The position numbers and the translations under genes were made by a program. DNA of 64,000 bases, from positions 496,001-560,000 of the forward strand of contig JAGBEG010000010.1 in assembly GCA_017937095.1 (NCBI GenBank), written 5' to 3'. The notes beneath the pieces are model-generated. The model was not told the DNA's origin, made no database searches, and was given only the letters and a program-made list of their open reading frames with translations. Numbering within the stretch: position 1 is the first letter of the stretch; each line of letters opens with the position of its first letter. The DNA is from Roseburia sp. GTDB lineage: Bacteria; Bacillota; Clostridia; Lachnospirales; Lachnospiraceae. Positions 1 to 64,000 of this stretch are shown here, piece after piece.

Positions 1-355
1 CCATCTTCGCCGTCCGAAGAAGGTTGTACTCCATCAGACTGTAGTTCTTCAGTTCTTCCAGAATGCTGTCCTTATACAGATCAAGCAGCTTCTCCGGCGT
101 GTACTGCCCGGAAAGCTGATACTTCTCAATAACTGTGACCTGCATCATCCGCCCTTTGAATATCTGCTTTTCGATGGCATTCTGCAGGCGGTAGATATCC
201 TTTTTATGTATCAGACGCGTGCTGTTCAAATAAACGCGCAGACGATCCTTCTCGTGGTTCATTCCGACCCGGGTCACTTCCGTCTCCGTCAATAAATTTT
301 TAATCTCGCCATCCACTTCCAAGGATGGAAACACGTCAAAAAACAGCTTCGCCAT
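1..355 (-). CDS. polC: DNA polymerase III PolC-type, alpha subunit (N-terminal fragment)
   Basis: Only the first 118 codons are inside the window; the gene runs off the left edge. The translation starts MAKLFFDVFPSLEVDGEI and continues with a stretch rich in R/K and IEKYQLSGQYTPEKLL, which matches the N-terminal domain of clostridial PolC, the replicative polymerase of Gram-positive bacteria. The ATG at 353-355 is preceded by GGAGGGAAGT. It lies 40 bases downstream of ispG on the same strand, so it is probably the end of the pyrH-to-polC operon. The call rests on recalled family resemblance of the N-terminus and on position; the exonuclease and polymerase domains are not visible here. Confidence 0.82.
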   Translation of the reverse strand, partial: MAKLFFDVFPSLEVDGEIKNLLTETEVTRVGMNHEKDRLRVYLNSTRLIHKKDIYRLQNAIEKQIFKGRMMQVTVIEKYQLSGQYTPEKLLDLYKDSILEELKNYSLMEYNLLRTAKM

Positions 356-395
356 ACTTCCCTCCGAGTCACTTTCTCTGTTGTCAGTCCTCCTG

Positions 396-1442
396 TCAAT
401 TCTCGTTCCAGTGGACTAATTCATAACGCAGCGCATCAACCAACTCCGCCTCCGGCACCTTCTTGTAGACCTCACCCTTTTTGATAATCAGTCCCTCGCC
501 GATGCCGCCCGCGATTCCGATATCCGCTTCCTTTGCCTCGCCCGGTCCGTTCACCACACAGCCCATGACCGCGACCTTGATATCGAGCGGAATATCCGCA
601 ACCATATTTTCTACCTGATTCGCAAGTCCGATCAGGTCAATTCTCGTTCTTCCGCATGTCGGGCAGGAAACGACCTCAATGCCGCCCTTACGGATTCCAA
701 GCGTGCGCAGAATCAGCTTCGCAGACTTGATCTCTTCGAGCGGGTCGCCGGTTAAGGACACGCGGATCGTATCGCCGATGCCCTGATTTAAAATAAGCCC
801 AAGCCCGATTGCAGACTTGATGTTGCCGCTTATGATTGTTCCCGCCTCCGTAATGCCGACGTGCAGCGGATGGTCCGTCTTCTTTGCGATCAGCTCATGC
901 GCCTTCACGCACATCATCACGTCGGAGGACTTAATGCTGATGACCAGATTATCATAGCCCATGTCCTCGATCAGATGCACCTTGTCAAGCGCGCTCTCCA
1001 CGATTCCCTCGGCAGTCACGCCGTGATACTTCTCAACAAGCCCCTTCTCCAGAGAACCGCTGTTGACGCCGACGCGAATCGGAATGTTCCGCTCCTTTGC
1101 CGCGTCCACAACTGCGCGCACACGCTCCACGCTTCCGATATTGCCCGGATTGATGCGGATTTTATCCGCGCCGTGCTCCATCGCCGCAATCGCAAGCCGG
1201 TAGTCAAAATGGATATCTGCAACTACAGGTATCGTCACCTGCTTTTTGATTTCGGTGAGCGCCTCCGCCGCCTCCATCGTCGGAACGGCACAGCGGATAA
1301 TATCGCACCCCGCCGCCGTAAGCGCCTGAATCTGTGCGACCGTCGCCGCCACATCCTCCGTCTTTGTATTTGTCATGGACTGGATCAGAATCGGATTGCC
1401 TCCGCCGATGACCCGGTCGCCGATTTTCACTGTCTTTGTCAT
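396..1442 (-). CDS. ispG: 4-hydroxy-3-methylbut-2-en-1-yl diphosphate synthase (flavodoxin)
   Basis: IspG (GcpE) converts methylerythritol cyclodiphosphate to HMBPP in the DXP isoprenoid pathway, using a 4Fe-4S cluster in the cytosol. The 348-residue product has the TIM-barrel N-terminal half (IGGGNPILIQSMTNTKT, then ADIHFDYRLA) and the C-terminal cluster ligands: CPTCGRTRID and CVVNGPGEAKEADIG supply the three cysteines and the conserved glutamate. This is the bacterial short form without the plant insertion. It sits between rseP and polC, the common place in Clostridia, and shares the operon with dxr, which makes an upstream intermediate of the same pathway. Confidence 0.97.
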   Translation of the reverse strand: MTKTVKIGDRVIGGGNPILIQSMTNTKTEDVAATVAQIQALTAAGCDIIRCAVPTMEAAEALTEIKKQVTIPVVADIHFDYRLAIAAMEHGADKIRINPGNIGSVERVRAVVDAAKERNIPIRVGVNSGSLEKGLVEKYHGVTAEGIVESALDKVHLIEDMGYDNLVISIKSSDVMMCVKAHELIAKKTDHPLHVGITEAGTIISGNIKSAIGLGLILNQGIGDTIRVSLTGDPLEEIKSAKLILRTLGIRKGGIEVVSCPTCGRTRIDLIGLANQVENMVADIPLDIKVAVMGCVVNGPGEAKEADIGIAGGIGEGLIIKKGEVYKKVPEAELVDALRYELVHWNEN

Positions 1443-1468
1443 AGTATTCCTCCATTAAAAAGCGTTCC

Positions 1469-2500
1469 CTAGAGCAGCCTTCGTATATCGTTGAAAAAGG
1501 TAAAGAACATCAAAGCGAACAACAGCATCATCCCGACAAAATGCACCATCCCCTCTTTGTCAGGATCGACGCGCTTCCCGCGAATCACCTCGATAATCAG
1601 AAAAAGCAGCCTTCCGCCGTCCAGCGCCGGAAGCGGCAGCAGATTCATCACACCCAGATTCGCCGACAGGAAAATCGTGATGTAAAGCATCTGCAGGAAC
1701 GCCATATAATAGCCATAGGTAACGCTTTCCTCGTAACTGTCCCCGATCATATCGACGATTCCGACCGGACCGCTCATCTCATTCACACCGACCTGCCCGG
1801 TCACAAGCGCCTTTAAGCTGTTCAACGTCACATTTATCCAGTATTTCACCTCGTAGACGCTATATCCCAGCGTTTCAAACACCGAGCCGTGTGTTTTCTC
1901 TGCACTTCCCTGAATACCGTACATATAATAGCCGTATTCTTCGTTATATTTCGGGGTAATCTCCGTCTCATACCGCTCGCCGTCCCGCTCGTAGGTGATC
2001 GTCACCGTCTCGCCGGGATGAAACTGCGTGTAGAGGCTGATATCACGAAAGAAATGAATACGACTGTGATTGATCTTCACAATCGTATCTCCCGCTTCAA
2101 GCCCCGCTTCCTCCGCCGGATATCCCTCAGATACGCCCGAGAGAACCGGAAGGTCATATCCGGTATTGCACAGCAGGATAAATGCAAAGACGAACGCCAT
2201 CAGGAAATTGAAAAACGGGCCTGCAAATACCACGCTGATGCGCGCCCACACTGATTTCTTTCCGAACGCCCTGCTGTCATCGCTTTCCTCGTCTTCTCCC
2301 TCCATAATACACGCCCCGCCGATTGGGAACAGATGCAGGGAATAGACCGTCTCTCCTCTGGTGATTCCGAACACTCTTGGTCCCAGTCCAAGGCAAAATT
2401 CATTGACCCGGATGCCATTCGCCTTTGCCAGAAGGAAGTGTCCCAGTTCATGAAATAAAATGATAATGCTGAATATCAGAATTGCGATAATTATTTTCAT
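1469..2500 (-). CDS. rseP: Site-2 intramembrane zinc metalloprotease RseP/RasP
   Basis: A 343-residue membrane protease that cleaves transmembrane substrates such as anti-sigma factors and remnant signal peptides. The zinc motif HELGH lies in the first membrane helix (residues 17-21), a PDZ domain covers about 110-190 (SEGYPAEEAGLEAGDTIVKI), and the third zinc ligand region NLLPLPALDGGRLLF is near residue 285. Its start codon overlaps the dxr stop region by four bases, indicating translational coupling. Length and domain order are normal for the family. Confidence 0.95.
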   Translation of the reverse strand: MKIIIAILIFSIIILFHELGHFLLAKANGIRVNEFCLGLGPRVFGITRGETVYSLHLFPIGGACIMEGEDEESDDSRAFGKKSVWARISVVFAGPFFNFLMAFVFAFILLCNTGYDLPVLSGVSEGYPAEEAGLEAGDTIVKINHSRIHFFRDISLYTQFHPGETVTITYERDGERYETEITPKYNEEYGYYMYGIQGSAEKTHGSVFETLGYSVYEVKYWINVTLNSLKALVTGQVGVNEMSGPVGIVDMIGDSYEESVTYGYYMAFLQMLYITIFLSANLGVMNLLPLPALDGGRLLFLIIEVIRGKRVDPDKEGMVHFVGMMLLFALMFFTFFNDIRRLL

Positions 2501-3642
2501 TCAAAAACCTTTCTTATATGTTCATACGCCAAAGCTTCTGTCTCAAGAATCTCGTCTACGGTAGGATCTGCAATAAAAGCCGCCTCGCTCATGCACGCCT
2601 CAATGATCTCCGTGATTGCCGGATAGGAAATCTTCCGGTCAAGAAAGAGCGCCACCGCCCTCTCATTTGCCGCATTGAATGCAGTCGGGATATTCCCGCC
2701 GCGCCGCATCGCCTCATAGGCAAGCGATAGCCCGCGGAACGTTTCCATGTCCGGTTTTTCGAACGTCAACTGCCCCAGCGCAAATAAATCGAGCCTGTCA
2801 CCGGAAAGCGGTCTCCGCTCGGGATAGTAAAGCGCATACTGAATCGGCAGGCGCATGTCGGGTGGGCCGAGCTGTGCAATTACCGCACCGTCCTCATACT
2901 CCACCGCCGAATGAATCACGCTCTGCGGATGCACGACCACCTGAATCTGAGCAAGCTCCACGCCAAAGAGCCACTTCGCTTCCATGACTTCAAGCCCTTT
3001 ATTTACAAGTGTCGATGAATCGATCGTAATCTTTCTTCCCATCGACCAGTTCGGATGCTTCAACGCATCCTCGACCTGAATCTCCTTTAGTTCCTCCGCC
3101 TTCCTGCCGCGGAACGGTCCGCCGGAAGCCGTGAGCAGAATCCTTTCGATGCGGTTCTCTCCCGCCCCCTGCAGGGACTGGAAAATCGCGCTGTGCTCAC
3201 TGTCCACCGGGAGAATCGGCACGCCGCACTTCTTTGCGAGCGGCATAATGATATGTCCCGCTGTCACGAGCGTCTCCTTGTTGGCAAGCGCAATCTTTTT
3301 GCCCGCCTCAATCGCGGCAATCGTCGGACGGATGCCGAGCATACCTACAATCGCCGTCACAAGAATCTCGCTCTCCGGCTCCACCGCCACCTCGAGCAGG
3401 CCCTCCATGCCCGTCACAATGCGGATGCCAAGATCCGCCGTATTCTCTTTTAGCTGCTTTGCCGCGCGCTCCTCATAGACGCACACCAAAGACGGCGCAA
3501 ACTCCCGCATCTGCGCCTCCAGAAGCTTAATATTGCTTCCCGCCGCGATTGCAGTTACCTTAATATCCCCCTGTTCTCTTACAATATCCAGTGTCTGGGT
3601 TCCAATCGAACCGGTCGAACCTAAAATCGCTATCTTCTTCAT
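2497..3642 (-). CDS. dxr: 1-deoxy-D-xylulose 5-phosphate reductoisomerase
   Basis: Dxr catalyses the NADPH-dependent rearrangement of DXP to MEP, the committed step of the non-mevalonate isoprenoid pathway. The 381-residue product begins with the NADPH-binding motif GSTGSIGTQTLDIV, followed by ANKETLVTAG, the metal/substrate residues in PVDSEHSAIFQSL, and TASGGPF and HPNWSMGRKITIDSSTLVNKG. All hallmark motifs are present at normal spacing. The gene lies between cdsA and rseP, 48 bases after cdsA, as in Bacillus and Clostridia. Confidence 0.97.
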   Translation of the reverse strand: MKKIAILGSTGSIGTQTLDIVREQGDIKVTAIAAGSNIKLLEAQMREFAPSLVCVYEERAAKQLKENTADLGIRIVTGMEGLLEVAVEPESEILVTAIVGMLGIRPTIAAIEAGKKIALANKETLVTAGHIIMPLAKKCGVPILPVDSEHSAIFQSLQGAGENRIERILLTASGGPFRGRKAEELKEIQVEDALKHPNWSMGRKITIDSSTLVNKGLEVMEAKWLFGVELAQIQVVVHPQSVIHSAVEYEDGAVIAQLGPPDMRLPIQYALYYPERRPLSGDRLDLFALGQLTFEKPDMETFRGLSLAYEAMRRGGNIPTAFNAANERAVALFLDRKISYPAITEIIEACMSEAAFIADPTVDEILETEALAYEHIRKVFE

Positions 3643-3690
3643 ATGCTACTCCCTCTTCCGCAACGCCGGAGCATCCTCTTATTCTGTATC

Positions 3691-4497
3691 TTATAAAACA
3701 ATAAAATTCGCCGCAAGAAAATAAATCATCGGCGCTGTAAAAATAACGCTGTCAAAGCGGTCTAAAATTCCGCCGTGTCCCGGAATCAGCGTACCGTAGT
3801 CCTTAATTTCATAGTTGCGCTTGATGGCGGATGCCGTCAGATCGCCGACCATCGAAATGAGCGCGCCGATTGCACTGATTCCCGCCATAATGAGCACATG
3901 TTCTGTTTCACTTCCCATTGCTTCCCTGAAAACCATTCCGTAAATGAACGCCAGCAGCGCCGCACCGAGTACGCCGCCGACCGCCCCCTCGATGGATTTC
4001 TTAGGACTGAGCTTCGGCGCCATCTTATGCTTGCCGATCAGCACGCCCACACAGTAGGCGCAGGTATCACAGCCCCAGGAACAGAGAAAAATCAGCCACA
4101 CGATATACGCGCCCTGCGCAAGCATACGCGTCTGATATACATAGGAAAGCATCACTGCCACATAGAATACCCCGAAAAACGCTGCCAGAAGCTGTTCCGT
4201 CCTGTATTTGGGATAGGTGAACACATAGACGAACATCAGCAGAATCAAAATTCCCAGCACGAACATCATCGTATCCGGCAGGAACGAAAAACGCAGATTC
4301 GCATAATATACCGCCGCCGCCAGATAGCCAAGGATTCCCGGCATCTCCTTTTCAATATGGAAAATGCGGTAAAGCTCAAACATTCCGATCCACGAAATCA
4401 CCAGCGTGGATACCAGAAGCACGTCTCCTCCGGTAATAATCAAAACCAGCGCAGCAATCACAAGCACGATTCCGCTTATTAATCTTGTTTTAAACAT
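3691..4497 (-). CDS. cdsA: Phosphatidate cytidylyltransferase
   Basis: CdsA makes CDP-diacylglycerol from phosphatidic acid and CTP, the precursor of all membrane phospholipids. The 268-residue product is a multi-span membrane protein and ends with the CTP-transferase signature: SPKKSIEGAVGGVLGA near 158-173 and MVGDLTASAIKRNYEIKDYG plus PGHGGILDRFDS near 220-252. Its start overlaps the end of uppS by 19 bases. A weakly hydrophobic N-terminal region without cleavable signal is normal for the family. Confidence 0.95.
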   Translation of the reverse strand: MFKTRLISGIVLVIAALVLIITGGDVLLVSTLVISWIGMFELYRIFHIEKEMPGILGYLAAAVYYANLRFSFLPDTMMFVLGILILLMFVYVFTYPKYRTEQLLAAFFGVFYVAVMLSYVYQTRMLAQGAYIVWLIFLCSWGCDTCAYCVGVLIGKHKMAPKLSPKKSIEGAVGGVLGAALLAFIYGMVFREAMGSETEHVLIMAGISAIGALISMVGDLTASAIKRNYEIKDYGTLIPGHGGILDRFDSVIFTAPMIYFLAANFIVL

Positions 4498-5207
4498 GTC
4501 TCCTCCTTGGTCAGACCGCCAAATCTTCTGTCTCTTTTATTATACGCCTCTATCGCGCGTTCTAATTCCTCTTTGTGGAAATCAGGCCACGGCACATCCG
4601 TGAAATAGAACTCACTGTAAGCGAGCTGCCATAACAGATAATTGGACAGGCGCTGCTCCCCGCTCGTGCGGATCAAAAGATCCGGGTCCGGAATGTCCGC
4701 CGTGTCAAGATAGCCCGCAAATACCGACTCGTCAATCTCCTCGGGCTTTCTTTTCCCGTCCAATACATCCTGGCACATTCTTCTCATGCCGCGCACCATC
4801 TCATCCCGGCTTCCGTAATTGATCGCAATCTGCAGATTGAGTCCGTCATTCTTCGCCGACGCTTCTTCAAGCTCTCGGATCTGATTCTGAAACCTGTCGC
4901 TTAATCTTGAGATATCGCCGATAACGCGCACGCGCATATTGTTCTTGTCGGCAGTCCTGATACAGTTCTTTAAATAGCTTTCCAGAAGCTTCATCAACGC
5001 ATTGACTTCACTCTCCGGGCGGTTCCAGTTCTCCGTGGAAAAGGCGTACATCGTCACATACTTCACGCCCAGCTCATTCGCCGCCTGACAAACCGTCTCC
5101 ACGTTCTTAGCGCCCATCGTATGACCGTAATTTCTCGGCATACCCTTGGACTTCGCCCAGCGCCCGTTCCCATCTAATATAATCGCAATATGCTGCGGAA
5201 TCTTCAT
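4479..5207 (-). CDS. uppS: Isoprenyl transferase (undecaprenyl diphosphate synthase)
   Basis: UppS adds isopentenyl units to farnesyl diphosphate to form the C55 carrier lipid for cell wall synthesis. The start chosen is the ATG at 5207, giving MKIPQHIAIILDGNGRWAKS; it follows AAGGAG with seven-base spacing, whereas the longer upstream reading lacks family similarity. Visible motifs are LDGNGRWAK (catalytic Asp), TMYAFSTENWNRP, and PDLLIRTSGEQRLSNYLLWQ near the C-terminus. The 242-residue length is typical. The gene follows frr after a gap of about 90 bases that carries a strong hairpin. Confidence 0.96.
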   Translation of the reverse strand: MKIPQHIAIILDGNGRWAKSKGMPRNYGHTMGAKNVETVCQAANELGVKYVTMYAFSTENWNRPESEVNALMKLLESYLKNCIRTADKNNMRVRVIGDISRLSDRFQNQIRELEEASAKNDGLNLQIAINYGSRDEMVRGMRRMCQDVLDGKRKPEEIDESVFAGYLDTADIPDPDLLIRTSGEQRLSNYLLWQLAYSEFYFTDVPWPDFHKEELERAIEAYNKRDRRFGGLTKEETCLKQD

Positions 5208-5239
5208 CGTACTTCTCCTTTCCGTGGCATAATGTGAAA

Positions 5240-5275
5240 AGATACAGATGTATGCCTCCATAAACATCTGTATCT
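5240..5275 (-). terminator. Intra-operon hairpin between frr and uppS (attenuator-like)
   Basis: On the minus strand AGATACAGATGT pairs perfectly with ACATCTGTATCT over 12 bp with a 12-base loop, then a short TTTT tract follows. It sits in the frr-uppS gap. The U tract is short, so it may be a partial terminator, an mRNA processing site or a stability element rather than a full stop. Confidence 0.55.
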
Positions 5276-5300
5276 CCTCTCATTTCCATGGTGTTTTCAC

Positions 5301-5855
5301 CTATACGGTAAGAATCTCTTTTGTCTTTGCTTCTACCGCTTTATCGACGTCTGCAATATACTTATCCGTCATCTTCTGCGCCTTATCCTCAAGCTCCTTG
5401 ATCTCATCCTCCGATACATCGGAAGACTTCGAGAGCTTCTTAAAGGAATCGTTGGCATCCCGGCGGATGTTGCGGATTGCGACCTTGGCATTCTCGCCCT
5501 TCTTCTTCACATCCTTGGCAAGCTCCTTACGTCTCTCCTCGGTAAGCTCCGGGAAGAGCAGACGAACCGTCTTGCCGTCGTTCGTCGGGTTGATTCCCAG
5601 ATCGGAGGTCAGAATCGCCTTCTCGATCTCCTTGACCATAGAAGCCTCCCACGGCTGAATCTGAATCATACGCGGCTCCGGAACACTGACGTTTGCCACC
5701 TGCTGAATCGCGGTCGGCGTGCCGTAATAATCAACGCGAAGCTTATCCAGTACATGCGGGTTCGCGCGTCCTGCGCGGATTCCCCCGAACTCCTCGCCAA
5801 GATTATTCATTGTCTTCTGCATTTTCTCGTCAAACGGAACTAATCTCTCGTCCAT
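5301..5855 (-). CDS. frr: Ribosome recycling factor
   Basis: RRF acts with EF-G to split the post-termination ribosome. The 184-residue product has the usual size, the N-terminal helix (FDEKMQKTMNNLGEEFGGIRAGRANP), the domain II start (VDYYGTPTAIQQVANVSVPEPRMIQIQPW) and the C-terminal helical bundle (TEERRKELAKDVKKKGENAKV). It follows pyrH by 24 bases. The pyrH-frr pair is nearly universal in bacteria. Confidence 0.97.
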   Translation of the reverse strand: MDERLVPFDEKMQKTMNNLGEEFGGIRAGRANPHVLDKLRVDYYGTPTAIQQVANVSVPEPRMIQIQPWEASMVKEIEKAILTSDLGINPTNDGKTVRLLFPELTEERRKELAKDVKKKGENAKVAIRNIRRDANDSFKKLSKSSDVSEDEIKELEDKAQKMTDKYIADVDKAVEAKTKEILTV

Positions 5856-5879
5856 ATATACACCATGCCCTTTCCTAAA

Positions 5880-6578
5880 TTATGAAACAGTAACCTTTGT
5901 GCCACTGAATTCCCCTGTCATGGCTTTTACGATACTATTCTCTTCATTCAAGCCAAATACATACATTGGCATCTTGTTCTCCATGCACATGATGGAGGCG
6001 GTCAGATCCACGACCGCAAGCTTCTTGTCGATGACCTCCTGAATGGAGACCTCATCGTACTTCACCGCATCCGGATTCACCTTCGGATCGCTGTCATAAA
6101 CGCCGTCGATTGCCTTCGCAAGATAGATTCCGTCCGCTTCCATCTCAATGGCGCGCAGAACAATTCCGGTATCTGTAGAAAAATACGGGTGTCCGGTTCC
6201 CCCGGCGAAAAAGACGACCATTCCGCGCTCAAAGTACTTATTTGCACGGTCCTTGGAGAAAAGCTTTGTCATGCTCCCGCACTCAAACGGTGTTAAAATC
6301 TGTGTCTTCATGCCGACAGAACGAAAAATCTCTGATACATAAATACAGTTCATGATCGTCGCAAGCATTCCGATCTGGTCCGCCTTGGTGCGGTCAATCG
6401 TCTCGCTGGTCCTTCCTCTCCAGAAATTACCGCCGCCGATAACGATTCCCACCTGTGTGCCGCCGTCTGTGATCTGCTTCACCTGCTTTGCCACCTCTGT
6501 GACTGTCGGCTCGTCAAACCCGGTATGCTTCTCTCCCGCAAGAGCCTCACCGCTTAACTTTAACAGAACTCTCTTCAT
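5880..6578 (-). CDS. pyrH: UMP kinase
   Basis: PyrH phosphorylates UMP to UDP and is a hexameric amino-acid-kinase-fold enzyme, not related to eukaryotic UMP kinases. The 232-residue product shows KRVLLKLSGEAL at the N-terminus, IVIGGGNFWRGR (UMP/ATP loop), the GTGHPYFSTDTGIVLRAIE substrate motif, and KAIDGVYDSDPKVNPDA near 160. It starts only five bases after the bactofilin stop codon, so both are on one transcript. In Bacillus pyrH directly follows tsf; here a 10-kb block separates them. Confidence 0.96.
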   Translation of the reverse strand: MKRVLLKLSGEALAGEKHTGFDEPTVTEVAKQVKQITDGGTQVGIVIGGGNFWRGRTSETIDRTKADQIGMLATIMNCIYVSEIFRSVGMKTQILTPFECGSMTKLFSKDRANKYFERGMVVFFAGGTGHPYFSTDTGIVLRAIEMEADGIYLAKAIDGVYDSDPKVNPDAVKYDEVSIQEVIDKKLAVVDLTASIMCMENKMPMYVFGLNEENSIVKAMTGEFSGTKVTVS

Positions 6579-6583
6579 AACGG

Positions 6584-7432
6584 TTAGTTTCCTTTCTTGT
6601 TATTGAACAGACTCTGTACATCTACGTCAGCGTAGCACTGAGAACAAAAACCTTCAATAACCGCACCGTTGTTGATCTGAACGGAACGTGACTTGATATT
6701 GCCCATAACAACTGCGGAGGTGTCCACAACAACCGGACCCTGTACATCGATATCGCCCTTGATCGCGCCTGCGATCACTGCAGAGGTGGATGTCACATTG
6801 CCGATGATGACAGAGCCAAGACCGATCTTGACTGTACCGCTGCTGACTACCTCGCCTTCTATCTGCGCAGAGTCTGCAAAGAACTCGGACGTATTGCTGT
6901 TGCCGTTCACAACGCCTGTCACGGTAAGCTTGCCGTTGCAGCTTACATTGCCGTCTACCTGTCCGCGGACATCCAGGGAACCGTTTGAAATGATATCGCC
7001 GTTGATGATCGTTCCCTCTGTGATGATGGACACCTCGTCAGATATGATCGGTGCCTCCTGGTTTAATACCGGTGTCTGTACCGGTGCTGCCTGTGCAGCG
7101 GTCTGTGTTCCCTGCACTGGTGTTACTGTATTGTCAGCCATTTTCTTCTCCTCCTGTGCTGCATTTATCATTGTGCGCTCCTGTATTACTTCCGGCGCGG
7201 TTTTCTGTGCTGCTGCCGCCTGCGGCTTCTCTTCTCTCACAGGCTCCTGTTTCGTCACCTGCTCAAGCAATCCGTCCAATTTGGACAGCTCGGACGCAAC
7301 GTCAACTTCACCCTCAAGGGTGTTTACAACCATATCGTCGTCATTGCCCGCGCTCTCGAGATTGTCCTCTCCAGGCATGAGTTCATTGACTGCCTGTGAA
7401 AAATCATCTTTAAAGTCTTTGAAAAATCCCAT
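6584..7432 (-). CDS. Bactofilin-type polymer-forming protein
   Basis: Bactofilins form beta-helical cytoskeletal filaments that scaffold envelope enzymes. The ATG at 7432 (MGFFKDFKDDFSQAVNEL) follows GGAGG and is preferred to the upstream in-frame start. The 282-residue product has an acidic, then Ala/Gln-rich low-complexity N-terminal half (about 1-135) and a C-terminal beta-helix of short hydrophobic repeats such as TIINGDIISNGSLDVRG and VVMGNIKSRSVQIN (about 145-270), which is the bactofilin core. It is downstream of a polysaccharide deacetylase and upstream of pyrH. The N-terminal half is longer than in typical bactofilins. Its role in this organism is inferred only. Confidence 0.85.
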   Translation of the reverse strand: MGFFKDFKDDFSQAVNELMPGEDNLESAGNDDDMVVNTLEGEVDVASELSKLDGLLEQVTKQEPVREEKPQAAAAQKTAPEVIQERTMINAAQEEKKMADNTVTPVQGTQTAAQAAPVQTPVLNQEAPIISDEVSIITEGTIINGDIISNGSLDVRGQVDGNVSCNGKLTVTGVVNGNSNTSEFFADSAQIEGEVVSSGTVKIGLGSVIIGNVTSTSAVIAGAIKGDIDVQGPVVVDTSAVVMGNIKSRSVQINNGAVIEGFCSQCYADVDVQSLFNNKKGN

Positions 7433-7457
7433 GTTCTTTCCTCCATTTATTTTCTGG

Positions 7458-8426
7458 TTATCTGGCGCTGTCTGCTTTGACATACTGAATAACCTGTGTA
7501 TCCTCATCAATCGGTAAAATCTCGGCATCCATCTCCTGCAATGCCTCGATCAGGGGACGAATCGCCTCTACCGTTGCTGACTTATCCGACGAGTCGTGAA
7601 GAAGTACCACTGACGTCTTGTATTTTACAACATCCTCCGTCACATTTGCAACGATTTCCTCCGGGGTATACGCCGTGGAAGCCGCATCTCCCGCCGAAAC
7701 ATTCCAGTCACAATACACGGTTCCCTGCTCGTTCAAAAAATCGATCAAGCTGCTCATCGGAACATTGCTGATCTGATTGCTGCTCCCTCCCGGGAAACGG
7801 TAATACCTGCACTCTGTCCCTGTCACCTCATAGAGATAGTCGCGCAGCTTATCGTAGTCCTCGGCAAATGCCTCCTCGGACTGGTATATGATGCTGTATT
7901 TATTGGAATAGGAATGCATACCAAGCGTATGTCCTTCGTCCACAATTCTCTGATAAAGAGCCTTGGACTCCTCATCCTCCCTGCCGACCACGAAAAAAGT
8001 CGCCTTGATATCATACTCTGCCAGAATATCCAGAATAGCCGCCGTATTCTCCGACGGTCCGTCATCAAACGTCAGATAGACTTTATGTACATCGCCCGCT
8101 TCCGCCAGATTGTCCGCATCCTCCATACCGGACACCTGCGGCGGGGTCTGGTTCTCCTCCTGTGCATCCTCTTTTGCTTCCGTTCCCTCCTGCATGGAAG
8201 AAATCTCTTCGCTCTCTGTCGCGGGGACCTGATTCCAGCTCTCCGATGCAAGCAGCCGGTCAAGCCTTCTCTCCAAAGATACCGTTCTGGCAAGCAGGAA
8301 TACAATCAGAATCATCGACAGAATCATCCATCCGGTGACAGTCAGCACGATCATGCTCTTCATTCTTCCAATCCGCTTTCTCCGCCTTCGCTGGTTGCGG
8401 AGCGCCTCTGACTCTTTTTCCTGCAT
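7458..8426 (-). CDS. Membrane-anchored polysaccharide deacetylase (NodB domain)
   Basis: A 322-residue type II membrane protein: basic cytoplasmic tail, one transmembrane segment (about 25-47), an acidic linker, then a carbohydrate esterase 4 domain (about 113-318). The NodB motifs are visible: TFDDGPSENT (motif 1 catalytic Asp/metal Asp), HTLGMHSYSN (motif 2 histidines), RYYRFPGG (motif 3) and VVLLHDS (motif 5). Such enzymes remove acetyl groups from peptidoglycan or other N-acetylated glycans outside the membrane. It has its own promoter and is followed after 25 bases by the bactofilin, so it may be the first gene of the pyrH-polC operon. Confidence 0.92.
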   Translation of the reverse strand: MQEKESEALRNQRRRRKRIGRMKSMIVLTVTGWMILSMILIVFLLARTVSLERRLDRLLASESWNQVPATESEEISSMQEGTEAKEDAQEENQTPPQVSGMEDADNLAEAGDVHKVYLTFDDGPSENTAAILDILAEYDIKATFFVVGREDEESKALYQRIVDEGHTLGMHSYSNKYSIIYQSEEAFAEDYDKLRDYLYEVTGTECRYYRFPGGSSNQISNVPMSSLIDFLNEQGTVYCDWNVSAGDAASTAYTPEEIVANVTEDVVKYKTSVVLLHDSSDKSATVEAIRPLIEALQEMDAEILPIDEDTQVIQYVKADSAR

Positions 8427-8460
8427 GTAGAACCCCCAAGTTAATCTTAATACTTTATCT

Positions 8461-8488
8461 ATTGTATCACATTTTTCTATTTTTCAAA
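8461..8488 (-). promoter_or_regulatory. Promoter of the deacetylase-bactofilin-pyrH operon
   Basis: On the minus strand TTTGAA (8483-8488), a 16-base spacer and TACAAT (8461-8466). TG precedes the -10 by one base, giving an extended -10. Predicted start lies about 25-30 bases before the deacetylase ATG. Confidence 0.6.
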
Positions 8489-8494
8489 GAAAAA

Positions 8495-8526
8495 AGCACA
8501 AAAAAATCGTTTGATTTTTCTGTGCT
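8495..8526 (-). terminator. Terminator of the nptA-DUF368 operon
   Basis: Minus-strand RNA folds AGCACAGAAAAAUC against GAUUUUUUUGUGCU (14 bp with one G-U pair), followed by TTTTTCTTT. It separates the DUF368 gene from the deacetylase promoter. Confidence 0.8.
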
Positions 8527-8565
8527 TTCCAATATATTTTCTGACTTTTTTCACTTTTTCTGCAT

Positions 8566-9414
8566 TTATTCTTTTCCAAGCAGCGACGCCGCGACCATTC
8601 CGACGCCAAACAGCAGGATGCCGGCAACCACCGCCCACACGCCCGTACCGCTTAAGTCCATACCGGAAAGAACTGCGACCGGAGAGGAAAAAAGCAGTCC
8701 CAGGATAGCAAAATACGTCATTCTCTCGTGATTTTTCAGCAGATATTCAATCAGCTTTGCGACGAGAAACGCACCGACGAGCACGCCGATGCCAAACGGC
8801 AGGAGTATTCCGACACAGTAGAAAAGCGTTCCCATATCCAGCATCACGAGCGCAACGATAAATGCGTTGATGTGATCGATGATCGGCGTATAATAGCCGA
8901 GCGCCATTAAAAGCATCGACCCGCTCACCCCCGGAATCACCATCGTCGCCGCCGCGACAAGCCCGATAAAGAACAGTCCAAGGAGCGTTCCCGGCTCCAA
9001 GGAAAGTACCTTTTCCTTTCCTGTCCCAAGGAACTGCATTCCGATAATGAGTCCGAAAAAAAGTACAAATACAAGCAGCTCCGCCGCCTTCGGACGCTGT
9101 CCCGTTACCTTTGGCAGAAGCATCGGCAGTCCGCCGAAAATCAGTCCGATAAAAAGCAGCGCCGTCTGAAACGGATAATGTTCAAAAAAATACCCGATGA
9201 CAAAAGAAAGTCCCACAATTCCGATTCCCATCCCGACCGCATAGGGTAAAAGCGTCCGGATGCTCTGCTTCAAATGACGGAAGACCCCTGTCACCGCACC
9301 GATCATTTCATCGTAAATTCCCATGGACACCATCATCGTGCCTCCGCTGACGCCCGGAATGATATTGGCGACCCCGATTGCAATTCCTCTTATAATATCT
9401 TTTATGAATTCCAT
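8566..9414 (-). CDS. DUF368 membrane protein, PopT-like undecaprenyl phosphate translocase
   Basis: A 282-residue integral membrane protein. The two family signatures are present as an internal pair: GVANIIPGVSGGTMM near 14-28 and ATMVIPGVSGSMLLMALGYY near 156-175, indicating an inverted-repeat transporter fold. DUF368 proteins (PopT) have been shown in other bacteria to return undecaprenyl phosphate to the inner leaflet for reuse in wall synthesis; assignment here is by family. It is 17 bases downstream of the Na/Pi-type gene and ends at a terminator. The same region carries uppS, which makes the lipid precursor. Confidence 0.82.
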   Translation of the reverse strand: MEFIKDIIRGIAIGVANIIPGVSGGTMMVSMGIYDEMIGAVTGVFRHLKQSIRTLLPYAVGMGIGIVGLSFVIGYFFEHYPFQTALLFIGLIFGGLPMLLPKVTGQRPKAAELLVFVLFFGLIIGMQFLGTGKEKVLSLEPGTLLGLFFIGLVAAATMVIPGVSGSMLLMALGYYTPIIDHINAFIVALVMLDMGTLFYCVGILLPFGIGVLVGAFLVAKLIEYLLKNHERMTYFAILGLLFSSPVAVLSGMDLSGTGVWAVVAGILLFGVGMVAASLLGKE

Positions 9415-9431
9415 AAATCCTCCATTTTCCT

Positions 9432-10409
9432 TTAATGTATGTTGATTTCTGCCAGACGTTTTGTTCCCCGTTTTTCATCGGGCAAAATCCGTTCTGCCAT
9501 GCCGGCGAGCAGATTTCCCGCCGGGAGTAAAAGAAGCGTCGTTCCGATATTGAAGAACGTATGCATATTTGCGATCTGCGCCGCAGGCCTGCCCGGCGTC
9601 AGACCGCCCACCCATGCCGTAAACGGCGTCAGCATACAAAGACCAGTGAACACGGCTGTTCCTATGATATTGAACACCAGATGAACGATCGTTGTCCGCT
9701 TCGCATTTCTGCTGGTTCCAATCGACGCAAGAATCGCCGTAATGCAGGTGCCGATATTCTGACCGAACAGGACATAGACTGCACCGGCAAAGCTGATTGC
9801 CCCGCTTTCCGCCAGCGTCTGCAAGATTCCCACCGACGCAGAGGACGACTGAATCGCAGCCGTAAATACCGTTCCCGCAAGAATCCCGGAAAGCGGATGC
9901 TCAAACCGGGTCATTGCCGCAAGAAACGCCTCCGACTCACTAAGCGGCTGCATCGCAGCACTCATCATCTCCATGCCAAGGAACAGGATTCCAAGGCCGG
10001 CTACGATTTCTCCCACAGAAGACACCTTCTCTTTTCGCGAAAACACGACGACCGCAACGCCAAGGAATGCGATCAGGGGCGCCGCCTCCCCTATGTCGAG
10101 CGCGATAAGCTGACCGGTAATCGTCGTGCCGATATTCGCTCCCATGATGACCCAGACCGCCTGACGGAGCGTCATCATACCGGAATTGACAAATCCGACC
10201 ACCATCACCGTTGTTGCCGACGAGGACTGGATAATGGCAGTTACAACAGTCCCGACCGCAACCCCCAGAAAGCGGTTCTGTGTCAGCCGTTCCAGAAACT
10301 GCTTCATCCGGTCTCCCGCCGCCTGATTCAAGCCGCCGCTCATCTGATGCATGCCGTATAAAAAGAGCGCAAGCCCTCCCAGCAATGCAAAAAAATCTTT
10401 GTACTCCAT
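9432..10409 (-). CDS. Na+/phosphate symporter family protein, short form without PhoU domain
   Basis: The ATG at 10409 (MEYKDFFALLGGLALFLYG) follows AAAGGAGG and replaces a longer reading. The 325-residue membrane protein has both repeats typical of NptA/SLC34-like carriers: QSSSATTVMVVGFVN near 66-80 and IQSSSASVGILQTL near 185-198, each with the QSSS motif that binds Na+ and phosphate. The usual C-terminal PhoU-like cytoplasmic domain is absent; the protein ends just after the last membrane segment. It heads a two-gene operon with the DUF368 gene. Confidence 0.88.
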   Translation of the reverse strand: MEYKDFFALLGGLALFLYGMHQMSGGLNQAAGDRMKQFLERLTQNRFLGVAVGTVVTAIIQSSSATTVMVVGFVNSGMMTLRQAVWVIMGANIGTTITGQLIALDIGEAAPLIAFLGVAVVVFSRKEKVSSVGEIVAGLGILFLGMEMMSAAMQPLSESEAFLAAMTRFEHPLSGILAGTVFTAAIQSSSASVGILQTLAESGAISFAGAVYVLFGQNIGTCITAILASIGTSRNAKRTTIVHLVFNIIGTAVFTGLCMLTPFTAWVGGLTPGRPAAQIANMHTFFNIGTTLLLLPAGNLLAGMAERILPDEKRGTKRLAEINIH

Positions 10410-10433
10410 GCTTCCTCCTTTCCGCCTTTTCCC

Positions 10434-10462
10434 AAAATAGCAAAGCCGTTTTTTCTTGTCAA
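10434..10462 (-). promoter_or_regulatory. Promoter of the nptA-DUF368 operon
   Basis: Minus strand TTGACA (10457-10462), 17-base spacer, TATTTT (10434-10439), about 25 bases before the gene start. Near-consensus sigma-A site. Confidence 0.75.
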
Positions 10463-10524
10463 TCGCGCAGCGCAAATTCTGACGTCAAGGAAACGTTAAA
10501 TTTTTCGAAACTGGTTTTGGGGAA

Positions 10525-10553
10525 TTGATTTCCCGGGCAATAACCGATAAAAT
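10525..10553 (+). promoter_or_regulatory. Promoter of the DUF1538-PII operon
   Basis: Plus strand TTGATT (10525-10530), 17-base spacer, TAAAAT (10548-10553). It is divergent from the nptA promoter, only about 60 bases away. The leader to the TTG start is about 70 bases. Confidence 0.7.
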
Positions 10554-10632
10554 AGATAATGATTTGTAATGTGCTTATAAAATTATGTAACTCTATCAAC
10601 CAGTCAACCAACAGAAAGTATGTGATGCAAAC

Positions 10633-12153
10633 TTGAACCAAAAATTAAAAGAAAAAATCGACGAATCCGTAAGCGCCGTGCTTCCGATCACCGTCATCGT
10701 GCTGCTCCTCAGCATCTTTGTCGTGCCCATGGAAACCGGAACCATCGCGCTGTTTCTGGTCGGAGCGCTCATGCTGATCATCGGCATGGCATTTTTCCAA
10801 CTGGGTGCGGAAATGGCGATGACCCCCCTTGGAGAAGGCGTCGGCTCTCAGATTATGAAGACGAAGCGCTTATCCGTTCTTGTAATCGTCTGCTTTATCA
10901 TGGGCGTCATCATCACCATCGCAGAGCCGGATCTTGCGGTACTCGCCAATCAGGTACCCTCTATTCCAAACAATGTTTTAATCTGGACCGTTGCCGTAGG
11001 CGTTGGCTTATTTCTCGTCATGGCAGTCCTTCGAATCTTGTTTAAACTAAGTCTTCCATTGCTTTTATGCATTCTGTACGGAGCTTTATTTCTTCTGTCT
11101 TTTGCGGCTCCCGCTGATTTTATCGCAGTTGCGTTCGATTCCGGCGGTGTCACCACAGGTCCTATGACCGTTCCTTTTATCATGGCAATCGGTATTGGTC
11201 TTTCCTCGACGCGAAGTGACAAGGATGGTTCCAGCGACAGTTTCGGTCTGATTTCCTTCTGCAGCATCGGTCCGATCGTCATGGTGCTCCTGCTCGGTAT
11301 TTTCTATCACCCGACAGATGCGGCGTACAATGCCACCGTGATACCGGATGTCATTACCATGCAGGATGTTATGCGCGAATTTGTACATATGGTTCCCGAT
11401 TACGGAAAGGAGGTATTCACTTCCATCCTTCCGGTTCTGATCGTGTTCCTGCTGTTTCAGTTGATTTCCAGGCGTTATCACAGGATGCAGATGATCAAGA
11501 TGCTCGTGGGCTTTCTCTATACGATCATCGGTCTGATTCTGTTCCTCACGGGCGTCAATGTTGGTTTCGCACCTGTGGGAAGCCTGCTCGGAAGCAGCCT
11601 TGCAGCTCAGACCTGGAAATGGGTGCTGATTCCGATCGGCGCTCTCATCGGTTATTACATTGTAAAAGCAGAGCCTGCCGTTCAGGTCTTAAACAAACAG
11701 GTGGAAGATGTCACCAACGGATCGATTTCACGCGAGGCGATGAACTTATGTCTCTCCATAGGCGTCTCCGCTTCCGTTGCGCTTGCCATGCTTCGCGTGC
11801 TCACCGGAATCAGCATCTACTGGCTTCTGATTCCCGGTTATATCGCAGCCCTTACGCTCACCCGTTTCGTTCCGAAGGTCTTCGTGGGTATCGCGTTTGA
11901 CTCCGGTGGTGTTGCAAGTGGTCCTATGACCTCGACGTTCCTTCTGCCGCTCGCAATGGGCGCATGTACCGCAGTCGGAGGCAACGTCGTTACCGACGCA
12001 TTCGGCGTCGTCGCCATGGTCGCCATGGCTCCGCTTATCGCCATCCAGATCATGGGCGTCCTCTATCATATCAAGCTGAAGAAGTCCACGTTCGCAACGG
12101 TTGTCATGGAAGACATCGACGACAACGCGATTCTGGATTTTGAGGAGGAATGA
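10633..12153 (+). CDS. Duplicated DUF1538 integral membrane protein (putative transporter)
   Basis: A 506-residue polytopic membrane protein made of two homologous halves. Each half carries the motif FDSGGVTTGPMT (about residue 169) or FDSGGVASGPMT (about residue 421), roughly 250 residues apart, each ending a hydrophobic segment. DUF1538 proteins are uncharacterised; the duplicated, re-entrant-like motif suggests a transporter, which is inference. Translation starts at TTG: no ATG or GTG is available between the upstream stop and the conserved start MNQKLKEK, and the ribosome site is the unusual TGTGAT, complementary to the distal part of the anti-Shine-Dalgarno, six bases upstream. It is followed at once by a tandem PII-like gene, overlapping start and stop regions. 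Confidence 0.88.
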   Translation: MNQKLKEKIDESVSAVLPITVIVLLLSIFVVPMETGTIALFLVGALMLIIGMAFFQLGAEMAMTPLGEGVGSQIMKTKRLSVLVIVCFIMGVIITIAEPDLAVLANQVPSIPNNVLIWTVAVGVGLFLVMAVLRILFKLSLPLLLCILYGALFLLSFAAPADFIAVAFDSGGVTTGPMTVPFIMAIGIGLSSTRSDKDGSSDSFGLISFCSIGPIVMVLLLGIFYHPTDAAYNATVIPDVITMQDVMREFVHMVPDYGKEVFTSILPVLIVFLLFQLISRRYHRMQMIKMLVGFLYTIIGLILFLTGVNVGFAPVGSLLGSSLAAQTWKWVLIPIGALIGYYIVKAEPAVQVLNKQVEDVTNGSISREAMNLCLSIGVSASVALAMLRVLTGISIYWLLIPGYIAALTLTRFVPKVFVGIAFDSGGVASGPMTSTFLLPLAMGACTAVGGNVVTDAFGVVAMVAMAPLIAIQIMGVLYHIKLKKSTFATVVMEDIDDNAILDFEEE

Positions 12154-12155
12154 TT

Positions 12156-12866
12156 ATGCAGAACTTATCAGTTGAAGATATACAGAAACGTCAGTCGTTC
12201 CGCTGTCTTATCATCATTGTGGATTCCAAGATGCGCGACAGGCTGGCTGAGTTTTTAAATGATTCCGGCATCCCCATTTATTATCAGATGCACGGGGTCG
12301 GAACAGTAAGCTCCGATTTCTTAAATTTATGCGGTCTGGGAGATCCCCACAAGAGTATCGCCATCTGCTTCGTTCCGCGCGAACGCACGAAGATACTTCT
12401 CGCAGAAATGAATCAGGCGCTGCAGCTCCACAAGAAGGGCACCGGCATCGCCGTGAGCATTCCGTTAGGCGGTATGCAGGGCTGGCTCTATAAACTGCTC
12501 GGCAGTACCGCAGAAGAATCCGCTATGGAAGATCTGAAGAAAGAAGGGAAAAAAATGAGTGAAACGATCACACATGCAATGATACTTGTCACCATTAATC
12601 AGGGCTACAGCGACGACGTGATGTACACGGCAAGAGCCGCAGGTGCAACCGGCGGCACAATTCTTAAGGGTCTTAAATGCAGCCCCGCAGAAGTCGCCAA
12701 GCGCTTCGGCATTCCGATTCAGGAGGAACAGGAGGTCATCGCCATCGTTGTTCCCAAGGATAAGAAGACGGAAATCATGGCAGCCATCAGCAAGGATCAT
12801 GGCATCACTACCCCGGCGCACGGCATTACCGTATCGCTTCCGGTCGATGCGATCATGGGATTATAA
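12156..12866 (+). CDS. Tandem PII-like regulatory protein associated with DUF1538
   Basis: A 236-residue soluble protein with two PII-like ferredoxin-fold domains, about 10-110 and 130-236. Both contain a GxG turn after a variable segment and end similarly (GIAVSIPLGGMQG and GITVSLPVDAIMG, like the GIAFSLPVD ending of PII relatives). Canonical GlnB/GlnK nucleotide and uridylylation motifs are not obvious. PII proteins sense 2-oxoglutarate/ATP and gate membrane transporters, so the natural inference is control of the preceding DUF1538 protein, as GlnK controls AmtB. The ATG at 12156 has GGAGG at seven bases; the ATG at 12150 is too close to it. A terminator follows. Confidence 0.78.
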   Translation: MQNLSVEDIQKRQSFRCLIIIVDSKMRDRLAEFLNDSGIPIYYQMHGVGTVSSDFLNLCGLGDPHKSIAICFVPRERTKILLAEMNQALQLHKKGTGIAVSIPLGGMQGWLYKLLGSTAEESAMEDLKKEGKKMSETITHAMILVTINQGYSDDVMYTARAAGATGGTILKGLKCSPAEVAKRFGIPIQEEQEVIAIVVPKDKKTEIMAAISKDHGITTPAHGITVSLPVDAIMGL

Positions 12867-12902
12867 CCCCTTTTACACATGAAACGACGCTGTATTTTCC
12901 GC

Positions 12903-12944
12903 AAAAAAACGGATGGCAGATAAGAAACTGCCATCCGTTTTTTA
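12903..12944. terminator. Bidirectional terminator between PII gene and kinase gene
   Basis: AAAAAACGGATGGCAG pairs with CTGCCATCCGTTTTTT around an 8-base loop, giving A-tract and T-tract on both sides. It serves the plus-strand PII gene and the converging minus-strand kinase gene, which ends at 12945. Confidence 0.92.
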
Positions 12945-15491
12945 TTATCCGAGAAATTGCTGCAATGTACGCATACACTCTTTAAAATCAATCGGCTTTG
13001 CCAGATGCCCGTTCATTCCGCAATCAATACAATATTGTACATCATCCGAGAATGCATCCGCTGTCATCGCTATGATCGGGATATCATTGTCCGCACGCTC
13101 AAGCTCTCTGATTGCCTTTGTGGCATCGTAGCCATTCATGACCGGCATACGGATATCCATCAGGATCGCATCATAATATCCGATCTCGGAGCTTTTAAAC
13201 TTCTCGACACAGTCTTCGCCGTTGACCGCGCGCTCAAGCGCAAGTCCCGACGGAGCAAGGATCTCAAAAGCAACCTCCCAGTTGATATCAATATCCTCCG
13301 CCACTAAGACGCGCTTCCCCGGGAACTCCACTTTCAGTTCGTCCTTTTTCTCCTGTGCGTTGTTATACCCCTCTATGTACTGACTCAGCCGTTCATATAA
13401 TGTCGATTTAAAAAGAGGTTTGGGAATAAATCCTTCCACCACCAGCGAATTTACCTCGTCCTCCACATCGCTCCAGTCATAGGCAGAAACCAGAAATACG
13501 GGAACTTCCTTTCCTACACGCTCACGGATTTTGCGGATCGTCTCTATGCCGTCCATATTCGGCATCTTCCAGTCGATCAGGACAAAGTTATAATTATCAT
13601 TGTTGCTATAATGTTCCTCGATCATTTCAACTGCCTTGCTTCCATCCGTAGTCCATTCCGCATGGATGCCAAGCTCCTCGAGATTTGCAACGGCACTGGT
13701 GCACAAATACTCATTATCGTCAACCACCAGTACATTCCAGGAGGGAAGCTTCATCTCCTCCTCTTTGACCTCTGATTTCTTCAGATCCAGAATGACATGA
13801 AATTCACTGCCCTTCTGCTTTTCACTGTGTAACTCAATGCTGCCTCCCATGAGGTCAACAATTGATTTCGTGATCGACATTCCAAGTCCGGTTCCGGTAA
13901 TCTGCTGGCTATACTCCGTCTCTTCTCTGGCAAAAGTATCGTAAATCTTCTCCTGAAATTCCTTTGACATTCCGATTCCGGTATCCGCCACACGGAAATG
14001 CGTTCTGACATACTCCTCTCCCTTTGGAGAAGGTTCCTGATACAGATATACGTCAACCCTTCCTTCCTCATATGTGAATTTTACGGCGTTGGACAAAAGG
14101 TTGATCAGTACCTGATTCAGACGGACGCTGTCGCAGTACACATTTTCCGATATAATATCGTGAATGAAAATGTCAAAGTGCTGCCTTTTTGCCTTGACCT
14201 GAGGCTGCATGATATTTACGATATCATCCATCGTACTTCTTAAGGACATGGCGTTTTCATTCAACTGCATCTTGCCGCTCTCAATTTTGGACATATCTAA
14301 AACATCATTGATCAATCCGAGCAAATGCTTGCTGGAGAGGCTGATTTTCTTGAGATATTCCGTCATCCGTACCGGATCCTGCACATTTCTCATAGCGATT
14401 TCCGTCATTCCGATAATGGCGTTCATCGGTGTGCGGATATCATGGCTCATACTCGAAAGGAACTCGCTCTTCGCCTTGTTTGCCTGAACCGCTTCTTTTC
14501 TCGACGCGGCGAGCGCCTCCATCTGCTGACGCGTCATATTATAGTACATAACGAAAAACGCAGCCATGCATAATACGATGATGATAACCGATGCGAGCGT
14601 CAGTCCGGTACGCATGGCATCCAGCTTGGTAATCGCATGGCCTATAATGCCTTCCGGCATGACAGCGATGAGATACCATTCGGAATTTTCCGAGATCGGC
14701 GAACAGTATATATGCATTTCCTCGCCGTGATAGCTGAGAAATGTAAAATAATCCTCATGCGCCCTCATCTTCGCTTTCAGTTCTTCTACGAACTGCTCCG
14801 CATCCTTTCCGTTGTATCGTTCCACCCCGGAAAGAAGACGGGAAAAATAGTCGTCGTCAGAGACATTGGAATTTTTTATGACAAACTTTCCCTCGTCATC
14901 AATGATATGAAAGTACATCTCGGAATCGTCATCTGACAGAAACAGCGCTTCATTCAGGTACTCCATCGGGATTCCCGCCAGCAGTGAAACACTCGTCTTA
15001 CCGCTGCTCATCTGATAATCCGCTCTTATGCCCAGGACCAGAAGCGCTTCTCCGTCCTCATTATACCCACGGGTCAGAATGCAGTCGTTCCTTTCCAGAC
15101 AGTCTAACGCCTTACCTGTATTGGCAACCCGAATCTTATCCCCGTAAATATTTTCAATCTCGCCATCATCAGCCAAAAAAGCCAGAGATGAAAATTCCCT
15201 GACTTCCGCACTGATCTGCAGTTGTTCCAGAATCTCTTCCCTGTCGCTCGCAGCATCCGGCGGCGTGCGCTTATAGACGCCCTCAATCTGAAGCATACGG
15301 ATACTTATGATCGAACTGAACTTCTGCTGAATCTGTTTGTTGATCTCAGACATATAAAGATTGCTCACTTCTACCACAGATTCCTCTGTTTTCGAAGACA
15401 TAAATGCAGCCAGAGCCACAAAAACAAGTATACATACAATAATGATGCTGATAAAGCTGCATTGCAAACGCTTCATTGTCTCTTTACTCAT
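12945..15491 (-). CDS. Hybrid sensor histidine kinase with two receiver domains
   Basis: An 848-residue membrane kinase. Order: transmembrane helix (about 12-32), extracellular double-Cache-like sensor (33-290), second helix (296-317), HisKA with H350 in SHDIRTPMN, HATPase with N box near 462-472 and G boxes DTGIGMS (503-509) and GTGLGMS (533-539), a first receiver (about 586-700, phosphoacceptor D640 in LIDWKMP) and a second receiver (727-845, D779 in LMDIRMP). All catalytic residues appear intact. It is the last gene of an Hpt-regulator-kinase operon, so phosphate probably moves H350 to receiver, to the separate Hpt, then to the response regulator. The ligand is unknown. Confidence 0.92.
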   Translation of the reverse strand: MSKETMKRLQCSFISIIIVCILVFVALAAFMSSKTEESVVEVSNLYMSEINKQIQQKFSSIISIRMLQIEGVYKRTPPDAASDREEILEQLQISAEVREFSSLAFLADDGEIENIYGDKIRVANTGKALDCLERNDCILTRGYNEDGEALLVLGIRADYQMSSGKTSVSLLAGIPMEYLNEALFLSDDDSEMYFHIIDDEGKFVIKNSNVSDDDYFSRLLSGVERYNGKDAEQFVEELKAKMRAHEDYFTFLSYHGEEMHIYCSPISENSEWYLIAVMPEGIIGHAITKLDAMRTGLTLASVIIIVLCMAAFFVMYYNMTRQQMEALAASRKEAVQANKAKSEFLSSMSHDIRTPMNAIIGMTEIAMRNVQDPVRMTEYLKKISLSSKHLLGLINDVLDMSKIESGKMQLNENAMSLRSTMDDIVNIMQPQVKAKRQHFDIFIHDIISENVYCDSVRLNQVLINLLSNAVKFTYEEGRVDVYLYQEPSPKGEEYVRTHFRVADTGIGMSKEFQEKIYDTFAREETEYSQQITGTGLGMSITKSIVDLMGGSIELHSEKQKGSEFHVILDLKKSEVKEEEMKLPSWNVLVVDDNEYLCTSAVANLEELGIHAEWTTDGSKAVEMIEEHYSNNDNYNFVLIDWKMPNMDGIETIRKIRERVGKEVPVFLVSAYDWSDVEDEVNSLVVEGFIPKPLFKSTLYERLSQYIEGYNNAQEKKDELKVEFPGKRVLVAEDIDINWEVAFEILAPSGLALERAVNGEDCVEKFKSSEIGYYDAILMDIRMPVMNGYDATKAIRELERADNDIPIIAMTADAFSDDVQYCIDCGMNGHLAKPIDFKECMRTLQQFLG

Positions 15492-15517
15492 TGGTTCTCA
15501 CGCCTTTGCTTTGTATT

Positions 15518-16552
15518 TCAAACATAGTTTATATTATAATATTTCATAATTTCGGACTTACTGTCCACCAGCAGCGAAAACACCTCGTCGCTGACAAAAC
15601 CGCTGTCTCTTCTGATCTGATCGATCACATAATCAAACTGCAGCTCGTTGCGCCTGCTGGATTTAAAAAACTGATCATCGAACCGCTCCAACAGTCCGCA
15701 TATCTGCGTGTAAGTCTGATAATCCTTGCCGCTGATTCCTTCCGGGAAACCCTTGCCGTCATATCTCTCATGATGATGGAGACACATGTCGGAGCATATC
15801 TGTACAAACCGCCTGCAATGCTTCGAATAGTTCAGCCGGATCAGTTCCGCCCCCAGTACCGTATGCTGCTGGTGTATGTCGCCTCCGGCATTCCCCGCCT
15901 GCGATGCCGTATCCGCCTGCGCGTTAAAGAGCAGCATATCCCCGATATTGCAGAAATAGGCTGCTTTCCCAATCATCCATAACTGAAAATTATCATACTC
16001 CGTACCTTTTTCAATCGTCGGGCACTTTGCAAGCAATATCTTCATAAAATACGCCCTGCGCTCATCACGCCCCTTATCCTTGCTTGTACAGTCAAGATAA
16101 TGTCCGTAAATATGCTCCAGATCCGCTATATATTTTCTTGTTTCGTCGATATCCGCCTTTGTAAAAGCAGCCTTCTCCTCAACCCCCAGCTTCGCCCTTA
16201 CTCTTTTTAGGATTTCCTCTCTGTTGAAAGGCTTTCTTATAAATTCTGTAATGTTATACTGGGACGCTCTCTCAATGTTTTCCTTGGTCGCCTCCGCAGT
16301 AATCATGAAAACCGGAATATCCTCCAGATTATTCTCTCTCAATATCTGCAGAACGTTAAGTCCATCCAGAAACGGCATCGAGATATCCAGCATAATCGCA
16401 TCCAACTGTACTTTCTTTTTCAGCATGAGCTCAAGCGCGGAATATCCGTTATCCGCTTCTATCACCTGAAATTCTTCGTCCATGATGCTCTTAAGTATCG
16501 TTCTGTCTATCTCAGAATCATCAACAATCAATATTCTCTTTCCTTCGTCCAT
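15518..16552 (-). CDS. Response regulator with degenerate HD-GYP-like output domain
   Basis: A 344-residue protein: receiver 1-122 with D11, D12 and phosphoacceptor D56 (LDISMP), then an output region (about 130-344) related to HD-GYP phosphodiesterases. The GYP-side motif is recognisable as HHHERYDGKGFPEG at 259-272, but the position where HD-GYP proteins carry the metal-binding HD pair reads YFCNIGDM (199-206), so His-Asp is replaced by Cys-Asn. Cyclic-di-GMP hydrolysis is therefore doubtful; it may act by binding. It lies 26 bases before the hybrid kinase and after the Hpt gene. Confidence 0.85.
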   Translation of the reverse strand: MDEGKRILIVDDSEIDRTILKSIMDEEFQVIEADNGYSALELMLKKKVQLDAIMLDISMPFLDGLNVLQILRENNLEDIPVFMITAEATKENIERASQYNITEFIRKPFNREEILKRVRAKLGVEEKAAFTKADIDETRKYIADLEHIYGHYLDCTSKDKGRDERRAYFMKILLAKCPTIEKGTEYDNFQLWMIGKAAYFCNIGDMLLFNAQADTASQAGNAGGDIHQQHTVLGAELIRLNYSKHCRRFVQICSDMCLHHHERYDGKGFPEGISGKDYQTYTQICGLLERFDDQFFKSSRRNELQFDYVIDQIRRDSGFVSDEVFSLLVDSKSEIMKYYNINYV

Positions 16553-16647
16553 AATCCCCCATTTTCTGCTCCCGCAGAAACTCCTTTCATTTTATGAATG
16601 TCTCTCGATGCAGTTCACGATCTCTGTCTGAACCGGTATGACTTTCT

Positions 16648-16941
16648 TTAAAATCTCTCTTGCCTGCTCCGGCGATCCTCGCGCAGCAGTCTCACAATTT
16701 CTGAATATGCCTCATAAATGGGCGTTACCGACAGATTGCTCGAGGTACCTTTAATCGCATGCGCCGCTTCTATTACGTCAGCATAATTACTGCCGTCAAA
16801 ATCCGGTCGAACAGGCATATCCTTAATCATATCCTTAAACTTTACAAGCATTCTTTCATAAAGGGAAGCGTTTCCGTTCATCCGCTCAACCGCTTCATCC
16901 GTATTCACTCCCAAAGCCTCTAATTCCTGTAGCAAACTCAT
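16648..16941 (-). CDS. Hpt phosphotransfer protein, C-terminus altered by a frameshift
   Basis: The open frame gives 97 residues with the Hpt signature AAHAIKGTSSNLS; H61 is the likely phosphate-carrying residue. The last residues after LLREDR (about 16675) do not look like an Hpt domain. Shifting one base restores an in-frame tail starting PEQAREILKKV and ending IERHS at a stop at 16592, with good amphipathic helix character. This indicates a single-base deletion or a sequencing error near 16672-16675, removing the final helix. The full gene would be 16592-16941, about 116 residues. It heads the phosphorelay operon. Confidence 0.8.
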   Translation of the reverse strand: MSLLQELEALGVNTDEAVERMNGNASLYERMLVKFKDMIKDMPVRPDFDGSNYADVIEAAHAIKGTSSNLSVTPIYEAYSEIVRLLREDRRSRQERF

Positions 16942-16985
16942 GCTATACCTCCCAATTACCAGTACGAAAGTACCTATTTATTGAT

Positions 16986-17014
16986 ATATTATCATAAAAG
17001 TATGCCTGCGTCAA
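16986..17014 (-). promoter_or_regulatory. Promoter of the phosphorelay operon
   Basis: Minus strand TTGACG (17009-17014), 17-base spacer, TAATAT (16986-16991), about 45 bases before the Hpt start codon, which has GGGAGG upstream. Confidence 0.72.
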
Positions 17015-17057
17015 TCAGACCCGGCGTGCTACAAACGGGAAGTAGCCCGAGCAAAAA

Positions 17058-17097
17058 GGGGCATCATCACCTATATTTCTATAAGTAATGATGCCCC
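17058..17097 (-). terminator. Terminator of rpsB-tsf
   Basis: Minus-strand GGGGCATCAT pairs with ATGATGCCCC around a 20-base loop, followed by TTTTTGC. It lies about 60 bases after the tsf stop codon. Confidence 0.85.
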
Positions 17098-17159
17098 CGC
17101 AAATTTGCCTCTGCCAAACTTCCATGACTCTGTCCGGACGATTTCATCCGTACAGCAGC

Positions 17160-18095
17160 CTAAGCGTTCATCTGTGCAGCAACTTCTGCGGCAAAGTCTT
17201 CCTGCTTCTTCTCAAGACCTTCACCTGTCTCAAAACGAACGAAACGCTTAACATTAACGGTCGCGCCGACTTCCTTAGATACCTGCTCTAAGTACTTGCC
17301 AACCGTCTGCTTGCCGTCCTCAGCCTTAACATATACCTGATCTACAAGGCAGATTTCCTTTAACTCCTTGCTGACACGTCCCTCGATCATGCCGTTGATT
17401 ACCTTCTCCGGCTTCTGGGATTCCTTCGGATCGTTCATGATCTGTGCTAAGAGAATCTCCTTCTCATGTGCGATATAGTCAGCGCTTACTTCCTCTCTGG
17501 AAACATACTTCGGGTTCAATGCTGCGATCTGCATTGCAATGTTGTGCATTGCTTCCTTCACTGTATCGTTTACCACGTCGCTCTGGGCTTCAACGATAAC
17601 GCCGATTCTTCCGCCGCCGTGTACATAAGGAACTACACAGCCGTGCTCTGCAACAACCTTCTCAAATCTGCGGATCTTTAAGTTCTCGCCGATAACTGCA
17701 ACCTTCTCTACCAGTGCATCGTTTACAGACTTGCTGGAATCCTCATTCCACTGCTCTGCCATGAATGCGTCCATATCCGCTGCATCGGAGTTCACTGCCT
17801 GTGTAGCCACAGCCTTAACGAACTCCTGGAATGTCTCATTCTTTGCAACGAAGTCAGTCTCAGAGTTTACCTCAACGACCGCTGCGGTTGTATCATCCTT
17901 GGTAACGACCATGCAAAGACCCTCGGCTGCAATTCTGCTTGCCTTCTTCTCTGCTTTCGCCTGTCCGTTCTTTCTTAAGAACTCAACAGCCTCGTCCATA
18001 TTGCCGTTTGTCTCGCTCAATGCCTTCTTGCAATCCATCATTCCTGCGCCGGTCATCTCACGCAGTTCTTTTACCATAGCTGCTGTAATAGCCAT
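17160..18095 (-). CDS. tsf: Translation elongation factor Ts
   Basis: EF-Ts is the nucleotide exchange factor for EF-Tu. The ATG at 18095 gives MAITAAMVKELREMTGAGMM, the family N-terminus, with GGAGGA upstream; an in-frame start six codons earlier is not needed. The 311-residue product has the UBA-like domain with the TGAGMMDCKKAL motif, the core with VVEVNSETDFVAKNETF (the EF-Tu contact TDFV is intact), and a C-terminal dimerisation part ending in FAAEVAAQMNA. It follows rpsB and precedes a terminator. In Bacillus pyrH would be next. Confidence 0.97.
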   Translation of the reverse strand: MAITAAMVKELREMTGAGMMDCKKALSETNGNMDEAVEFLRKNGQAKAEKKASRIAAEGLCMVVTKDDTTAAVVEVNSETDFVAKNETFQEFVKAVATQAVNSDAADMDAFMAEQWNEDSSKSVNDALVEKVAVIGENLKIRRFEKVVAEHGCVVPYVHGGGRIGVIVEAQSDVVNDTVKEAMHNIAMQIAALNPKYVSREEVSADYIAHEKEILLAQIMNDPKESQKPEKVINGMIEGRVSKELKEICLVDQVYVKAEDGKQTVGKYLEQVSKEVGATVNVKRFVRFETGEGLEKKQEDFAAEVAAQMNA

Positions 18096-18174
18096 TTCTT
18101 TGTCCTCCATCAATCACTTATGATTATAAAAGGGACGTATCTATGCGTCCCTCTCATTTAAGATTCTAAAACCT

Positions 18175-18921
18175 TTATGCCTCTACTGCTTCTTCCGCAT
18201 CAGCCTCTGCGGACTCTGCTTCCTCAGCAGTCATCTCAGCGCCCTGATTTGCCTCGATCACAGCGTCAGCCATCTTGGATACGATCAGCTTAACGGCTCT
18301 GATAGCATCGTCGTTGCCCGGAATGACATAGTCAAGCTCTTCCGGATCACAGTTGGTATCAGCGATACCGATCAGGGTAATTCCTAATGTATGAGCCTCC
18401 TGAATACAGATTCTCTCCTTCTTCGGGTCAACTACAAAGATTGCATCCGGGAGCTTCTTCATCTCCTTGATACCGCCAAGGTTCTTCTCTAACTTCTCCC
18501 ACTCCTTCTTAAGAGCGATAACTTCCTTCTTCGGAAGTACTTCGAAGGTACCGTCGGTAGCCATGGTCTCAATCTCTTTTAATCTTGCGATACGGCTCTG
18601 GATGGTCTTGAAGTTGGTAAGCATACCGCCTAACCATCTCTCGTTTACATAGAACATTCCGCAGCGCTCTGCCTCGGTCTTGATTGCATCCTGCGCCTGC
18701 TTCTTGGTTCCGACAAAAAGAATCGTGCCGCCCTCAGCAGCGATATCAGATACTGCCTTGTAAGCCTCGTCTACCTTGCCTACAGACTTCTGCAGATCGA
18801 TGATATAGATACCATTTCTCTCTGTGTAGATGTATGGAGCCATTTTAGGATTCCATCTTCTGGTCTGATGTCCGAAGTGAACACCTGCTTCAAGTAACTG
18901 TTTCATTGAAATAACACTCAT
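18175..18921 (-). CDS. rpsB: 30S ribosomal protein S2
   Basis: The ATG at 18921 ([19 protein letters not shown]) has GGAGG upstream and matches the family start. The 248-residue product has the S2 signatures [13 protein letters not shown] and the later [12 protein letters not shown] with IALIDTNCDP-like [17 protein letters not shown], and an acidic tail rich in Glu and Ala (about 225-248). S2 joins late in 30S assembly and helps recruit S1. It is preceded by a strong promoter and a structured leader, and is followed by tsf. Confidence 0.97.
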
Positions 18922-19050
18922 TTTCTTACCTCCATGGTTGATTCTTCCATATGCTTCATCCCGCAAGGCGACCGTAGCGGCACCAGCCCGGTGGTCAGCA
19001 TATGTGTATTTTAGCGGAAAACAGAATGGTCCTGTTTCTCCGCATGAGCC
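18922..19050 (-). promoter_or_regulatory. Structured 5' leader of rpsB
   Basis: The roughly 130-base leader contains an 8-bp perfect stem, CATATGCT (18997-19004) with AGCATATG (18948-18955), enclosing a GC-rich region that can fold further (CCGC with GCGG). This resembles an autoregulatory ribosomal-protein leader where S2 binds its own mRNA; that role is inferred from position and structure. Confidence 0.55.
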
Positions 19051-19056
19051 TTAGGC

Positions 19057-19085
19057 ATTATATCACAACAATGCGCGAAGTGCAA
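19057..19085 (-). promoter_or_regulatory. Promoter of rpsB-tsf
   Basis: Minus strand TTGCAC (19080-19085), 17-base spacer, TATAAT (19057-19062). The -35 begins only five bases after the stop codon of the preceding gene, and no terminator is visible between them. Confidence 0.88.
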
Positions 19086-19089
19086 GCAT

Positions 19090-21360
19090 TTATGCGATTT
19101 TTTCCTGTTTATTCCTGTTTTTTTCAGGAGAAGTCCTCCCACGGGAAAATTTCCCGTTTACAGCCCATATCACGACGGCTGCAAGCGTGGCAAGCGATAT
19201 CAGCTCCGCGATCCGCCAGTAAACCGGCTCTTCAAAAGATACGCGCACGGTTCCCTCATAGCCTGCGGGCAGGATCACCTGCAAAATACGGTTCTCGTTA
19301 TAAGTTACCTCAAAGTGCTCTCCTGTCGCATCATCGACCGCCACATAACCTTTGTATGCAAGGATCGGCACTTTAAGCCTGCGTTCCTCTTCCGAGGTAT
19401 TGGAACAGCGCACATAATAATACTTCTTATAACGGCTGTATTCTTCTACAAGGACGCCGCTCTCTCCCTCCGCCGCCGTATTGTACAGCAGTTCGAGCTG
19501 TGTCTCCATCGGTACATATTCCGCACCGCTTACGGCATATACGCTGTCTGCGAACGCTCCGCTTGTAATCTTCTGCGGCTTCCCCTCCGCCAGATTGCGG
19601 TCAATGAGGATCTGCGCGCTCATGATTGTCGTGGCGCACAGCAGAAATACCAGTCCGATTCTGATACTGCGGTCACAGACAACATACAGGTTGCGCACCG
19701 CAAAACACCCCAGCGCAGCCGCAAGCGCGACTGCCATTCCAAGGAAACGCCACGCGAACTGATACGGCGTAAGGAACACGCCTACGACCGGAATGTTTCG
19801 AATCGCAATCCACGGGAAGAAATCACAGGACATAAGAATGGCAAGCACCATCACGCCGAAAATCCTGCATTGTCCCCTAAAGCACTCTGCGCCCAGCTTC
19901 TCCTTGATTTCCTCGCGGTAGAGGACAGCCTCCCACACGAACAGACCAATGATAAGCACCAGAAACCAGCCTGCGCCAAACGGCATATCTCCCCGGATTC
20001 CCTCACAGCTCATGCCGGAGCTTTCCCCGCCGAACGCAAAGGTCTGGAAAAGCTGCGGGAAAAAGATGCTGTGCGACTGCATAAAGCATGTATCATACAT
20101 CACGTGCATATCCACGCTCATCATGTAGTCGATCATCGGCACCAGAAACGCCAGATTGAGCGCAATCGTCGCGAGCGCCGTCACAGCGAGGAATTTCAGG
20201 TTCTTCCAGAATTTTCTCGCATTCAGCAGGCAGAAAATAAGCACATAGAGAACCGTCATCTCCGCACTGAGCGTATGTGTCTGCAGCACGCCCGTAAATC
20301 CCACGATCATAAGCAGTGCGATCTTCCGGTCGTCCCTTTTCTCATCGTGGAACAATTTCCAGAACGCCAGAAAGATAAGCGGCAGAAATATCATTGCCGA
20401 AAATTCTCCCACTGCACATCGATAGAAGAGATTCACAATCCGGTAGCCCGCCAGCGTGTAGAGAAGTGAGCCGAGCAGTCCGAATTTTTCGTTCTGGAAC
20501 ACTTCCTTTGCGCAATAATACGATACAAGCACCGTAATCACGTTGACAGCAAAAACATAGATTTTGTATACCATCTGAAGCGGGAAACCTATGATGCGCA
20601 AAAATGCCGGAATGTAAAGCAGCAGGTCCCCATACATAACGGAGACCGGATAACCGTAATCCTTCATCCATACCGGCTGTATGCGCACCGGAAGCTGTCC
20701 GTCCAAAATGCCCTGCGCCAGTCCCTCGATACGCATCATATGAAACGTGAGGTCGTGACCGAGAATAATATAATCCGTAAACAGCGGCAATGACGTCAGA
20801 ATACAGATACCTGCCAGCGTCATTCCTACCATCTTCTGCCCCTTCGTGTACGGATGAAGCCATTTCCTGCGGAATAAAAAGAGAAGGTCGATCACAACGA
20901 ACAGGAAGAACAGCAAAAACAGCTCCATCTTCTCCATCTGCCTTGTTCCGCGAATTACAACCGAATTGATTGTAAGCTCACCGCTTCCCGCATCTGCGAC
21001 AAGCCATACGCGTTCCGCATCCTCATACAGAATATATTCAAAGGTCTTTTGCGTCTCCTGTCTCGGCAGCGCGACTGCATCGCCCACCTCTTCATTTCGT
21101 GAAGAGGTCATGTGAAACTGTACCTTTGCCTCCGGCGCAGTCGTCTCGTAAGTGACATCGATCATGTAGACACCGCGTTTTAAGGCGATTGTCCGCTCAA
21201 TACTCGGCACATCCTCACCGTTTAAGCCGCGATACTCCTTCTCGCTGTGCATTCCCCTATAAGCAAGAAATGCCAGAATCAGCACTTCCGCAAACAATAA
21301 TATAAGGAAGCAAATTCGTCTCCGATTTGCCTCCCTGGTAAACAACTTTCCCGTCTTCAT
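19090..21360 (-). CDS. Large GT-C-like integral membrane protein (PTPS-related domain)
   Basis: A 756-residue membrane protein: N-terminal anchor (about 14-33), an extracytoplasmic beta-rich part (40-145), then a long multi-span region (150-610) and a C-terminal extracytoplasmic domain closed by a final helix near 725-745. The segment GHDLTFHMMRIEGLAQGI near residue 205, with a PVRIQPVWMKDYGYP continuation, resembles the DLxxH loop of the 6-pyruvoyl-tetrahydropterin-synthase-related membrane family and YfhO-like GT-C glycosyltransferases, which use polyprenyl-phosphate sugars. Acceptor and substrate are unknown. It is the last gene of the flagellar transcript and overlaps the upstream MltG-like gene by four bases. 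Confidence 0.72.
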   Translation of the reverse strand: MKTGKLFTREANRRRICFLILLFAEVLILAFLAYRGMHSEKEYRGLNGEDVPSIERTIALKRGVYMIDVTYETTAPEAKVQFHMTSSRNEEVGDAVALPRQETQKTFEYILYEDAERVWLVADAGSGELTINSVVIRGTRQMEKMELFLLFFLFVVIDLLFLFRRKWLHPYTKGQKMVGMTLAGICILTSLPLFTDYIILGHDLTFHMMRIEGLAQGILDGQLPVRIQPVWMKDYGYPVSVMYGDLLLYIPAFLRIIGFPLQMVYKIYVFAVNVITVLVSYYCAKEVFQNEKFGLLGSLLYTLAGYRIVNLFYRCAVGEFSAMIFLPLIFLAFWKLFHDEKRDDRKIALLMIVGFTGVLQTHTLSAEMTVLYVLIFCLLNARKFWKNLKFLAVTALATIALNLAFLVPMIDYMMSVDMHVMYDTCFMQSHSIFFPQLFQTFAFGGESSGMSCEGIRGDMPFGAGWFLVLIIGLFVWEAVLYREEIKEKLGAECFRGQCRIFGVMVLAILMSCDFFPWIAIRNIPVVGVFLTPYQFAWRFLGMAVALAAALGCFAVRNLYVVCDRSIRIGLVFLLCATTIMSAQILIDRNLAEGKPQKITSGAFADSVYAVSGAEYVPMETQLELLYNTAAEGESGVLVEEYSRYKKYYYVRCSNTSEEERRLKVPILAYKGYVAVDDATGEHFEVTYNENRILQVILPAGYEGTVRVSFEEPVYWRIAELISLATLAAVVIWAVNGKFSRGRTSPEKNRNKQEKIA

Positions 21361-22004
21361 TCAATCGGTCCCTCCTGCAGAATACTGGCAATCTCCTCGT
21401 TGGTCGCCCCGTATGGAATGTCATACTCTCCAATACTCATATTCGAAGCATAGCCGATTTCAAACAGATACTTTCTAAGTGCTTCGGCGTCTGTGATAAC
21501 ACCGCCTTCCGCCAGCTTCTCACAGACCACTCTGCACACATCGCCCTTCTGTATCGTCAGGCGGAAGCTTCCCTCTGCATTCCTGACCGGCGCTTCATAT
21601 GCCGCATCCGGCTCTGTTGTATTATCCGCTGCCGCCTCATCCTGCCCCGCTCCGTCCGTATTCTGTGTCTGTGCGAGCAGATCCTCCGCGGAAAGCTCGC
21701 CCTCTCCGTCCGGCTGTCCGTTTGCCGTTGCCTGTCCGTCCTGCGCATCCGCCGCCTGCGTATCGGCATCCGCCGTACTCTGCGGCGCATCTGTCTGATT
21801 ATCCGCACCGTCCTTCTGTGCCGCATCATCGTCCGCTGCCTCCGACGGCTCGTCCTCCGGCATCACCATTCCAAGCTGGCTTGCACGCGCAATGACTTCC
21901 TCGTCTGACATTTCTTCTGTTCTACCCGAAAAACTAATCATCAGTATGATTGTCGTGACAATAATACCGATTCCAAGTCCCCGCAAATAATATTTCAGCT
22001 TCAC
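21357..22004 (-). CDS. Membrane protein with MltG/YceG N-terminal-like domain, no transglycosylase domain
   Basis: A 215-residue protein with one N-terminal membrane helix (about 8-25), a long Asp/Ala/Gln-rich linker (45-145) and a C-terminal domain of about 65 residues. That domain (VCEKLAEGGVITDAEALRKY and the GEYDIPYGATNEEIASIL ending) resembles the LysM-like N-terminal subdomain of MltG/YceG. The catalytic part of MltG, with its glutamate, is missing, and the gene ends cleanly at EGPIE. It overlaps both neighbours by four bases, so it is translationally coupled. Function unknown; a wall-binding or scaffold role is a guess. Confidence 0.68.
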   Translation of the reverse strand: MKLKYYLRGLGIGIIVTTIILMISFSGRTEEMSDEEVIARASQLGMVMPEDEPSEAADDDAAQKDGADNQTDAPQSTADADTQAADAQDGQATANGQPDGEGELSAEDLLAQTQNTDGAGQDEAAADNTTEPDAAYEAPVRNAEGSFRLTIQKGDVCRVVCEKLAEGGVITDAEALRKYLFEIGYASNMSIGEYDIPYGATNEEIASILQEGPIE

Positions 22005-22753
22005 GAATCTTTTTCTCCTCTATAAAGTCCGTTGACCAGTCTGACCTCGCCGATACCGATTCCAAGCTTCTTGGCAATCTGTACTTCAGTCAGCCCCTGT
22101 TTCTTAAGCTTACGGATTTCCGCATGAAGTCCGTCCTTTGTACCTTTCTCCGTCTCATCCGGCTTCTGCGGCGCATCTTCCGGTTTCTCCGTCACAGGCG
22201 CTTCTTCTGCCTGTGTGGAAGCCGTCTTTCCCTGCACACTCTGCAGTGCGGCTGCCTGTGTCATCTGCGCCGGCTGTACCGCGGGAGTCTGTGCCGGCTG
22301 AACCGCGGGAGCCTGCGGCTGTACCGCAATCTGCATATTCTCTTCAAGGCTTCTCACATCGGCGGCAAGACGCTGCAGATTGGACGTCATTCCCGTGAGT
22401 TCTGTGTGCTTGTCATTTAACATACTGTACAGGAACATAATCTCATTATGCGTCTTGTTCATATTCTCAATCACCGTGTCCGAATACTCGCTGATCGCCA
22501 TAATCTTATCGTTGGTCTCTTTCTCCAACGCCCGGTCCACCTTATCCGAGGACGCATCGATCTGATTGTCGATTGCCTCCTCGATTCTTGTCTCCGCACT
22601 GGCAAGCGCCTTTTCGATGATCCGCTTTAATTCGCTCTCACTCAACTCTGCAATCTGATTTAATTCAGACGGCGATAATTTTTCCGTAACAAAAAAACTT
22701 CCAATCATAAATACACTTCCGATTAGAAGCAAAATCCATTCCACTCCCGTCAT
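22001..22753 (-). CDS. DUF6115-type membrane-anchored coiled-coil protein
   Basis: The ATG at 22753 (MTGVEWILLLIGSVFMIGSF) follows GGAGAGAG. The 250-residue product has an N-terminal helix (about 4-22), a charged helical region likely to form a coiled coil (30-135), a Pro/Gln/Ala-rich linker with repeated PAVQPAQ units (140-180), and a C-terminal helix-turn-helix-like end (GLTEVQIAKKLGIGIGEVRLV). Similar proteins follow fliA in motile Lachnospiraceae and are functionally undescribed; B. subtilis has the unrelated-looking SwrB at this place. It may be a DNA- or motor-linked accessory protein, but nothing in the sequence proves that. Confidence 0.7.
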   Translation of the reverse strand: MTGVEWILLLIGSVFMIGSFFVTEKLSPSELNQIAELSESELKRIIEKALASAETRIEEAIDNQIDASSDKVDRALEKETNDKIMAISEYSDTVIENMNKTHNEIMFLYSMLNDKHTELTGMTSNLQRLAADVRSLEENMQIAVQPQAPAVQPAQTPAVQPAQMTQAAALQSVQGKTASTQAEEAPVTEKPEDAPQKPDETEKGTKDGLHAEIRKLKKQGLTEVQIAKKLGIGIGEVRLVNGLYRGEKDS

Positions 22754-22763
22754 CGCTCTCTCC

Positions 22764-23093
22764 TCATATTTTGATATCAAAGCTGCTGCCCTGACCTTTT
22801 AATATGACTTTTCCGCCGTTCTCCGGCTCTTTGTCCTGTTGCTTCTTTTTTTTCTTCTTCTGTCCGCCCTCATACTGATTGTTGCCTTTTTCCTTGGCGT
22901 CGTAGCGGTAGGCGTCATTTTCCTTCTGATCCGGCTCCTGGACCTGATGCGTAAGCTGATCTTCCTGTCTCTCCTGCTGGATTGCAATATTCTGCTGCTG
23001 GACGACCGGCTTATTATCCTCCTGCTGTTTGAGATTTCCAATATCCTGTGTACGCTGAATCATGCCGTTTAAAACGACCGGTCTTATTGACAT
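22764..23093 (-). CDS. Small Gln/Lys-rich protein downstream of fliA, function unknown
   Basis: A 109-residue hydrophilic protein beginning MSIRPVVLNGMIQRTQDIG. The first 22 residues look ordered; the rest is rich in Gln, Glu, Asp and Lys and contains a run of six lysines (about 81-86). No signal peptide or membrane segment. It lies between fliA and the DUF6115 gene on the same strand with short gaps, so it is probably made with the flagellar genes. I do not recognise a characterised family. Confidence 0.65.
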   Translation of the reverse strand: MSIRPVVLNGMIQRTQDIGNLKQQEDNKPVVQQQNIAIQQERQEDQLTHQVQEPDQKENDAYRYDAKEKGNNQYEGGQKKKKKKQQDKEPENGGKVILKGQGSSFDIKI

Positions 23094-23119
23094 AATCACA
23101 CACTCCTCCCGGACAACTG

Positions 23120-23884
23120 TCAGTCAATCAAAATTCCCATATAGCCGCCCATCTTCTTGCGCATCTTAAGCAGCGCCTTTGTGTGAAGCTGCGACACTCT
23201 TGATTCTGATACCTCCAGTATATTGCTGATTTCCTTTAAGGTAAGCTCCTCGTAATAATACAGAAGAATCACCTTGCGCTCCTTTTCTGTCAGAAGCTCC
23301 ATCGTCTCCGCCAGAACCTTCTTTAACTCTTCTTCCTGAACGGATTCCTCCGGCTGGATGAAATGGGAATTGCCCCTGGCGTCCATCACCGGCTCGCCGC
23401 CCTGTTCCACAAATTCATTCAGCGAAACAACATTTGTGACCTTAAGCTGTGACTGCCACTCGTTTAATTCTTCTCCCTCGATGCCAAGTTCCTTCGCAAT
23501 CTCCTCATCCGACGCGTTTCTTCCGGTCCTGCTCTCAATCTTCTTGATTGCTTCGTCAATCTTCTTCTGCTTCTGTCTGACTGTTCTCGGAATCCAGTCC
23601 ATTTTACGGATCTGATCCAGAATAGAGCCGCGAATGCGAAGACTTGCATAAGTCTCAAACTTTACATCTTTTGTGAGATCGAACTTATCAATGGCATCGA
23701 TCAGACCAAAAATTCCGTAACTGACCAGATCTTCATACTCCACATTGTACCCCAGATACATGCTGAGTCTCCCGGCAACCACCTTGACGAGCGATGCGTA
23801 TTCGGTAATCAGCTTCTCTCTCAGCTCGGGCGATGGATTTTTCTGATATTCTTCCCATAGCTTTTCTCTGTCAACCATCTTCAT
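23120..23884 (-). CDS. fliA: RNA polymerase sigma factor for flagellar operon (FliA/SigD)
   Basis: A 254-residue sigma-28. Region 2 is visible as YASLVKVVAGRLSMYLGYNVEYEDLVSYGIFGLIDAIDKF with ASLRIRGSILDQIRKMDWIPRT, the FliA/WhiG signature; region 3 (NASDEEIAKELGI) and region 4 (LTLKEISNILEVSESRVSQLHTKAL) follow. It directs late genes such as flagellin, hook-associated and motor or chemotaxis genes. As in Bacillus it lies at the distal end of the fla/che operon, after cheD. FlgM, its anti-sigma factor, is not in the window. I found no clear sigma-28 promoter in the window. Confidence 0.96.
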   Translation of the reverse strand: MKMVDREKLWEEYQKNPSPELREKLITEYASLVKVVAGRLSMYLGYNVEYEDLVSYGIFGLIDAIDKFDLTKDVKFETYASLRIRGSILDQIRKMDWIPRTVRQKQKKIDEAIKKIESRTGRNASDEEIAKELGIEGEELNEWQSQLKVTNVVSLNEFVEQGGEPVMDARGNSHFIQPEESVQEEELKKVLAETMELLTEKERKVILLYYYEELTLKEISNILEVSESRVSQLHTKALLKMRKKMGGYMGILID

Positions 23885-23908
23885 ATGAAGCCCCCACGTC
23901 TCTGTTTG

Positions 23909-24196
23909 TTATTCTTCCTCATTGACAGCGTCCGCTGTCTCCTTCTCATCTGCAGCGTCTCCGGCGTCCTCTCCGTCCTGCTGCGCTTCACCATCCGTGG
24001 TTTCCTCTTCCTGCATCTCTGCAAAATTGCGGTCAAGGATCACCTTGACCACAGATCCTGCAATGTAAAACAATATCAAAACAACCAAAAGCATCTTCAT
24101 AAAATCCGACGCTTCCATATGTGCTGCCATGCCTGCTATGCAGGCGACAAATCCTGCCAGCAGCATAATAATTGCGGGTATTGATTTTGTCTTCAT
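23909..24196 (-). CDS. Small two-helix membrane protein between cheD and fliA
   Basis: A 95-residue protein with two predicted membrane helices (about 7-25 and 34-52), a short basic segment and a very acidic tail rich in Glu, Asp and Ala (65-95). It fits the cheD-fliA gap with about 22 bases on each side, suggesting coexpression with chemotaxis genes. No characterised family recognised. Confidence 0.68.
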   Translation of the reverse strand: MKTKSIPAIIMLLAGFVACIAGMAAHMEASDFMKMLLVVLILFYIAGSVVKVILDRNFAEMQEEETTDGEAQQDGEDAGDAADEKETADAVNEEE

Positions 24197-24218
24197 ATCA
24201 CAACCATGTCCTTCCCCG

Positions 24219-24704
24219 TCAAATGATCTTAAGCGGCTTGCCTACGGATTTGATATAAAACTCTCCCGTATCGCAATGTAATTCTACGGTTCTACCGTAA
24301 TTGAGCCCTGTGTCCTCTGCAACAAGACGGATTCCAAGTTCTTTTAAAATCGTCTTTGCAGCTTCCGCATTCCTCGCTCCAATATTTCCGACATCCGACA
24401 GACCGCTCACCTCGAACATTCGCGCTCCGCCGGCAATCTTTGCGACCAATCGTGTTCTGTTGGCGCCGGCCGCAATTACGCGTTTTAGAAGTTCTCTGAT
24501 TCCTGTATCCCCAAACTTGGCAATATTGCTGTTGTTTCTCACTTTCGTACTGTCCGGAAGCATATAATGAACCATACCGCCCACTTTGGTCACGGGATCA
24601 TATAAAACCAACCCAATACAGGAACCCAGCCCTAAAGTCGTAATCACATCGGGGGCCTTACATACATTCAGGTCCGCCATGCCTACTTTTATGACTTCGC
24701 TCAT
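24219..24704 (-). CDS. cheD: Chemoreceptor glutamine deamidase CheD
   Basis: CheD deamidates receptor glutamines and, in Bacillus and Thermotoga, binds CheC to tune CheY-P removal. The ATG at 24704 (MSEVIKVGMADLNV) has AGGAG about nine bases upstream. The catalytic triad is visible: Cys in GLGSCIGLVLYD, His in GGMVHYMLP, and Thr in NAEAAKTIL. The 161-residue length is normal. It follows cheC by 13 bases. Confidence 0.95.
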   Translation of the reverse strand: MSEVIKVGMADLNVCKAPDVITTLGLGSCIGLVLYDPVTKVGGMVHYMLPDSTKVRNNSNIAKFGDTGIRELLKRVIAAGANRTRLVAKIAGGARMFEVSGLSDVGNIGARNAEAAKTILKELGIRLVAEDTGLNYGRTVELHCDTGEFYIKSVGKPLKII

Positions 24705-24717
24705 ACACTTCTTCTCC

Positions 24718-25338
24718 TTACACTGAGATTCCAAGTGACGTTAATATCTTCTCATAAGAATCCTGTTCCGGCATTAAAATAAAATATCCGTTAATCGCCA
24801 CGTCCGCGCAGATCTCTGTTTGTATCAGCAACGCATTGTCACCGTACTGTCCAAACTCAATCGCCGGGACGCTTAAGATAGAAGCTGCCATATCCACTGC
24901 GATATATGGTATCGACGGAACAATTACGAGATTCGTAAGGGAGGAAAGCGCGGAAAGATAAGAACCTGCAATAATATTGCCGATCTCCTTTAATGCAGAC
25001 AGTTCCATTTCCCCAAAAGGCTCGTCTGCAGAAACATCCGTCATCATCAGCTTATTTACAAGATAACGCGCAGACGGAATATCGAGCAGGAACATCATAC
25101 TTCCCTCAATATCATTCTCGACCTCGAGGAAAATTCCGACAATTGTCTGATCCTCTGCTCCTACCGCCATGCCGAGCTGCGATACCTCCATCAACCGGAT
25201 ATTCGGCACATTCATATCGATCTTCATGCCAAGCATATTGGCAATTGCAGACGTCGCATTTCCGGCGCCGATATTGCCGATTTCCTTTAACACGTCCAAA
25301 TACATGTTATTTACATCTTCCAGTGTCATTTTGCCCAT
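24718..25338 (-). CDS. cheC: CheY-P phosphatase CheC
   Basis: A 206-residue CheC. Two phosphatase centres with the E-x2-N motif are present: LKEIGNIGAGNATSAIANML near 15-34 and LKEIGNIIAGSYLSALSSL near 115-133. CheC dephosphorylates CheY-P and partners CheD in adaptation. FliY, another CheC-fold phosphatase, is encoded in the same operon. A hairpin in the 64-base gap separates it from cheW. Confidence 0.94.
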   Translation of the reverse strand: MGKMTLEDVNNMYLDVLKEIGNIGAGNATSAIANMLGMKIDMNVPNIRLMEVSQLGMAVGAEDQTIVGIFLEVENDIEGSMMFLLDIPSARYLVNKLMMTDVSADEPFGEMELSALKEIGNIIAGSYLSALSSLTNLVIVPSIPYIAVDMAASILSVPAIEFGQYGDNALLIQTEICADVAINGYFILMPEQDSYEKILTSLGISV

Positions 25339-25367
25339 GAATCCCTATTACTCTCCTCTCGTAGAAA

Positions 25368-25398
25368 GTTAGTGAGATCATCCTCTGATCCCACTAAC
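25368..25398 (-). terminator. Intra-operon hairpin between cheW and cheC
   Basis: Minus-strand GUUAGUGGGAUCA pairs with UGAUCUCACUAAC over 13 bp (one G-U) with a five-base loop, followed by UUUCUA. It is strong enough to be an attenuator or a 3'-end stabiliser for the cheA-cheW part of the transcript. Confidence 0.6.
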
Positions 25399-25402
25399 CG
25401 TT

Positions 25403-25849
25403 TTATATATTATCGTCTACAATCGCATTGATCTCAAGCAGGGAAATGAGTTCGTCCCCATGCTTTCCGATTCCGTTGATAAACTTGCCCTTATTCGCAG
25501 CGTTCTCAATCTCGTCCTCGCTTAAGTTCACGACCTCTCTGACCTCATCTACGATGACGCCGATCGCGCCCTTCTCCTCAAGCTTTAAAATGATGATACG
25601 GCTCGCGTTGGTAAACACATCGTCCTCAAGTCCCATCTTCTTGCGAATGCTCATAACCGATACAATCTCGCCGCGGAGATTGATCACGCCATTGAAATAG
25701 GACTGTACCTTCGGAACACGTGTAATCTTCTGCATACGGACAATGTTGTCAATATAGCTGATGTCAATCCCGTACTGCTCGCTCCCCACCATAACGACAA
25801 TATACTGCTTTGATTCCTTATCAATTACTTCCAGATTCTTCTCTGCCAT
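25403..25849 (-). CDS. cheW: Chemotaxis coupling protein CheW
   Basis: A 148-residue CheW that links receptors to CheA. The fold markers KQYIVVMVGSEQYGIDI near 13-30, FNGVINLRGEIVSVMSI near 53-70 and IGVIVDEVREVVNLSEDEI near 97-115 are all present. It directly follows cheA with an 18-base gap. Confidence 0.96.
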   Translation of the reverse strand: MAEKNLEVIDKESKQYIVVMVGSEQYGIDISYIDNIVRMQKITRVPKVQSYFNGVINLRGEIVSVMSIRKKMGLEDDVFTNASRIIILKLEEKGAIGVIVDEVREVVNLSEDEIENAANKGKFINGIGKHGDELISLLEINAIVDDNI

Positions 25850-25867
25850 GTTGTCCGCCCTCCTACT

Positions 25868-27985
25868 TTACATCAATACATTCACATCGAGAATCAATGC
25901 CACTTCACCGTCTCCAAGGATCGTCGCACCGCTGATGATCTTGTTGTTGTTCATATATTTGCCAAGTGATTTGATAACAATCTCCTGCTGTCCCATCAGA
26001 TTGTCGACAACAAGACCTGCCAGACTCTCACCCTTCTGGACGATAACAACCGTCAGACTCTCCGGTTCTTCCTCTTTCGGCTCAATGTCAAGCACCTGAT
26101 CCATGCGGATAAGCGGAATGACCTTACCACGCAGATGGATGACCTCTTTTGACTCAACATACTTGATATCCTTGACCGGAATATCCTCGATATTCGAAAT
26201 CGAATTGAGTGCAATCGCATACTTCTCATTCCGGATCTCAACCATAAGCGCCTGAATAATCGCCAGCGTCAGCGGCAGACGTACCGTAAATGTCGTTCCT
26301 GCGCCAAGCTCCGTCTTGACCTCGACGTCTCCGCCAAGCGCCTCGATATTGGATTTTACAACATCAAGACCAACGCCGCGTCCCGAAATATCGGTAATCT
26401 TCTTCGCCATGGAAAAGCTCGGTAAAAACAGAAGGTTGATAATCTCCTTCTGCGTCATCGTCTCCGCCTGCTCATCCGTGATAACACCGCGTTCAAGCGC
26501 TTTCGTGCGTACTGCATCCACATCGATACCGTTGCCGTCGTCGCCGACCTCAATGATGACGTTGTTGCCTTCCTGGAACGCTTTTAAGAAGATGCTTCCG
26601 ACTTCCGGCTTGCCCTTTGCAAGACGTGTCGCATTGTCCTCAAGACCGTGATCTGCCGAGTTGCGGAGCAAGTGCTGCAGCGGATCGCCGATCTGATCGA
26701 CTACCGTACGGTCAAGCTCCGTATCCTCACCCGTCATATACAATTCCATCTTCTTATCCAGCTTTCTGGACAGATCGCGGATCATACGCGGGAACTTTGC
26801 GACGACGCTCTCGATCGGCACCATTCGGACTTTCATGACCGATTCATGCAGATTTGTCGTAATACGCTCCAGAGACTCGATCTGTTCGTGGAAGGACTGA
26901 CTCTGGAAATCGCCGGCTTCAGCGGAGCCGAACATCACAATACTGTTCTTTGCAATGAGCAGCTCAGACACCTGATTCATAAGTGCATCCAGCTTCTCAA
27001 TATCCACACGCACGGTGCGGTTCGTTACCGGCTTTGCGACCGTCTGCTTCTTATTCTCCGCATTGTTCGCCGCAGGCTTGGCTGCCGCCTGCGCAGGCGC
27101 TGCCTTCTCCGCCGCAGGTGCGGCTGCCGCTGCCGCCGCCTCCACTGCCGCCTCCGCCGCTTCCGCTTTCTCCTGCTTCGCGGCAAGTACCTCGTATCTT
27201 ACTTCCTCACCGATGACCTCCTCGATCTCAGATACCGCCTTTGCAGCATCCCTGATCTTATCGTAGGATTCCTCGGACGCAATGTAAAAGCTGAAATCAC
27301 TGTCGAACTTCTCATCCTCGATGTCCTGTGAGCTTGGATTATACACAAGAATCTGTCCGAACTCCTCGACTGCCTTAAATACCAGAAAAGCTCTCGCCGC
27401 CTTAAGCAGACACTCCTTCTGGATAAAAACGGTCATGCCGTAAACATGCGCGCCGTTCTTCTCAGCATCCTTAATCTTGTCCCGCTCGGAATCGCTGAGT
27501 TCGAACTCGAAATATTTCTTCTCAAAGCCCCCATTCCCGGAAGCCGCCGCTTCCTTCTTCGCAGGCGCCGGCTCTGCCGCCTGCGCCGGTGCATTGCCGT
27601 TTGCTCCGGCTATAAAATCATTGAGTTCTTTGATAATCAGTTCATTTTCCTCGGTTCCCTCGTCAGAGCTTGCCTTTACATTATCAAGGTAGCCCTCGAT
27701 TGCATCCAGACATTTGAACAGCAGGTCGATCATCGGGCTCGTCACTTTGAGCTTATCGCTCCGGACTTCCTGAAATACATTCTCCATATCATGCGTCAGG
27801 CGCTGCATACGCTTGAATCCCATGGTGCCAGCCATTCCTTTCAAAGAGTGTGCTGCACGGAAAATCTCATTAATGGTATCCATGTTCTCCGGATCTTTCT
27901 CCAGTTCCATGATACAGTCGTTCAGATTCTGTAAATGTTCACTCGTTTCATCAATAAAAATCTCAAGGTATTGGCTTACATCCAT
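25868..27985 (-). CDS. cheA: Chemotaxis histidine kinase CheA
   Basis: A 705-residue kinase with the usual domains: P1 Hpt (1-110, H46 in AAHSLKGMAG), a P2-like CheY/CheB binding part (about 155-270), a very Ala-rich linker (275-320), P3 dimerisation (325-390), P4 ATPase (N box near HLLRNSADHGLED, G boxes VGDDGNGIDVDAV and SGRGVGLDVVKSNIE) and P5 CheW-like (570-705). It phosphorylates CheY and CheB in response to receptors. Ala-rich low-complexity DNA here gives long spurious frames on the other strand. Confidence 0.97.
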   Translation of the reverse strand: MDVSQYLEIFIDETSEHLQNLNDCIMELEKDPENMDTINEIFRAAHSLKGMAGTMGFKRMQRLTHDMENVFQEVRSDKLKVTSPMIDLLFKCLDAIEGYLDNVKASSDEGTEENELIIKELNDFIAGANGNAPAQAAEPAPAKKEAAASGNGGFEKKYFEFELSDSERDKIKDAEKNGAHVYGMTVFIQKECLLKAARAFLVFKAVEEFGQILVYNPSSQDIEDEKFDSDFSFYIASEESYDKIRDAAKAVSEIEEVIGEEVRYEVLAAKQEKAEAAEAAVEAAAAAAAPAAEKAAPAQAAAKPAANNAENKKQTVAKPVTNRTVRVDIEKLDALMNQVSELLIAKNSIVMFGSAEAGDFQSQSFHEQIESLERITTNLHESVMKVRMVPIESVVAKFPRMIRDLSRKLDKKMELYMTGEDTELDRTVVDQIGDPLQHLLRNSADHGLEDNATRLAKGKPEVGSIFLKAFQEGNNVIIEVGDDGNGIDVDAVRTKALERGVITDEQAETMTQKEIINLLFLPSFSMAKKITDISGRGVGLDVVKSNIEALGGDVEVKTELGAGTTFTVRLPLTLAIIQALMVEIRNEKYAIALNSISNIEDIPVKDIKYVESKEVIHLRGKVIPLIRMDQVLDIEPKEEEPESLTVVIVQKGESLAGLVVDNLMGQQEIVIKSLGKYMNNNKIISGATILGDGEVALILDVNVLM

Positions 27986-27986
27986 A

Positions 27987-29072
27987 TTACTTTACCCCCG
28001 TGTTCTTTATAATTGATTTTGCAATTTCCGTAAGAGGGACCACTTCATCCACCATCCCGGCTTCTGCGATTGCCTTGGGCATACCGTACACCACGCTCGT
28101 TGCAGCGTCCTGGGCAATGACGTATACCGGCTTGCTTCCCGCAAGGGTCCTGATGCCATTGGTACCGTCCGCTCCCATTCCGGTCAGCACGACACAGACG
28201 ACCTGATCGTAGCCGCAGTCGCGAAGGGAATCATAGGTAATGTTGGCACAGGGCTTTAGTCCGCCGATGGCAGGCATGTCGTTGAGCACGATCCTGTGAC
28301 TTCCGTTCGGATTCTTCTTTACCTCCATGTGCTTGCCGCCCGGTGCGATATATACCGTTCCCTTCTGGAGGATATCGCCCTCTTCCGCTTCCTTTACCTG
28401 AATCGGGCTGATATCATTGAGACGGTCCGCCATAGACTTTGTAAATCCTGCAGGCATATGCTGTACAAGCACCATCGGCGCGTCAAGGTTGGACGGCAGA
28501 AACGGTATCACACTCTGCAGTGCTTTCGGACCGCCTGTAGAACATGCCAGTGCAACAATCTTATTGCCGTTTTTCACAGGCTTCTGGTTCCTTCGCACGA
28601 CAGGCTTGCTTTCTGCCGGGCGTGCCGTAGCTGCGGATGCCAGACGGCGTTCCTTATTGTAGTCCTGCGTCGCCATCGCCGCCGTAAGTACCTTGAGCAC
28701 TTCTCTCTTAAAGTCCTCGCCCTTGGCTTCGATCACATTCGTCGGCTTGTTGACAAAATCGACTGCGCCAAGCTCCAACGCCCGGATCGTGACTTCCGCA
28801 TCCTTGGTCGTCGCAGTGCTCACCATAACGACCGTCACCTTGATGCCATCCTTCTGCAGACGCTCCAATAACTGAAGCCCGTCCATCTTCGGCATATTCA
28901 CATCAAGCGCAACACCGTCATACTTCGTCGTCTTAAGCTTCTCATATGCCTCTAAGCCGTCGCGACAGACATCCGCCACCTGAAATGCTTCCTCTGAATT
29001 GATTATATCACAGATGACCCTTCTCATGAGTGCAGAGTCATCGACAACCAAAATCTTTTTCTTCATATCCAA
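27987..29072 (-). CDS. cheB: Protein-glutamate methylesterase CheB
   Basis: A 361-residue receptor demethylase/deamidase. Receiver domain 1-120 with VVDDSALMRR and the phosphoacceptor in LDVNMPKMDG; a linker; then the esterase domain with catalytic Ser (ACSTGGPKAL), His (VQHMPAGFTKSMADRL) and Asp (LTGMGADGTNGI). The start is ambiguous: TTG at 29072 directly abuts the stop of the preceding gene and has AAAGGGG at seven bases, while an ATG two codons later is also possible. CheR, the opposing methyltransferase, is not in this window. Confidence 0.95.
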   Translation of the reverse strand: MDMKKKILVVDDSALMRRVICDIINSEEAFQVADVCRDGLEAYEKLKTTKYDGVALDVNMPKMDGLQLLERLQKDGIKVTVVMVSTATTKDAEVTIRALELGAVDFVNKPTNVIEAKGEDFKREVLKVLTAAMATQDYNKERRLASAATARPAESKPVVRRNQKPVKNGNKIVALACSTGGPKALQSVIPFLPSNLDAPMVLVQHMPAGFTKSMADRLNDISPIQVKEAEEGDILQKGTVYIAPGGKHMEVKKNPNGSHRIVLNDMPAIGGLKPCANITYDSLRDCGYDQVVCVVLTGMGADGTNGIRTLAGSKPVYVIAQDAATSVVYGMPKAIAEAGMVDEVVPLTEIAKSIIKNTGVK

Positions 29073-29828
29073 TCATCTACCCCTTTGACGTGCCTTGCGT
29101 TCCTCTTCAAATATAAAGCGTATGATCTCCTCACGGATATTGCTGTCCTGAATCAAAAACTTTGCCCTCGCCTCATACGGCTTTTCGGATATCCTTCCGA
29201 CCCTCACGCAGCTTATGATATTCCCCACAATATAATACAGCTTATTCACGCTCTCGTTTTCCAGATATATTTCGAACAATACATACTGGTCCGCCTCGAT
29301 TTTCTGATCCGCGTAAAACCGGATACCTCCGCCGCTCAGATCGACGATCTGTCCCTTATGCTCCCTGTCCTTATTCTTTTCTCGCTCCTCGCGAAGCTGG
29401 ATGAACAGCGCCTCTCCGGAACCGATCTGTGTTTCTTCCTTCGTGACCGTATAATATGTCATCTCCAGCACGCACGGATAACGGAAGAACTCCCTTCTCT
29501 GATACTTCGCAAGCTGGGATTTCAGCTCAATTTCCAGCATATAGATATTCGCACTCTTGTAGCGCTCCTTGATCTGTCCCACTGCACGGTAAAGTCCTCC
29601 CTTGGAAAAGAATACGAACTCCAGCCGGATGCTTAAAGGCAGCAAAACCAGCCTGCCGTTCTCACTGGGCATGGAAATCTCAAGATTGCCGTTCTCTTTC
29701 ACATCAAGCACCTGGCTTTTGTACACCTTCGGAAGCTCCTGCTCCATATCCATCTTTCTCCGCTCGACCTGCTGGACAAAGCTGATGTCTATCTTATCTC
29801 CCGGTTGAATAATCTCCGCTACTGTCAT
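29073..29828 (-). CDS. Flagellar brake protein YcgR-like, PilZ domain
   Basis: A 251-residue protein with an N-terminal YcgR domain (about 1-100) and a C-terminal PilZ domain (about 105-225). The cyclic-di-GMP binding residues are there: QRREFFRYPC supplies the RxxxR motif and DLSGGGIRFYAD the second motif. Such proteins bind MotA or the rotor and slow the motor when c-di-GMP is high. The ATG at 29828 is chosen because GGAG lies eight bases upstream. It sits between flhG and cheB. Confidence 0.88.
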   Translation of the reverse strand: MTVAEIIQPGDKIDISFVQQVERRKMDMEQELPKVYKSQVLDVKENGNLEISMPSENGRLVLLPLSIRLEFVFFSKGGLYRAVGQIKERYKSANIYMLEIELKSQLAKYQRREFFRYPCVLEMTYYTVTKEETQIGSGEALFIQLREEREKNKDREHKGQIVDLSGGGIRFYADQKIEADQYVLFEIYLENESVNKLYYIVGNIISCVRVGRISEKPYEARAKFLIQDSNIREEIIRFIFEEERKARQRGR

Positions 29829-29840
29829 AGCATTCACTCC

Positions 29841-30719
29841 TTAGTTCTTCTGTTTCCAGAAATCGGAAAACAGCTTTGATATTCCAAATGAACCCGAAAC
29901 AGGTTTCTGCTCGCCATTCAGCAGATTTGATGCTACCGCTTCAAATGCCCTCGCCGACTTCGACGCCGGTGCGTGAAGCGAAACCGTCTTCTGCAGCCGG
30001 ACCGCTTTCTCAAGAGAAGCATCCTGCGGTATCATTCCTGCATATCCGATCTCCCCCTGCAGGAACTGTCCGACAACAGAGTTGAGCTTATCGTAGAGCG
30101 CCTTTCCCTCCTCCGCGGACGTCGCGCGATTTGCAAGTACGGAAATCTGCGTATTCCCACGGTCAAATCGCGGGTTCATATACAATGCCTTAAGCAGCGA
30201 ATAGGAATCGGTAAGCGAGCTTGGCTCCGGCGTCGACACGAGAAGTACCTCCGGGCTTGCCATCACGAACTCCATCACATGACTTGAGATTCCCGCTCCC
30301 GTATCGATCAGGATCACATCTGCAATGCGATCCAGTTCCCCCAGACACTTAATCATATAGATGACCTGATCCTGCGTCAGATCGTTGAGCGCCGTAATCC
30401 CCGTTCCTCCGGAGATAAATCCGATCCCCATGGGACCCTGGGCAATGATATCCGAAATGCTCTTTCCGTGGTAAATCAGATCGCTCAGATTGTATTTGGG
30501 AATCGCCCCGAACATGACCTCGACATTTGCCAGCCCGAAATCCGCGTCAAATACAATGACGCGCTTTCCAAGCTTCTGCATCTGCACTGCAAGGTTGACC
30601 GCTACATTGGATTTACCGACACCGCCTTTTCCACTGGTGATCGTAATGACCCTGGCATCCGGCTTATGATTCTGGTTTTTCAGCTTTACAACATTTCTAA
30701 GCTTTTCTGCCTGATCCAT
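29841..30719 (-). CDS. flhG: Flagellar number regulator FlhG (MinD-like ATPase)
   Basis: A 292-residue ParA/MinD family ATPase, called YlxH in Bacillus. The deviant Walker A is TSGKGGVGKSNVAVNLA near 27-43, Walker A' is VFDADFGLANVEVMFG, and Walker B is DVILIDTGAGIS. A C-terminal amphipathic helix (SFGISKLFSDFWKQ) fits membrane binding. FlhG stimulates FlhF GTPase and limits flagellar number and position. It lies directly after flhF, three bases apart. Confidence 0.95.
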   Translation of the reverse strand: MDQAEKLRNVVKLKNQNHKPDARVITITSGKGGVGKSNVAVNLAVQMQKLGKRVIVFDADFGLANVEVMFGAIPKYNLSDLIYHGKSISDIIAQGPMGIGFISGGTGITALNDLTQDQVIYMIKCLGELDRIADVILIDTGAGISSHVMEFVMASPEVLLVSTPEPSSLTDSYSLLKALYMNPRFDRGNTQISVLANRATSAEEGKALYDKLNSVVGQFLQGEIGYAGMIPQDASLEKAVRLQKTVSLHAPASKSARAFEAVASNLLNGEQKPVSGSFGISKLFSDFWKQKN

Positions 30720-30722
30720 AAA

Positions 30723-31976
30723 TTATCTGCCTCCCAATAGCTGCTTGACAATCTTTTGCGTATTAAAAACCTCGATGTCGTCCGGCACGTTCTGTCCTGT
30801 CGCCATGTAGGACAGCTTTGCCCCTGAATAAAGCTTTATATTCAAAATGTTTCCATAGGTAATTGTCTCGTCCAGCTTCGTAAAAATCAATTTGTAATCC
30901 GCGATTTCCCGGTAAATATCTGCGATTTCCAGAAGATCCTTATACTTCGTCGTCGCGCTTAAGACCAGATAAACTTCCTTCTCATAACGCTCGTCGAGCC
31001 CCTCGATCAGGCGCTTCATATCTGCGCACTGCTCCTCATTGCGATGCGAGAAACCGGCGGTGTCCACAAAAATAAGATCGTACTCCTCCATGCGCTCGAT
31101 CGCGTCATTCATCTCTTCCGCCGAATAGATGATACTCATCGGCGCGTCCAGAATATTCGCGTATACGCGAAGCTGCTCTGTCGCCGCGATCCGGTAAGTA
31201 TCCGCCGTCAGAAACGCAACCTTCTTCTCCCGGTCTACCTTATAGCGGGACGCAATCTTGGCAAGCGTCGTCGTCTTTCCCACGCCGGTCGGTCCGATAA
31301 AGAAAATAATTCTCGGCTTCTTTCCGGAAAGATTGATCGTATCCGGCTGATCGAACTTTAAGATCAGCTTCTGATATACATTGGAGAGGATCTGATCCAC
31401 GCTGCTTCCGTTGTGGAGCACCTTCTCCGCCTCATCCATAATCTGATTGACATACTTTTCATTGACATCGTTCTCAAGCAGCGTGCGGTAAAGCATTTTG
31501 ATGAACGGGAGTCCCTCCTTGCCGCCTGTCTGGGGCTCCTGCTTCTCCTCACTCCTGCTCTCCTCTACAGAGAGCTGCTTTTCAAGGATATTCGAAAGAT
31601 TCTCCAGACGCTTTTCCAACCCCATGCTTGCAGACTCTTTTCTCGTCTCTCTCATCGGACCAACCTCCTGTCCCGCAGCTTTCCTTTCCGGCAGTACCTC
31701 CCTTTTCGGACCCGGAATAGGAATCTCTTCATCCGCAGCCAGACTGATGGTATCATGCACGGACTTCAGCTTCTCCATCTGCGGCACCGGATTTACGAAC
31801 CGCTCCTTCTCCTCCATCGCCGCCGTCACTTCATAAACGGTATTCTTGAACACCTTGAACATGCCCTTCGGCTTGATTTCCTTGACATTTAAGACAACCG
31901 CTCCCGCTCCAAGCTCCTGCTTCGCCTTCTCTATCGCTTCTTCTTTCGTCTTTCCCTGATACTTATTAATGGTCAT
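30723..31976 (-). CDS. flhF: Flagellar biosynthesis SRP-type GTPase FlhF
   Basis: A 417-residue SRP GTPase that positions new flagella. Basic N-terminal B domain (KYQGKTKEEAIEKAKQELG, VKEIKPKGMF), a variable linker to about 215, then the NG domain with G1 FIGPTGVGKTTTLAKIA, FLTADTYRIAATEQL, DLIFVDTAGFSHR and FTKLDETITYGNILN. The gene overlaps or abuts flhA (flhA ends at 31977) and precedes flhG. Confidence 0.96.
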   Translation of the reverse strand: MTINKYQGKTKEEAIEKAKQELGAGAVVLNVKEIKPKGMFKVFKNTVYEVTAAMEEKERFVNPVPQMEKLKSVHDTISLAADEEIPIPGPKREVLPERKAAGQEVGPMRETRKESASMGLEKRLENLSNILEKQLSVEESRSEEKQEPQTGGKEGLPFIKMLYRTLLENDVNEKYVNQIMDEAEKVLHNGSSVDQILSNVYQKLILKFDQPDTINLSGKKPRIIFFIGPTGVGKTTTLAKIASRYKVDREKKVAFLTADTYRIAATEQLRVYANILDAPMSIIYSAEEMNDAIERMEEYDLIFVDTAGFSHRNEEQCADMKRLIEGLDERYEKEVYLVLSATTKYKDLLEIADIYREIADYKLIFTKLDETITYGNILNIKLYSGAKLSYMATGQNVPDDIEVFNTQKIVKQLLGGR

Positions 31977-34010
31977 TTATGCTGTCACCATCCCTACTGA
32001 TTGTAATTCTACGTTGGACTCCACCTCGTTATAGGATACAACGATCAGATCCTTAAAATATTCTTCCGTCAGCTTCTTAAAGTACATTCGTACAATCGGT
32101 GAGGTTATAACGATTGCTGATTTACCCATGTTCTCAAGCTTTGACACTTCTTCTTCCACAGAGCCGATGATTGCCTTCGTCTTATCCGGATCAAGCGTCA
32201 GATAAGCCCCCTGCTCCGTCTGCTTCACGGAAGACATAATCTCCTGCTCCACCTTGGGATCAAGCGTGATGACGCTGGTGGTCTCATTCGCCGGAAAATA
32301 CTTACTGGAAATCGCACGCTTTAAGCTCTGTCTTACATATTCGGTGAGTACATCCGTATCTCTTGTCGCCTGTGCATGATCTGCAAGCGTCTCAAAAATC
32401 GTAAGCAGATCGCGGATGGAAATTCCCTCCGCCAGAAGATTCTGCAATACCTTCTGTATCTCGCCCAGTCCGAGCAGCTTTGGAACAAGCTCGTCCACAA
32501 GCACGGGATTGCTCTCTTTTAAGTTGTTGACAAGATTCTGTACGTCCTGTCTGGTGAGCAGTTCTGCAATATGGGAACGGATCACTTCCGTCAGATGCGT
32601 CGCTATGATGGACGGCGGGTCAACAACGGTATAACCAAGGCTCTCCGCCCGCTCTCTCTGGCTCTCTGTAATCCAGATCGCAGGCAGATGGAAGGACGGT
32701 TCAAACGTCGGAATACCTGTAATCTCCTCCTCCACGTACCCCGGATTCATCGCCATATAATGATCAAAAAGTATCTCGCCCTCTGTGACCTGGATGCCCT
32801 TAATCTTAATAATATACTGATTCGGATTCAACTGAATATTATCGCGCAGGCGGATAATCGGAACGACCGTACCCAGTTCAAGCGCAATCTGCCTTCGGAT
32901 CATGACAACACGGTCCAGAAGATCGCCGCCCTGATTCACATCCGCAAGCGGAATAATACCATAACCGAACTCCAGCTCGATTGGATCGACCTGAAGCAGG
33001 GATACCACATTCTCCGGCTTCCGGATTTCCTCCGCCTCGGTCTCCGCCTGGGAAACCTCCTCTTCAATGCTCTCGATACCGATATTCTTATCCACCATTC
33101 TTCCTGCAACGATAAAGGCAATTCCAAGCGCCCCAAAGAGCACGACATTTAACGGCGTCGCGACACCGAGGAAAATCAGGGTCACACCCACAAGGTAAAG
33201 CACCTTGGGAATCCCAAAGAGCTGTCCCACAAGGACATTGGAAAAATCCGCCTCCTTGGACGCCTTCGTCACAAGAATACCCGTTGCAAGAGATATCAGA
33301 AGGGACGGGATCTGTGAACATAAGCCATCACCCATCGTAAGCAGTCCATAACGCTGAATCGCCTCCGAAAACCCAAGCCCTCCGCGCATCATTCCCATCG
33401 CCGTACCGCCGATGAGATTGACGAACGTGATGATAAGACCCGCAGCGGCATCTCCCTTTACGTACTTCGTAGCACCGTCCATGGAACCGAAGAAGCTCGC
33501 TTCCTCCTGAATCTTATTTCTGCGATCCCTCGCCTGCGCCTCCGTGATGGCGCCTGTGTTCAGATCCGCATCGATTGCCATCTGCTTACCAGGCATCGCG
33601 TCGAGTGTGAATCGTGCAGATACCTCTGCCACACGCTCGGAACCTTTGTTGATGACAACGAACTGGATAATGATAAGGATAATAAATACGACCGCCCCGA
33701 CGATCATATCGCCGCCGCCCACGAAATTACCGAATGTCTCAACGACATTACCGGGCGATCCGGTCGTTAAGATCAGACGTGTGGAAGACACGTTCAAGGA
33801 TATTCGAAAAATCGTTGTGAACAAAAGCAGGGTCGGGAAAAACGACATGTCCAGAACTTCCTTCACGAACAATGTATTAAACAGCACGATCAGTGCAATC
33901 GAAATATTCAGTGCCAGCATTACATCAAGTAACGTGGAGTTGATCGGCACAATAAAAAAGATGACCGCAGCAAGCAGATACAGTGCAACACCTATGTCAG
34001 CCTTCTTCAT
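31977..34010 (-). CDS. flhA: Flagellar export apparatus protein FlhA
   Basis: A 677-residue export-gate protein. The N-terminal half has about eight membrane helices and the FHIPEP-family signature ATRLILTTG-like SSTRLILTTGSPGNVV, and DALPGKQM-like FTLDAMPGKQMAIDADLN (about 134-150); the C-terminal half (about 330-677) is the cytosolic nonamer ring that binds chaperone-substrate complexes. It follows flhB and precedes flhF. Confidence 0.97.
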   Translation of the reverse strand: MKKADIGVALYLLAAVIFFIVPINSTLLDVMLALNISIALIVLFNTLFVKEVLDMSFFPTLLLFTTIFRISLNVSSTRLILTTGSPGNVVETFGNFVGGGDMIVGAVVFIILIIIQFVVINKGSERVAEVSARFTLDAMPGKQMAIDADLNTGAITEAQARDRRNKIQEEASFFGSMDGATKYVKGDAAAGLIITFVNLIGGTAMGMMRGGLGFSEAIQRYGLLTMGDGLCSQIPSLLISLATGILVTKASKEADFSNVLVGQLFGIPKVLYLVGVTLIFLGVATPLNVVLFGALGIAFIVAGRMVDKNIGIESIEEEVSQAETEAEEIRKPENVVSLLQVDPIELEFGYGIIPLADVNQGGDLLDRVVMIRRQIALELGTVVPIIRLRDNIQLNPNQYIIKIKGIQVTEGEILFDHYMAMNPGYVEEEITGIPTFEPSFHLPAIWITESQRERAESLGYTVVDPPSIIATHLTEVIRSHIAELLTRQDVQNLVNNLKESNPVLVDELVPKLLGLGEIQKVLQNLLAEGISIRDLLTIFETLADHAQATRDTDVLTEYVRQSLKRAISSKYFPANETTSVITLDPKVEQEIMSSVKQTEQGAYLTLDPDKTKAIIGSVEEEVSKLENMGKSAIVITSPIVRMYFKKLTEEYFKDLIVVSYNEVESNVELQSVGMVTA

Positions 34011-34030
34011 ATCCCTTCCTCCTTCGTTTT

Positions 34031-35155
34031 CTACTGTCTAGTATTATATACCATTGCAAGAATCTCCGCTACTGCCTGATACAATTCCGGCGGTATTTCG
34101 CTGCCAATATCGACATTGGCATAGAGCATTCTGGCTAATGGCTTATTTTCCACAATCTCAATATTGTTCTCTTTGGCAGCTTCACGAATCTTCTGCGCCA
34201 GATAATCCTCACCCTTTGCCAGCACGACCGGCGCCTTGTGGACCTCAGGTTCATACTTGATCGCCACTGCCAGATGCGTCGGGTTCGTGATAACTACATC
34301 TGCCTTTGGTACATCCTGCATCATGCGTCGCCTTGACGCTTCACGCATCCTCTGCCGCTGTCTGCCCTTGATCTCAGGATTTCCCTCTGTGTTTTTATAT
34401 TCATCCTTGACCTCCTGCTTGGTCATCTTCATCTCTTCGTTAAAACGAAACTTCTGATAGATGAAATCGGCAATTCCGATTACAAGATAGACAAGGCTGA
34501 TTTTCAGTCCCGTATTGATAATGACATCCCCGCACAGTGCAATCGCCTGATCGAGCGGAATATCATACAAAAGAAATATGTCATTCGCTTCATCCTTGAT
34601 CGATGTGTAAGCAACATATATAATCAACGCTATCTTAAGGATGGATTTGAATAATTCAAATACCGAATCCTTGGAAATAATCCGCTTAAATCCATTGATC
34701 GGATTAAAACGGTCCAGCTTGGGCTGCATCGGCTTTGTGCTGACCTTCCATCCTACCTGCAGGATATTGACCAACAGCGTCACCGCAAATCCAAACAGGA
34801 AAAACGGTCCGGCAATCTTTAGAATCTCAACATTGATCGGAGTGAAGAAAGACATGACCGCCTGCGAAGACACATCCTTCGCATTGATGTCAACAAAATC
34901 CGGAATCAGACTGTACACATAGTAGAATACTTCAAGAAATCCGGTTCCGACGGTGGATATGAAAACTTTTAACACAAGGAACAGGACAATCAGGTCAAAC
35001 GCTGCCGTAAGTTCCTTGCTCTTTGCGACCTTACCGTCTTCTCTTGCCTCTCTTAACTTCTTGGCGGTCGCCGGCTCTGTCTTCTCACCGCCCGGTCCGT
35101 CCTTCGCAAACCATTGGAGGTCATACGAAAGAATTACTCTTCTCTCCTCTTCCAA
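34031..35155 (-). CDS. flhB: Flagellar export apparatus protein FlhB
   Basis: A 374-residue substrate-specificity switch protein. The family start LSYDLQWFAKDGPGGEKTEP is present, four membrane helices follow, and the autocleavage site NPTH occurs in VITNPTHLAVAIKY near residue 285. Translation starts at TTG (35153-35155), one base after the fliR stop codon, with AAGGA about ten bases upstream; no ATG fits. Confidence 0.96.
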   Translation of the reverse strand: MEEERRVILSYDLQWFAKDGPGGEKTEPATAKKLREAREDGKVAKSKELTAAFDLIVLFLVLKVFISTVGTGFLEVFYYVYSLIPDFVDINAKDVSSQAVMSFFTPINVEILKIAGPFFLFGFAVTLLVNILQVGWKVSTKPMQPKLDRFNPINGFKRIISKDSVFELFKSILKIALIIYVAYTSIKDEANDIFLLYDIPLDQAIALCGDVIINTGLKISLVYLVIGIADFIYQKFRFNEEMKMTKQEVKDEYKNTEGNPEIKGRQRQRMREASRRRMMQDVPKADVVITNPTHLAVAIKYEPEVHKAPVVLAKGEDYLAQKIREAAKENNIEIVENKPLARMLYANVDIGSEIPPELYQAVAEILAMVYNTRQ

Positions 35156-35156
35156 G

Positions 35157-35936
35157 CTAATACATTCCTTCTATCATTGATACAATCATTCGTTTCATTT
35201 CTGTAAAAATAAAATCAGCGATTCCCGGCAGCAGCGTCACGGTGAGGAACAGCACGCCAAGTCCGACCAGAACCTTCATCTGCATACCGACCGCAAACAT
35301 ATTCATCTGCGGCGCCACCTTCGCCATGATACCAAGAATACAGTTTAAAATCATGATACAGGCAAAAACCGGAAGCACGATACGAAATGCGATTACAAAC
35401 ATATCCGTCATGTACTGCGCCATAGAGCCTGCAAGATTGTCCCAGTCGAACACCTGCGCATTTACAGGAATTACCTCGTAAGAATCCACCAGCGCACGCA
35501 GCAGATAATGATGCATATCTGTGGCTACCAGCAGCAAAAGGATAAAATACTGATACAGATTACCGGTAATCGTCACCTGGGAATTTGTCATCGGATCAAA
35601 CTCCTGCGCCATGGAAAGTCCGATATCCATATCAATAATGTTGCCTGCAAACAAAATAATGGAATTACAAATGTTTGCAGCAAATCCCATGAGCAACCCT
35701 GTAATTCCTTCTCTTAAAACAATCACTGCATATCCGAATACGCCTGTGTAAGTAACCGCCGACTGATCGACAGACCCGAAGATTAAAATAGAAACCACAA
35801 GCGACAAGCCAATCTTCGCCTGCGCCGGAACATTATTCATTCCGTAAAACGGCGCAACAAACACAAAGCAGGATATGCGAACCAGTATTAATATGAGTAT
35901 TTCAAAATCTACAAGTGAAAAAGTATAGTTTATCAT
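35157..35936 (-). CDS. fliR: Flagellar export apparatus protein FliR
   Basis: A 259-residue protein with about six hydrophobic segments. FliR caps the FliP5-FliQ4-FliR1 export gate. Matching features include RISCFVFVAPFYGMNNVPAQAKIG near 20-43 and the loop MDIGLSMAQEFDP near 108-120. It lies eight bases after fliQ and one base before flhB. Confidence 0.95.
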   Translation of the reverse strand: MINYTFSLVDFEILILILVRISCFVFVAPFYGMNNVPAQAKIGLSLVVSILIFGSVDQSAVTYTGVFGYAVIVLREGITGLLMGFAANICNSIILFAGNIIDMDIGLSMAQEFDPMTNSQVTITGNLYQYFILLLLVATDMHHYLLRALVDSYEVIPVNAQVFDWDNLAGSMAQYMTDMFVIAFRIVLPVFACIMILNCILGIMAKVAPQMNMFAVGMQMKVLVGLGVLFLTVTLLPGIADFIFTEMKRMIVSMIEGMY

Positions 35937-35944
35937 TCCTCATC

Positions 35945-36214
35945 CTAACCCAGATATATAGAGAAATCCGACCAGAGCCTGTCAATAAATTCGGTCAGAT
36001 TCGTCAGTATCCAGGAACCAAATATCATCATTCCGACAAACACCGCGATAATCTTTGGCACAAAAGTAAGCGTCTGCTCCTGAATTGACGTCACCGTCTG
36101 AAAAATACTGATGATGAGTCCTACCACCAACGATATAATCAGCAGCGGCGCCGCACACATGATAATCGTATAGAGCGCATCTCTTGCAACATCCAAAACC
36201 TGTCCTTCTGTCAT
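35945..36214 (-). CDS. fliQ: Flagellar export apparatus protein FliQ
   Basis: An 89-residue protein with two membrane helices (about 15-37 and 50-72). The connecting loop ISIFQTVTSIQEQTLTFVPK is the FliQ hallmark. It lies between fliP and fliR. Confidence 0.95.
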   Translation of the reverse strand: MTEGQVLDVARDALYTIIMCAAPLLIISLVVGLIISIFQTVTSIQEQTLTFVPKIIAVFVGMMIFGSWILTNLTEFIDRLWSDFSIYLG

Positions 36215-36245
36215 TTCTCCTCACCCCTGTTTCTCTTTGGCGCCG

Positions 36246-37118
36246 TCAATAAAACGTCCTCACAACACTTCCGATCACAAGATTCCATCCATCCGCCAGA
36301 ATGAACAGCAAAATCTTAAACGGAAGCGAAATCGTCGTAGGCGGCAGCATCATCATACCCATCGACATCAGCACGGACGCCACAACCATATCAATTACAA
36401 TAAACGGAATATAAATCAAAAAGCCCATAATAAACGCATAGCGCAGCTCAGTGATGATAAACGCCGGAATGATCGTTGTCATCGGAGCCGCATCAAACGC
36501 TTCCTCAGCCGTCAGGTTGTCCTCATATTCCTGCTGATCCAGATCCATAAACAGCCTAAGATCCTTCTCTAAGGTCTGTCCCTTCATGAACTCACGAATC
36601 GGGACCTCCGCCGCTTCAAATGCTTCCTCAATGGTAATATCGCCATTGTCGAGCGGCTGGATCGCATCCTCATTGATCTGCTGAAAGGTCGGCCACATGA
36701 TAAAGAATGTGAGAAATAATGCCAGCCCTATCAACACCTGATTCGGCGGCGCCGTCTGTGTTCCGATTGCAGTACGCAGAAAATGCAGTACAATGATGAT
36801 TCTTGTATAGGAAGTCATCATAATCAGAATCGACGGTGCCAGTGAAAGGATTGTAAGCACCAGAAGGGCTTTCACCGGCGTAGACACGGAACCCGTATCA
36901 TTATTGTATGTAATTGATAAACCGTTTGTGTTGTCACTGGTCGCATCGAGCATCTCGCCGTCCCCTGCGCCTGAATCACTCAGACCCGTAATCGCCTCGG
37001 AGCCTGCCGACGCCGCATAGACCGTTGTATCTCCCACGGACAAAGCCATAGCGGCAATAAAAACTATTACCGCAAAGATAAGTGATACCACACAATATGA
37101 TTTCTTAAATTTTGTCAT
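36246..37118 (-). CDS. fliP: Flagellar export apparatus protein FliP
   Basis: A 290-residue protein with a signal-peptide-like first helix (about 10-32), a Gly/Ser/Asp-rich stretch of about 40 residues before the first conserved helix, then the FliP core: APSILIMMTSYTRIIIVLHFLR and the C-terminal FIVIDMVVASVLMSMGMMMLPP. FliP forms most of the export channel. It overlaps nothing and follows fliO by three bases. Confidence 0.96.
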   Translation of the reverse strand: MTKFKKSYCVVSLIFAVIVFIAAMALSVGDTTVYAASAGSEAITGLSDSGAGDGEMLDATSDNTNGLSITYNNDTGSVSTPVKALLVLTILSLAPSILIMMTSYTRIIIVLHFLRTAIGTQTAPPNQVLIGLALFLTFFIMWPTFQQINEDAIQPLDNGDITIEEAFEAAEVPIREFMKGQTLEKDLRLFMDLDQQEYEDNLTAEEAFDAAPMTTIIPAFIITELRYAFIMGFLIYIPFIVIDMVVASVLMSMGMMMLPPTTISLPFKILLFILADGWNLVIGSVVRTFY

Positions 37119-37121
37119 AAT

Positions 37122-37520
37122 CTAATCCTGTTTCCCCGGGAAATGTTCCTTAAGCTTCTCCAGCGTCTCCTGAAAAGACATCTGTGTTTTCCCGCCATCT
37201 GCGTTCGTCTTTGTCTGACTCCGAATCTCTTCCTCCGTCAGACCGATTTCCTCTTCCGTCAGCTTTGCGAGCATCGTAACCGTATCCTTGCCGACTGCAA
37301 TCACAAGATAGACATCTCCCATTTTCAGAACCTGGACATACTTATTTCCGGCAATACGAATCGTATCGACTACCTGAAAGCTGCGTCCTGTCATCTGTGC
37401 CTTCTGGAATCCGCCGATCCATTTTGTGACAAAATAGGTGATCACCAGAACGAAGACAAATATGACAAGCACGCCCAGAAGCTGAATAAAGCTGTTCAGG
37501 GATGAACTGAGCAAAATCAT
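37122..37520 (-). CDS. fliO: Flagellar biosynthesis protein FliO
   Basis: A 132-residue bitopic protein: one N-terminal membrane helix (about 9-32), then a small cytosolic beta domain (FQVVDTIRIAGNKYVQVLKMGDVYLVIAVG) and a charged tail. FliO (FliZ in Bacillus) assists assembly of FliP. The position between cheY and fliP supports the call more than the poorly conserved sequence. Confidence 0.88.
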   Translation of the reverse strand: MILLSSSLNSFIQLLGVLVIFVFVLVITYFVTKWIGGFQKAQMTGRSFQVVDTIRIAGNKYVQVLKMGDVYLVIAVGKDTVTMLAKLTEEEIGLTEEEIRSQTKTNADGGKTQMSFQETLEKLKEHFPGKQD

Positions 37521-37521
37521 A

Positions 37522-37881
37522 TTAACCCACTACTTTTTTGACAGCTTCAAGCACGCGCTCCGCCTGGAACGGCTTTACGATAAAGTCCTTTGCTCCGGAC
37601 TGGATTGCCTCGATAACCATCGCCTGCTGTCCCATTGCAGAACACATGATGACATTCGCGCCTGCATCGATCTCTTTGATCTTCTTTAATGCCTGAATAC
37701 CATCCATATCCGGCATGGTGATGTCCATCAGTACCAGATCCGGCTTTGCCTCCGGATACTTCTCAACTGCAACCGCGCCGTTCTCAGCTTCCGCGGCAAT
37801 CTCATAACCGTTCTTGGTTAAGATGTCCTTAATCATCATTCTCATAAAAGCTGCATCATCGCAAATCATAATTTTTGCCAT
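37522..37881 (-). CDS. cheY: Chemotaxis response regulator CheY
   Basis: A 119-residue single receiver. Acidic pocket D8-D9, phosphoacceptor D53 (LMDITMPDMDG), the switch Ser in MCSAMGQQ near 80, and the conserved Lys in DFIVKPF near 103. CheY-P binds FliM/FliY to bias motor rotation. It is placed between fliY and fliO, as in Bacillus. Confidence 0.96.
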   Translation of the reverse strand: MAKIMICDDAAFMRMMIKDILTKNGYEIAAEAENGAVAVEKYPEAKPDLVLMDITMPDMDGIQALKKIKEIDAGANVIMCSAMGQQAMVIEAIQSGAKDFIVKPFQAERVLEAVKKVVG

Positions 37882-37931
37882 AACATTCTCTCCTGTTCCT
37901 AAACATTTTGTTTTGATTTTGTTTCAATAGG

Positions 37932-39116
37932 TTATTTTATAATTTCTGTAATACGGATGCCATAGCTTTCTTCGATAATAACGACCTCGCCTTTGGCAAC
38001 GTATTTACCGTTTACCAGAACATCAATCGGTTCTCCGGCAATACGATTTAATTCTATAATAGTTCCGGGGGTAAAATCAAGAATCTCTTTAATAGATTTT
38101 GAAGTTCTTCCCAGTTCTACGGTAACCTCAAGCGGCACATCCATGATCAAATCGATATTCTCCGGTCCATAGCCCATCGGTACATTTCCCGTAAATGCCT
38201 GAAATTGTGCCGGCTGTACATTTACCGGCTGCTGTGCATACATTTGTGACATATCCTGCGCTCCCATCATTGGCTGACCCATCATTGGCTGACCCATCAT
38301 CGGCTGACCCATCATCGGTGCTCCCATCATTGGCTGACCCATCTGCTGGGCTGCAGCCTGCTGCGCGGGCTGCGGTGCTGCCTGCGGCTCTGGCTGCGGC
38401 GCCGGGGCACTCTCTTTGTTACCTGCAGTTGCGTTTGTATCTTCCTCCATGTTCTTTGTGACGCTCTCGCACATCTCCTTTGCGAACGGAATCGGATACA
38501 ACTGCATGATATCACTGTCAATCAAATCGCCGATTTCCAACCGGAAACGAATCTTTACAAATTCACCCGCGAGAAATTCATCAATCACACTCTCGTCAAT
38601 CGTTTCCTGTAAATCTATCAAATCCGCCTGTGGCGGGCTGATATCAATGACCTTGTTGAGCATGGAAGACATCGACGTTGCTGCCGAACCCATCATCTGG
38701 TTCATCGCCTCGCTGATTGCACTTAAGTGCAGTTCTCCAAGCTCTCCATCCGTATTCGTACCGTCGCCGCCCATCATAAGGTCTGTGATGACCTTGACAT
38801 CGTGCTCCTTTAATACCAGAATGTTACTTCCATCCAGTCCGACGGTATATCCGATCCGGATAAATACACACGGCTTCTCATAAGCCTCACATATATCGCT
38901 CCAGTTTGCAAAAGAAACCACCGGAGTAGAAATCTCCACCTTGCGGTTTACCAGTGAAAACAGTGTCGTTGCAGCCGTTCCCATACTGATATTGGCAATC
39001 TCTCCGATCGCATCCTTTTCCTTATCGGATAACAGATCTTCGTTCGATACCGCACCGCCTTCTGTGGAACTGTTCAGCAGAGCGCTGATTTCTTCTTGGG
39101 ACATTACTCCATCCAT
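37932..39116 (-). CDS. fliY: Flagellar motor switch phosphatase FliY (FliN fusion)
   Basis: A 394-residue protein. N-terminal CheY-P docking helix (MSQEEISALLNS), CheC-like phosphatase domain (about 28-215) with two E-x2-N-like sites (AIGEIANISMGTAATTL and AISEAMNQMMGSAATSM), a Gln/Ala/Pro/Met linker with tandem MGQPM/MGAPM repeats (about 258-285), and a C-terminal FliN/SpoA domain (about 315-394). It forms the C ring and removes phosphate from CheY at the switch. It follows fliM by one base. Confidence 0.95.
   Translation of the reverse strand: MDGVMSQEEISALLNSSTEGGAVSNEDLLSDKEKDAIGEIANISMGTAATTLFSLVNRKVEISTPVVSFANWSDICEAYEKPCVFIRIGYTVGLDGSNILVLKEHDVKVITDLMMGGDGTNTDGELGELHLSAISEAMNQMMGSAATSMSSMLNKVIDISPPQADLIDLQETIDESVIDEFLAGEFVKIRFRLEIGDLIDSDIMQLYPIPFAKEMCESVTKNMEEDTNATAGNKESAPAPQPEPQAAPQPAQQAAAQQMGQPMMGAPMMGQPMMGQPMMGQPMMGAQDMSQMYAQQPVNVQPAQFQAFTGNVPMGYGPENIDLIMDVPLEVTVELGRTSKSIKEILDFTPGTIIELNRIAGEPIDVLVNGKYVAKGEVVIIEESYGIRITEIIK
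38262..38343. repeat. 15-bp tandem repeat in fliY linker
   Basis: The coding unit CCCATCATTGGCTGA (plus-strand view) recurs with small changes about five times, encoding MGQPM/MGAPM pentapeptides. All units stay in frame, so copy-number change would alter linker length without breaking the gene. Confidence 0.85.
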
Positions 39117-39117
39117 C

Positions 39118-40098
39118 CTACTGCTCCTCCCTGACTACTGACGTAATTCTTACTGCATAATTATCACCGGACGCACCCGGCAGAGCAGTAAACTTCTTAA
39201 TATTTCCAACATACACAGATAACTCTTCATCCACCTTGGTATCCAGCCGTATAATATCGCCTCTCTGAAGTCCGAGGAAATCATTGACCGATATCGTGCT
39301 GTTTCCAAGTACCGCCTTAAGCGGCATCGGCGCTCTCGAAATCATCGCCTCAATCGTATCCGCATACTGCTGTTCATCTTTTTCCTGCAGGCTTGAATAC
39401 CAGTACTTCGTATTCAGCTTGTCCATGACCTTTTCCAGCGTAAGATACGGCAGACAAATGTTAATCAGCCCTTCCACCTCACCGATCTTGATGTTCAGCG
39501 TAATCAGCGCAATCATCTCTGTGGGCGATATAATCTGTGCAAACTGTGAGTTTGTCTCGATACGCTCCAGACGCGGCGCCAGTTCGCATACGTTCTCCCA
39601 CGGCTCCACCAGAAGATTGACGCATACATTGTAAATACGCTCGATCAGCAAAAGCTCAATCTCGGAAAACTCCCTCGTCTTATCCAAAGGCGTTCCCGCG
39701 CCGCCGAGCATACGATCCACGATCGTATATCCGACATTCTCCGCAATCTCAATGATAATGTTGCCGTTGAGCGGAGCGAAATTGACAATTCCAAGCAGAA
39801 CAGGATTCGACAATGCATTGGCGAACTCCGAATACGTCACCGCCTCCGAGCTCATCACCTCTACCTGGACATTCTTTCTTAAGTACACCGGCATATTCGT
39901 CGAAAGCAATCTGCCGTAATGTTCAAAAATAATCTCAAGCGTGCGCAAATGCTCTTTGGAAAACTTCGCAGGACGGGCAAAATCATAATTTTTGACCTGC
40001 TTTTCATCTTTATCTTTTATTTCATCCGCGTCCAGTTCGCCGCTGCTTAACGCTTTCAGCAAACTGTCTATCTCATTTTGAGATAAGACTTCACCCAT
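39118..40098 (-). CDS. fliM: Flagellar motor switch protein FliM
   Basis: A 326-residue C-ring protein. N-terminal CheY-binding motif LSQNEIDSLLKAL, the middle CheC-like domain (about 45-230, without phosphatase residues) including GGAGTPLDKTREFSEIE, and a C-terminal SpoA domain (about 245-320). It lies between fliL and fliY. Confidence 0.97.
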   Translation of the reverse strand: MGEVLSQNEIDSLLKALSSGELDADEIKDKDEKQVKNYDFARPAKFSKEHLRTLEIIFEHYGRLLSTNMPVYLRKNVQVEVMSSEAVTYSEFANALSNPVLLGIVNFAPLNGNIIIEIAENVGYTIVDRMLGGAGTPLDKTREFSEIELLLIERIYNVCVNLLVEPWENVCELAPRLERIETNSQFAQIISPTEMIALITLNIKIGEVEGLINICLPYLTLEKVMDKLNTKYWYSSLQEKDEQQYADTIEAMISRAPMPLKAVLGNSTISVNDFLGLQRGDIIRLDTKVDEELSVYVGNIKKFTALPGASGDNYAVRITSVVREEQ

Positions 40099-40126
40099 TC
40101 TCTCTCACCACCTAATCGTTAATCTC

Positions 40127-40666
40127 CTAGTGTGCCTCTGTACCTACGCTCGAGAAATTGACGCCGATTATGAAGTCTGTTCCTCCAAACATATCCTGCA
40201 CTGCCTTAAGGATTTCCTCCTTAACTGCCCTCTGTCCGTCTGCGTTGAACTCCTCCTCTGTGTAGGAGCTTACGATTGTGTTGATCTCACTGCGGATAAT
40301 CGTCTCCTTTGCAGCAAGCTCCGGAAGTCCTTCTCCGCCGCCGTATGTCTTATAGCCTTCACTCTTTGTGTTAATAGAAAGTCCGACAGAGAACTGCGCA
40401 TAATGTTTCTTTCCGTCACCGCTGTCCGCCAGATTCACAGTAAAGGCGTCCGCGATATTGTATACCTCGACATCCTCAATCGGCACTGCTGAGGAATCCT
40501 TGTTCTGTCCGCCCTCCAGTTCAATATTGATTGCCGCACATACCTGGTCAATCAATTCGTTTGATTTCTTGGTCTGCGGAATAATCGTGAACGCCAGTAT
40601 GGCAGTCAATACGAGATTCGCCAGCACCAATGCCAAAATGATTACGGTTATCAGATTTTTCTTCAT
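40127..40666 (-). CDS. fliL: Flagellar basal body-associated protein FliL
   Basis: A 179-residue bitopic protein with an N-terminal helix (about 6-28) and a periplasm-side domain. FliL rings surround the stator and aid torque. Recognisable features are NIADAFTVNLAD near 70 and the long C-terminal helix region EEFNADGQRAVKEEILKAVQ. It lies between motB and fliM. Confidence 0.92.
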   Translation of the reverse strand: MKKNLITVIILALVLANLVLTAILAFTIIPQTKKSNELIDQVCAAINIELEGGQNKDSSAVPIEDVEVYNIADAFTVNLADSGDGKKHYAQFSVGLSINTKSEGYKTYGGGEGLPELAAKETIIRSEINTIVSSYTEEEFNADGQRAVKEEILKAVQDMFGGTDFIIGVNFSSVGTEAH

Positions 40667-40682
40667 ATGTCTACCTTCCTAC

Positions 40683-41498
40683 TCAATTCAAGTCTGAGTT
40701 ATAAGAATTATATATTTTGATCTCGACGCGCCGGTTTCTGGCTCTGCCCTCCGGCGTCGAGTTGTCCGCAATCGGAACATAATCGCCGCGTCCTGACGAC
40801 TTGACGTATGCCGGATTCACCGTAGTTGTATCGCGGAGATAATCCGCCACGGTAAGCGCACGGTACATCGAAAGCACATTGTTATCCTCATACTTGGAAG
40901 AATGGATTGGAACATTGTCCGTATGCCCTTCCACTTCTATGATATTCTGATCGTAAACGGCGATGATCTTGCCCAGCTTATCGATCAGCGGATACGCTTC
41001 CTGACGCAGATCCGCCTTTCCTGAATCGAACAGCAGTGCGCCGTTCATATTCAATACGACATACTCCGCGTTAAAGTCGACCTCAACCTGATCCTGTATG
41101 CCATACTGTTCTATCGCCTGCTCGATCTGCTCTGCCATCGTCTCCGACTCCGTCAGCGCCTGTTCTTCATACGCCTCCGTGATATCCTTCTCTTCCTCTG
41201 TCTGCTCGCTGTTTTCCTCCGACAGTTCCTCCAGCATCTGTTCGTAGTAGATACCGAACATTTCCAACTGGCTGACGCCCGAAGAAATCAGATCACCGTC
41301 GCCTATGGAGGCTCCGCCGCTCGGCAGGATGCTGAATGTCCTCTGAAAAGACGCCACGACCTGCTCGAACTTATCTTCATCGACGGACGACATAGCGAAG
41401 AGCATAACGAAGAAGCATAACAGAAGGTTCATAAGGTCCGCGAAGGTATTCATCCATGCAGGCGAGCCCTTAGGTGGATCTTCCTTTCTCTTTGCCAC
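40683..41498 (-). CDS. motB: Flagellar motor stator protein MotB
   Basis: A 271-residue stator subunit. One membrane helix (about 17-38) carries the ion-binding Asp in NTFADLMNLLLCFFVML; a plug/linker and coiled stretch rich in Glu follow (85-125); the OmpA-like peptidoglycan-binding domain has VEGHTDNVPI near 200 and RARNRRVEIKIYN at the end. The GTG start overlaps the motA stop by one base. Confidence 0.96.
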   Translation of the reverse strand: MAKRKEDPPKGSPAWMNTFADLMNLLLCFFVMLFAMSSVDEDKFEQVVASFQRTFSILPSGGASIGDGDLISSGVSQLEMFGIYYEQMLEELSEENSEQTEEEKDITEAYEEQALTESETMAEQIEQAIEQYGIQDQVEVDFNAEYVVLNMNGALLFDSGKADLRQEAYPLIDKLGKIIAVYDQNIIEVEGHTDNVPIHSSKYEDNNVLSMYRALTVADYLRDTTTVNPAYVKSSGRGDYVPIADNSTPEGRARNRRVEIKIYNSYNSDLN

Positions 41499-42301
41499 TA
41501 TTCTTCACCTCCGACACGATCCTCCGCAGATTCATTACGAGCAGAAGGAGCCAGGAAGGACTTCAGCTTCTCTTCTATGACACGTGGATTCTCTCCTGCC
41601 TGAATCGACAGAATACCTTCCACTGTAATTTCCTTCATCATCATCTCTGTATCATTGTTGACCTTCAGCTTGGACGCCGTCGGATTACACAGCCAGTTCG
41701 CAATCAACGAACCGTACAGAGTCGTTACAAGCGCTACCGCCATCTTCGGTCCGATGGAAGAAGCATCCTGCATATCCTGCAGCATCAGGATCAATCCGAT
41801 CAGGGTACCGATCATACCCCAGGCAGGTCCTAACTCCGCCCATTTCTCCCAGACAGCAATCGTCTTCTTATGACGCTGCTCGATGCAGACCAGATCAGTC
41901 TCCATAATACCGCGTACCAGTTCCGGGTCCGTACCGTCTACGACGAGCATGATTCCCTTCTTGAGGAACTCGTCCTCAATTCCATTCGCCGCCTCTTCCA
42001 AAGCGAGCAGCCCCTCTTTTCGGGCAGTGTTCGACAAATCAATAATGTTCTTGATCACCGCTGCCGGGTCCTGCACCTCATCCTTGAAGGTCAGCGTGAT
42101 TCCCTTGATTCCACTGATAAAATCCGGTAATTTGTTTGAAGCAAGCGTACCGGCGATCGATCCGCCGAACGTAATAATCAGGGAAGCAAAATCAAACATG
42201 TTTTTCAGACCTGCAACGCCGCCGCTCGAAAATACACCCACCAGAAACATTGCAATGCCAAGCAGCATCCCTGCCAAAGAAGCTATATCCAATTCTTCCA
42301 C
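41498..42301 (-). CDS. motA: Flagellar motor stator protein MotA
   Basis: A 267-residue protein with four membrane helices (about 8-26, 33-50, 150-172, 182-204) and a cytosolic loop with charged residues that engage FliG. The GPAWGMIGTLIGLILMLQ segment carries the conserved channel Pro. Translation begins at GTG (42299-42301) with AAGGA upstream. It is the first gene after an internal terminator and has its own promoter, so stators and the distal operon can be transcribed apart from the rod-hook genes. Confidence 0.96.
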   Translation of the reverse strand: MEELDIASLAGMLLGIAMFLVGVFSSGGVAGLKNMFDFASLIITFGGSIAGTLASNKLPDFISGIKGITLTFKDEVQDPAAVIKNIIDLSNTARKEGLLALEEAANGIEDEFLKKGIMLVVDGTDPELVRGIMETDLVCIEQRHKKTIAVWEKWAELGPAWGMIGTLIGLILMLQDMQDASSIGPKMAVALVTTLYGSLIANWLCNPTASKLKVNNDTEMMMKEITVEGILSIQAGENPRVIEEKLKSFLAPSARNESAEDRVGGEE

Positions 42302-42392
42302 CTACCATCCTTGATATTATAGTATTACTGTCTGTACAAGCCGAAATATGTACAAGCCAAATCCCCCAAGTTGTCATAATATTTCTTGTATA

Positions 42393-42421
42393 ATTTTACT
42401 AAACTTTTGACATCTTGTCTA
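42393..42421 (-). promoter_or_regulatory. Promoter upstream of motA
   Basis: Minus strand TAGACA (42416-42421), 17-base spacer, TAAAAT (42393-42398). It lies just after the terminator downstream of flgE. The leader to motA is about 85 bases and includes two direct copies of GGCTTGTACA (42333-42342 and 42349-42358, plus-strand TGTACAAGCC). Confidence 0.62.
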
Positions 42422-42456
42422 CTTATTTTACAAATTCCTGCATTTTACTGCAAAAA

Positions 42457-42503
42457 CCGCGTAACCCGTCCCCTCATCCTAATGAAAGGACCAAGTTACA
42501 CGG
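42457..42503 (-). terminator. Terminator after flgE
   Basis: Minus-strand CCGTGTAAC pairs with GTTACGCGG (one G-U) around a long loop, followed by TTTTTGC. It divides the flagellar cluster into a rod-hook part and a motor-export-chemotaxis part. The 235-base gap it lies in (42302-42536) holds no gene. Confidence 0.75.
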
Positions 42504-42536
42504 TTGCTGTGCTATGTTTGCCTGTTACTTACGCGC

Positions 42537-44171
42537 TTAACGCTTCAGATTGACAAGCTCCTCTAAAAGTGTGTCGGATGTTGTGATGACACGGGAGTTT
42601 GCCTGGAAACCACGCTGCGTCGTGATCATCTGCGTGAACTCTGTGGAGAGATCGACATTTGACATCTCAAGTTCACCGGACGTCATCTTGCTTCCGTCCG
42701 CAGAAATCGCAACGCCGATTCCGTCGAACTCGCCGGAGTTCAAGGTCGTATCGTAGCAGTTCTCTCCGACCTTCTCAAGACCGGCTGCATTTGCGAACTG
42801 TGCGACTGCAATCTGTCCTAACAGGGTACGGTTGCCATTGTCATAGGTACCGTAAATCTCGCCGTCCGTGTTGACGGAAAGTCCGATCATATTACCAAGC
42901 TTCTTTCCTTTTCCGGTCGTGCCGTCGAGTGCACCGGAATCAATACCTACAGTGGACTTACCGCCGTTGTTGGAATTTTTAGTCGTCGTAAAGTCAATGC
43001 TGATATTTGAGAAGTTGACGCCGTTGTTTGCAAAATTTGCATTCTGCAGATTTAAGGAAACGCTTCCCTGTCCATTGATATTGTCGAATGTGCCGTCCGC
43101 CGTGGAGAAGCTTAAGTCATAGCCGACAAAGCTTCCGGTCACTGTGAGAACACCGTTCGTCACCGTCGGCGTCGCTCCTGCCGTAATCTTCTCTACCATG
43201 CCGTCCGAGATACCATAGACCTGCTTTAAGCTGTAGTTCGTGCCGTTACCGTCGTCAAAATCTGTTCCGTTGAAGGTGATCTCTGTTCCGGTGTTATCTG
43301 ATCCGACATAGATTCTGCCGTCCGCAGGATCTTTGTAGAAGCCCTTCTTCACCTCATCATAGGTTCCCAGCGTCGCCGCCGTATTCAGATTACCGAATAC
43401 CTGCGCTCTCTGGGCATCGGTCGTAGCGTCTGTCGGGAAGATCGTCTCACCGTCGCTGTTTAAGATACTCTCAAGTTCAATGGAGAACCTTCCGCTGTTC
43501 TCTCCGCCCGTCTGACGGATTGCGAAACGCGCGGTATAAGAATAACCAAGGCTGTCATAGAAGTTCAGATTCTTAATGAGTCCGTCGTCGCTTAATACAT
43601 CCGGATCATTCTTATCGATGATACCGCCGCAGGTCGCGTTCGTCGTTGCCTCCGCGTTGCTCGTTAAGTTCTCCGTCTTCATGATCTGCAGTGCAGATAC
43701 GGTATCCTTTCTGATATTGCCCGTCGTCGGGTCAACCTGCCATCCCATGACCGTGTAGCCTGTGGATGTCATACATAAGTTGCCGGAACCGTCTACATAG
43801 AAGGAACCGGATCTTGTGAACAGATTCTTGGAACCGTTGTTCACAACAAAGAAATTCGTAGTAGAACTGTCGGTGATACGCAGATCGAACGCACGTCCCG
43901 TCGTCTCTGCCGCTCCTGCGCTCTCGATACTGATATTCGTCGCCCCGGTGGTAACGCCCAGACCAATCTGCTTTGCGTTGATACCGCCTGTTCCGGTCGT
44001 TGCGTTCGCTCCGGATGCTCCGGAAATATTCTGATAAAGCATATCCTGGAAGGTAACCGAGGATGATTTAAATGCTACGGTATTTACGTTGGCGATATTG
44101 TTACCAATAACGTCCATCTTCGTCTGATGTGTCTTAAGACCTGACACAGCAGAGTACATTGATCTCATCAT
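42537..44171 (-). CDS. flgE: Flagellar hook protein FlgE
   Basis: A 544-residue hook subunit. N-terminal rod/hook motif MYSAVSGLKTHQTKMDVIGNN with IANVNTVAFKSS, a long variable middle part (about 150-430), and the C-terminal helix ending VDLSTEFTQMITTQRGFQAN and SRVITTSDTLLEELVNLKR. The first codon could be either of two adjacent ATGs after AGGAGG. FlgE polymerises into the universal joint; its length is controlled by FliK. The middle domain is larger than in enteric FlgE (about 400 residues). Confidence 0.95.
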   Translation of the reverse strand: MMRSMYSAVSGLKTHQTKMDVIGNNIANVNTVAFKSSSVTFQDMLYQNISGASGANATTGTGGINAKQIGLGVTTGATNISIESAGAAETTGRAFDLRITDSSTTNFFVVNNGSKNLFTRSGSFYVDGSGNLCMTSTGYTVMGWQVDPTTGNIRKDTVSALQIMKTENLTSNAEATTNATCGGIIDKNDPDVLSDDGLIKNLNFYDSLGYSYTARFAIRQTGGENSGRFSIELESILNSDGETIFPTDATTDAQRAQVFGNLNTAATLGTYDEVKKGFYKDPADGRIYVGSDNTGTEITFNGTDFDDGNGTNYSLKQVYGISDGMVEKITAGATPTVTNGVLTVTGSFVGYDLSFSTADGTFDNINGQGSVSLNLQNANFANNGVNFSNISIDFTTTKNSNNGGKSTVGIDSGALDGTTGKGKKLGNMIGLSVNTDGEIYGTYDNGNRTLLGQIAVAQFANAAGLEKVGENCYDTTLNSGEFDGIGVAISADGSKMTSGELEMSNVDLSTEFTQMITTQRGFQANSRVITTSDTLLEELVNLKR

Positions 44172-44252
44172 AATGAAATGACCTCCTAAATCTCTCGTGC
44201 CGTTCTCCCTTCTGTCAGTCGGGGAGCTTCGCTTCCTGTAAAGGTCCAGCGA

Positions 44253-44651
44253 TTATACGATTACAGCACCGTCAATATTTGTAAAAATGTTGTCTTTGGA
44301 TTCGCTCTGATCCATTGCCGTCACAACCGTCCGGTTCGGAACATTCACAATGAATGCCAGTGAGTCAAGGATGACGAGTGATTCCTGAATTCCTTTTTCG
44401 CTTGCTTTCATAACACCGGATTCCAGCCGCTCGCTCTGCTCCTCGGACAGATTGATGTGTCTGTCGTTCAGACGCCCCTGCGCGTGCTTGGAAAACCGAA
44501 GTTCTGAGCGCTCAGAAACCTCCTGTCTCTGTTTTAATATCTCCTCGAAGGAAAGACCATTTACGGAATCAGCCGCCTGTGCGCTGTTCCGGCTCAGATA
44601 CTGGTCAGTTACCTGCTCAATGGAAGCAAACTGGTTACTGATCTTATTCAT
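44253..44651 (-). CDS. Flagellar operon protein, TIGR02530 family
   Basis: A 132-residue protein found between flgD and flgE in Gram-positive flagellar operons. The conserved core is SFEEILKQRQEVSERSE-like (about 29-48), then FSKHAQGRLNDRHINLSEEQ near 53-72 and SLVILDSLAFIVNVPNRTVVTAMD near 90-113. No molecular function is established for the family. It follows flgD by 22 bases. Confidence 0.9.
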   Translation of the reverse strand: MNKISNQFASIEQVTDQYLSRNSAQAADSVNGLSFEEILKQRQEVSERSELRFSKHAQGRLNDRHINLSEEQSERLESGVMKASEKGIQESLVILDSLAFIVNVPNRTVVTAMDQSESKDNIFTNIDGAVIV

Positions 44652-44673
44652 GACCGTATCTCCTTATCCCAGA

Positions 44674-45495
44674 TTATTCTGTAGCGCCGCTTTCCTTATC
44701 AAGCTCTGCGAGCTTACTCTCGAGCGCCACGAGCTTGTTGTAATGATCCTCGCTGATATAGCCCTTCTCGAAGGTCGTCAGCGACTCATAATACTTGCGC
44801 AGACTCTCCACTCCTGTCTTATCATTCAGCGTCAATTCATCCACCTCTGGAAGTGAAAGTACCGTGCTGCCGAATACCAGTCCCGCCATCGTTCCGTCAA
44901 GCTGCTCGAATTTCGTCATCGTTTCCTCGTCGATGTAGGTCTTTTGATAGGTCGTAAGGCTGTCGTATACCGCATACAGATTCGAGAAATCCTCCTGATA
45001 AGCCAATGTAAGCTCATCCGCATCCGGGAATTTCGCAACAGACGCCGCAAATGCCTCTGCAAGGGAAATTGCCTCCATGTACTCCGTATCCGCTACCTGG
45101 TATACATCATCCAGCGAATAGCGGGTGCCGTTGATATAGAGATACTTCTGATTGTTCTCATACTCAACATAATCCACAAAGCCTGCCACTGCCTCTGTAT
45201 CGCCTGTCGTAGGGGACGTCGTCTTAACGATGACATATTTTCCTACAAGGTCATTCGCCTTGCTGCTCTCGATGCTGTTCTGCATGTTCAGCATGGATTC
45301 CATCTGCGAGAAGGTCGCAAGCTGTGCAACATACTCTGTGTTGCTCGTCGGCTCAAGCGGGTCCTGATACTGCATCTCTGCACATAACAACTGCAGAAAT
45401 TCGTCATATCCAAGGTCGTTCCCGGCGGAAGTTGTCTTTTCTTCTTCTTCTGTGGTCGGAATCTTGCCGTTCTCAACCGGTTGTATTAATGCCAT
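44674..45495 (-). CDS. flgD: Hook-capping protein FlgD with two extra C-terminal repeats
   Basis: A 273-residue protein. Residues 25-80 carry the FlgD motif YDEFLQLLCAEMQYQDPLEP with YVAQLATFSQMESM; 83-135 is a small beta domain (VGKYVIVKTTSP to YSLDDVYQV). The rest is two homologous helical repeats, about 155-205 and 213-265; each has a P-x-x-D-E-L-T-L start, a YDSLT or YESLT core and a KL/QL end. This repeat type occurs in Firmicute surface proteins. FlgD caps the growing hook outside the cell. The extension is unlike the Bacillus protein. Confidence 0.92.
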   Translation of the reverse strand: MALIQPVENGKIPTTEEEEKTTSAGNDLGYDEFLQLLCAEMQYQDPLEPTSNTEYVAQLATFSQMESMLNMQNSIESSKANDLVGKYVIVKTTSPTTGDTEAVAGFVDYVEYENNQKYLYINGTRYSLDDVYQVADTEYMEAISLAEAFAASVAKFPDADELTLAYQEDFSNLYAVYDSLTTYQKTYIDEETMTKFEQLDGTMAGLVFGSTVLSLPEVDELTLNDKTGVESLRKYYESLTTFEKGYISEDHYNKLVALESKLAELDKESGATE

Positions 45496-45525
45496 AATTC
45501 TCTCCTTTCTTAATGCTAAATCTGC

Positions 45526-46959
45526 TTAAGCTGTAAAATCTACGGAATTGCCCTGATCTGCCATCATCTGCGCCACCAGAGACTCTTCCTCTGTCATCAG
45601 ACCGGAAAGCTCGTCCAGATCATTCAGGTTAATGCGTCTCGTCTGCTTTGCCGCTTTCTCCTGCTCTTCTCCCTGCTGTTCTTCTCTTCTGGCATTCTGC
45701 TCTAAGTTCTTCTCGAACTCATGGCTTCCGACTGTCACCTCGATGGCCTCCACCTTGACGCCAGCCTGATTCAGATTCTGTCTGAGATCCACGATCTGGC
45801 TCTCCAACGCCTCCTTGACCGCTTCGTTCTGTGCCGTAATATGTGCGGACACAATGCCGTTCTTTGAGGTAATCTCCATAAAAATCTTTCCAAGGTTCTC
45901 AGGATTCAACTGCATTTCCATCGTCGTCGCATTATTGGCAATCGTAACTCTGGAATACTCTGCGATCTGACGTATAATGTTGGACACATCAAGCTGCGTG
46001 GCAAATTCAGAGGTACTCTCCATGCCCTGCGCCATCACCATCTCGGTAAGGCTCTGTCCCGTCACGGGATTCGGCTGCGCATTCTGCTGGTTCTGCTGGA
46101 AGTGATTCTGTTGTCTGTCGCCGGACGCCGTATGTTCTTCCTTTGCAACGTCAGCATTCTCCGGTATCGCTTCCTGCTGTTCCTCTGTCATAAGAGCATC
46201 CGCATCGTCTGTCTTTCCGCCGTCTTCTGCAGCCGTCTGTACTGCCGCCGCTGCCTCTGTCTCATCCGCTTCCCGGGTAACCGCCATATCCGGCGTCTGT
46301 TCCGTCATCCCGTCCGCATCCGCTCCGCCGTCAGAAACCGCCTCTTCTTTGGGCTGCCCCTGTCCCTGCGTCATAAGAAGCTGATTCAACTCCTCCGCTG
46401 TGATTCCAAGCTCCTGCAAAAGGTTCTCACCAAGTTCCTGTACCGTCTGCATTACCGTCATAAATTCGCTGTTGCACAAAAGCGAACCGACATCCGCTAT
46501 TCCTGTAAGCTCCGCCACAAGGGATGCAAGCTGATTCGGATTCATCAGATCCACATAGGTAAGCCCCAGTGTCTCCATCGCTTCTGCAAGCTGCTCATCC
46601 GTCACGCCGAGTTCTTCTTTCAGAACGTCCTTTACGCCTTCCTCGAACTTTGAAAGTTCTTCCTTTATCTGGTCGTTCCCGCTCCAGTCTCTTCCGGCAT
46701 CTTCACGGACTTCCATCTCACGGTACTGGTATTTGTCATACCCTGCGCCTGATACGGCTGCTTCCGGAACAGTGATTCCGTTTGCACTGTCAGAAAGCTT
46801 CGTACCCGTCCCAAGATGATCTCCCAGGAAATTGGTCATCTGGCTCATAACTTCCTTAAATGCGACCTTTGCGTCCTGATCTGATACGCCAGTGCCTGCT
46901 TTTGCCGCCTGACTCTGCACGAATACTTTTCCGATTTCGGAAATATTTGAAGTTCCCAT
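45526..46959 (-). CDS. fliK: Flagellar hook-length control protein FliK
   Basis: A 477-residue protein. The N-terminal and middle parts are acidic and rich in Gln, Glu, Asp, Ala (1-320); the C-terminal domain is the FliK switch domain with TTMEMQLNPENLGKIFMEITSKNG near 345-368 and LRQNLNQAGVKVEAIEVTVG near 398-417. FliK is exported, measures the hook and triggers FlhB switching. It lies between the MotE-like gene and flgD, as in Bacillus. Confidence 0.93.
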   Translation of the reverse strand: MGTSNISEIGKVFVQSQAAKAGTGVSDQDAKVAFKEVMSQMTNFLGDHLGTGTKLSDSANGITVPEAAVSGAGYDKYQYREMEVREDAGRDWSGNDQIKEELSKFEEGVKDVLKEELGVTDEQLAEAMETLGLTYVDLMNPNQLASLVAELTGIADVGSLLCNSEFMTVMQTVQELGENLLQELGITAEELNQLLMTQGQGQPKEEAVSDGGADADGMTEQTPDMAVTREADETEAAAAVQTAAEDGGKTDDADALMTEEQQEAIPENADVAKEEHTASGDRQQNHFQQNQQNAQPNPVTGQSLTEMVMAQGMESTSEFATQLDVSNIIRQIAEYSRVTIANNATTMEMQLNPENLGKIFMEITSKNGIVSAHITAQNEAVKEALESQIVDLRQNLNQAGVKVEAIEVTVGSHEFEKNLEQNARREEQQGEEQEKAAKQTRRINLNDLDELSGLMTEEESLVAQMMADQGNSVDFTA

Positions 46960-47045
46960 CTCTTCTCCTCCTTTCCTGTAGCTGCATTTACAGCCTATTT
47001 GTGAAGGAATCCCACCAGAAGCTTACGCCCCTCGTCTGTCCTTCT

Positions 47046-47885
47046 CTATTCTACAGGCTCCATGATCGCCGTCACCCTTGCTGCGGTGTCTGCGTTCATC
47101 TTACCCAGAATATTCGCTCTGGACTGTGCGTCCATGTTCTCAAGAATCTCTGCCACAAGATCCAGATCATCAGTCATTGTGTCAAAAATTGCCGCTGCCT
47201 CCTTCGGCTTCATCGAGGAGTAGGTCGTGACATAATCCTCCATCTTATCATCCACTGCAGTCTGCTCTACGACCTGTCTGTAAATGATCTCTGCATTGGC
47301 AGGATCAATACTCTCATAATATTGCTTATATTCTTCTATATCGGGCGCGGAATCCGAAAAAACAACCTCCTGGTAGAACTTTTGCTTCTCCGCCTCGAAG
47401 TCTGCCTCCTCCTGCTTATACTGGGCAAGTTCCGCCGCCTGGCTCTCAAGCTGGGCGATGTATTCCGCGTTCGCATTGGTGGTATTCTGCGCCTCCGCAA
47501 GCTGCACTTCCAGAGACTTGATCTGATTGATTGCATCCTCCATCGTCGCGTAAGCATACGCTGCGTCCTCTGTGGAAAGCTCCTCCTGCTCACTCTCCGG
47601 AAGAATCCTGTTCACATAAGGCACATCCTTAAGCACCGGCGCAAGCACCGTAGAGCCAAAGCCGCCGACATCCCACTTGATCAGCAGCACAACAATGGCA
47701 AGCCAGATCAGAATGATAATCAGCGTAACAAAAAAAACTGCGATCTTACCGCCGGTCGTGGTCTCTTCGTCCATGTCCAGCTCTTCCCGCTGCTCCTTCG
47801 CCTTTCGCTTCGCTTCTTTCCTGCGCGCTTTTTCCGCCTGCTTCGCAGCCTTTTTATCTATAACCTCGTCCTTTTCTTCTGCCAT
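47046..47885 (-). CDS. MotE-like protein with MgtE N-terminal-like domain
   Basis: A 279-residue protein: charged cytosolic N-terminus, one membrane helix (about 48-70), a coiled coil (about 110-170), and a C-terminal domain resembling the intracellular MgtE N domain (PKEAAAIFDTMTDDLDLVAEILENM). Proteins of this type, named MotE or YlxF, lie between fliJ and fliK and chaperone motility proteins in some species; exact function here is inferred from position. An 86-base non-coding gap precedes fliK. Confidence 0.85.
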   Translation of the reverse strand: MAEEKDEVIDKKAAKQAEKARRKEAKRKAKEQREELDMDEETTTGGKIAVFFVTLIIILIWLAIVVLLIKWDVGGFGSTVLAPVLKDVPYVNRILPESEQEELSTEDAAYAYATMEDAINQIKSLEVQLAEAQNTTNANAEYIAQLESQAAELAQYKQEEADFEAEKQKFYQEVVFSDSAPDIEEYKQYYESIDPANAEIIYRQVVEQTAVDDKMEDYVTTYSSMKPKEAAAIFDTMTDDLDLVAEILENMDAQSRANILGKMNADTAARVTAIMEPVE

Positions 47886-47900
47886 CTGGAACCTCCATAC

Positions 47901-48341
47901 TTAACTCTCGTGGTAGTTATAACTTACCAGCTCGTCTATCTCCTTGCCTTCCGCCTGTGCAATCTCCTGCTTGAACTCCTCAAATGCCTGTTCGCGCAGC
48001 TTCTCATGCGTCTTGCGCTCCACCATGACCTGATTGAGTTCCTTGCGCACCATCTCAAGCGTCTTCTCCGCCGCATGGACATTCATCATCTGCGTTCTCT
48101 GCTGGCTCTTCATCACGTCGATTGCATGTCGGCACTCCATAATCTCACGCACATTTAACGTACCGTTCACAAGCTCTCTGGCGCGGCGTTCGTATCCCGC
48201 GCGCTTTAACAGGATTGCCTGCAGCTTCTCCTGTTCTTCCGCAAGACGTCTGCTCGCAATTCCGTAAGCGATCTTTGCCTGATTCTCCATCTTTATCTTG
48301 ATGTCTAAGATATTCTGCATCCGGTAAGTAAACTTTGCCAT
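47901..48341 (-). CDS. fliJ: Flagellar export chaperone FliJ
   Basis: A 146-residue, nearly all-helical coiled-coil protein, the central stalk of the FliH-FliI-FliJ ATPase. Sequence shows LDIKIKMENQAKIAYGIASRR and a long charged helix. It follows fliI after 26 bases. FliJ sequences vary, so position and coiled-coil form carry the call. Confidence 0.9.
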   Translation of the reverse strand: MAKFTYRMQNILDIKIKMENQAKIAYGIASRRLAEEQEKLQAILLKRAGYERRARELVNGTLNVREIMECRHAIDVMKSQQRTQMMNVHAAEKTLEMVRKELNQVMVERKTHEKLREQAFEEFKQEIAQAEGKEIDELVSYNYHES

Positions 48342-48367
48342 GCCATCATGCCTTTCCGCGCTGCCGC

Positions 48368-49678
48368 TTAATTTTCAAACAGTCCTCTAAGCAGCTCTAT
48401 CTCTTCATCGAACTGAAACTTTTCATCCGTTCTCTGACACAGGAAACGGTTGACCGCCTCAATCTTTTGCACCGCATAATCAATCTCCCGGTTCGAACCG
48501 CTCTTATAGGCTCCGATATTGATGAGATCCTCCGCTTCATTATAAGTAGCAAGCACATTCTTGAGCCTGCCCGCAAGCTCCTTGTGCTCGCTTGTCGCAA
48601 TCGAACTCATAACACGGGAAATACTCTGTAAAATATCTATCGCCGGGTAATGATTCTTATGTCCCAGCTTTCTTGACAGCATAATATGACCGTCCAAAAT
48701 ACTTCGCGCTGTATCGGTAATCGGCTCGTTGAAATCATCGCCGTCTACAAGGACCGTATACAATCCGGTAATCGAGCCTCTGTCAGACGTACCTGCCCGC
48801 TCCAAAAGCTTCGGCATCTCTGAATACACGCTCGGCGGATATCCTCTTGTTACCGGAGGCTCCCCGGAAGCAAGCCCGATCTCTCTTTGCGCCATGGAAA
48901 AACGGGTCAGGGAATCCATCATCAGAAGGACGTCCTTGCCCTGATCCCTGAAATATTCTGCAATAGCCGTCGCCGTCTTCGCCGCCTTATTACGGATGAG
49001 CGCCGGCTTATCCGAGGTGGCTACCACCACGACAGAACGCTTCATGCCCTCCTCGCCGAGATCACGCTCAATAAACTCGCGCACCTCACGTCCACGCTCG
49101 CCAATCAATGCAATGACATTGATATCCGCCTTGGTATTTCTTGCAAACATACCAAGCAGCGTACTCTTTCCAACGCCGGAACCCGCAAAGATTCCGATAC
49201 GCTGTCCCTTTCCGACCGTAATCAGTCCGTCCACCGCCTTAACGCCAAGCGGAAGGACTTCGTCGATAATCTTTCTGCTCATCGGATCGGGCGGCTGCGC
49301 CTCCACCGGATATTCTATACCGCCGGTCAGCGTTCCTCCGTCCGTGGGCCTTCCGATGCCGTCCAGCGTATGACCGAGGACGTCGTCCCCGACAAGCACC
49401 GAAAGCGGATGCCCGGTGTTCTCTACAATACAGCCGACGCCGATACCCTCCACGTTGTCAAAGGGCATCAAAAGCAGCCGCTTATCCCGGAAACCGACCA
49501 CCTCCGCCATGACCGACAAATCTTTGTCCCTGTCAATCACAATACGGCACAGATCGTTTAATTTTGCATCCGGTCCGACCGATTCGATCGTAAGTCCGAC
49601 AATCTTAACGACCTTGCCGAGACGGTTAAAATAGGTCTTCTCCCCAAGTTGTAAATATTTCTCAAATTCGTGTGTCAT
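48368..49678 (-). CDS. fliI: Flagellum-specific ATPase FliI
   Basis: A 436-residue F1-beta-like ATPase powering export. Walker A is IFAGSGVGKSTLLGM near 170-184, Walker B VLLMMDSLTRFSMAQREIGLA near 255-275, and TGLYTVLVDGDDFNEPI follows. It ends after fliG-fliH in the usual order and precedes fliJ. Confidence 0.97.
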   Translation of the reverse strand: MTHEFEKYLQLGEKTYFNRLGKVVKIVGLTIESVGPDAKLNDLCRIVIDRDKDLSVMAEVVGFRDKRLLLMPFDNVEGIGVGCIVENTGHPLSVLVGDDVLGHTLDGIGRPTDGGTLTGGIEYPVEAQPPDPMSRKIIDEVLPLGVKAVDGLITVGKGQRIGIFAGSGVGKSTLLGMFARNTKADINVIALIGERGREVREFIERDLGEEGMKRSVVVVATSDKPALIRNKAAKTATAIAEYFRDQGKDVLLMMDSLTRFSMAQREIGLASGEPPVTRGYPPSVYSEMPKLLERAGTSDRGSITGLYTVLVDGDDFNEPITDTARSILDGHIMLSRKLGHKNHYPAIDILQSISRVMSSIATSEHKELAGRLKNVLATYNEAEDLINIGAYKSGSNREIDYAVQKIEAVNRFLCQRTDEKFQFDEEIELLRGLFEN

Positions 49679-49689
49679 ATATTCTCACC

Positions 49690-50502
49690 TTATGAACATA
49701 ACGACCGGATATCCTTAATCAGATTCTCAAGCTGTGCGCCCAGACTGCAGTTGAAAACACCGGAATCTGTCTCTATCACACAGTCATTTCCTTCCATCGT
49801 GGAATCCGCCAGAATCTCAAGCTCTATATCATGTCCCACGCGATCAAGGATTTCCTCCTTGTGATGCTCTAAGAACAGAACATTGACCTCTGCCACTTTC
49901 ACACGAAAACGTTTATCATCCTCAATATTTAAGATTGCATCCTCGATCAGATGCATCAGAATATCTTTCTTGTCATCGAACTGGATATGGAACACTCTCT
50001 CAAAAACCGTGGTTATCACGTCTACAAGATCCTTCTCCATATGCTCGCGCCTGTCATTATAATCGTCGTCAAGCTCTTCGCGTTTTCTGCGGTAAGAATC
50101 CTCAAGCTGACCGCGCAGCGTATCAAGCTCCTGGTTCAGTTGTTCCCTGCCATCCTGATACCCCTTGTTCTTCGCAGTCTCTTCGATTCCGTCCGCTTCC
50201 TCCCTCGCCTGCGCCACAATTCCCTCCGCCCGGCTTTTCGCCTCTGCGAGGATGCGCTCCGCTTCTTCCTTTGCCTGCGCCACATAATCAATCTCCGGCT
50301 CCGCCTTAATGACGTTGCCTTCGTTCTCTTTCACAAGTCCCGCTTCAAAGCCCTCATGGCGCTCTGTGCGCTGTTCCTGCATGACGCCGGCAGGCTTCTC
50401 CATGCGCTCTGCAAGGATCGCATTGGAGTTGATGACGCGCGCATTTGCGGAATCCGTCTGAACAAACCACTGTTTATAAAGATTAGACAACGATCTCGTC
50501 AC
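49690..50502 (-). CDS. fliH: Flagellar export ATPase regulator FliH
   Basis: A 270-residue protein with a charged helical centre (about 75-150, repeats of EEAERILAEAKSRAEG type) and a C-terminal V-ATPase-E-like domain (about 155-270). FliH holds FliI in check and docks the ATPase on FliN. Its start overlaps the fliG 3' end by 20 bases in another frame. Confidence 0.9.
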   Translation of the reverse strand: MTRSLSNLYKQWFVQTDSANARVINSNAILAERMEKPAGVMQEQRTERHEGFEAGLVKENEGNVIKAEPEIDYVAQAKEEAERILAEAKSRAEGIVAQAREEADGIEETAKNKGYQDGREQLNQELDTLRGQLEDSYRRKREELDDDYNDRREHMEKDLVDVITTVFERVFHIQFDDKKDILMHLIEDAILNIEDDKRFRVKVAEVNVLFLEHHKEEILDRVGHDIELEILADSTMEGNDCVIETDSGVFNCSLGAQLENLIKDIRSLCS

Positions 50503-51493
50503 CTCCGCCTCTGGAGATTACAATCTCACCTGCATCCTCCAACTTACGAATGACACTTACAATCTTCTGCTGTGCTTCCTCGACATCCTTCATTCGTACC
50601 GGTCCCATGAACTCCATGTCTTCCTTTATCATCGCCGCAAGACGCTTCGATAAGTTCTTAAAGATGACGTTCTGCACTTCCTCGTTCGCCGCCTTAAGCG
50701 CAACGCCGAGATCTGCATTGTCCACGTCACGCAGCACACGCTGGATTGCCCGGTCGTCCAGAAGCAGAATATCCTCGAAGACGAACATCTTCTTGCGGAT
50801 CTCGTCTGCCAGCTCCGGCTCTTCGATCTCGAGAGACTCCATAATGTGCTTCTCGGTAGAACGGTCTACTGCGTTTAAGATGTTTACGATTGCATCGACA
50901 CCGCCGACAATCGTGTAATCCTGATTTACAAGGGATGCAAGCTTTCTCTCGAGCACTCTCTCTACCTCTTTGATCACATCCGGCGACGTGCGGTCCATCA
51001 TAGCGATACGCTTTGCAACGTCCGCCTGCTTCTCCGGCGGCAGTGCTCCGAGTACCATGGATGCCTGCGGTGCCGTCAGATACGATAAGATCATGGCAAT
51101 CGTCTGCGGATGTTCGTCCTGAATAAAGTTCAGCAACTGGCTCGGATCGGTCTTGCGCACAAATTCGAACGGACGCACCTGCAGGGATGCGGTGAGCTTT
51201 GTGATGACCTCCTGTGCCTTCTCCGCTCCGAGAGCCTTGTCGAGAAGCTCCTTCGCGTATCCGATACCACCCTCGGCAATATACTGTTGTGCCAGACAGA
51301 TCTGGTAAAACTCGTTCAGGACGTCTTCCTTCACCTGCGGCGACACGCTTCTTGTATTTGCAATCTCAAGTGTCAGCTCCTCTATCTCATCCTCTTTCAG
51401 ATGCTTGAACACATCCGCCGACCGTTCCGGTCCCAAAGTGATTAAAAGGATTGCCGCCTTTTGCAGCCCTGTATACTCCTCATTCTTTGCCAT
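50483..51493 (-). CDS. fliG: Flagellar motor switch protein FliG
   Basis: A 336-residue C-ring protein between FliF and FliM. N-terminal domain (1-100, QKAAILLITLGPERSADVFKHL), middle ARM motif (EHPQTIAMILSYL near 128) with EKQADVAKRIAMM, and the C-terminal torque domain with the charged helix (DDRAIQRVLRDVDNADLGVALK near 245-266). All main parts are intact. Confidence 0.97.
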   Translation of the reverse strand: MAKNEEYTGLQKAAILLITLGPERSADVFKHLKEDEIEELTLEIANTRSVSPQVKEDVLNEFYQICLAQQYIAEGGIGYAKELLDKALGAEKAQEVITKLTASLQVRPFEFVRKTDPSQLLNFIQDEHPQTIAMILSYLTAPQASMVLGALPPEKQADVAKRIAMMDRTSPDVIKEVERVLERKLASLVNQDYTIVGGVDAIVNILNAVDRSTEKHIMESLEIEEPELADEIRKKMFVFEDILLLDDRAIQRVLRDVDNADLGVALKAANEEVQNVIFKNLSKRLAAMIKEDMEFMGPVRMKDVEEAQQKIVSVIRKLEDAGEIVISRGGGDEIVV

Positions 51494-51496
51494 ATG

Positions 51497-53113
51497 CTAC
51501 TCCCACTCATCATTCAGCCAGTTGCGCAGTAACGACGCAGCGGCCTCTGGATTTTCTTCTACAAACTTTTCAATCAGAATACGGGTCTCGGATTTCTCAT
51601 TGTAGCCGATATCCTCCAGCGAATCCTGATTCTCTTTTGTGGACTCAAGCAGGCTCTCCACGGAAAGTTCCTCCTCAATGTCAGCGCTCTTCTCCTTTCT
51701 GGTGCTGCGGAATACAACATATCCGAGCAGAAGAAGGATCAATACTGCAAGAATGATCTGCAGATAATCGGAAAGCGTTCTCGATCCCGATGAATACTGG
51801 AAAATCGGTTCATCATACGCGATGATGCTGATGTTGTCTACCGGAAATCCCGTTGCATTGGCAATCATCGTATAGTTTTCCTGTCCGACAGTCGTTGGGA
51901 CAGGATCACTGTTCGCCGCAATATATTCCTCGAACGTCATATCGTCAAGCGCTCCGGAAGCCCTGAGCGTATCCTCATCGTAAATCACATAATTCTTTAC
52001 AACGATTGCAATGGAAGATGTATCGCGGTTGACAGAGCCAAGCGCGGATGTACTTTCCGTGATTCTCTCATTATTCTGATACTGGGTCGTCGTATCGGAA
52101 ATGGTCGTCTCCGTATATTCATTGTCCTCGATCATATAGGTCGTATCATCGTTGGCATCCGTTCCCGGCGTTGCAGCCGCTCCGCCCACGCTGTTCTGCT
52201 CATAGACGCTCTGCTGACCGATCATACCGTTGGTCTGCCCATCCGGCGGATAATACTCACGCGTTGTCTGGCGCTCCGAATTAAAATTCATATCAAGATT
52301 CGCCGCGACCTCTGCATGGTCATATAGACCGGAACCGACAAGCACATCCTTGACTTCGCTCTTTAACATATTCTCAGCCTTGGCGCGCAGCGTCAGTTGA
52401 TCGCTCGCAGCTCCCATCTCCGTATCGGAATCTCCTCCCGAGAAAAGGACATTGGAATTGGAATCGAGAATCAAAACATTGTCCGTCGTGTCATTTCCGA
52501 CCTGCGTCGCTATGTACTTTGCGATTCCCAGCGCCTGATCGTCGTCCATCTCCGAAGAAAGGGTAAGGATAACCGCCGCGTAAGCGTCCTGTTCCCTCGC
52601 AAGAATCGTGCCGTCATCATTCGGTATATCAAGCGTTACAGATGCTTTCTCTACGTTTGAAAGGCTCTCCAACTGATCTGCGAAATACTCTTCCAGATAG
52701 AGCTTATAACGCTTTGTCTTATCCGCCTCGGTAGAGCTGAAACCGCCATCAAACACGTTCTCTATGCCAAATCCCTCCGTCGGGATGCCATTCGTGCCGA
52801 GCAGGATCGCCGCCGTGGAATTGTCTTTCTCATCGACATAAAACGTCAGTCCATCCTGCGATATCTCGTATTCGATGCTTCCGTCATTGTCTAAAAGCTC
52901 CTTTACCTGCCCCGCCTGCGCCGTAGACTCGCACTCTACAAGTGTTACCATCGTAGGGCGGCTTACGACTACGCCGAGTATCACAAGCGCCAGCAATATT
53001 GTCGCCGTGATGCTTCCGAGCAAAATCCGCTGTTTCGTGGAAAACTTATTCCACCATTCTGTTATCTGACTCCATATTTTTTGCAACTGTTCTGGCATTT
53101 TTCCTGACTCCAA
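51497..53113 (-). CDS. fliF: Flagellar MS-ring protein FliF
   Basis: A 538-residue protein with two membrane helices (about 28-49 and 446-467). Between them are the ring-building motifs (YEISQDGLTFYVDEK, and KRYKLYLEEYFADQLESLSNVEKASVTL) and a Thr/Ser/Asn-rich beta-collar region (about 290-370). The C-terminal tail binds FliG. It lies between fliE and fliG. Confidence 0.96.
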   Translation of the reverse strand: MESGKMPEQLQKIWSQITEWWNKFSTKQRILLGSITATILLALVILGVVVSRPTMVTLVECESTAQAGQVKELLDNDGSIEYEISQDGLTFYVDEKDNSTAAILLGTNGIPTEGFGIENVFDGGFSSTEADKTKRYKLYLEEYFADQLESLSNVEKASVTLDIPNDDGTILAREQDAYAAVILTLSSEMDDDQALGIAKYIATQVGNDTTDNVLILDSNSNVLFSGGDSDTEMGAASDQLTLRAKAENMLKSEVKDVLVGSGLYDHAEVAANLDMNFNSERQTTREYYPPDGQTNGMIGQQSVYEQNSVGGAAATPGTDANDDTTYMIEDNEYTETTISDTTTQYQNNERITESTSALGSVNRDTSSIAIVVKNYVIYDEDTLRASGALDDMTFEEYIAANSDPVPTTVGQENYTMIANATGFPVDNISIIAYDEPIFQYSSGSRTLSDYLQIILAVLILLLLGYVVFRSTRKEKSADIEEELSVESLLESTKENQDSLEDIGYNEKSETRILIEKFVEENPEAAASLLRNWLNDEWE

Positions 53114-53116
53114 TCA

Positions 53117-53431
53117 CTAAATCTGCATATTCATGATCTCTTTGTATGCATCTAACATCTTATCCCTCACTGCCGTCGTATACTGCAGCGCTTCCAATGC
53201 CTTTGCTGCCGCAATCTGCATGTCGTGCGGGTTCTCCGCCTCGCCCAGCGCGAACTGAATCTTCGCGGACTGCGCGTCATTCTGCAGTTCATTCGTCTCT
53301 GTCAGCATATTCATCGCCGACGCGAGGACCGAATCAAAATCCTCCTGTGTGTCATCTGCCAGTAATGTATTCTGCGCCACTGTCTCCATGTAATCTGTTG
53401 AAGTGACACCCGTCAAAGAACTAATATCCAT
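53117..53431 (-). CDS. fliE: Flagellar hook-basal body protein FliE
   Basis: A 104-residue rod-MS ring adaptor. Matches include DFDSVLASAMNMLTETNELQND near 32-53 and the C-terminal helix EALQYTTAVRDKMLDAYKEI with MQI end. It is third in the flgB-flgC-fliE order. Confidence 0.95.
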   Translation of the reverse strand: MDISSLTGVTSTDYMETVAQNTLLADDTQEDFDSVLASAMNMLTETNELQNDAQSAKIQFALGEAENPHDMQIAAAKALEALQYTTAVRDKMLDAYKEIMNMQI

Positions 53432-53482
53432 AGCTGTTTTCCCACCTTATCTATCTGTCTCTCAATCCTGACGCTTCTTTGC

Positions 53483-53923
53483 CTACTGTCCGATCTTAAG
53501 CGCCGCCTGCACCATACTCTTGCTCGCATTGAACGCCGTCGTATTCGCCTCGTAAGCTCTCGTCGCGTCGATCAGGTTCGTCATCTCTGTTACCGTGTTG
53601 ACATTCGGATAGCGCACATAGCCGTTCTCGTCCGCATCCGGGTGCGACGGATCATACTCCATGATAAAATCCGTCTCCGTATCTTCCGTCACCGATACCA
53701 CCTTCACGCCGTTGCCGACTGCTCTCGCTCTCGAAGACTGATAATACTGGCTGAAAGGCGTCACATCCTTCTCTGCGAACGTAACGATCTTGCGGCGGTA
53801 CGGCTCTCCGTCCTCCGTGCGGGTCGTATTCACATTCGCGACGTTCTGTGCGATCGTATCAATGCGGAAACGCTCTGCTGTCATACCAGTTGCGCTGATA
53901 TCAAATGCCTGAAATAATCCCAT
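53483..53923 (-). CDS. flgC: Flagellar basal-body rod protein FlgC
   Basis: A 146-residue rod protein with N-terminal FDISATGMTAERFRIDTIAQN and NVANVNTTRTEDGEPYRRK, and C-terminal PNVNTVTEMTNLIDATRAYE. It follows flgB by 15 bases. Confidence 0.96.
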   Translation of the reverse strand: MGLFQAFDISATGMTAERFRIDTIAQNVANVNTTRTEDGEPYRRKIVTFAEKDVTPFSQYYQSSRARAVGNGVKVVSVTEDTETDFIMEYDPSHPDADENGYVRYPNVNTVTEMTNLIDATRAYEANTTAFNASKSMVQAALKIGQ

Positions 53924-53938
53924 ACGCTACCTCCTAAA

Positions 53939-54334
53939 CTATTTGAGCACGACTTTCATTCGGCTGAATTCTTCGTTGATTGCCGTCGTAAGCAGCTCAT
54001 ATTTCAACTGCTCCGATGCAAGTTCCACCTGCTCCGTGTCCACATCCACATTATTGCGGTCCAGACGATAAGAATAATTGGATGCGTCTGTATAGGAAGA
54101 AACGCTAAGTCCGCCAAGATCCTCATTGAGTCCCCGCACCTTCTTGTCCAGCGAAGTGTACTTGGATCTCCCGAGCTCCCTCTTGAGCGCAGATGAAAAG
54201 TCCACATCCTGTCTCTTATACCCCGGCGTGTCTACGTTCGCGATGTTATTCGCAATGACATTCTCCCTCAGCCAGCTCGCATCCGCAGCTTTGTCCATAA
54301 TGTTGATATAATCAAATGCATTTGTAGTAATCAT
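53939..54334 (-). CDS. flgB: Flagellar basal-body rod protein FlgB
   Basis: A 131-residue rod protein: ANDASWLR-like AADASWLRENVIANNIANVD and PGYKRQDVDFSSAL near the N-terminus, and NNVDVDTEQVELASEQLKYE near the C-terminus. First gene of the fla/che cluster, as in Bacillus, where codY also precedes it. GGAGACGC precedes the ATG. Confidence 0.96.
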   Translation of the reverse strand: MITTNAFDYINIMDKAADASWLRENVIANNIANVDTPGYKRQDVDFSSALKRELGRSKYTSLDKKVRGLNEDLGGLSVSSYTDASNYSYRLDRNNVDVDTEQVELASEQLKYELLTTAINEEFSRMKVVLK

Positions 54335-54380
54335 CCTGCGTCTCCTTCCACTAACCCAGTTTCCATAAATACCTTACTTT

Positions 54381-54408
54381 ATTATAAAATATGTCACGAA
54401 AAATACAA
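54381..54408 (-). promoter_or_regulatory. Promoter of the fla/che operon
   Basis: Minus strand TTGTAT (54403-54408), 16-base spacer, TATAAT (54381-54386), giving a leader of about 40 bases before flgB. It is a sigma-A type site; no sigma-28 motif is seen. Confidence 0.65.
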
Positions 54409-54461
54409 GTGGTTTTTGGCATTTTTTACACGATATTGTAGATTTTTGTCATGAAAAATAC
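54392..54461 (-). repeat. Paired 15-bp direct repeats at the fla/che promoter
   Basis: GTATTTTTCATGACA (minus strand, 54447-54461) recurs as GTATTTTTCGTGACA (54392-54406), one mismatch, 55 bp apart. The proximal copy overlaps the promoter between -35 and -10. Likely an operator pair; the regulator is not known. Confidence 0.55.
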
Positions 54462-54605
54462 TATATGTTTGTTTTAATCTGTCGAAATTACTAATCGCGG
54501 AATAGTACTTTTGGAGCATTTTTCCTGTTACTTTCTTAACAATAAGTACCTAAGTCACAGACAGTGCAAAAGGATTTCCTGCCAGGCAAAAAAACAGATT
54601 CAAAA

Positions 54606-54648
54606 AGGGCTGCCGCTTCACGAATGAAATTCGTAAAGCGGCAGCCCT
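54606..54648 (-). terminator. Terminator of codY
   Basis: Very stable minus-strand stem: AGGGCTGCCGCTT with AAGCGGCAGCCCT, extended by ACGAAT/ATTCGT around a 3-base loop, then TTTTTGA. It isolates codY from the fla/che promoter. The rest of the 54335-54663 gap is AT-rich regulatory DNA without a gene. Confidence 0.93.
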
Positions 54649-54663
54649 CCTCTTACACTCAGA

Positions 54664-55446
54664 TTACTTCTTCTGATTCTGCTTTTTCATCTTATCGAGT
54701 TCATCGAACACCACGTCGTTCAAGACCTTGATATAAGTGCCCTTCATACCGGAAGAACGGGACTCAATGACGCCCGCGCTCTCGAACTTGCGCAGCGCGT
54801 TGACGATCACGGAACGGGTGATTCCCACGCGGTCTGCAATCTTGCTCGCCACGAGGATTCCCTCCTTGCCGTCCATCTCATCAAAGATATGCGTAATCGC
54901 CTCAAGCTCGGAAAACGACAATGTGCTGATTGCCGACTTGACAATCTGCACCTTTCTGGTCTCCTCTGCATTCTCTTCATTGACGGAACGCATCATCTCA
55001 AGTCCGACAACGGTTGTCCCGTACTCGCTCAGAATGATATCGTCGATATCGTACTGTCTGTCCACTCTGTATACAAAAAGCGTTCCGAGACGCTCTCCCG
55101 CAATGTCAATCGGCGTAATAATCGCTGTGTAATCCTTCACATGATCCACAAATCCAAGCGTCTCGAGATTGACGTTCTCCTTTGTGGAGAGGATTCCGAG
55201 CAGACGCTCGTTCAACAGCGGATCAATAAATCCTCCGACCTCGTCAACGATCAGTTCCTGAATCTCCTCAACACCTTTTGCGGTGCCTGTTCCAAGTACC
55301 TTTCCTTTCTTGCTGATAACAAGAATATTGGAAGAGAGAATTTCTTTTAATACATCACAGATATCATTGAATACAACCTTGGAAGAGCTGTTATTATGAA
55401 GTAATTTGTTGATTTTTCTGGTTTTGTCCAATAACTGAACACTCAT
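54664..55446 (-). CDS. codY: GTP-sensing global transcriptional regulator CodY
   Basis: A 260-residue regulator. N-terminal GAF domain (about 1-155) for branched-chain amino acids, and a C-terminal winged helix with ASKIADRVGITRSVIVNALRK and RKFESAGVIESRSSGMKGT near 200-240, which match CodY closely. With GTP and isoleucine high, CodY represses starvation genes; in Bacillus this includes fla/che and motility. It is located between topA and flgB, as in Bacillus. Confidence 0.97.
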   Translation of the reverse strand: MSVQLLDKTRKINKLLHNNSSSKVVFNDICDVLKEILSSNILVISKKGKVLGTGTAKGVEEIQELIVDEVGGFIDPLLNERLLGILSTKENVNLETLGFVDHVKDYTAIITPIDIAGERLGTLFVYRVDRQYDIDDIILSEYGTTVVGLEMMRSVNEENAEETRKVQIVKSAISTLSFSELEAITHIFDEMDGKEGILVASKIADRVGITRSVIVNALRKFESAGVIESRSSGMKGTYIKVLNDVVFDELDKMKKQNQKK

Positions 55447-55491
55447 GCCGACGCTCCCTCCATAATTAAATCAGATTTCACTACGGTTCAT

Positions 55492-55520
55492 ATTCTATCA
55501 TGTTAATTCTGAAAATTCAA
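55492..55520 (-). promoter_or_regulatory. Promoter of codY
   Basis: Minus strand TTGAAT (55515-55520), 17-base spacer, TAGAAT (55492-55497), about 45 bases before the codY ATG, which has GGAGGGAG. Confidence 0.8.
55503..55517. promoter_or_regulatory. codY: CodY-box-like operator in the codY promoter
   Basis: AATTTTCAGAATTAA on the minus strand matches the published CodY consensus AATTTTCWGAAAATT at 11 of 15 positions and overlaps the -35 and spacer of the codY promoter. Autoregulation is inferred. Confidence 0.6.
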
Positions 55521-55552
55521 CATTTCTGTAACATTTCGTATGATTTTTTTCA

Positions 55553-57640
55553 TTATTTTGTATCATTTTCTATGGATTTCCGGTCAACGGTATAGCCGCA
55601 GCCGGCATCCGCACAGGCAATCTTGCTGCCCTTCACTACCATATAGCTGCCGCACTTCGGGCACTTCTCTGCGACCGGTCTCGACCAGCTCATGAAATCG
55701 CACTCCGGATTATTCTCACATCCATAATACTTTCTGCCCTTTTTCGTCTTGCGCAGCACGACCTCCTTGCCGCATACCGGGCACGCTACGCCGATCTTCT
55801 CGAGATACGGCTTGGTATTGCGGCACTCCGGGAATCCCGGACACGCGAGGAACTTTCCGTGCGGCCCGTACTTTACGACCATATTTCTGCCGCAGAGATC
55901 GCAGACGACGTCCGTTACCTCATCCTCGATCTTGACCTTCTCAAGCTCCTTCTCCGCGACTTCTACCGCCTCCGCGAGATCCGGATAGAAATTGCGCACG
56001 ACCGTCTTCCAGTTCACGGTTCCCTCGCCGACGCTGTCAAGCAGGGATTCCATATTCGCGGTAAAGTGCTCGTCCACGATACTCGGGAACGATTCCTTCA
56101 TGATCTGGTTGACTACCTCGCCAAGCTCCGTCACATAGAGGTTCTTCGCCTCCTTTACGATATAGCGTCTTCCGAGCAGCGTCGTAATCGTCGGAGAATA
56201 AGTACTCGGCCGTCCGATGCCAAGCTCCTCAAGCGTCTTGACAAGGGACGCTTCCGTATAGTGCGCCGGCGGCTGCGTGAAATGCTGCTTCTCGTCAAAG
56301 TCTGCTAAAGACAGCTTCGTCTGCTCATCAATGCTCTTAAGAAGCACATTATTCTCTTCCTTCTCGTCGTCCGCACTGGTGTAAACGGACAGAAAGCCTT
56401 CGAAGGAAATCTTGGACGCAGACACGCCGAAGCGGTATTTTCCGGCTCCGATCTTCACATTTGTGGTCTCATAGACCGCCGGAGCCATACGGCTCGCCGC
56501 AAAACGCTTCCAGATGAGCTGGTAGAGACGGAACTGGTCTCTTGACAACGATTCCTTTACCATCACCGGCGTGCGTGTAATGTCGGAGGGGCGGATTGCC
56601 TCGTGCGCGTCCTGAATCTTCGCACCGCCTTTCTTCTCCGTCGTCTGCGTCGCGACGAACTGCTCGCCGTACGCCTGTCCGATATATTCTCTCGCCTGTG
56701 CATCCGCTTCCTCGGAGATACGCACGGAATCGGTACGCAGATAGGTGATAAGACCGACGGTCCCCTGTCCCTTGATATCCACACCCTCGTAGAGCTGCTG
56801 GGCAATACGCATCGTCTTGGAAATTGGGAAATTCAGCGCCTTAGACGCCTCCTGCTGTAACGTACTCGTGGTAAACGGCAGCGGCGCCTTCTTGACGCGC
56901 TCCCCCTTCTTGACCTCGAGAACACGGAAGTCCTCCCTGCGGAGTTCATCCATGATGCGGTCCATTTCCTCTCTCGACGAAACGGTCAGCTTGCCGTTCT
57001 CATCTCCGTGGAACTTTGCAATGAGCGGCTTCTTCTCTCCCTCGATGGCAAGCGAGGCGTCCAGTGTCCAGTATTCCTCTGGAATAAAGGCATTAATCTC
57101 CTCCTCCCTGTCGCAGATGATGCGCAGCGCCACCGACTGCACGCGCCCGGCGCTTAAGCCCCTCTTGACCTTCGCCCAGAGCAGCGGACTGATCTTATAA
57201 CCCACAATACGGTCTAAGATACGTCTCGTCTGCTGGGCATTGACAAGGTTCATATCGATGTCGCGCGGCTCCTTTAGGGATGCTTTGACCGCGTTCTGCG
57301 TGATCTCGTTAAAGCTGATGCGTCTGACATTCTTCCCCTCCAGCTTCAACGCCTGACTTAAGTGCCATGAAATCGCCTCTCCCTCACGGTCGGGGTCGGT
57401 CGCGAGATATACCTTGTCTGCTTTTTTGACTTCTTTGCGAAGCTTTGCAAGGATATCCCCCTTTCCGCGGATCGTAATGTATTTCGGTTCGAAGTCGTGT
57501 TCAATATCAATGCCCATCTGGCTCTTCGGCAGATCCCTGACATGCCCGTTTGACGCAACTACTTCATAATTCTTTCCGAGAAATTTCTTGATTGTCTTCA
57601 CCTTCGCAGGCGACTCGACGATTACAAGGTACTTAGCCAT
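55553..57640 (-). CDS. topA: DNA topoisomerase I
   Basis: A 695-residue type IA topoisomerase that relaxes negative supercoils. Toprim domain 1-115 (LVIVESPAKVKTIKKFLG; DPDREGEAISWHL), the active tyrosine in LITYLRTDSVRISEEA near 298, and three C-terminal four-cysteine zinc ribbons starting CDLCGRNM (about 580), CPVCGKEV (about 622) and CPKCGSYM (about 667). Length and zinc finger number are typical for Clostridia. Confidence 0.97.
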   Translation of the reverse strand: MAKYLVIVESPAKVKTIKKFLGKNYEVVASNGHVRDLPKSQMGIDIEHDFEPKYITIRGKGDILAKLRKEVKKADKVYLATDPDREGEAISWHLSQALKLEGKNVRRISFNEITQNAVKASLKEPRDIDMNLVNAQQTRRILDRIVGYKISPLLWAKVKRGLSAGRVQSVALRIICDREEEINAFIPEEYWTLDASLAIEGEKKPLIAKFHGDENGKLTVSSREEMDRIMDELRREDFRVLEVKKGERVKKAPLPFTTSTLQQEASKALNFPISKTMRIAQQLYEGVDIKGQGTVGLITYLRTDSVRISEEADAQAREYIGQAYGEQFVATQTTEKKGGAKIQDAHEAIRPSDITRTPVMVKESLSRDQFRLYQLIWKRFAASRMAPAVYETTNVKIGAGKYRFGVSASKISFEGFLSVYTSADDEKEENNVLLKSIDEQTKLSLADFDEKQHFTQPPAHYTEASLVKTLEELGIGRPSTYSPTITTLLGRRYIVKEAKNLYVTELGEVVNQIMKESFPSIVDEHFTANMESLLDSVGEGTVNWKTVVRNFYPDLAEAVEVAEKELEKVKIEDEVTDVVCDLCGRNMVVKYGPHGKFLACPGFPECRNTKPYLEKIGVACPVCGKEVVLRKTKKGRKYYGCENNPECDFMSWSRPVAEKCPKCGSYMVVKGSKIACADAGCGYTVDRKSIENDTK

Positions 57641-57666
57641 TCATCCATCTCCTTCATGCTGTTTTG

Positions 57667-58740
57667 TTAAATACGTCTGATATAACAGTTCTTAAATATC
57701 TCTGTAATAAATCCCTTCTGCGACAGAGCAGCCAGAAGCTGTGCCAGCTCGGGCATGGTAAGTTCTGTCTCCGCGAGAAGTTCTTCGATACTTTTCGGTC
57801 GTAAATCTACACAACTATACACCAAGCGTTCCTGTTTTTCAAGTAATAATTTTTCAAAATGTTCCATGGATGTGCCCGGAGCGCCGCATAAATCAAGCTC
57901 CCGGATAAATTCCTCTATATTTGAAAGAATCCCCGCGCCCTGTCTGATCAGATTGTTGCAGCCTGCAGAGAGCGGATCGAAGATCCGTCCCGGCACAGCA
58001 TAGATATCGCGCCCCTGTTCCAGGGCATGGTCCGCTGTAATCAAAGAACCGCTCCGCTCCTTCGCTTCCACCACGACCACCAGATCGCTGATTCCCGATA
58101 TGATCCGGTTGCGCTGCGGAAAATAGGCGGCGAGCGGCGGCGTCTTCGGCGGGTGCTCCGAAAGAATGCAGCCCCGGTCTAAAATTTCCCCGTAAATCCG
58201 TTCTGCGCTTCTGGGATAGCAGACGTCCACACCGCAGCCTAAGACCGCGCAGGTTGCGCCGCCTGCAAGAAGCGCGCCCTCATGCGCCGCCGAGTCGATC
58301 CCGCGCGCCATTCCGCTCACTACACACACACCGCGCGCCGCAAGCTGCTTTCCAAGCTCCGTCGCGACCGCCCTTCCGTATTCGGAACACATCCTTGCCC
58401 CGACAATCGCCACGTTTTTCTTCTGTTCCCCGGGCAGCGGCCCTTTGGCATAAATGCCGTAAGGCGCATCTGAAATCGACTTTAATCTTTCCGGATAGGC
58501 GGAATCCTCCAGCGAGATAAATGAGACGCCTCTGCCGCACAGTTCCATGTAAGTCCGCTCCGTATCCAGCTTTTTCCCAGCCAGAACCGCCTCTATCACC
58601 TTCTCTTGTGCGCGAAGGCTTCTAAGCTGTCTCTCCGGCAGAAAGTAGAGTTCCCTTGCGCTCCCCGCCTGCGCAAGCAGCGAAAGTCTCGCATGATTCG
58701 TGATACCGGGAACAGACGCAAACCAATATGCATAATTCAT
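57667..58740 (-). CDS. dprA: DNA processing protein DprA
   Basis: A 357-residue protein that loads RecA on incoming single-stranded DNA in transformation. SAM-like N-terminal part (1-75), Rossmann-like core with AIVGARMCSEYGRAVATEL, VSGMARGIDSAAHEGALLAGG and FPQRNRIISGISDLVVVVEA, and a C-terminal winged helix (about 300-357). The comM-dprA-topA order is common in Clostridia. Confidence 0.96.
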   Translation of the reverse strand: MNYAYWFASVPGITNHARLSLLAQAGSARELYFLPERQLRSLRAQEKVIEAVLAGKKLDTERTYMELCGRGVSFISLEDSAYPERLKSISDAPYGIYAKGPLPGEQKKNVAIVGARMCSEYGRAVATELGKQLAARGVCVVSGMARGIDSAAHEGALLAGGATCAVLGCGVDVCYPRSAERIYGEILDRGCILSEHPPKTPPLAAYFPQRNRIISGISDLVVVVEAKERSGSLITADHALEQGRDIYAVPGRIFDPLSAGCNNLIRQGAGILSNIEEFIRELDLCGAPGTSMEHFEKLLLEKQERLVYSCVDLRPKSIEELLAETELTMPELAQLLAALSQKGFITEIFKNCYIRRI

Positions 58741-58766
58741 ATCATCCTTTTTCCTTTCTCACAAAT

Positions 58767-60293
58767 CTATGGTCTCTCCCAGAACTTCTTGTCCAGGCTG
58801 CGGTAACAGATTGCTTCGTTCAGATGGCGGTTCTCGATCCGTCCGCCGCCGTCCATATCCGCGAGCGTGCGCGCGACCTTGAGCAGCTTGTGGTAAGCGC
58901 GCGCCGTAAGCCCAAGCCTGGCGTAGATCTGTTCCATATAGTCTTCCTGCTTCTTACTCAATCCGCAAAATTCGCGTATCCGCGCCGCAGGAATCCGGCT
59001 GTTGCAGGAAAATGTCTCACCGCTGTAGCGCTCCCGCTGTATTTCCTGTGCCGCCACCACGCGTTCTCTGATGACCGCCGACGGCTCCTCTCTCCCATTT
59101 CCCGTCAGTTCCCGGAACGTAAGCTGCGGCGCTTCCACGCAAATATCAATCCGGTTCAGTAACGGACGGCTGACCCTCTCAAGATAACGGCTGACCGCCG
59201 TCTGCGTGCAGTTACATCTCTGCATATCGGGATAATATCCGCAGCGGCAGGGATTCATCGCTGCGACCAGCATGAAATCGGCAGGATACTCAAAAGTTCC
59301 CTGCAGCCGCACCAGACGCACACATTTTTCTTCGAGCGGCTGGCGCAACACCTCGAGCGTCTCCTTCTGAAATTCAGGAAACTCATCGAGAAACAGGACT
59401 CCCTTATGCGCAAAGGATATCTCACCGGGCTTTGGAACGCGCCCGCCTCCGGTCAGCCCCTGCATACTGATGGTATGATGCGGCGCGCGGAACGGGCGCT
59501 CGCCGACGAGCCCGCTTCCCTCCGCGAGCAGTCCTCCGACACTGTAGACCTTCGTCAGCTCCATCTGTTCCTCCTCCGACATCGGCGGAAGAATCGAGGG
59601 AATCCGCATTGCCGTCATTGTCTTGCCCGCTCCCGGCGGACCGATTAACAGCAAATTGTGCATTCCCGCCACCGCGACCTCACACGCCCGCTTTAAAAGG
59701 CGCTGTCCGTGGATATCCGCAAAATCCAGCCGTTCCTTTTCCATCGCTGTTTCTTCTATATTATAGTCTTCTGTTTCGCTCCAGCCGCCTGTAAGCAGCC
59801 GGATGACTTCCCCGACACTCCTTGCGCCATAGACCTGCATGTCCGCTATCAGGCCTGCTTCCCTGCGGTTTGCCGCGGGAACGATACAGCGGGAAATCCC
59901 GCGCTCCTTCGCCTCGGCAACCATCGGCAGTACGCCGTGAACAGGCTGTACATCTCCCTTTAGTCCAATCTCGCCTATGACAAAAACCCCCGAGAGCGCA
60001 TCTGCTGGAATGTTTCCCAGCGCCGAAAGAATCGCCACCGCGACGGGAAGATCAAACCCCGAACCGGATTTGCGGATATCCGCCGGTGCAAAATTCACCG
60101 TAATCCGCTTGGGCGGCAGCGGGTACCCCACATTGCGCAGCGCTGTCCGCACGCGCTCCTTCGCTTCCTTTACCTCCGAGGCAAGAAAGCCGACCATTTC
60201 AAATACGGGCATCCCGTCGCCCACATCCGCCTCCACGCAGACAGGCACGCTCTTAATCCCGCACAGAATCGCTGTCGATACAATACTATACAA
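58767..60293 (-). CDS. comM: ComM/YifB-family Mg-chelatase-like AAA+ ATPase
   Basis: A 508-residue AAA+ protein that helps branch migration during natural transformation (ComM). Lon-protease-like N-terminal domain (LYSIVSTAILCGIKSV, then EVKEAKERVRTALRNVGYPLP), AAA core with Walker A LLIGPPGAGKTMTAMRIP, Walker B VLFLDEFPEFQKE, and the C-terminal Mg-chelatase part. The start is TTG at 60291-60293 with AAAGGAG seven bases upstream, matching the family N-terminus; an earlier ATG adds an odd hydrophobic extension. Confidence 0.93.
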   Translation of the reverse strand: MYSIVSTAILCGIKSVPVCVEADVGDGMPVFEMVGFLASEVKEAKERVRTALRNVGYPLPPKRITVNFAPADIRKSGSGFDLPVAVAILSALGNIPADALSGVFVIGEIGLKGDVQPVHGVLPMVAEAKERGISRCIVPAANRREAGLIADMQVYGARSVGEVIRLLTGGWSETEDYNIEETAMEKERLDFADIHGQRLLKRACEVAVAGMHNLLLIGPPGAGKTMTAMRIPSILPPMSEEEQMELTKVYSVGGLLAEGSGLVGERPFRAPHHTISMQGLTGGGRVPKPGEISFAHKGVLFLDEFPEFQKETLEVLRQPLEEKCVRLVRLQGTFEYPADFMLVAAMNPCRCGYYPDMQRCNCTQTAVSRYLERVSRPLLNRIDICVEAPQLTFRELTGNGREEPSAVIRERVVAAQEIQRERYSGETFSCNSRIPAARIREFCGLSKKQEDYMEQIYARLGLTARAYHKLLKVARTLADMDGGGRIENRHLNEAICYRSLDKKFWERP

Positions 60294-60445
60294 CGTATCA
60301 CTCCTTTTTATTCCAAAAATACCGGGAATCGCAGATAACACTGCACAAAGAAAATACAATGCGCGAAGCACTGCCATGCACCCAGAAACCGTACATGCAT
60401 AAGTCCGCACAGAAAAATAAAATGATTTGATAAAAAGATGTGCTT

Positions 60446-60454
60446 ATTATAACA
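60446..60454 (-). promoter_or_regulatory. Extended -10 promoter upstream of comM
   Basis: TGTTATAAT on the minus strand lies about 30 bases after the sigK stop codon; no good -35. It would give a leader of about 145 bases before comM. Nothing else was seen in the 60294-60480 gap. Confidence 0.45.
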
Positions 60455-60480
60455 CTCCTGCCGGAAAAAGGGAAGCGGTT

Positions 60481-61119
60481 TTATGCCCCTCCCCCGGATT
60501 CCGTAAAGCTTTTTTTGAGCTTTTCAAGCGCTTTTTTCTCAATCCTGGAAACATAGGACCGGGAAATTCCAAGCGCCGATGCTATTTCGCGCTGTGTCAT
60601 GGGTCTTGCGCCAAAAAGTCCATAGCGGTTTCTGATAATGAACAATTCACGTTCCCCCAGTACCTGCGGTACCAGCTTAAGAACCTTTCTTGTCTGTCTG
60701 TCCGTCTCAAGCTGTTCGACCACATCCGGCTCGTCAACTGTCGCGATGTCTAACAGACAGATCTGATTTCCCTCTTTGTCCGTTCCGATCGGCTCGTAGA
60801 GCGACACCTCTCTGGATGTCTTTTTCTTCGCCCGAAAATGCATCAAAAGCTCATTGTCAATGCATCTGGCAGCATAGGTCGCGAGCCGGCTTCCGTAATC
60901 CTCCTTGTAGGTCGAGATCGCCTTTATCAGCCCGATGGTACCGATGGAGATCAGATCCTCCATATCCTCGTCAGAATTCTGATATTTCTTCGCCACGTGC
61001 GCCACCAGGCGCATATTTCTAAGCGTCAGTTCTTTTTTTGCCTCAAGGTCGCCTCTTTTCATTTTCTGCAGGCATTCATTTTCCTGTTCTGGTGTAAGCG
61101 GAGATAAGAAAGTTTTCAA
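60481..61119 (-). CDS. sigK: SigK-like RNA polymerase sporulation sigma factor
   Basis: A 212-residue sigma-70 family protein closest in appearance to sigma-K: MRLVAHVAKKYQNSDEDMEDL, IGTIGLIKAISTYKEDYGSR, TYAARCIDNELLMHFRA (region 2) and MTQREIASALGISRSYVSRIEKKAL (region 4). The start is TTG at 61119, giving an N-terminus read as MKTFLSPLTPEQEN, typical of clostridial SigK, with AAGGTG close upstream. An ATG seven codons earlier lacks a ribosome site. The long pro-sequence of Bacillus SigK is absent. A CATAGAAT at 61147-61154 resembles a sigma-E -10 but lacks a clear -35. Confidence 0.88.
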   Translation of the reverse strand: MKTFLSPLTPEQENECLQKMKRGDLEAKKELTLRNMRLVAHVAKKYQNSDEDMEDLISIGTIGLIKAISTYKEDYGSRLATYAARCIDNELLMHFRAKKKTSREVSLYEPIGTDKEGNQICLLDIATVDEPDVVEQLETDRQTRKVLKLVPQVLGERELFIIRNRYGLFGARPMTQREIASALGISRSYVSRIEKKALEKLKKSFTESGGGA

Positions 61120-61213
61120 AACGCACCTTAAAAGCTTCATTGATACATTCTATGATTGGGTCATGTTTCCCGTGCTTTTCCCCATTTTTTTCCGTGAACA
61201 AATACATGCCGTC

Positions 61214-61243
61214 TTTACAACAGCCCTGTGCATCCCCTATAAT
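61214..61243 (+). promoter_or_regulatory. Promoter of the pseudouridine synthase gene
   Basis: Plus strand TTTACA (61214-61219), 18-base spacer, TATAAT (61238-61243), about 30 bases before the ATG. The 61120-61275 gap is otherwise empty. Confidence 0.65.
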
Positions 61244-61275
61244 ATCGTTAAACTTCAAAAGAAAAGAGGCACTCC

Positions 61276-62265
61276 ATGCACCGCACCTTCACCTACCGGA
61301 TCACTCCCGCAGATGCCGGAAAAACCATACTGCAATTTCTCACCGCACGCGGCTATTCGCGCACGGTTTTTACGCACTTAAAAAGGACGCCAGAGGGCAT
61401 CCTGTTAAATGAAGTCTGGGCACATGTGACGGCACAGGTGCAGGCAGGCGATACGCTCACCGTTCATCTGGTCGAGGAACCGGACGACGAAAAAATACTT
61501 CCCCTGTCCCTGCCGCTTGACGTCTGCTACGAAGATGAGGATGTTCTCATCGTAAACAAGCCCGCCGGAATGCCGGTCCATCCCTCGAAGCTTCATCAGG
61601 ATGACACGCTCGCCAACGCCGTTTTGGGCTACTACAAGGCACAGGGCATTTCCTGTACCTTCCGCTGCATCACCCGTCTTGACCGCGATACGACGGGGCT
61701 CATCCTGCTCGCCAAAAATATGCTCTCCGCTTCCCTGCTTAGCGCCATGATGCGCAACCGGGGCATCCACCGGGAATATCTCGCCATCGTACACGGAACT
61801 CTGCCGGAATGCGGAACGATCTGCGCGCCCATCGCAAGAGTCTCTGACTCCGGCATCAAAAGACAGGTCGATCCCGTTCACGGTGAGCCCGCCGTCACGC
61901 ACTACCGCCGCATTGCCTGCGGGGACGGCTGTTCCCTTGTATCGCTGCGCCTTGAGACCGGGCGCACGCACCAGATCCGCGTCCACATGTCTTATCTGGG
62001 GCATCCGCTGCTGGGCGATACGCTCTACGCCTCTTCCCCGGATTCGTCTGCATTAGATTCGCCTGCACCGGATTCATCTGCATTGGATTCGTCTGCACAG
62101 ATAAAGCGGCAGGCGCTTCACTCCTGCCGCTTATATTTTACACACCCCGTCACCGGGGCGGCGATAGATCTCACTGCTCCACTGCCTTCCGATATGGCTC
62201 TGCTTTTTCCACGAGAAACGCCTTCTCGTACGGAATCTGCCCTTTTAACAGCTCCCCGCGGATAA
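61276..62265 (+). CDS. RluA-family RNA pseudouridine synthase with an internal repeat
   Basis: A 329-residue enzyme that isomerises uridine in RNA. N-terminal S4-like part, then catalytic motif RLDRDTTGLILLAKN (catalytic Asp) near 133-147, REYLAIVHG, and RLETGRTHQIRVHMSYLGHPLLGD near 226-249. After it, residues about 255-274 are four copies of a pentapeptide (PDSSA, LDSPA, PDSSA, LDSSA), unusual for this family. The normal end LTAPLPSDM is followed by about 20 extra residues that overlap the convergent DUF5662 gene by 95 bases. Confidence 0.9.
   Translation: MHRTFTYRITPADAGKTILQFLTARGYSRTVFTHLKRTPEGILLNEVWAHVTAQVQAGDTLTVHLVEEPDDEKILPLSLPLDVCYEDEDVLIVNKPAGMPVHPSKLHQDDTLANAVLGYYKAQGISCTFRCITRLDRDTTGLILLAKNMLSASLLSAMMRNRGIHREYLAIVHGTLPECGTICAPIARVSDSGIKRQVDPVHGEPAVTHYRRIACGDGCSLVSLRLETGRTHQIRVHMSYLGHPLLGDTLYASSPDSSALDSPAPDSSALDSSAQIKRQALHSCRLYFTHPVTGAAIDLTAPLPSDMALLFPRETPSRTESALLTAPRG
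62038..62097 (+). repeat. Four-copy 15-bp tandem repeat in the pseudouridine synthase gene
   Basis: Units of CCGGATTCGTCTGCA type at 62038, 62053, 62068 and 62083, with changes only at a few bases. Being a multiple of three, length change keeps the frame. Confidence 0.93.
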
Positions 62266-62779
62266 AGGCGTTCGTCTCCTTTTCTCCCCGCGCCGCGAGC
62301 ATATAGAGAAGAAGTTCAAGAAGCGCCTTTGTGTCCTCGTGAAGGATGTGAAATTTCTGCCCGTTCAGATAATAATCAAGTGCGCTGCGGTCGGTGTAAC
62401 GCTCCTTCTGGTAATTCTTCGAAGCCGCCACGCGATCCACGTACATTTCCACTACATAGCGAACCGGCATCTTCATGCCGCACATCCCGCCGTGCTCCCC
62501 GTCGTCTCCCGGCACTCCATAATCAATCCAGTACTCCATGTGGTGTTTGTTGCGCCCCTTGTGGTGCAGCCATGCCGAGGAATACCCCTTATCCTTGCGC
62601 TCTGCGTTGTTCGGACTCATCGTGCCCTGATAATATTTGCATCCCACCAGAAACTCCGTCGGCGTATACTTTGACAGGTCATGAAGCAACCCCTGCTTAT
62701 ATAATCCCACTGCAAAGCACCCCTTCATCACGAGATGCTTATGATGCGTAATCGTACAATAATGTTTCCAAGCTTTCAT
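62171..62779 (-). CDS. DUF5662 family protein
   Basis: A 202-residue protein. It contains several His/Asp motifs suggestive of an HD-like metal site: KHLVMKGCFAVGLYKQGLLHDLSKYTP near 14-40 and WLHHKGRNKHHMEYWIDYG near 70-88. Family members are uncharacterised. It is transcribed after the GH13 gene (nine-base gap) and overlaps the 3' end of the plus-strand pseudouridine synthase. Confidence 0.85.
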   Translation of the reverse strand: MKAWKHYCTITHHKHLVMKGCFAVGLYKQGLLHDLSKYTPTEFLVGCKYYQGTMSPNNAERKDKGYSSAWLHHKGRNKHHMEYWIDYGVPGDDGEHGGMCGMKMPVRYVVEMYVDRVAASKNYQKERYTDRSALDYYLNGQKFHILHEDTKALLELLLYMLAARGEKETNAFIRGELLKGQIPYEKAFLVEKAEPYRKAVEQ

Positions 62780-62788
62780 ATTTTTGAC

Positions 62789-64000
62789 CTATTTTCCTAC
62801 CAATATTACGACAGCCTCTCCCTTTACGGCAATCTGGGCTTCCTCTATCCGTTCTTCCTCTGCAAGAAAAGGCTGCGCGCTGCGCGCCGTGTCCATGCAC
62901 AGATACCAGCGGCGTTTGCCGGGAAGCTTCGGCAGCGCGAGGCGCGCCGTTCCCGTGTGGAAATTGTAGCCCACATAAATATCCGCATCCGCCGTGCCGT
63001 CCTCACGCTTCTCATAAGCGCCGCAGTACATCATCCCAACCGACTGCCGTTCTCTCGTCAGCGAAGAAATCCATGCATTCTCGCCGTGATATGACAGGTC
63101 CGGAAATCCCTTGCGCCCAGCGTCGTTAAGCGTCTTTGGCTCTTCCGCGGCAAGTACCGGATGTGCCTTTCGAAACGCGATCATTTCCCGTGTAAAATCC
63201 GTAAGCCACGCATAGGAACGGTTCCGCTTCCAGTTCACCCAGCCGATACGGTTGTCCTGACAGTATGCGTTGTTATTGCCCTCCTGTGAATTGCCCTGCT
63301 CGTCACCCTCGAACAGCAGCGGCACTCCCTGCCCCAGCATCAGAATCGCAATGGCATTGCGCATCTGTCGCTCTCTGATCTGGCGTACCAGACGGCGCAT
63401 ACTCCTTCCCTCAACCCCATAATTGCTGCTTAGATTCCAGTTGCTGCCGTCACAGTTGTCCTCTCCGTTTGCCTCGTTGTGCTTCTCCGCATAGCAGAAT
63501 AAATCGTTCAGCGTAAATCCGTTGTTATCCGCAATGTAATTCACAAATCCATGGTATCTGTGCTGCTTGCGCTGCTGGCAGGCGAATGCCTCTAAACTCC
63601 CGTTCATGTGATTTAACATCGCGCGCACCGGATAGAGATACTCGTCGCTGTATATGAACAGATGCGGGTAGCTGCATTTGCCCTCCAGAAGCATCGGATC
63701 ATATCCCGTATAAAAAATCTTCGTGCGTCGCAGCCACGCGTCCTGCGCAATCTGGGTAATCGGAAGCTTTTCCCCAAGCAGATGAAAGCCGTCCACATGA
63801 TATTCCCGCACCCAGTAGCGCAGCGCGTCGAGGATCATGTTCTGATTCTCACTTCCGGTAAAGTACATTTCCATCACGCACTCCATGCCGTTTGCATGAA
63901 GCTGCCTCACCAGTTCCTTCCACTCCCATGCCGCGTCTGCCGCTCCGGCGTAGGAAGCCTTTACCGCAAAATAATTTCCCGGCACATAGCCCCACAAATT
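62789..64000 (-). CDS. GH13 isoamylase/GlgX-like protein, catalytic residues missing (5' end outside window)
   Basis: About 404 C-terminal residues are visible; the gene starts beyond the right edge. The fold markers of glycogen debranching enzymes are clear: WGYVPGNYFAV, GFTLNDLFCY, NWNLSSNYGVEG, GQGVPLLFEGDEQGNSQEGNNNAYCQ near the middle, and DNRIGWVNW. However, the three catalytic positions differ: the nucleophile region DGFRFD reads DGFHLL (about 63778-63793), the acid/base region AEPWD reads YTGYD (about 63709), and the stabiliser AHDGFTL reads DNNGFTL (about 63523-63532). It is likely a non-catalytic glycogen-binding or regulatory protein. Confidence 0.8.
   Translation of the reverse strand, partial: NLWGYVPGNYFAVKASYAGAADAAWEWKELVRQLHANGMECVMEMYFTGSENQNMILDALRYWVREYHVDGFHLLGEKLPITQIAQDAWLRRTKIFYTGYDPMLLEGKCSYPHLFIYSDEYLYPVRAMLNHMNGSLEAFACQQRKQHRYHGFVNYIADNNGFTLNDLFCYAEKHNEANGEDNCDGSNWNLSSNYGVEGRSMRRLVRQIRERQMRNAIAILMLGQGVPLLFEGDEQGNSQEGNNNAYCQDNRIGWVNWKRNRSYAWLTDFTREMIAFRKAHPVLAAEEPKTLNDAGRKGFPDLSYHGENAWISSLTRERQSVGMMYCGAYEKREDGTADADIYVGYNFHTGTARLALPKLPGKRRWYLCMDTARSAQPFLAEEERIEEAQIAVKGEAVVILVGK

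Follow-up and report, generated by a model that had tools for sequence, protein, structure and literature searches.

A two-gene unit in a Roseburia genome probably pairs an UmpAB-type (DUF1538) cation/proton antiporter with a dedicated regulator of the PII family. It lies in the window, i.e. the whole stretch of 64,000 nucleotides of contig JAGBEG010000010.1 that was analysed and from whose first letter all positions are counted. The first gene (10633..12153, plus strand), with a TTG start, encodes a fused UmpA-UmpB-like membrane protein of 506 amino acids, and the second (12150..12866, plus strand) a protein of 238 amino acids with two PII-like domains in tandem. Na+(K+)/H+ antiport helps to set cytoplasmic pH and salt balance and, if the reading is true, a small-molecule signal would act directly on a common antiporter of gut bacteria.

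The PII-like reading frame begins within the last 4 bases of the DUF1538 gene, and the pair stands, as first described, on the strand opposite to its surroundings, the genes at 9432-10412 and 12945-15491 both being on the minus strand. The TTG at 10633 is aligned in all seven Roseburia-type regions compared, the window included, and in L033 and L034 the aligned TTG is eight codons before the point at which tblastn homology begins. The source genome is close to Roseburia hominis, and the DUF1538 protein of L032 is 94% identical to that encoded in the window. Both genes look to be under purifying selection from their substitution patterns, with dN/dS of 0.05-0.09 in all six comparisons for the DUF1538 gene and 0.08-0.15 in five of seven for the PII-like gene (dS was not computable in the other two), ratios that are rough given dS above 1 in most comparisons. 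Upstream, on the minus strand (8566-10475), are Na/Pi-cotransporter-type and undecaprenyl-phosphate-translocase-like genes, and the convergent gene at 12945-15491 encodes a hybrid histidine kinase that has two receiver domains and weakly matches a Cache-type sensor.

The cassette had been credited with its own promoter and terminator. The candidate sigma-70-like promoter, TTGATT-17-TAAAAT (10525..10553, plus strand), is at chance level by scan (two found against 3.3 expected), and a −35/−10 pair with equal spacing recurs at the equal place in five of the seven aligned regions, window included, as read by eye. The terminator is a strong bidirectional hairpin at 12904..12943, assigned to neither strand, with a folding energy of −25 kcal/mol and strand-wise z of −8.6 and −6.7. 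It is absent from the list of the consensus terminator scanner. Since T runs are present on both sides of the hairpin, it is probably common to the cassette and the convergent kinase gene.

Membership of the first protein in the DUF1538 family is clear (Pfam PF07556, E 4.8e-141, 467.6 bits against a gathering cut-off of 22.6). The match falls in two stretches, whose window coordinates were converted from those of the contig: copy 1 (10687..11304, plus strand) has EPD at residues 98-100 and FDSGGV at residues 168-173, copy 2 (11434..12063, plus strand) has AEP at 346-348 and FDSGGV at 422-427, and the internal duplication with two FDSGGV motifs is thereby borne out. Hydropathy and positive charge in 67 aligned proteins point to seven plus seven helices, with the halves inverted and both termini inside. 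The AlphaFold model (pLDDT 86, pTM 0.85) has helices in agreement with this, and they are broken near the EPD/AEP and FDSGG motifs. Among 71 aligned DUF1538 proteins, E98, E347 and D423 are invariant, and D100 and D169 nearly so. A Foldseek comparison of the model with the PDB gave zero matches at E ≤ 0.001, and a second look yielded weak matches only.

The substrate, initially taken to be undescribed, does have a published precedent in the family. UmpAB of Halomonas zhaodongensis, a heterodimer with seven helices in each subunit, encoded by overlapping genes, has Na+(Li+,K+)/H+ antiport activity both in E. coli KNabc and in vesicles, and umpA and umpB subcloned alone are active in E. coli, according to the available text of PMC5484666. 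The NCBIfam models of both subunits match the Roseburia protein, UmpA (NF041627) at E 4.2e-55 and UmpB (NF041628) at E 8.1e-38, with scores of 186.7 and 130.3 bits that are far below the respective equivalog cut-offs of 490 and 500. Both models score low on the DUF1538 proteins of Methylocystis too.

The second product folds, by prediction, as two fused PII-like domains, N (residues 17-106, 12198..12467) and C (residues 142-236, 12573..12857), both on the plus strand; this was the original interpretation, and an unrelated fold, which would have told against it, was not seen. Profiles of the N and C domains match each other at 99.8% probability and the canonical P-II profile at 87% and 92% respectively, the DUF1538 controls being at 0.1%. 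The AlphaFold model (pLDDT 84) has the order beta-alpha-beta-beta-alpha-beta twice, its best structural matches are PII, PotN and SbtB, and solved PII structures fit both halves, so that in the predicted structure each domain has the ferredoxin-like fold of the PII superfamily. In direct search with Pfam P-II the Roseburia tandem protein has no match at E 1, while 59 of 70 aligned tandem proteins match at E 0.01 and all 22 single-domain relatives at E 0.001. It also scores 17.2 bits with the PG0541 model NF045581, whose curated cut-off is 45, and its sequence is devoid of the C-terminal CGPxGC R-loop by which SbtB-type proteins are known, placing it outside both groups. Elsewhere in the same genome are four other P-II matches, all above the Pfam cut-off. 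A canonical P-II domain ends a 563-residue frame of this genome (L142, G000:C9:235184-235498), perhaps a fusion of a transporter with PII.

The partnership of the two genes is near-obligate. A survey of neighbourhoods, the check on which the preliminary description had made its interpretation depend, places a PII-like domain directly downstream in 196 of the 208 distinct DUF1538 systems gathered, and 132 of the 135 genomes with DUF1538 in a Bacillota sample also hold the PII-like subfamily (DUF1538 was in 135 of 398 genomes and the subfamily in 137 of 396). Three genomes remain. G111, the sole genome with a broken DUF1538 (copy L248, interrupted by six stop codons), has no PII-like match listed, which favours a functional tie; in G335 the gene runs into the end of the contig; and in G453 a PII domain adjoins on inspection, its absence from the PII list presumably reflecting that sample being two genomes smaller. 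Conversely, five genomes are listed for PII only: two matches are weak, one is partial, and G392 and G439 have a lone PII-like gene directly upstream of a CitMHS/ArsB-type permease. These lone genes, in Bacillota genomes without a DUF1538 match, are at L252:3390-3707 and L253:3158-3589, and the best NCBIfam match of the permease, below cut-off, is MamN.

At shorter evolutionary distance the two genes come and go together. Within the genus both are present in the identical 15 of 36 genomes and neither in the other 21 (own genome included, several incomplete), with a Fisher p of 1.8e-10, a statistic that ignores phylogeny. The mismatches among all 60 relatives are G050 and G057, with DUF1538 only, and G037, with PII only, a genome that is 69% complete. 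In 72,556 plasmid records, searches with DUF1538 and with a Methylocystis P-II retrieved the identical nine. NCBI annotation labels the DUF1538 neighbour ‘P-II family nitrogen regulator’ in five of six plasmid regions opened, the sixth being without annotated features.

Besides 63 loci similar to the window's protein, the non-random census of 208 systems takes in plasmid records and hits of genome searches (mostly the top ones among the matches listed); it is de-duplicated by the last 180 residues and counts L067 twice. As to the 12 without a called PII domain, five (L018, L090, L094, L103, L181) had less than 600 bases of room, two (L233, L238) prove to have one when inspected, L248 is the interrupted copy and L194 a fragment of 56 residues beside an intact pair. 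The adjacent PII domain is truly absent from L210, L255 and L256, which have intact DUF1538, and two of their genomes (G050, G057) are without any. Even the commonest other neighbour families fall far behind the PII gene in frequency, ABC-ATPase-like products being found at 13 and response-regulator-like ones at 9 of 99 loci. At L257 and L258 a tandem PII-like gene stands apart from any DUF1538 gene, and at L257 a divergent putative permease of 455 residues without a Pfam match adjoins.

The canonical PII ligand residues are Arg9, Thr29, Gln39, Lys58, Lys90, Arg101 and Arg103 (available text of PMC8395244), and the Roseburia protein does not have the set with which GlnB/GlnK bind MgATP and 2-oxoglutarate. 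Arg9, Gln39, Lys90, Arg101 and Arg103 are replaced in the PII-like domains. Retention is mainly a property of C domains, most of which conserve Gly27, Thr29 (98% in tandems), Gly89 (83-100%) and a basic residue, often Lys58, at position 58, frequently with Phe92. Thr29, which contacts adenine, is found in 42% of N domains of tandems, and in separate N domains another residue is the common one. In single-domain relatives a G-x-T-x4-R-G core is invariant. Because the residues for 2-oxoglutarate and for the ATP phosphates are lost, sensing of MgATP/2-oxoglutarate in the known manner is unlikely; of the two ligands originally suggested, a nucleotide or 2-oxoglutarate, the second is thus disfavoured and the first stands as possible, since the residue pattern is compatible with an adenine ligand making fewer contacts through phosphate. 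The C domain of the Roseburia protein keeps Thr29 and has lost more than its relatives (Lys58 to Gln, Phe92 to Val, RGxG to LKCS), so its ligand may differ from theirs or have been lost.

Organization of the system is variable. The transporter halves are encoded by two genes or one, and the PII part is a single domain (e.g. on Methylocystis and Chelativorans plasmids), two genes, a tandem, a tandem plus one (L239) or three domains in one chain. For the last, the domain assignments differ in strength. All three pass the Pfam P-II stretch test in L229, and all three have E below 0.001 in L227 with a domain profile made for this analysis; by length and position L223, L224, L226 and L228 are also counted as three-domain, with two domains significant and the remaining one weak or not seen in L223, L224 and L226, and one significant in L228. 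The proteins concerned in L223, L224, L226, L227 and L228 are of 367-403 residues, reading as three PII-like domains of which some are weak, and follow long DUF1538 proteins (~630-710 residues if unbroken) that have additional loops inside or between their halves. With Pfam P-II, the PII-like proteins of L223, L227 and L228 have no match. In a further tandem protein (L054:2095-3234) a glycine-rich linker of ~150 residues lies between the two domains.

On the DUF1538 tree the PII arrangement requires at fewest 14 changes among 79 representatives (FastTree) or 12 among 45 (a more careful tree), and transporter fusion three and two respectively, one of the three being the frame-broken L085. The three-domain chain requires two origins on the trees, a single clade being rejected (AU p 7e-91) for a group that was named after the first tree seen. 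L229, with three domains in one chain, and L239, with two plus one, are sister systems that both total three domains, cut differently, which makes a trimer of unlike PII domains a live possibility. With two domains, the regulator encoded in the window falls short of a trimer by itself, so that the pseudo-trimeric form initially proposed does not follow for it; three-domain versions do exist in other genomes. Three chains of the common tandem form may assemble as an N3 plus C3 trimer or as a mixed ring. If the reading is true, the natural series of one, two, two plus one and three PII domains would allow natural proteins to be used to test which of the three PII sites are important.

In the mechanism that these features suggest, the 506-residue protein would be UmpA and UmpB fused, as two inversely oriented halves of seven helices each, and the conserved acidic EPD/AEP and FDSGG motifs in the broken helices would probably carry cation and proton. 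The tandem PII-like protein would bind directly at the cytoplasmic side and shift antiport up or down in response to a small ligand, for which an adenine nucleotide, though not the MgATP/2-oxoglutarate pair, is the likeliest candidate. Gating of a transporter by a dedicated PII protein would follow the analogy of GlnK-AmtB and SbtB-SbtA. The activity of the two ump genes alone in E. coli counts against any need for a regulator in basal antiport, and because of it the regulator would be expected to tune antiport rather than to enable it. Matches to the UmpA and UmpB models, the invariance or near-invariance of the acidic residues, the PII fold and co-occurrence speak for this reading. The shortfall from the equivalog cut-offs, DUF1538 loci without an adjacent PII domain (L210, L255, L256), PII-like genes without DUF1538 (G037, G392, G439) and the drift of the Roseburia C domain at ligand positions speak against it.

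A less likely alternative is that the PII-like protein does regulate DUF1538 and that the substrate here is another, e.g. a weak acid, bicarbonate or ammonium, antiport by UmpAB being one specialisation. UmpAB is the sole assayed DUF1538 pair found in the literature, its models fall short on the Roseburia protein, the PDB offers no clear match to the predicted fold from which a substrate could be borrowed, and the PII-like subfamily is also beside CitMHS/ArsB-type permeases in two genomes. However, the full or near invariance of the acidic motifs across the aligned family fits cation/proton exchange, and a model of growth pH has DUF1538 among its key Pfam features, together with other cation transport families (available text of PMC13255231). 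It is improbable that the PII-like protein senses nothing and serves constitutively in the structure or assembly of the transporter, a view to which frequent change in domain number per chain and the loss of most canonical ligand residues, from N domains above all, would be congenial; the positions kept in most C domains, the invariant core of single-domain relatives and the activity of UmpAB without such a subunit (available text of PMC5484666) argue otherwise. That the protein is an ordinary nitrogen regulator merely in the same operon would accord with its database label, yet is scarcely credible given four other P-II matches in the genome, joint gain and loss of the pair within the genus and the missing 2-oxoglutarate residues.

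A PII-gated antiporter in Roseburia may be one instance of something broader. The occurrence of a one-, two- and three-copy sensor across bacteria suggests a widespread, unstudied switch of ion antiport. More tentatively, PII-gated alkali-cation/proton antiporters with a membrane fold absent from the PDB could be widespread, with a regulator repeatedly turned from a one-gene, presumably homotrimeric PII into fused forms with specialised domains, and at least twice reaching a single-chain trimer whose unequal sites sense and gate asymmetrically. Among the openly available papers listed by the searches, none treats PII control of DUF1538. The terms ‘PII’ and ‘P-II’ are absent from the main text of the UmpAB paper (PMC5484666) and from PMC12093952, and ‘P-II’ from PMC13255231. 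For a PII-like protein tied to an alkali-cation antiporter the papers listed likewise gave nothing, though one PII-like protein is described beside a metal/proton exporter (available text of PMC7726332).

Relation to known systems is a matter of partial parallels. UmpAB and the Roseburia transporter have a common Pfam family and two homologous seven-helix halves, but UmpAB is encoded by two overlapping genes, whereas in the window both halves are fused in one chain that is followed by a PII-like gene. GlnK-AmtB and SbtB-SbtA are the precedents for control of transporters by PII-like proteins (available text of PMC13249358). AmtB-GlnK shares the pairing of a PII-fold protein with a channel or transporter; its transporter is different, and the Roseburia PII-like protein has a shorter T-loop and is without Gln39, Lys90, Arg101 and Arg103. 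SbtB-SbtA is a bicarbonate transporter with a PII-like regulator, the transporter again differing from that in the window, and SbtB is small and homotrimeric with a CGPxGC R-loop (same source), unlike the two-domain protein here. PotN of Lentilactobacillus hilgardii (7o4x) is a single domain rather than two. PII-NG, assumed here to form one group with the PG0541 family, adjoins CzcABC, a metal/proton exporter (Sant'Anna 2009, via the available text of PMC7726332), and so is a case of genetic linkage between a PII-like protein and a proton antiporter or transporter, though with a metal exporter and not DUF1538 as its partner. A PII-fold regulator beside a transporter is a known kind of pairing.
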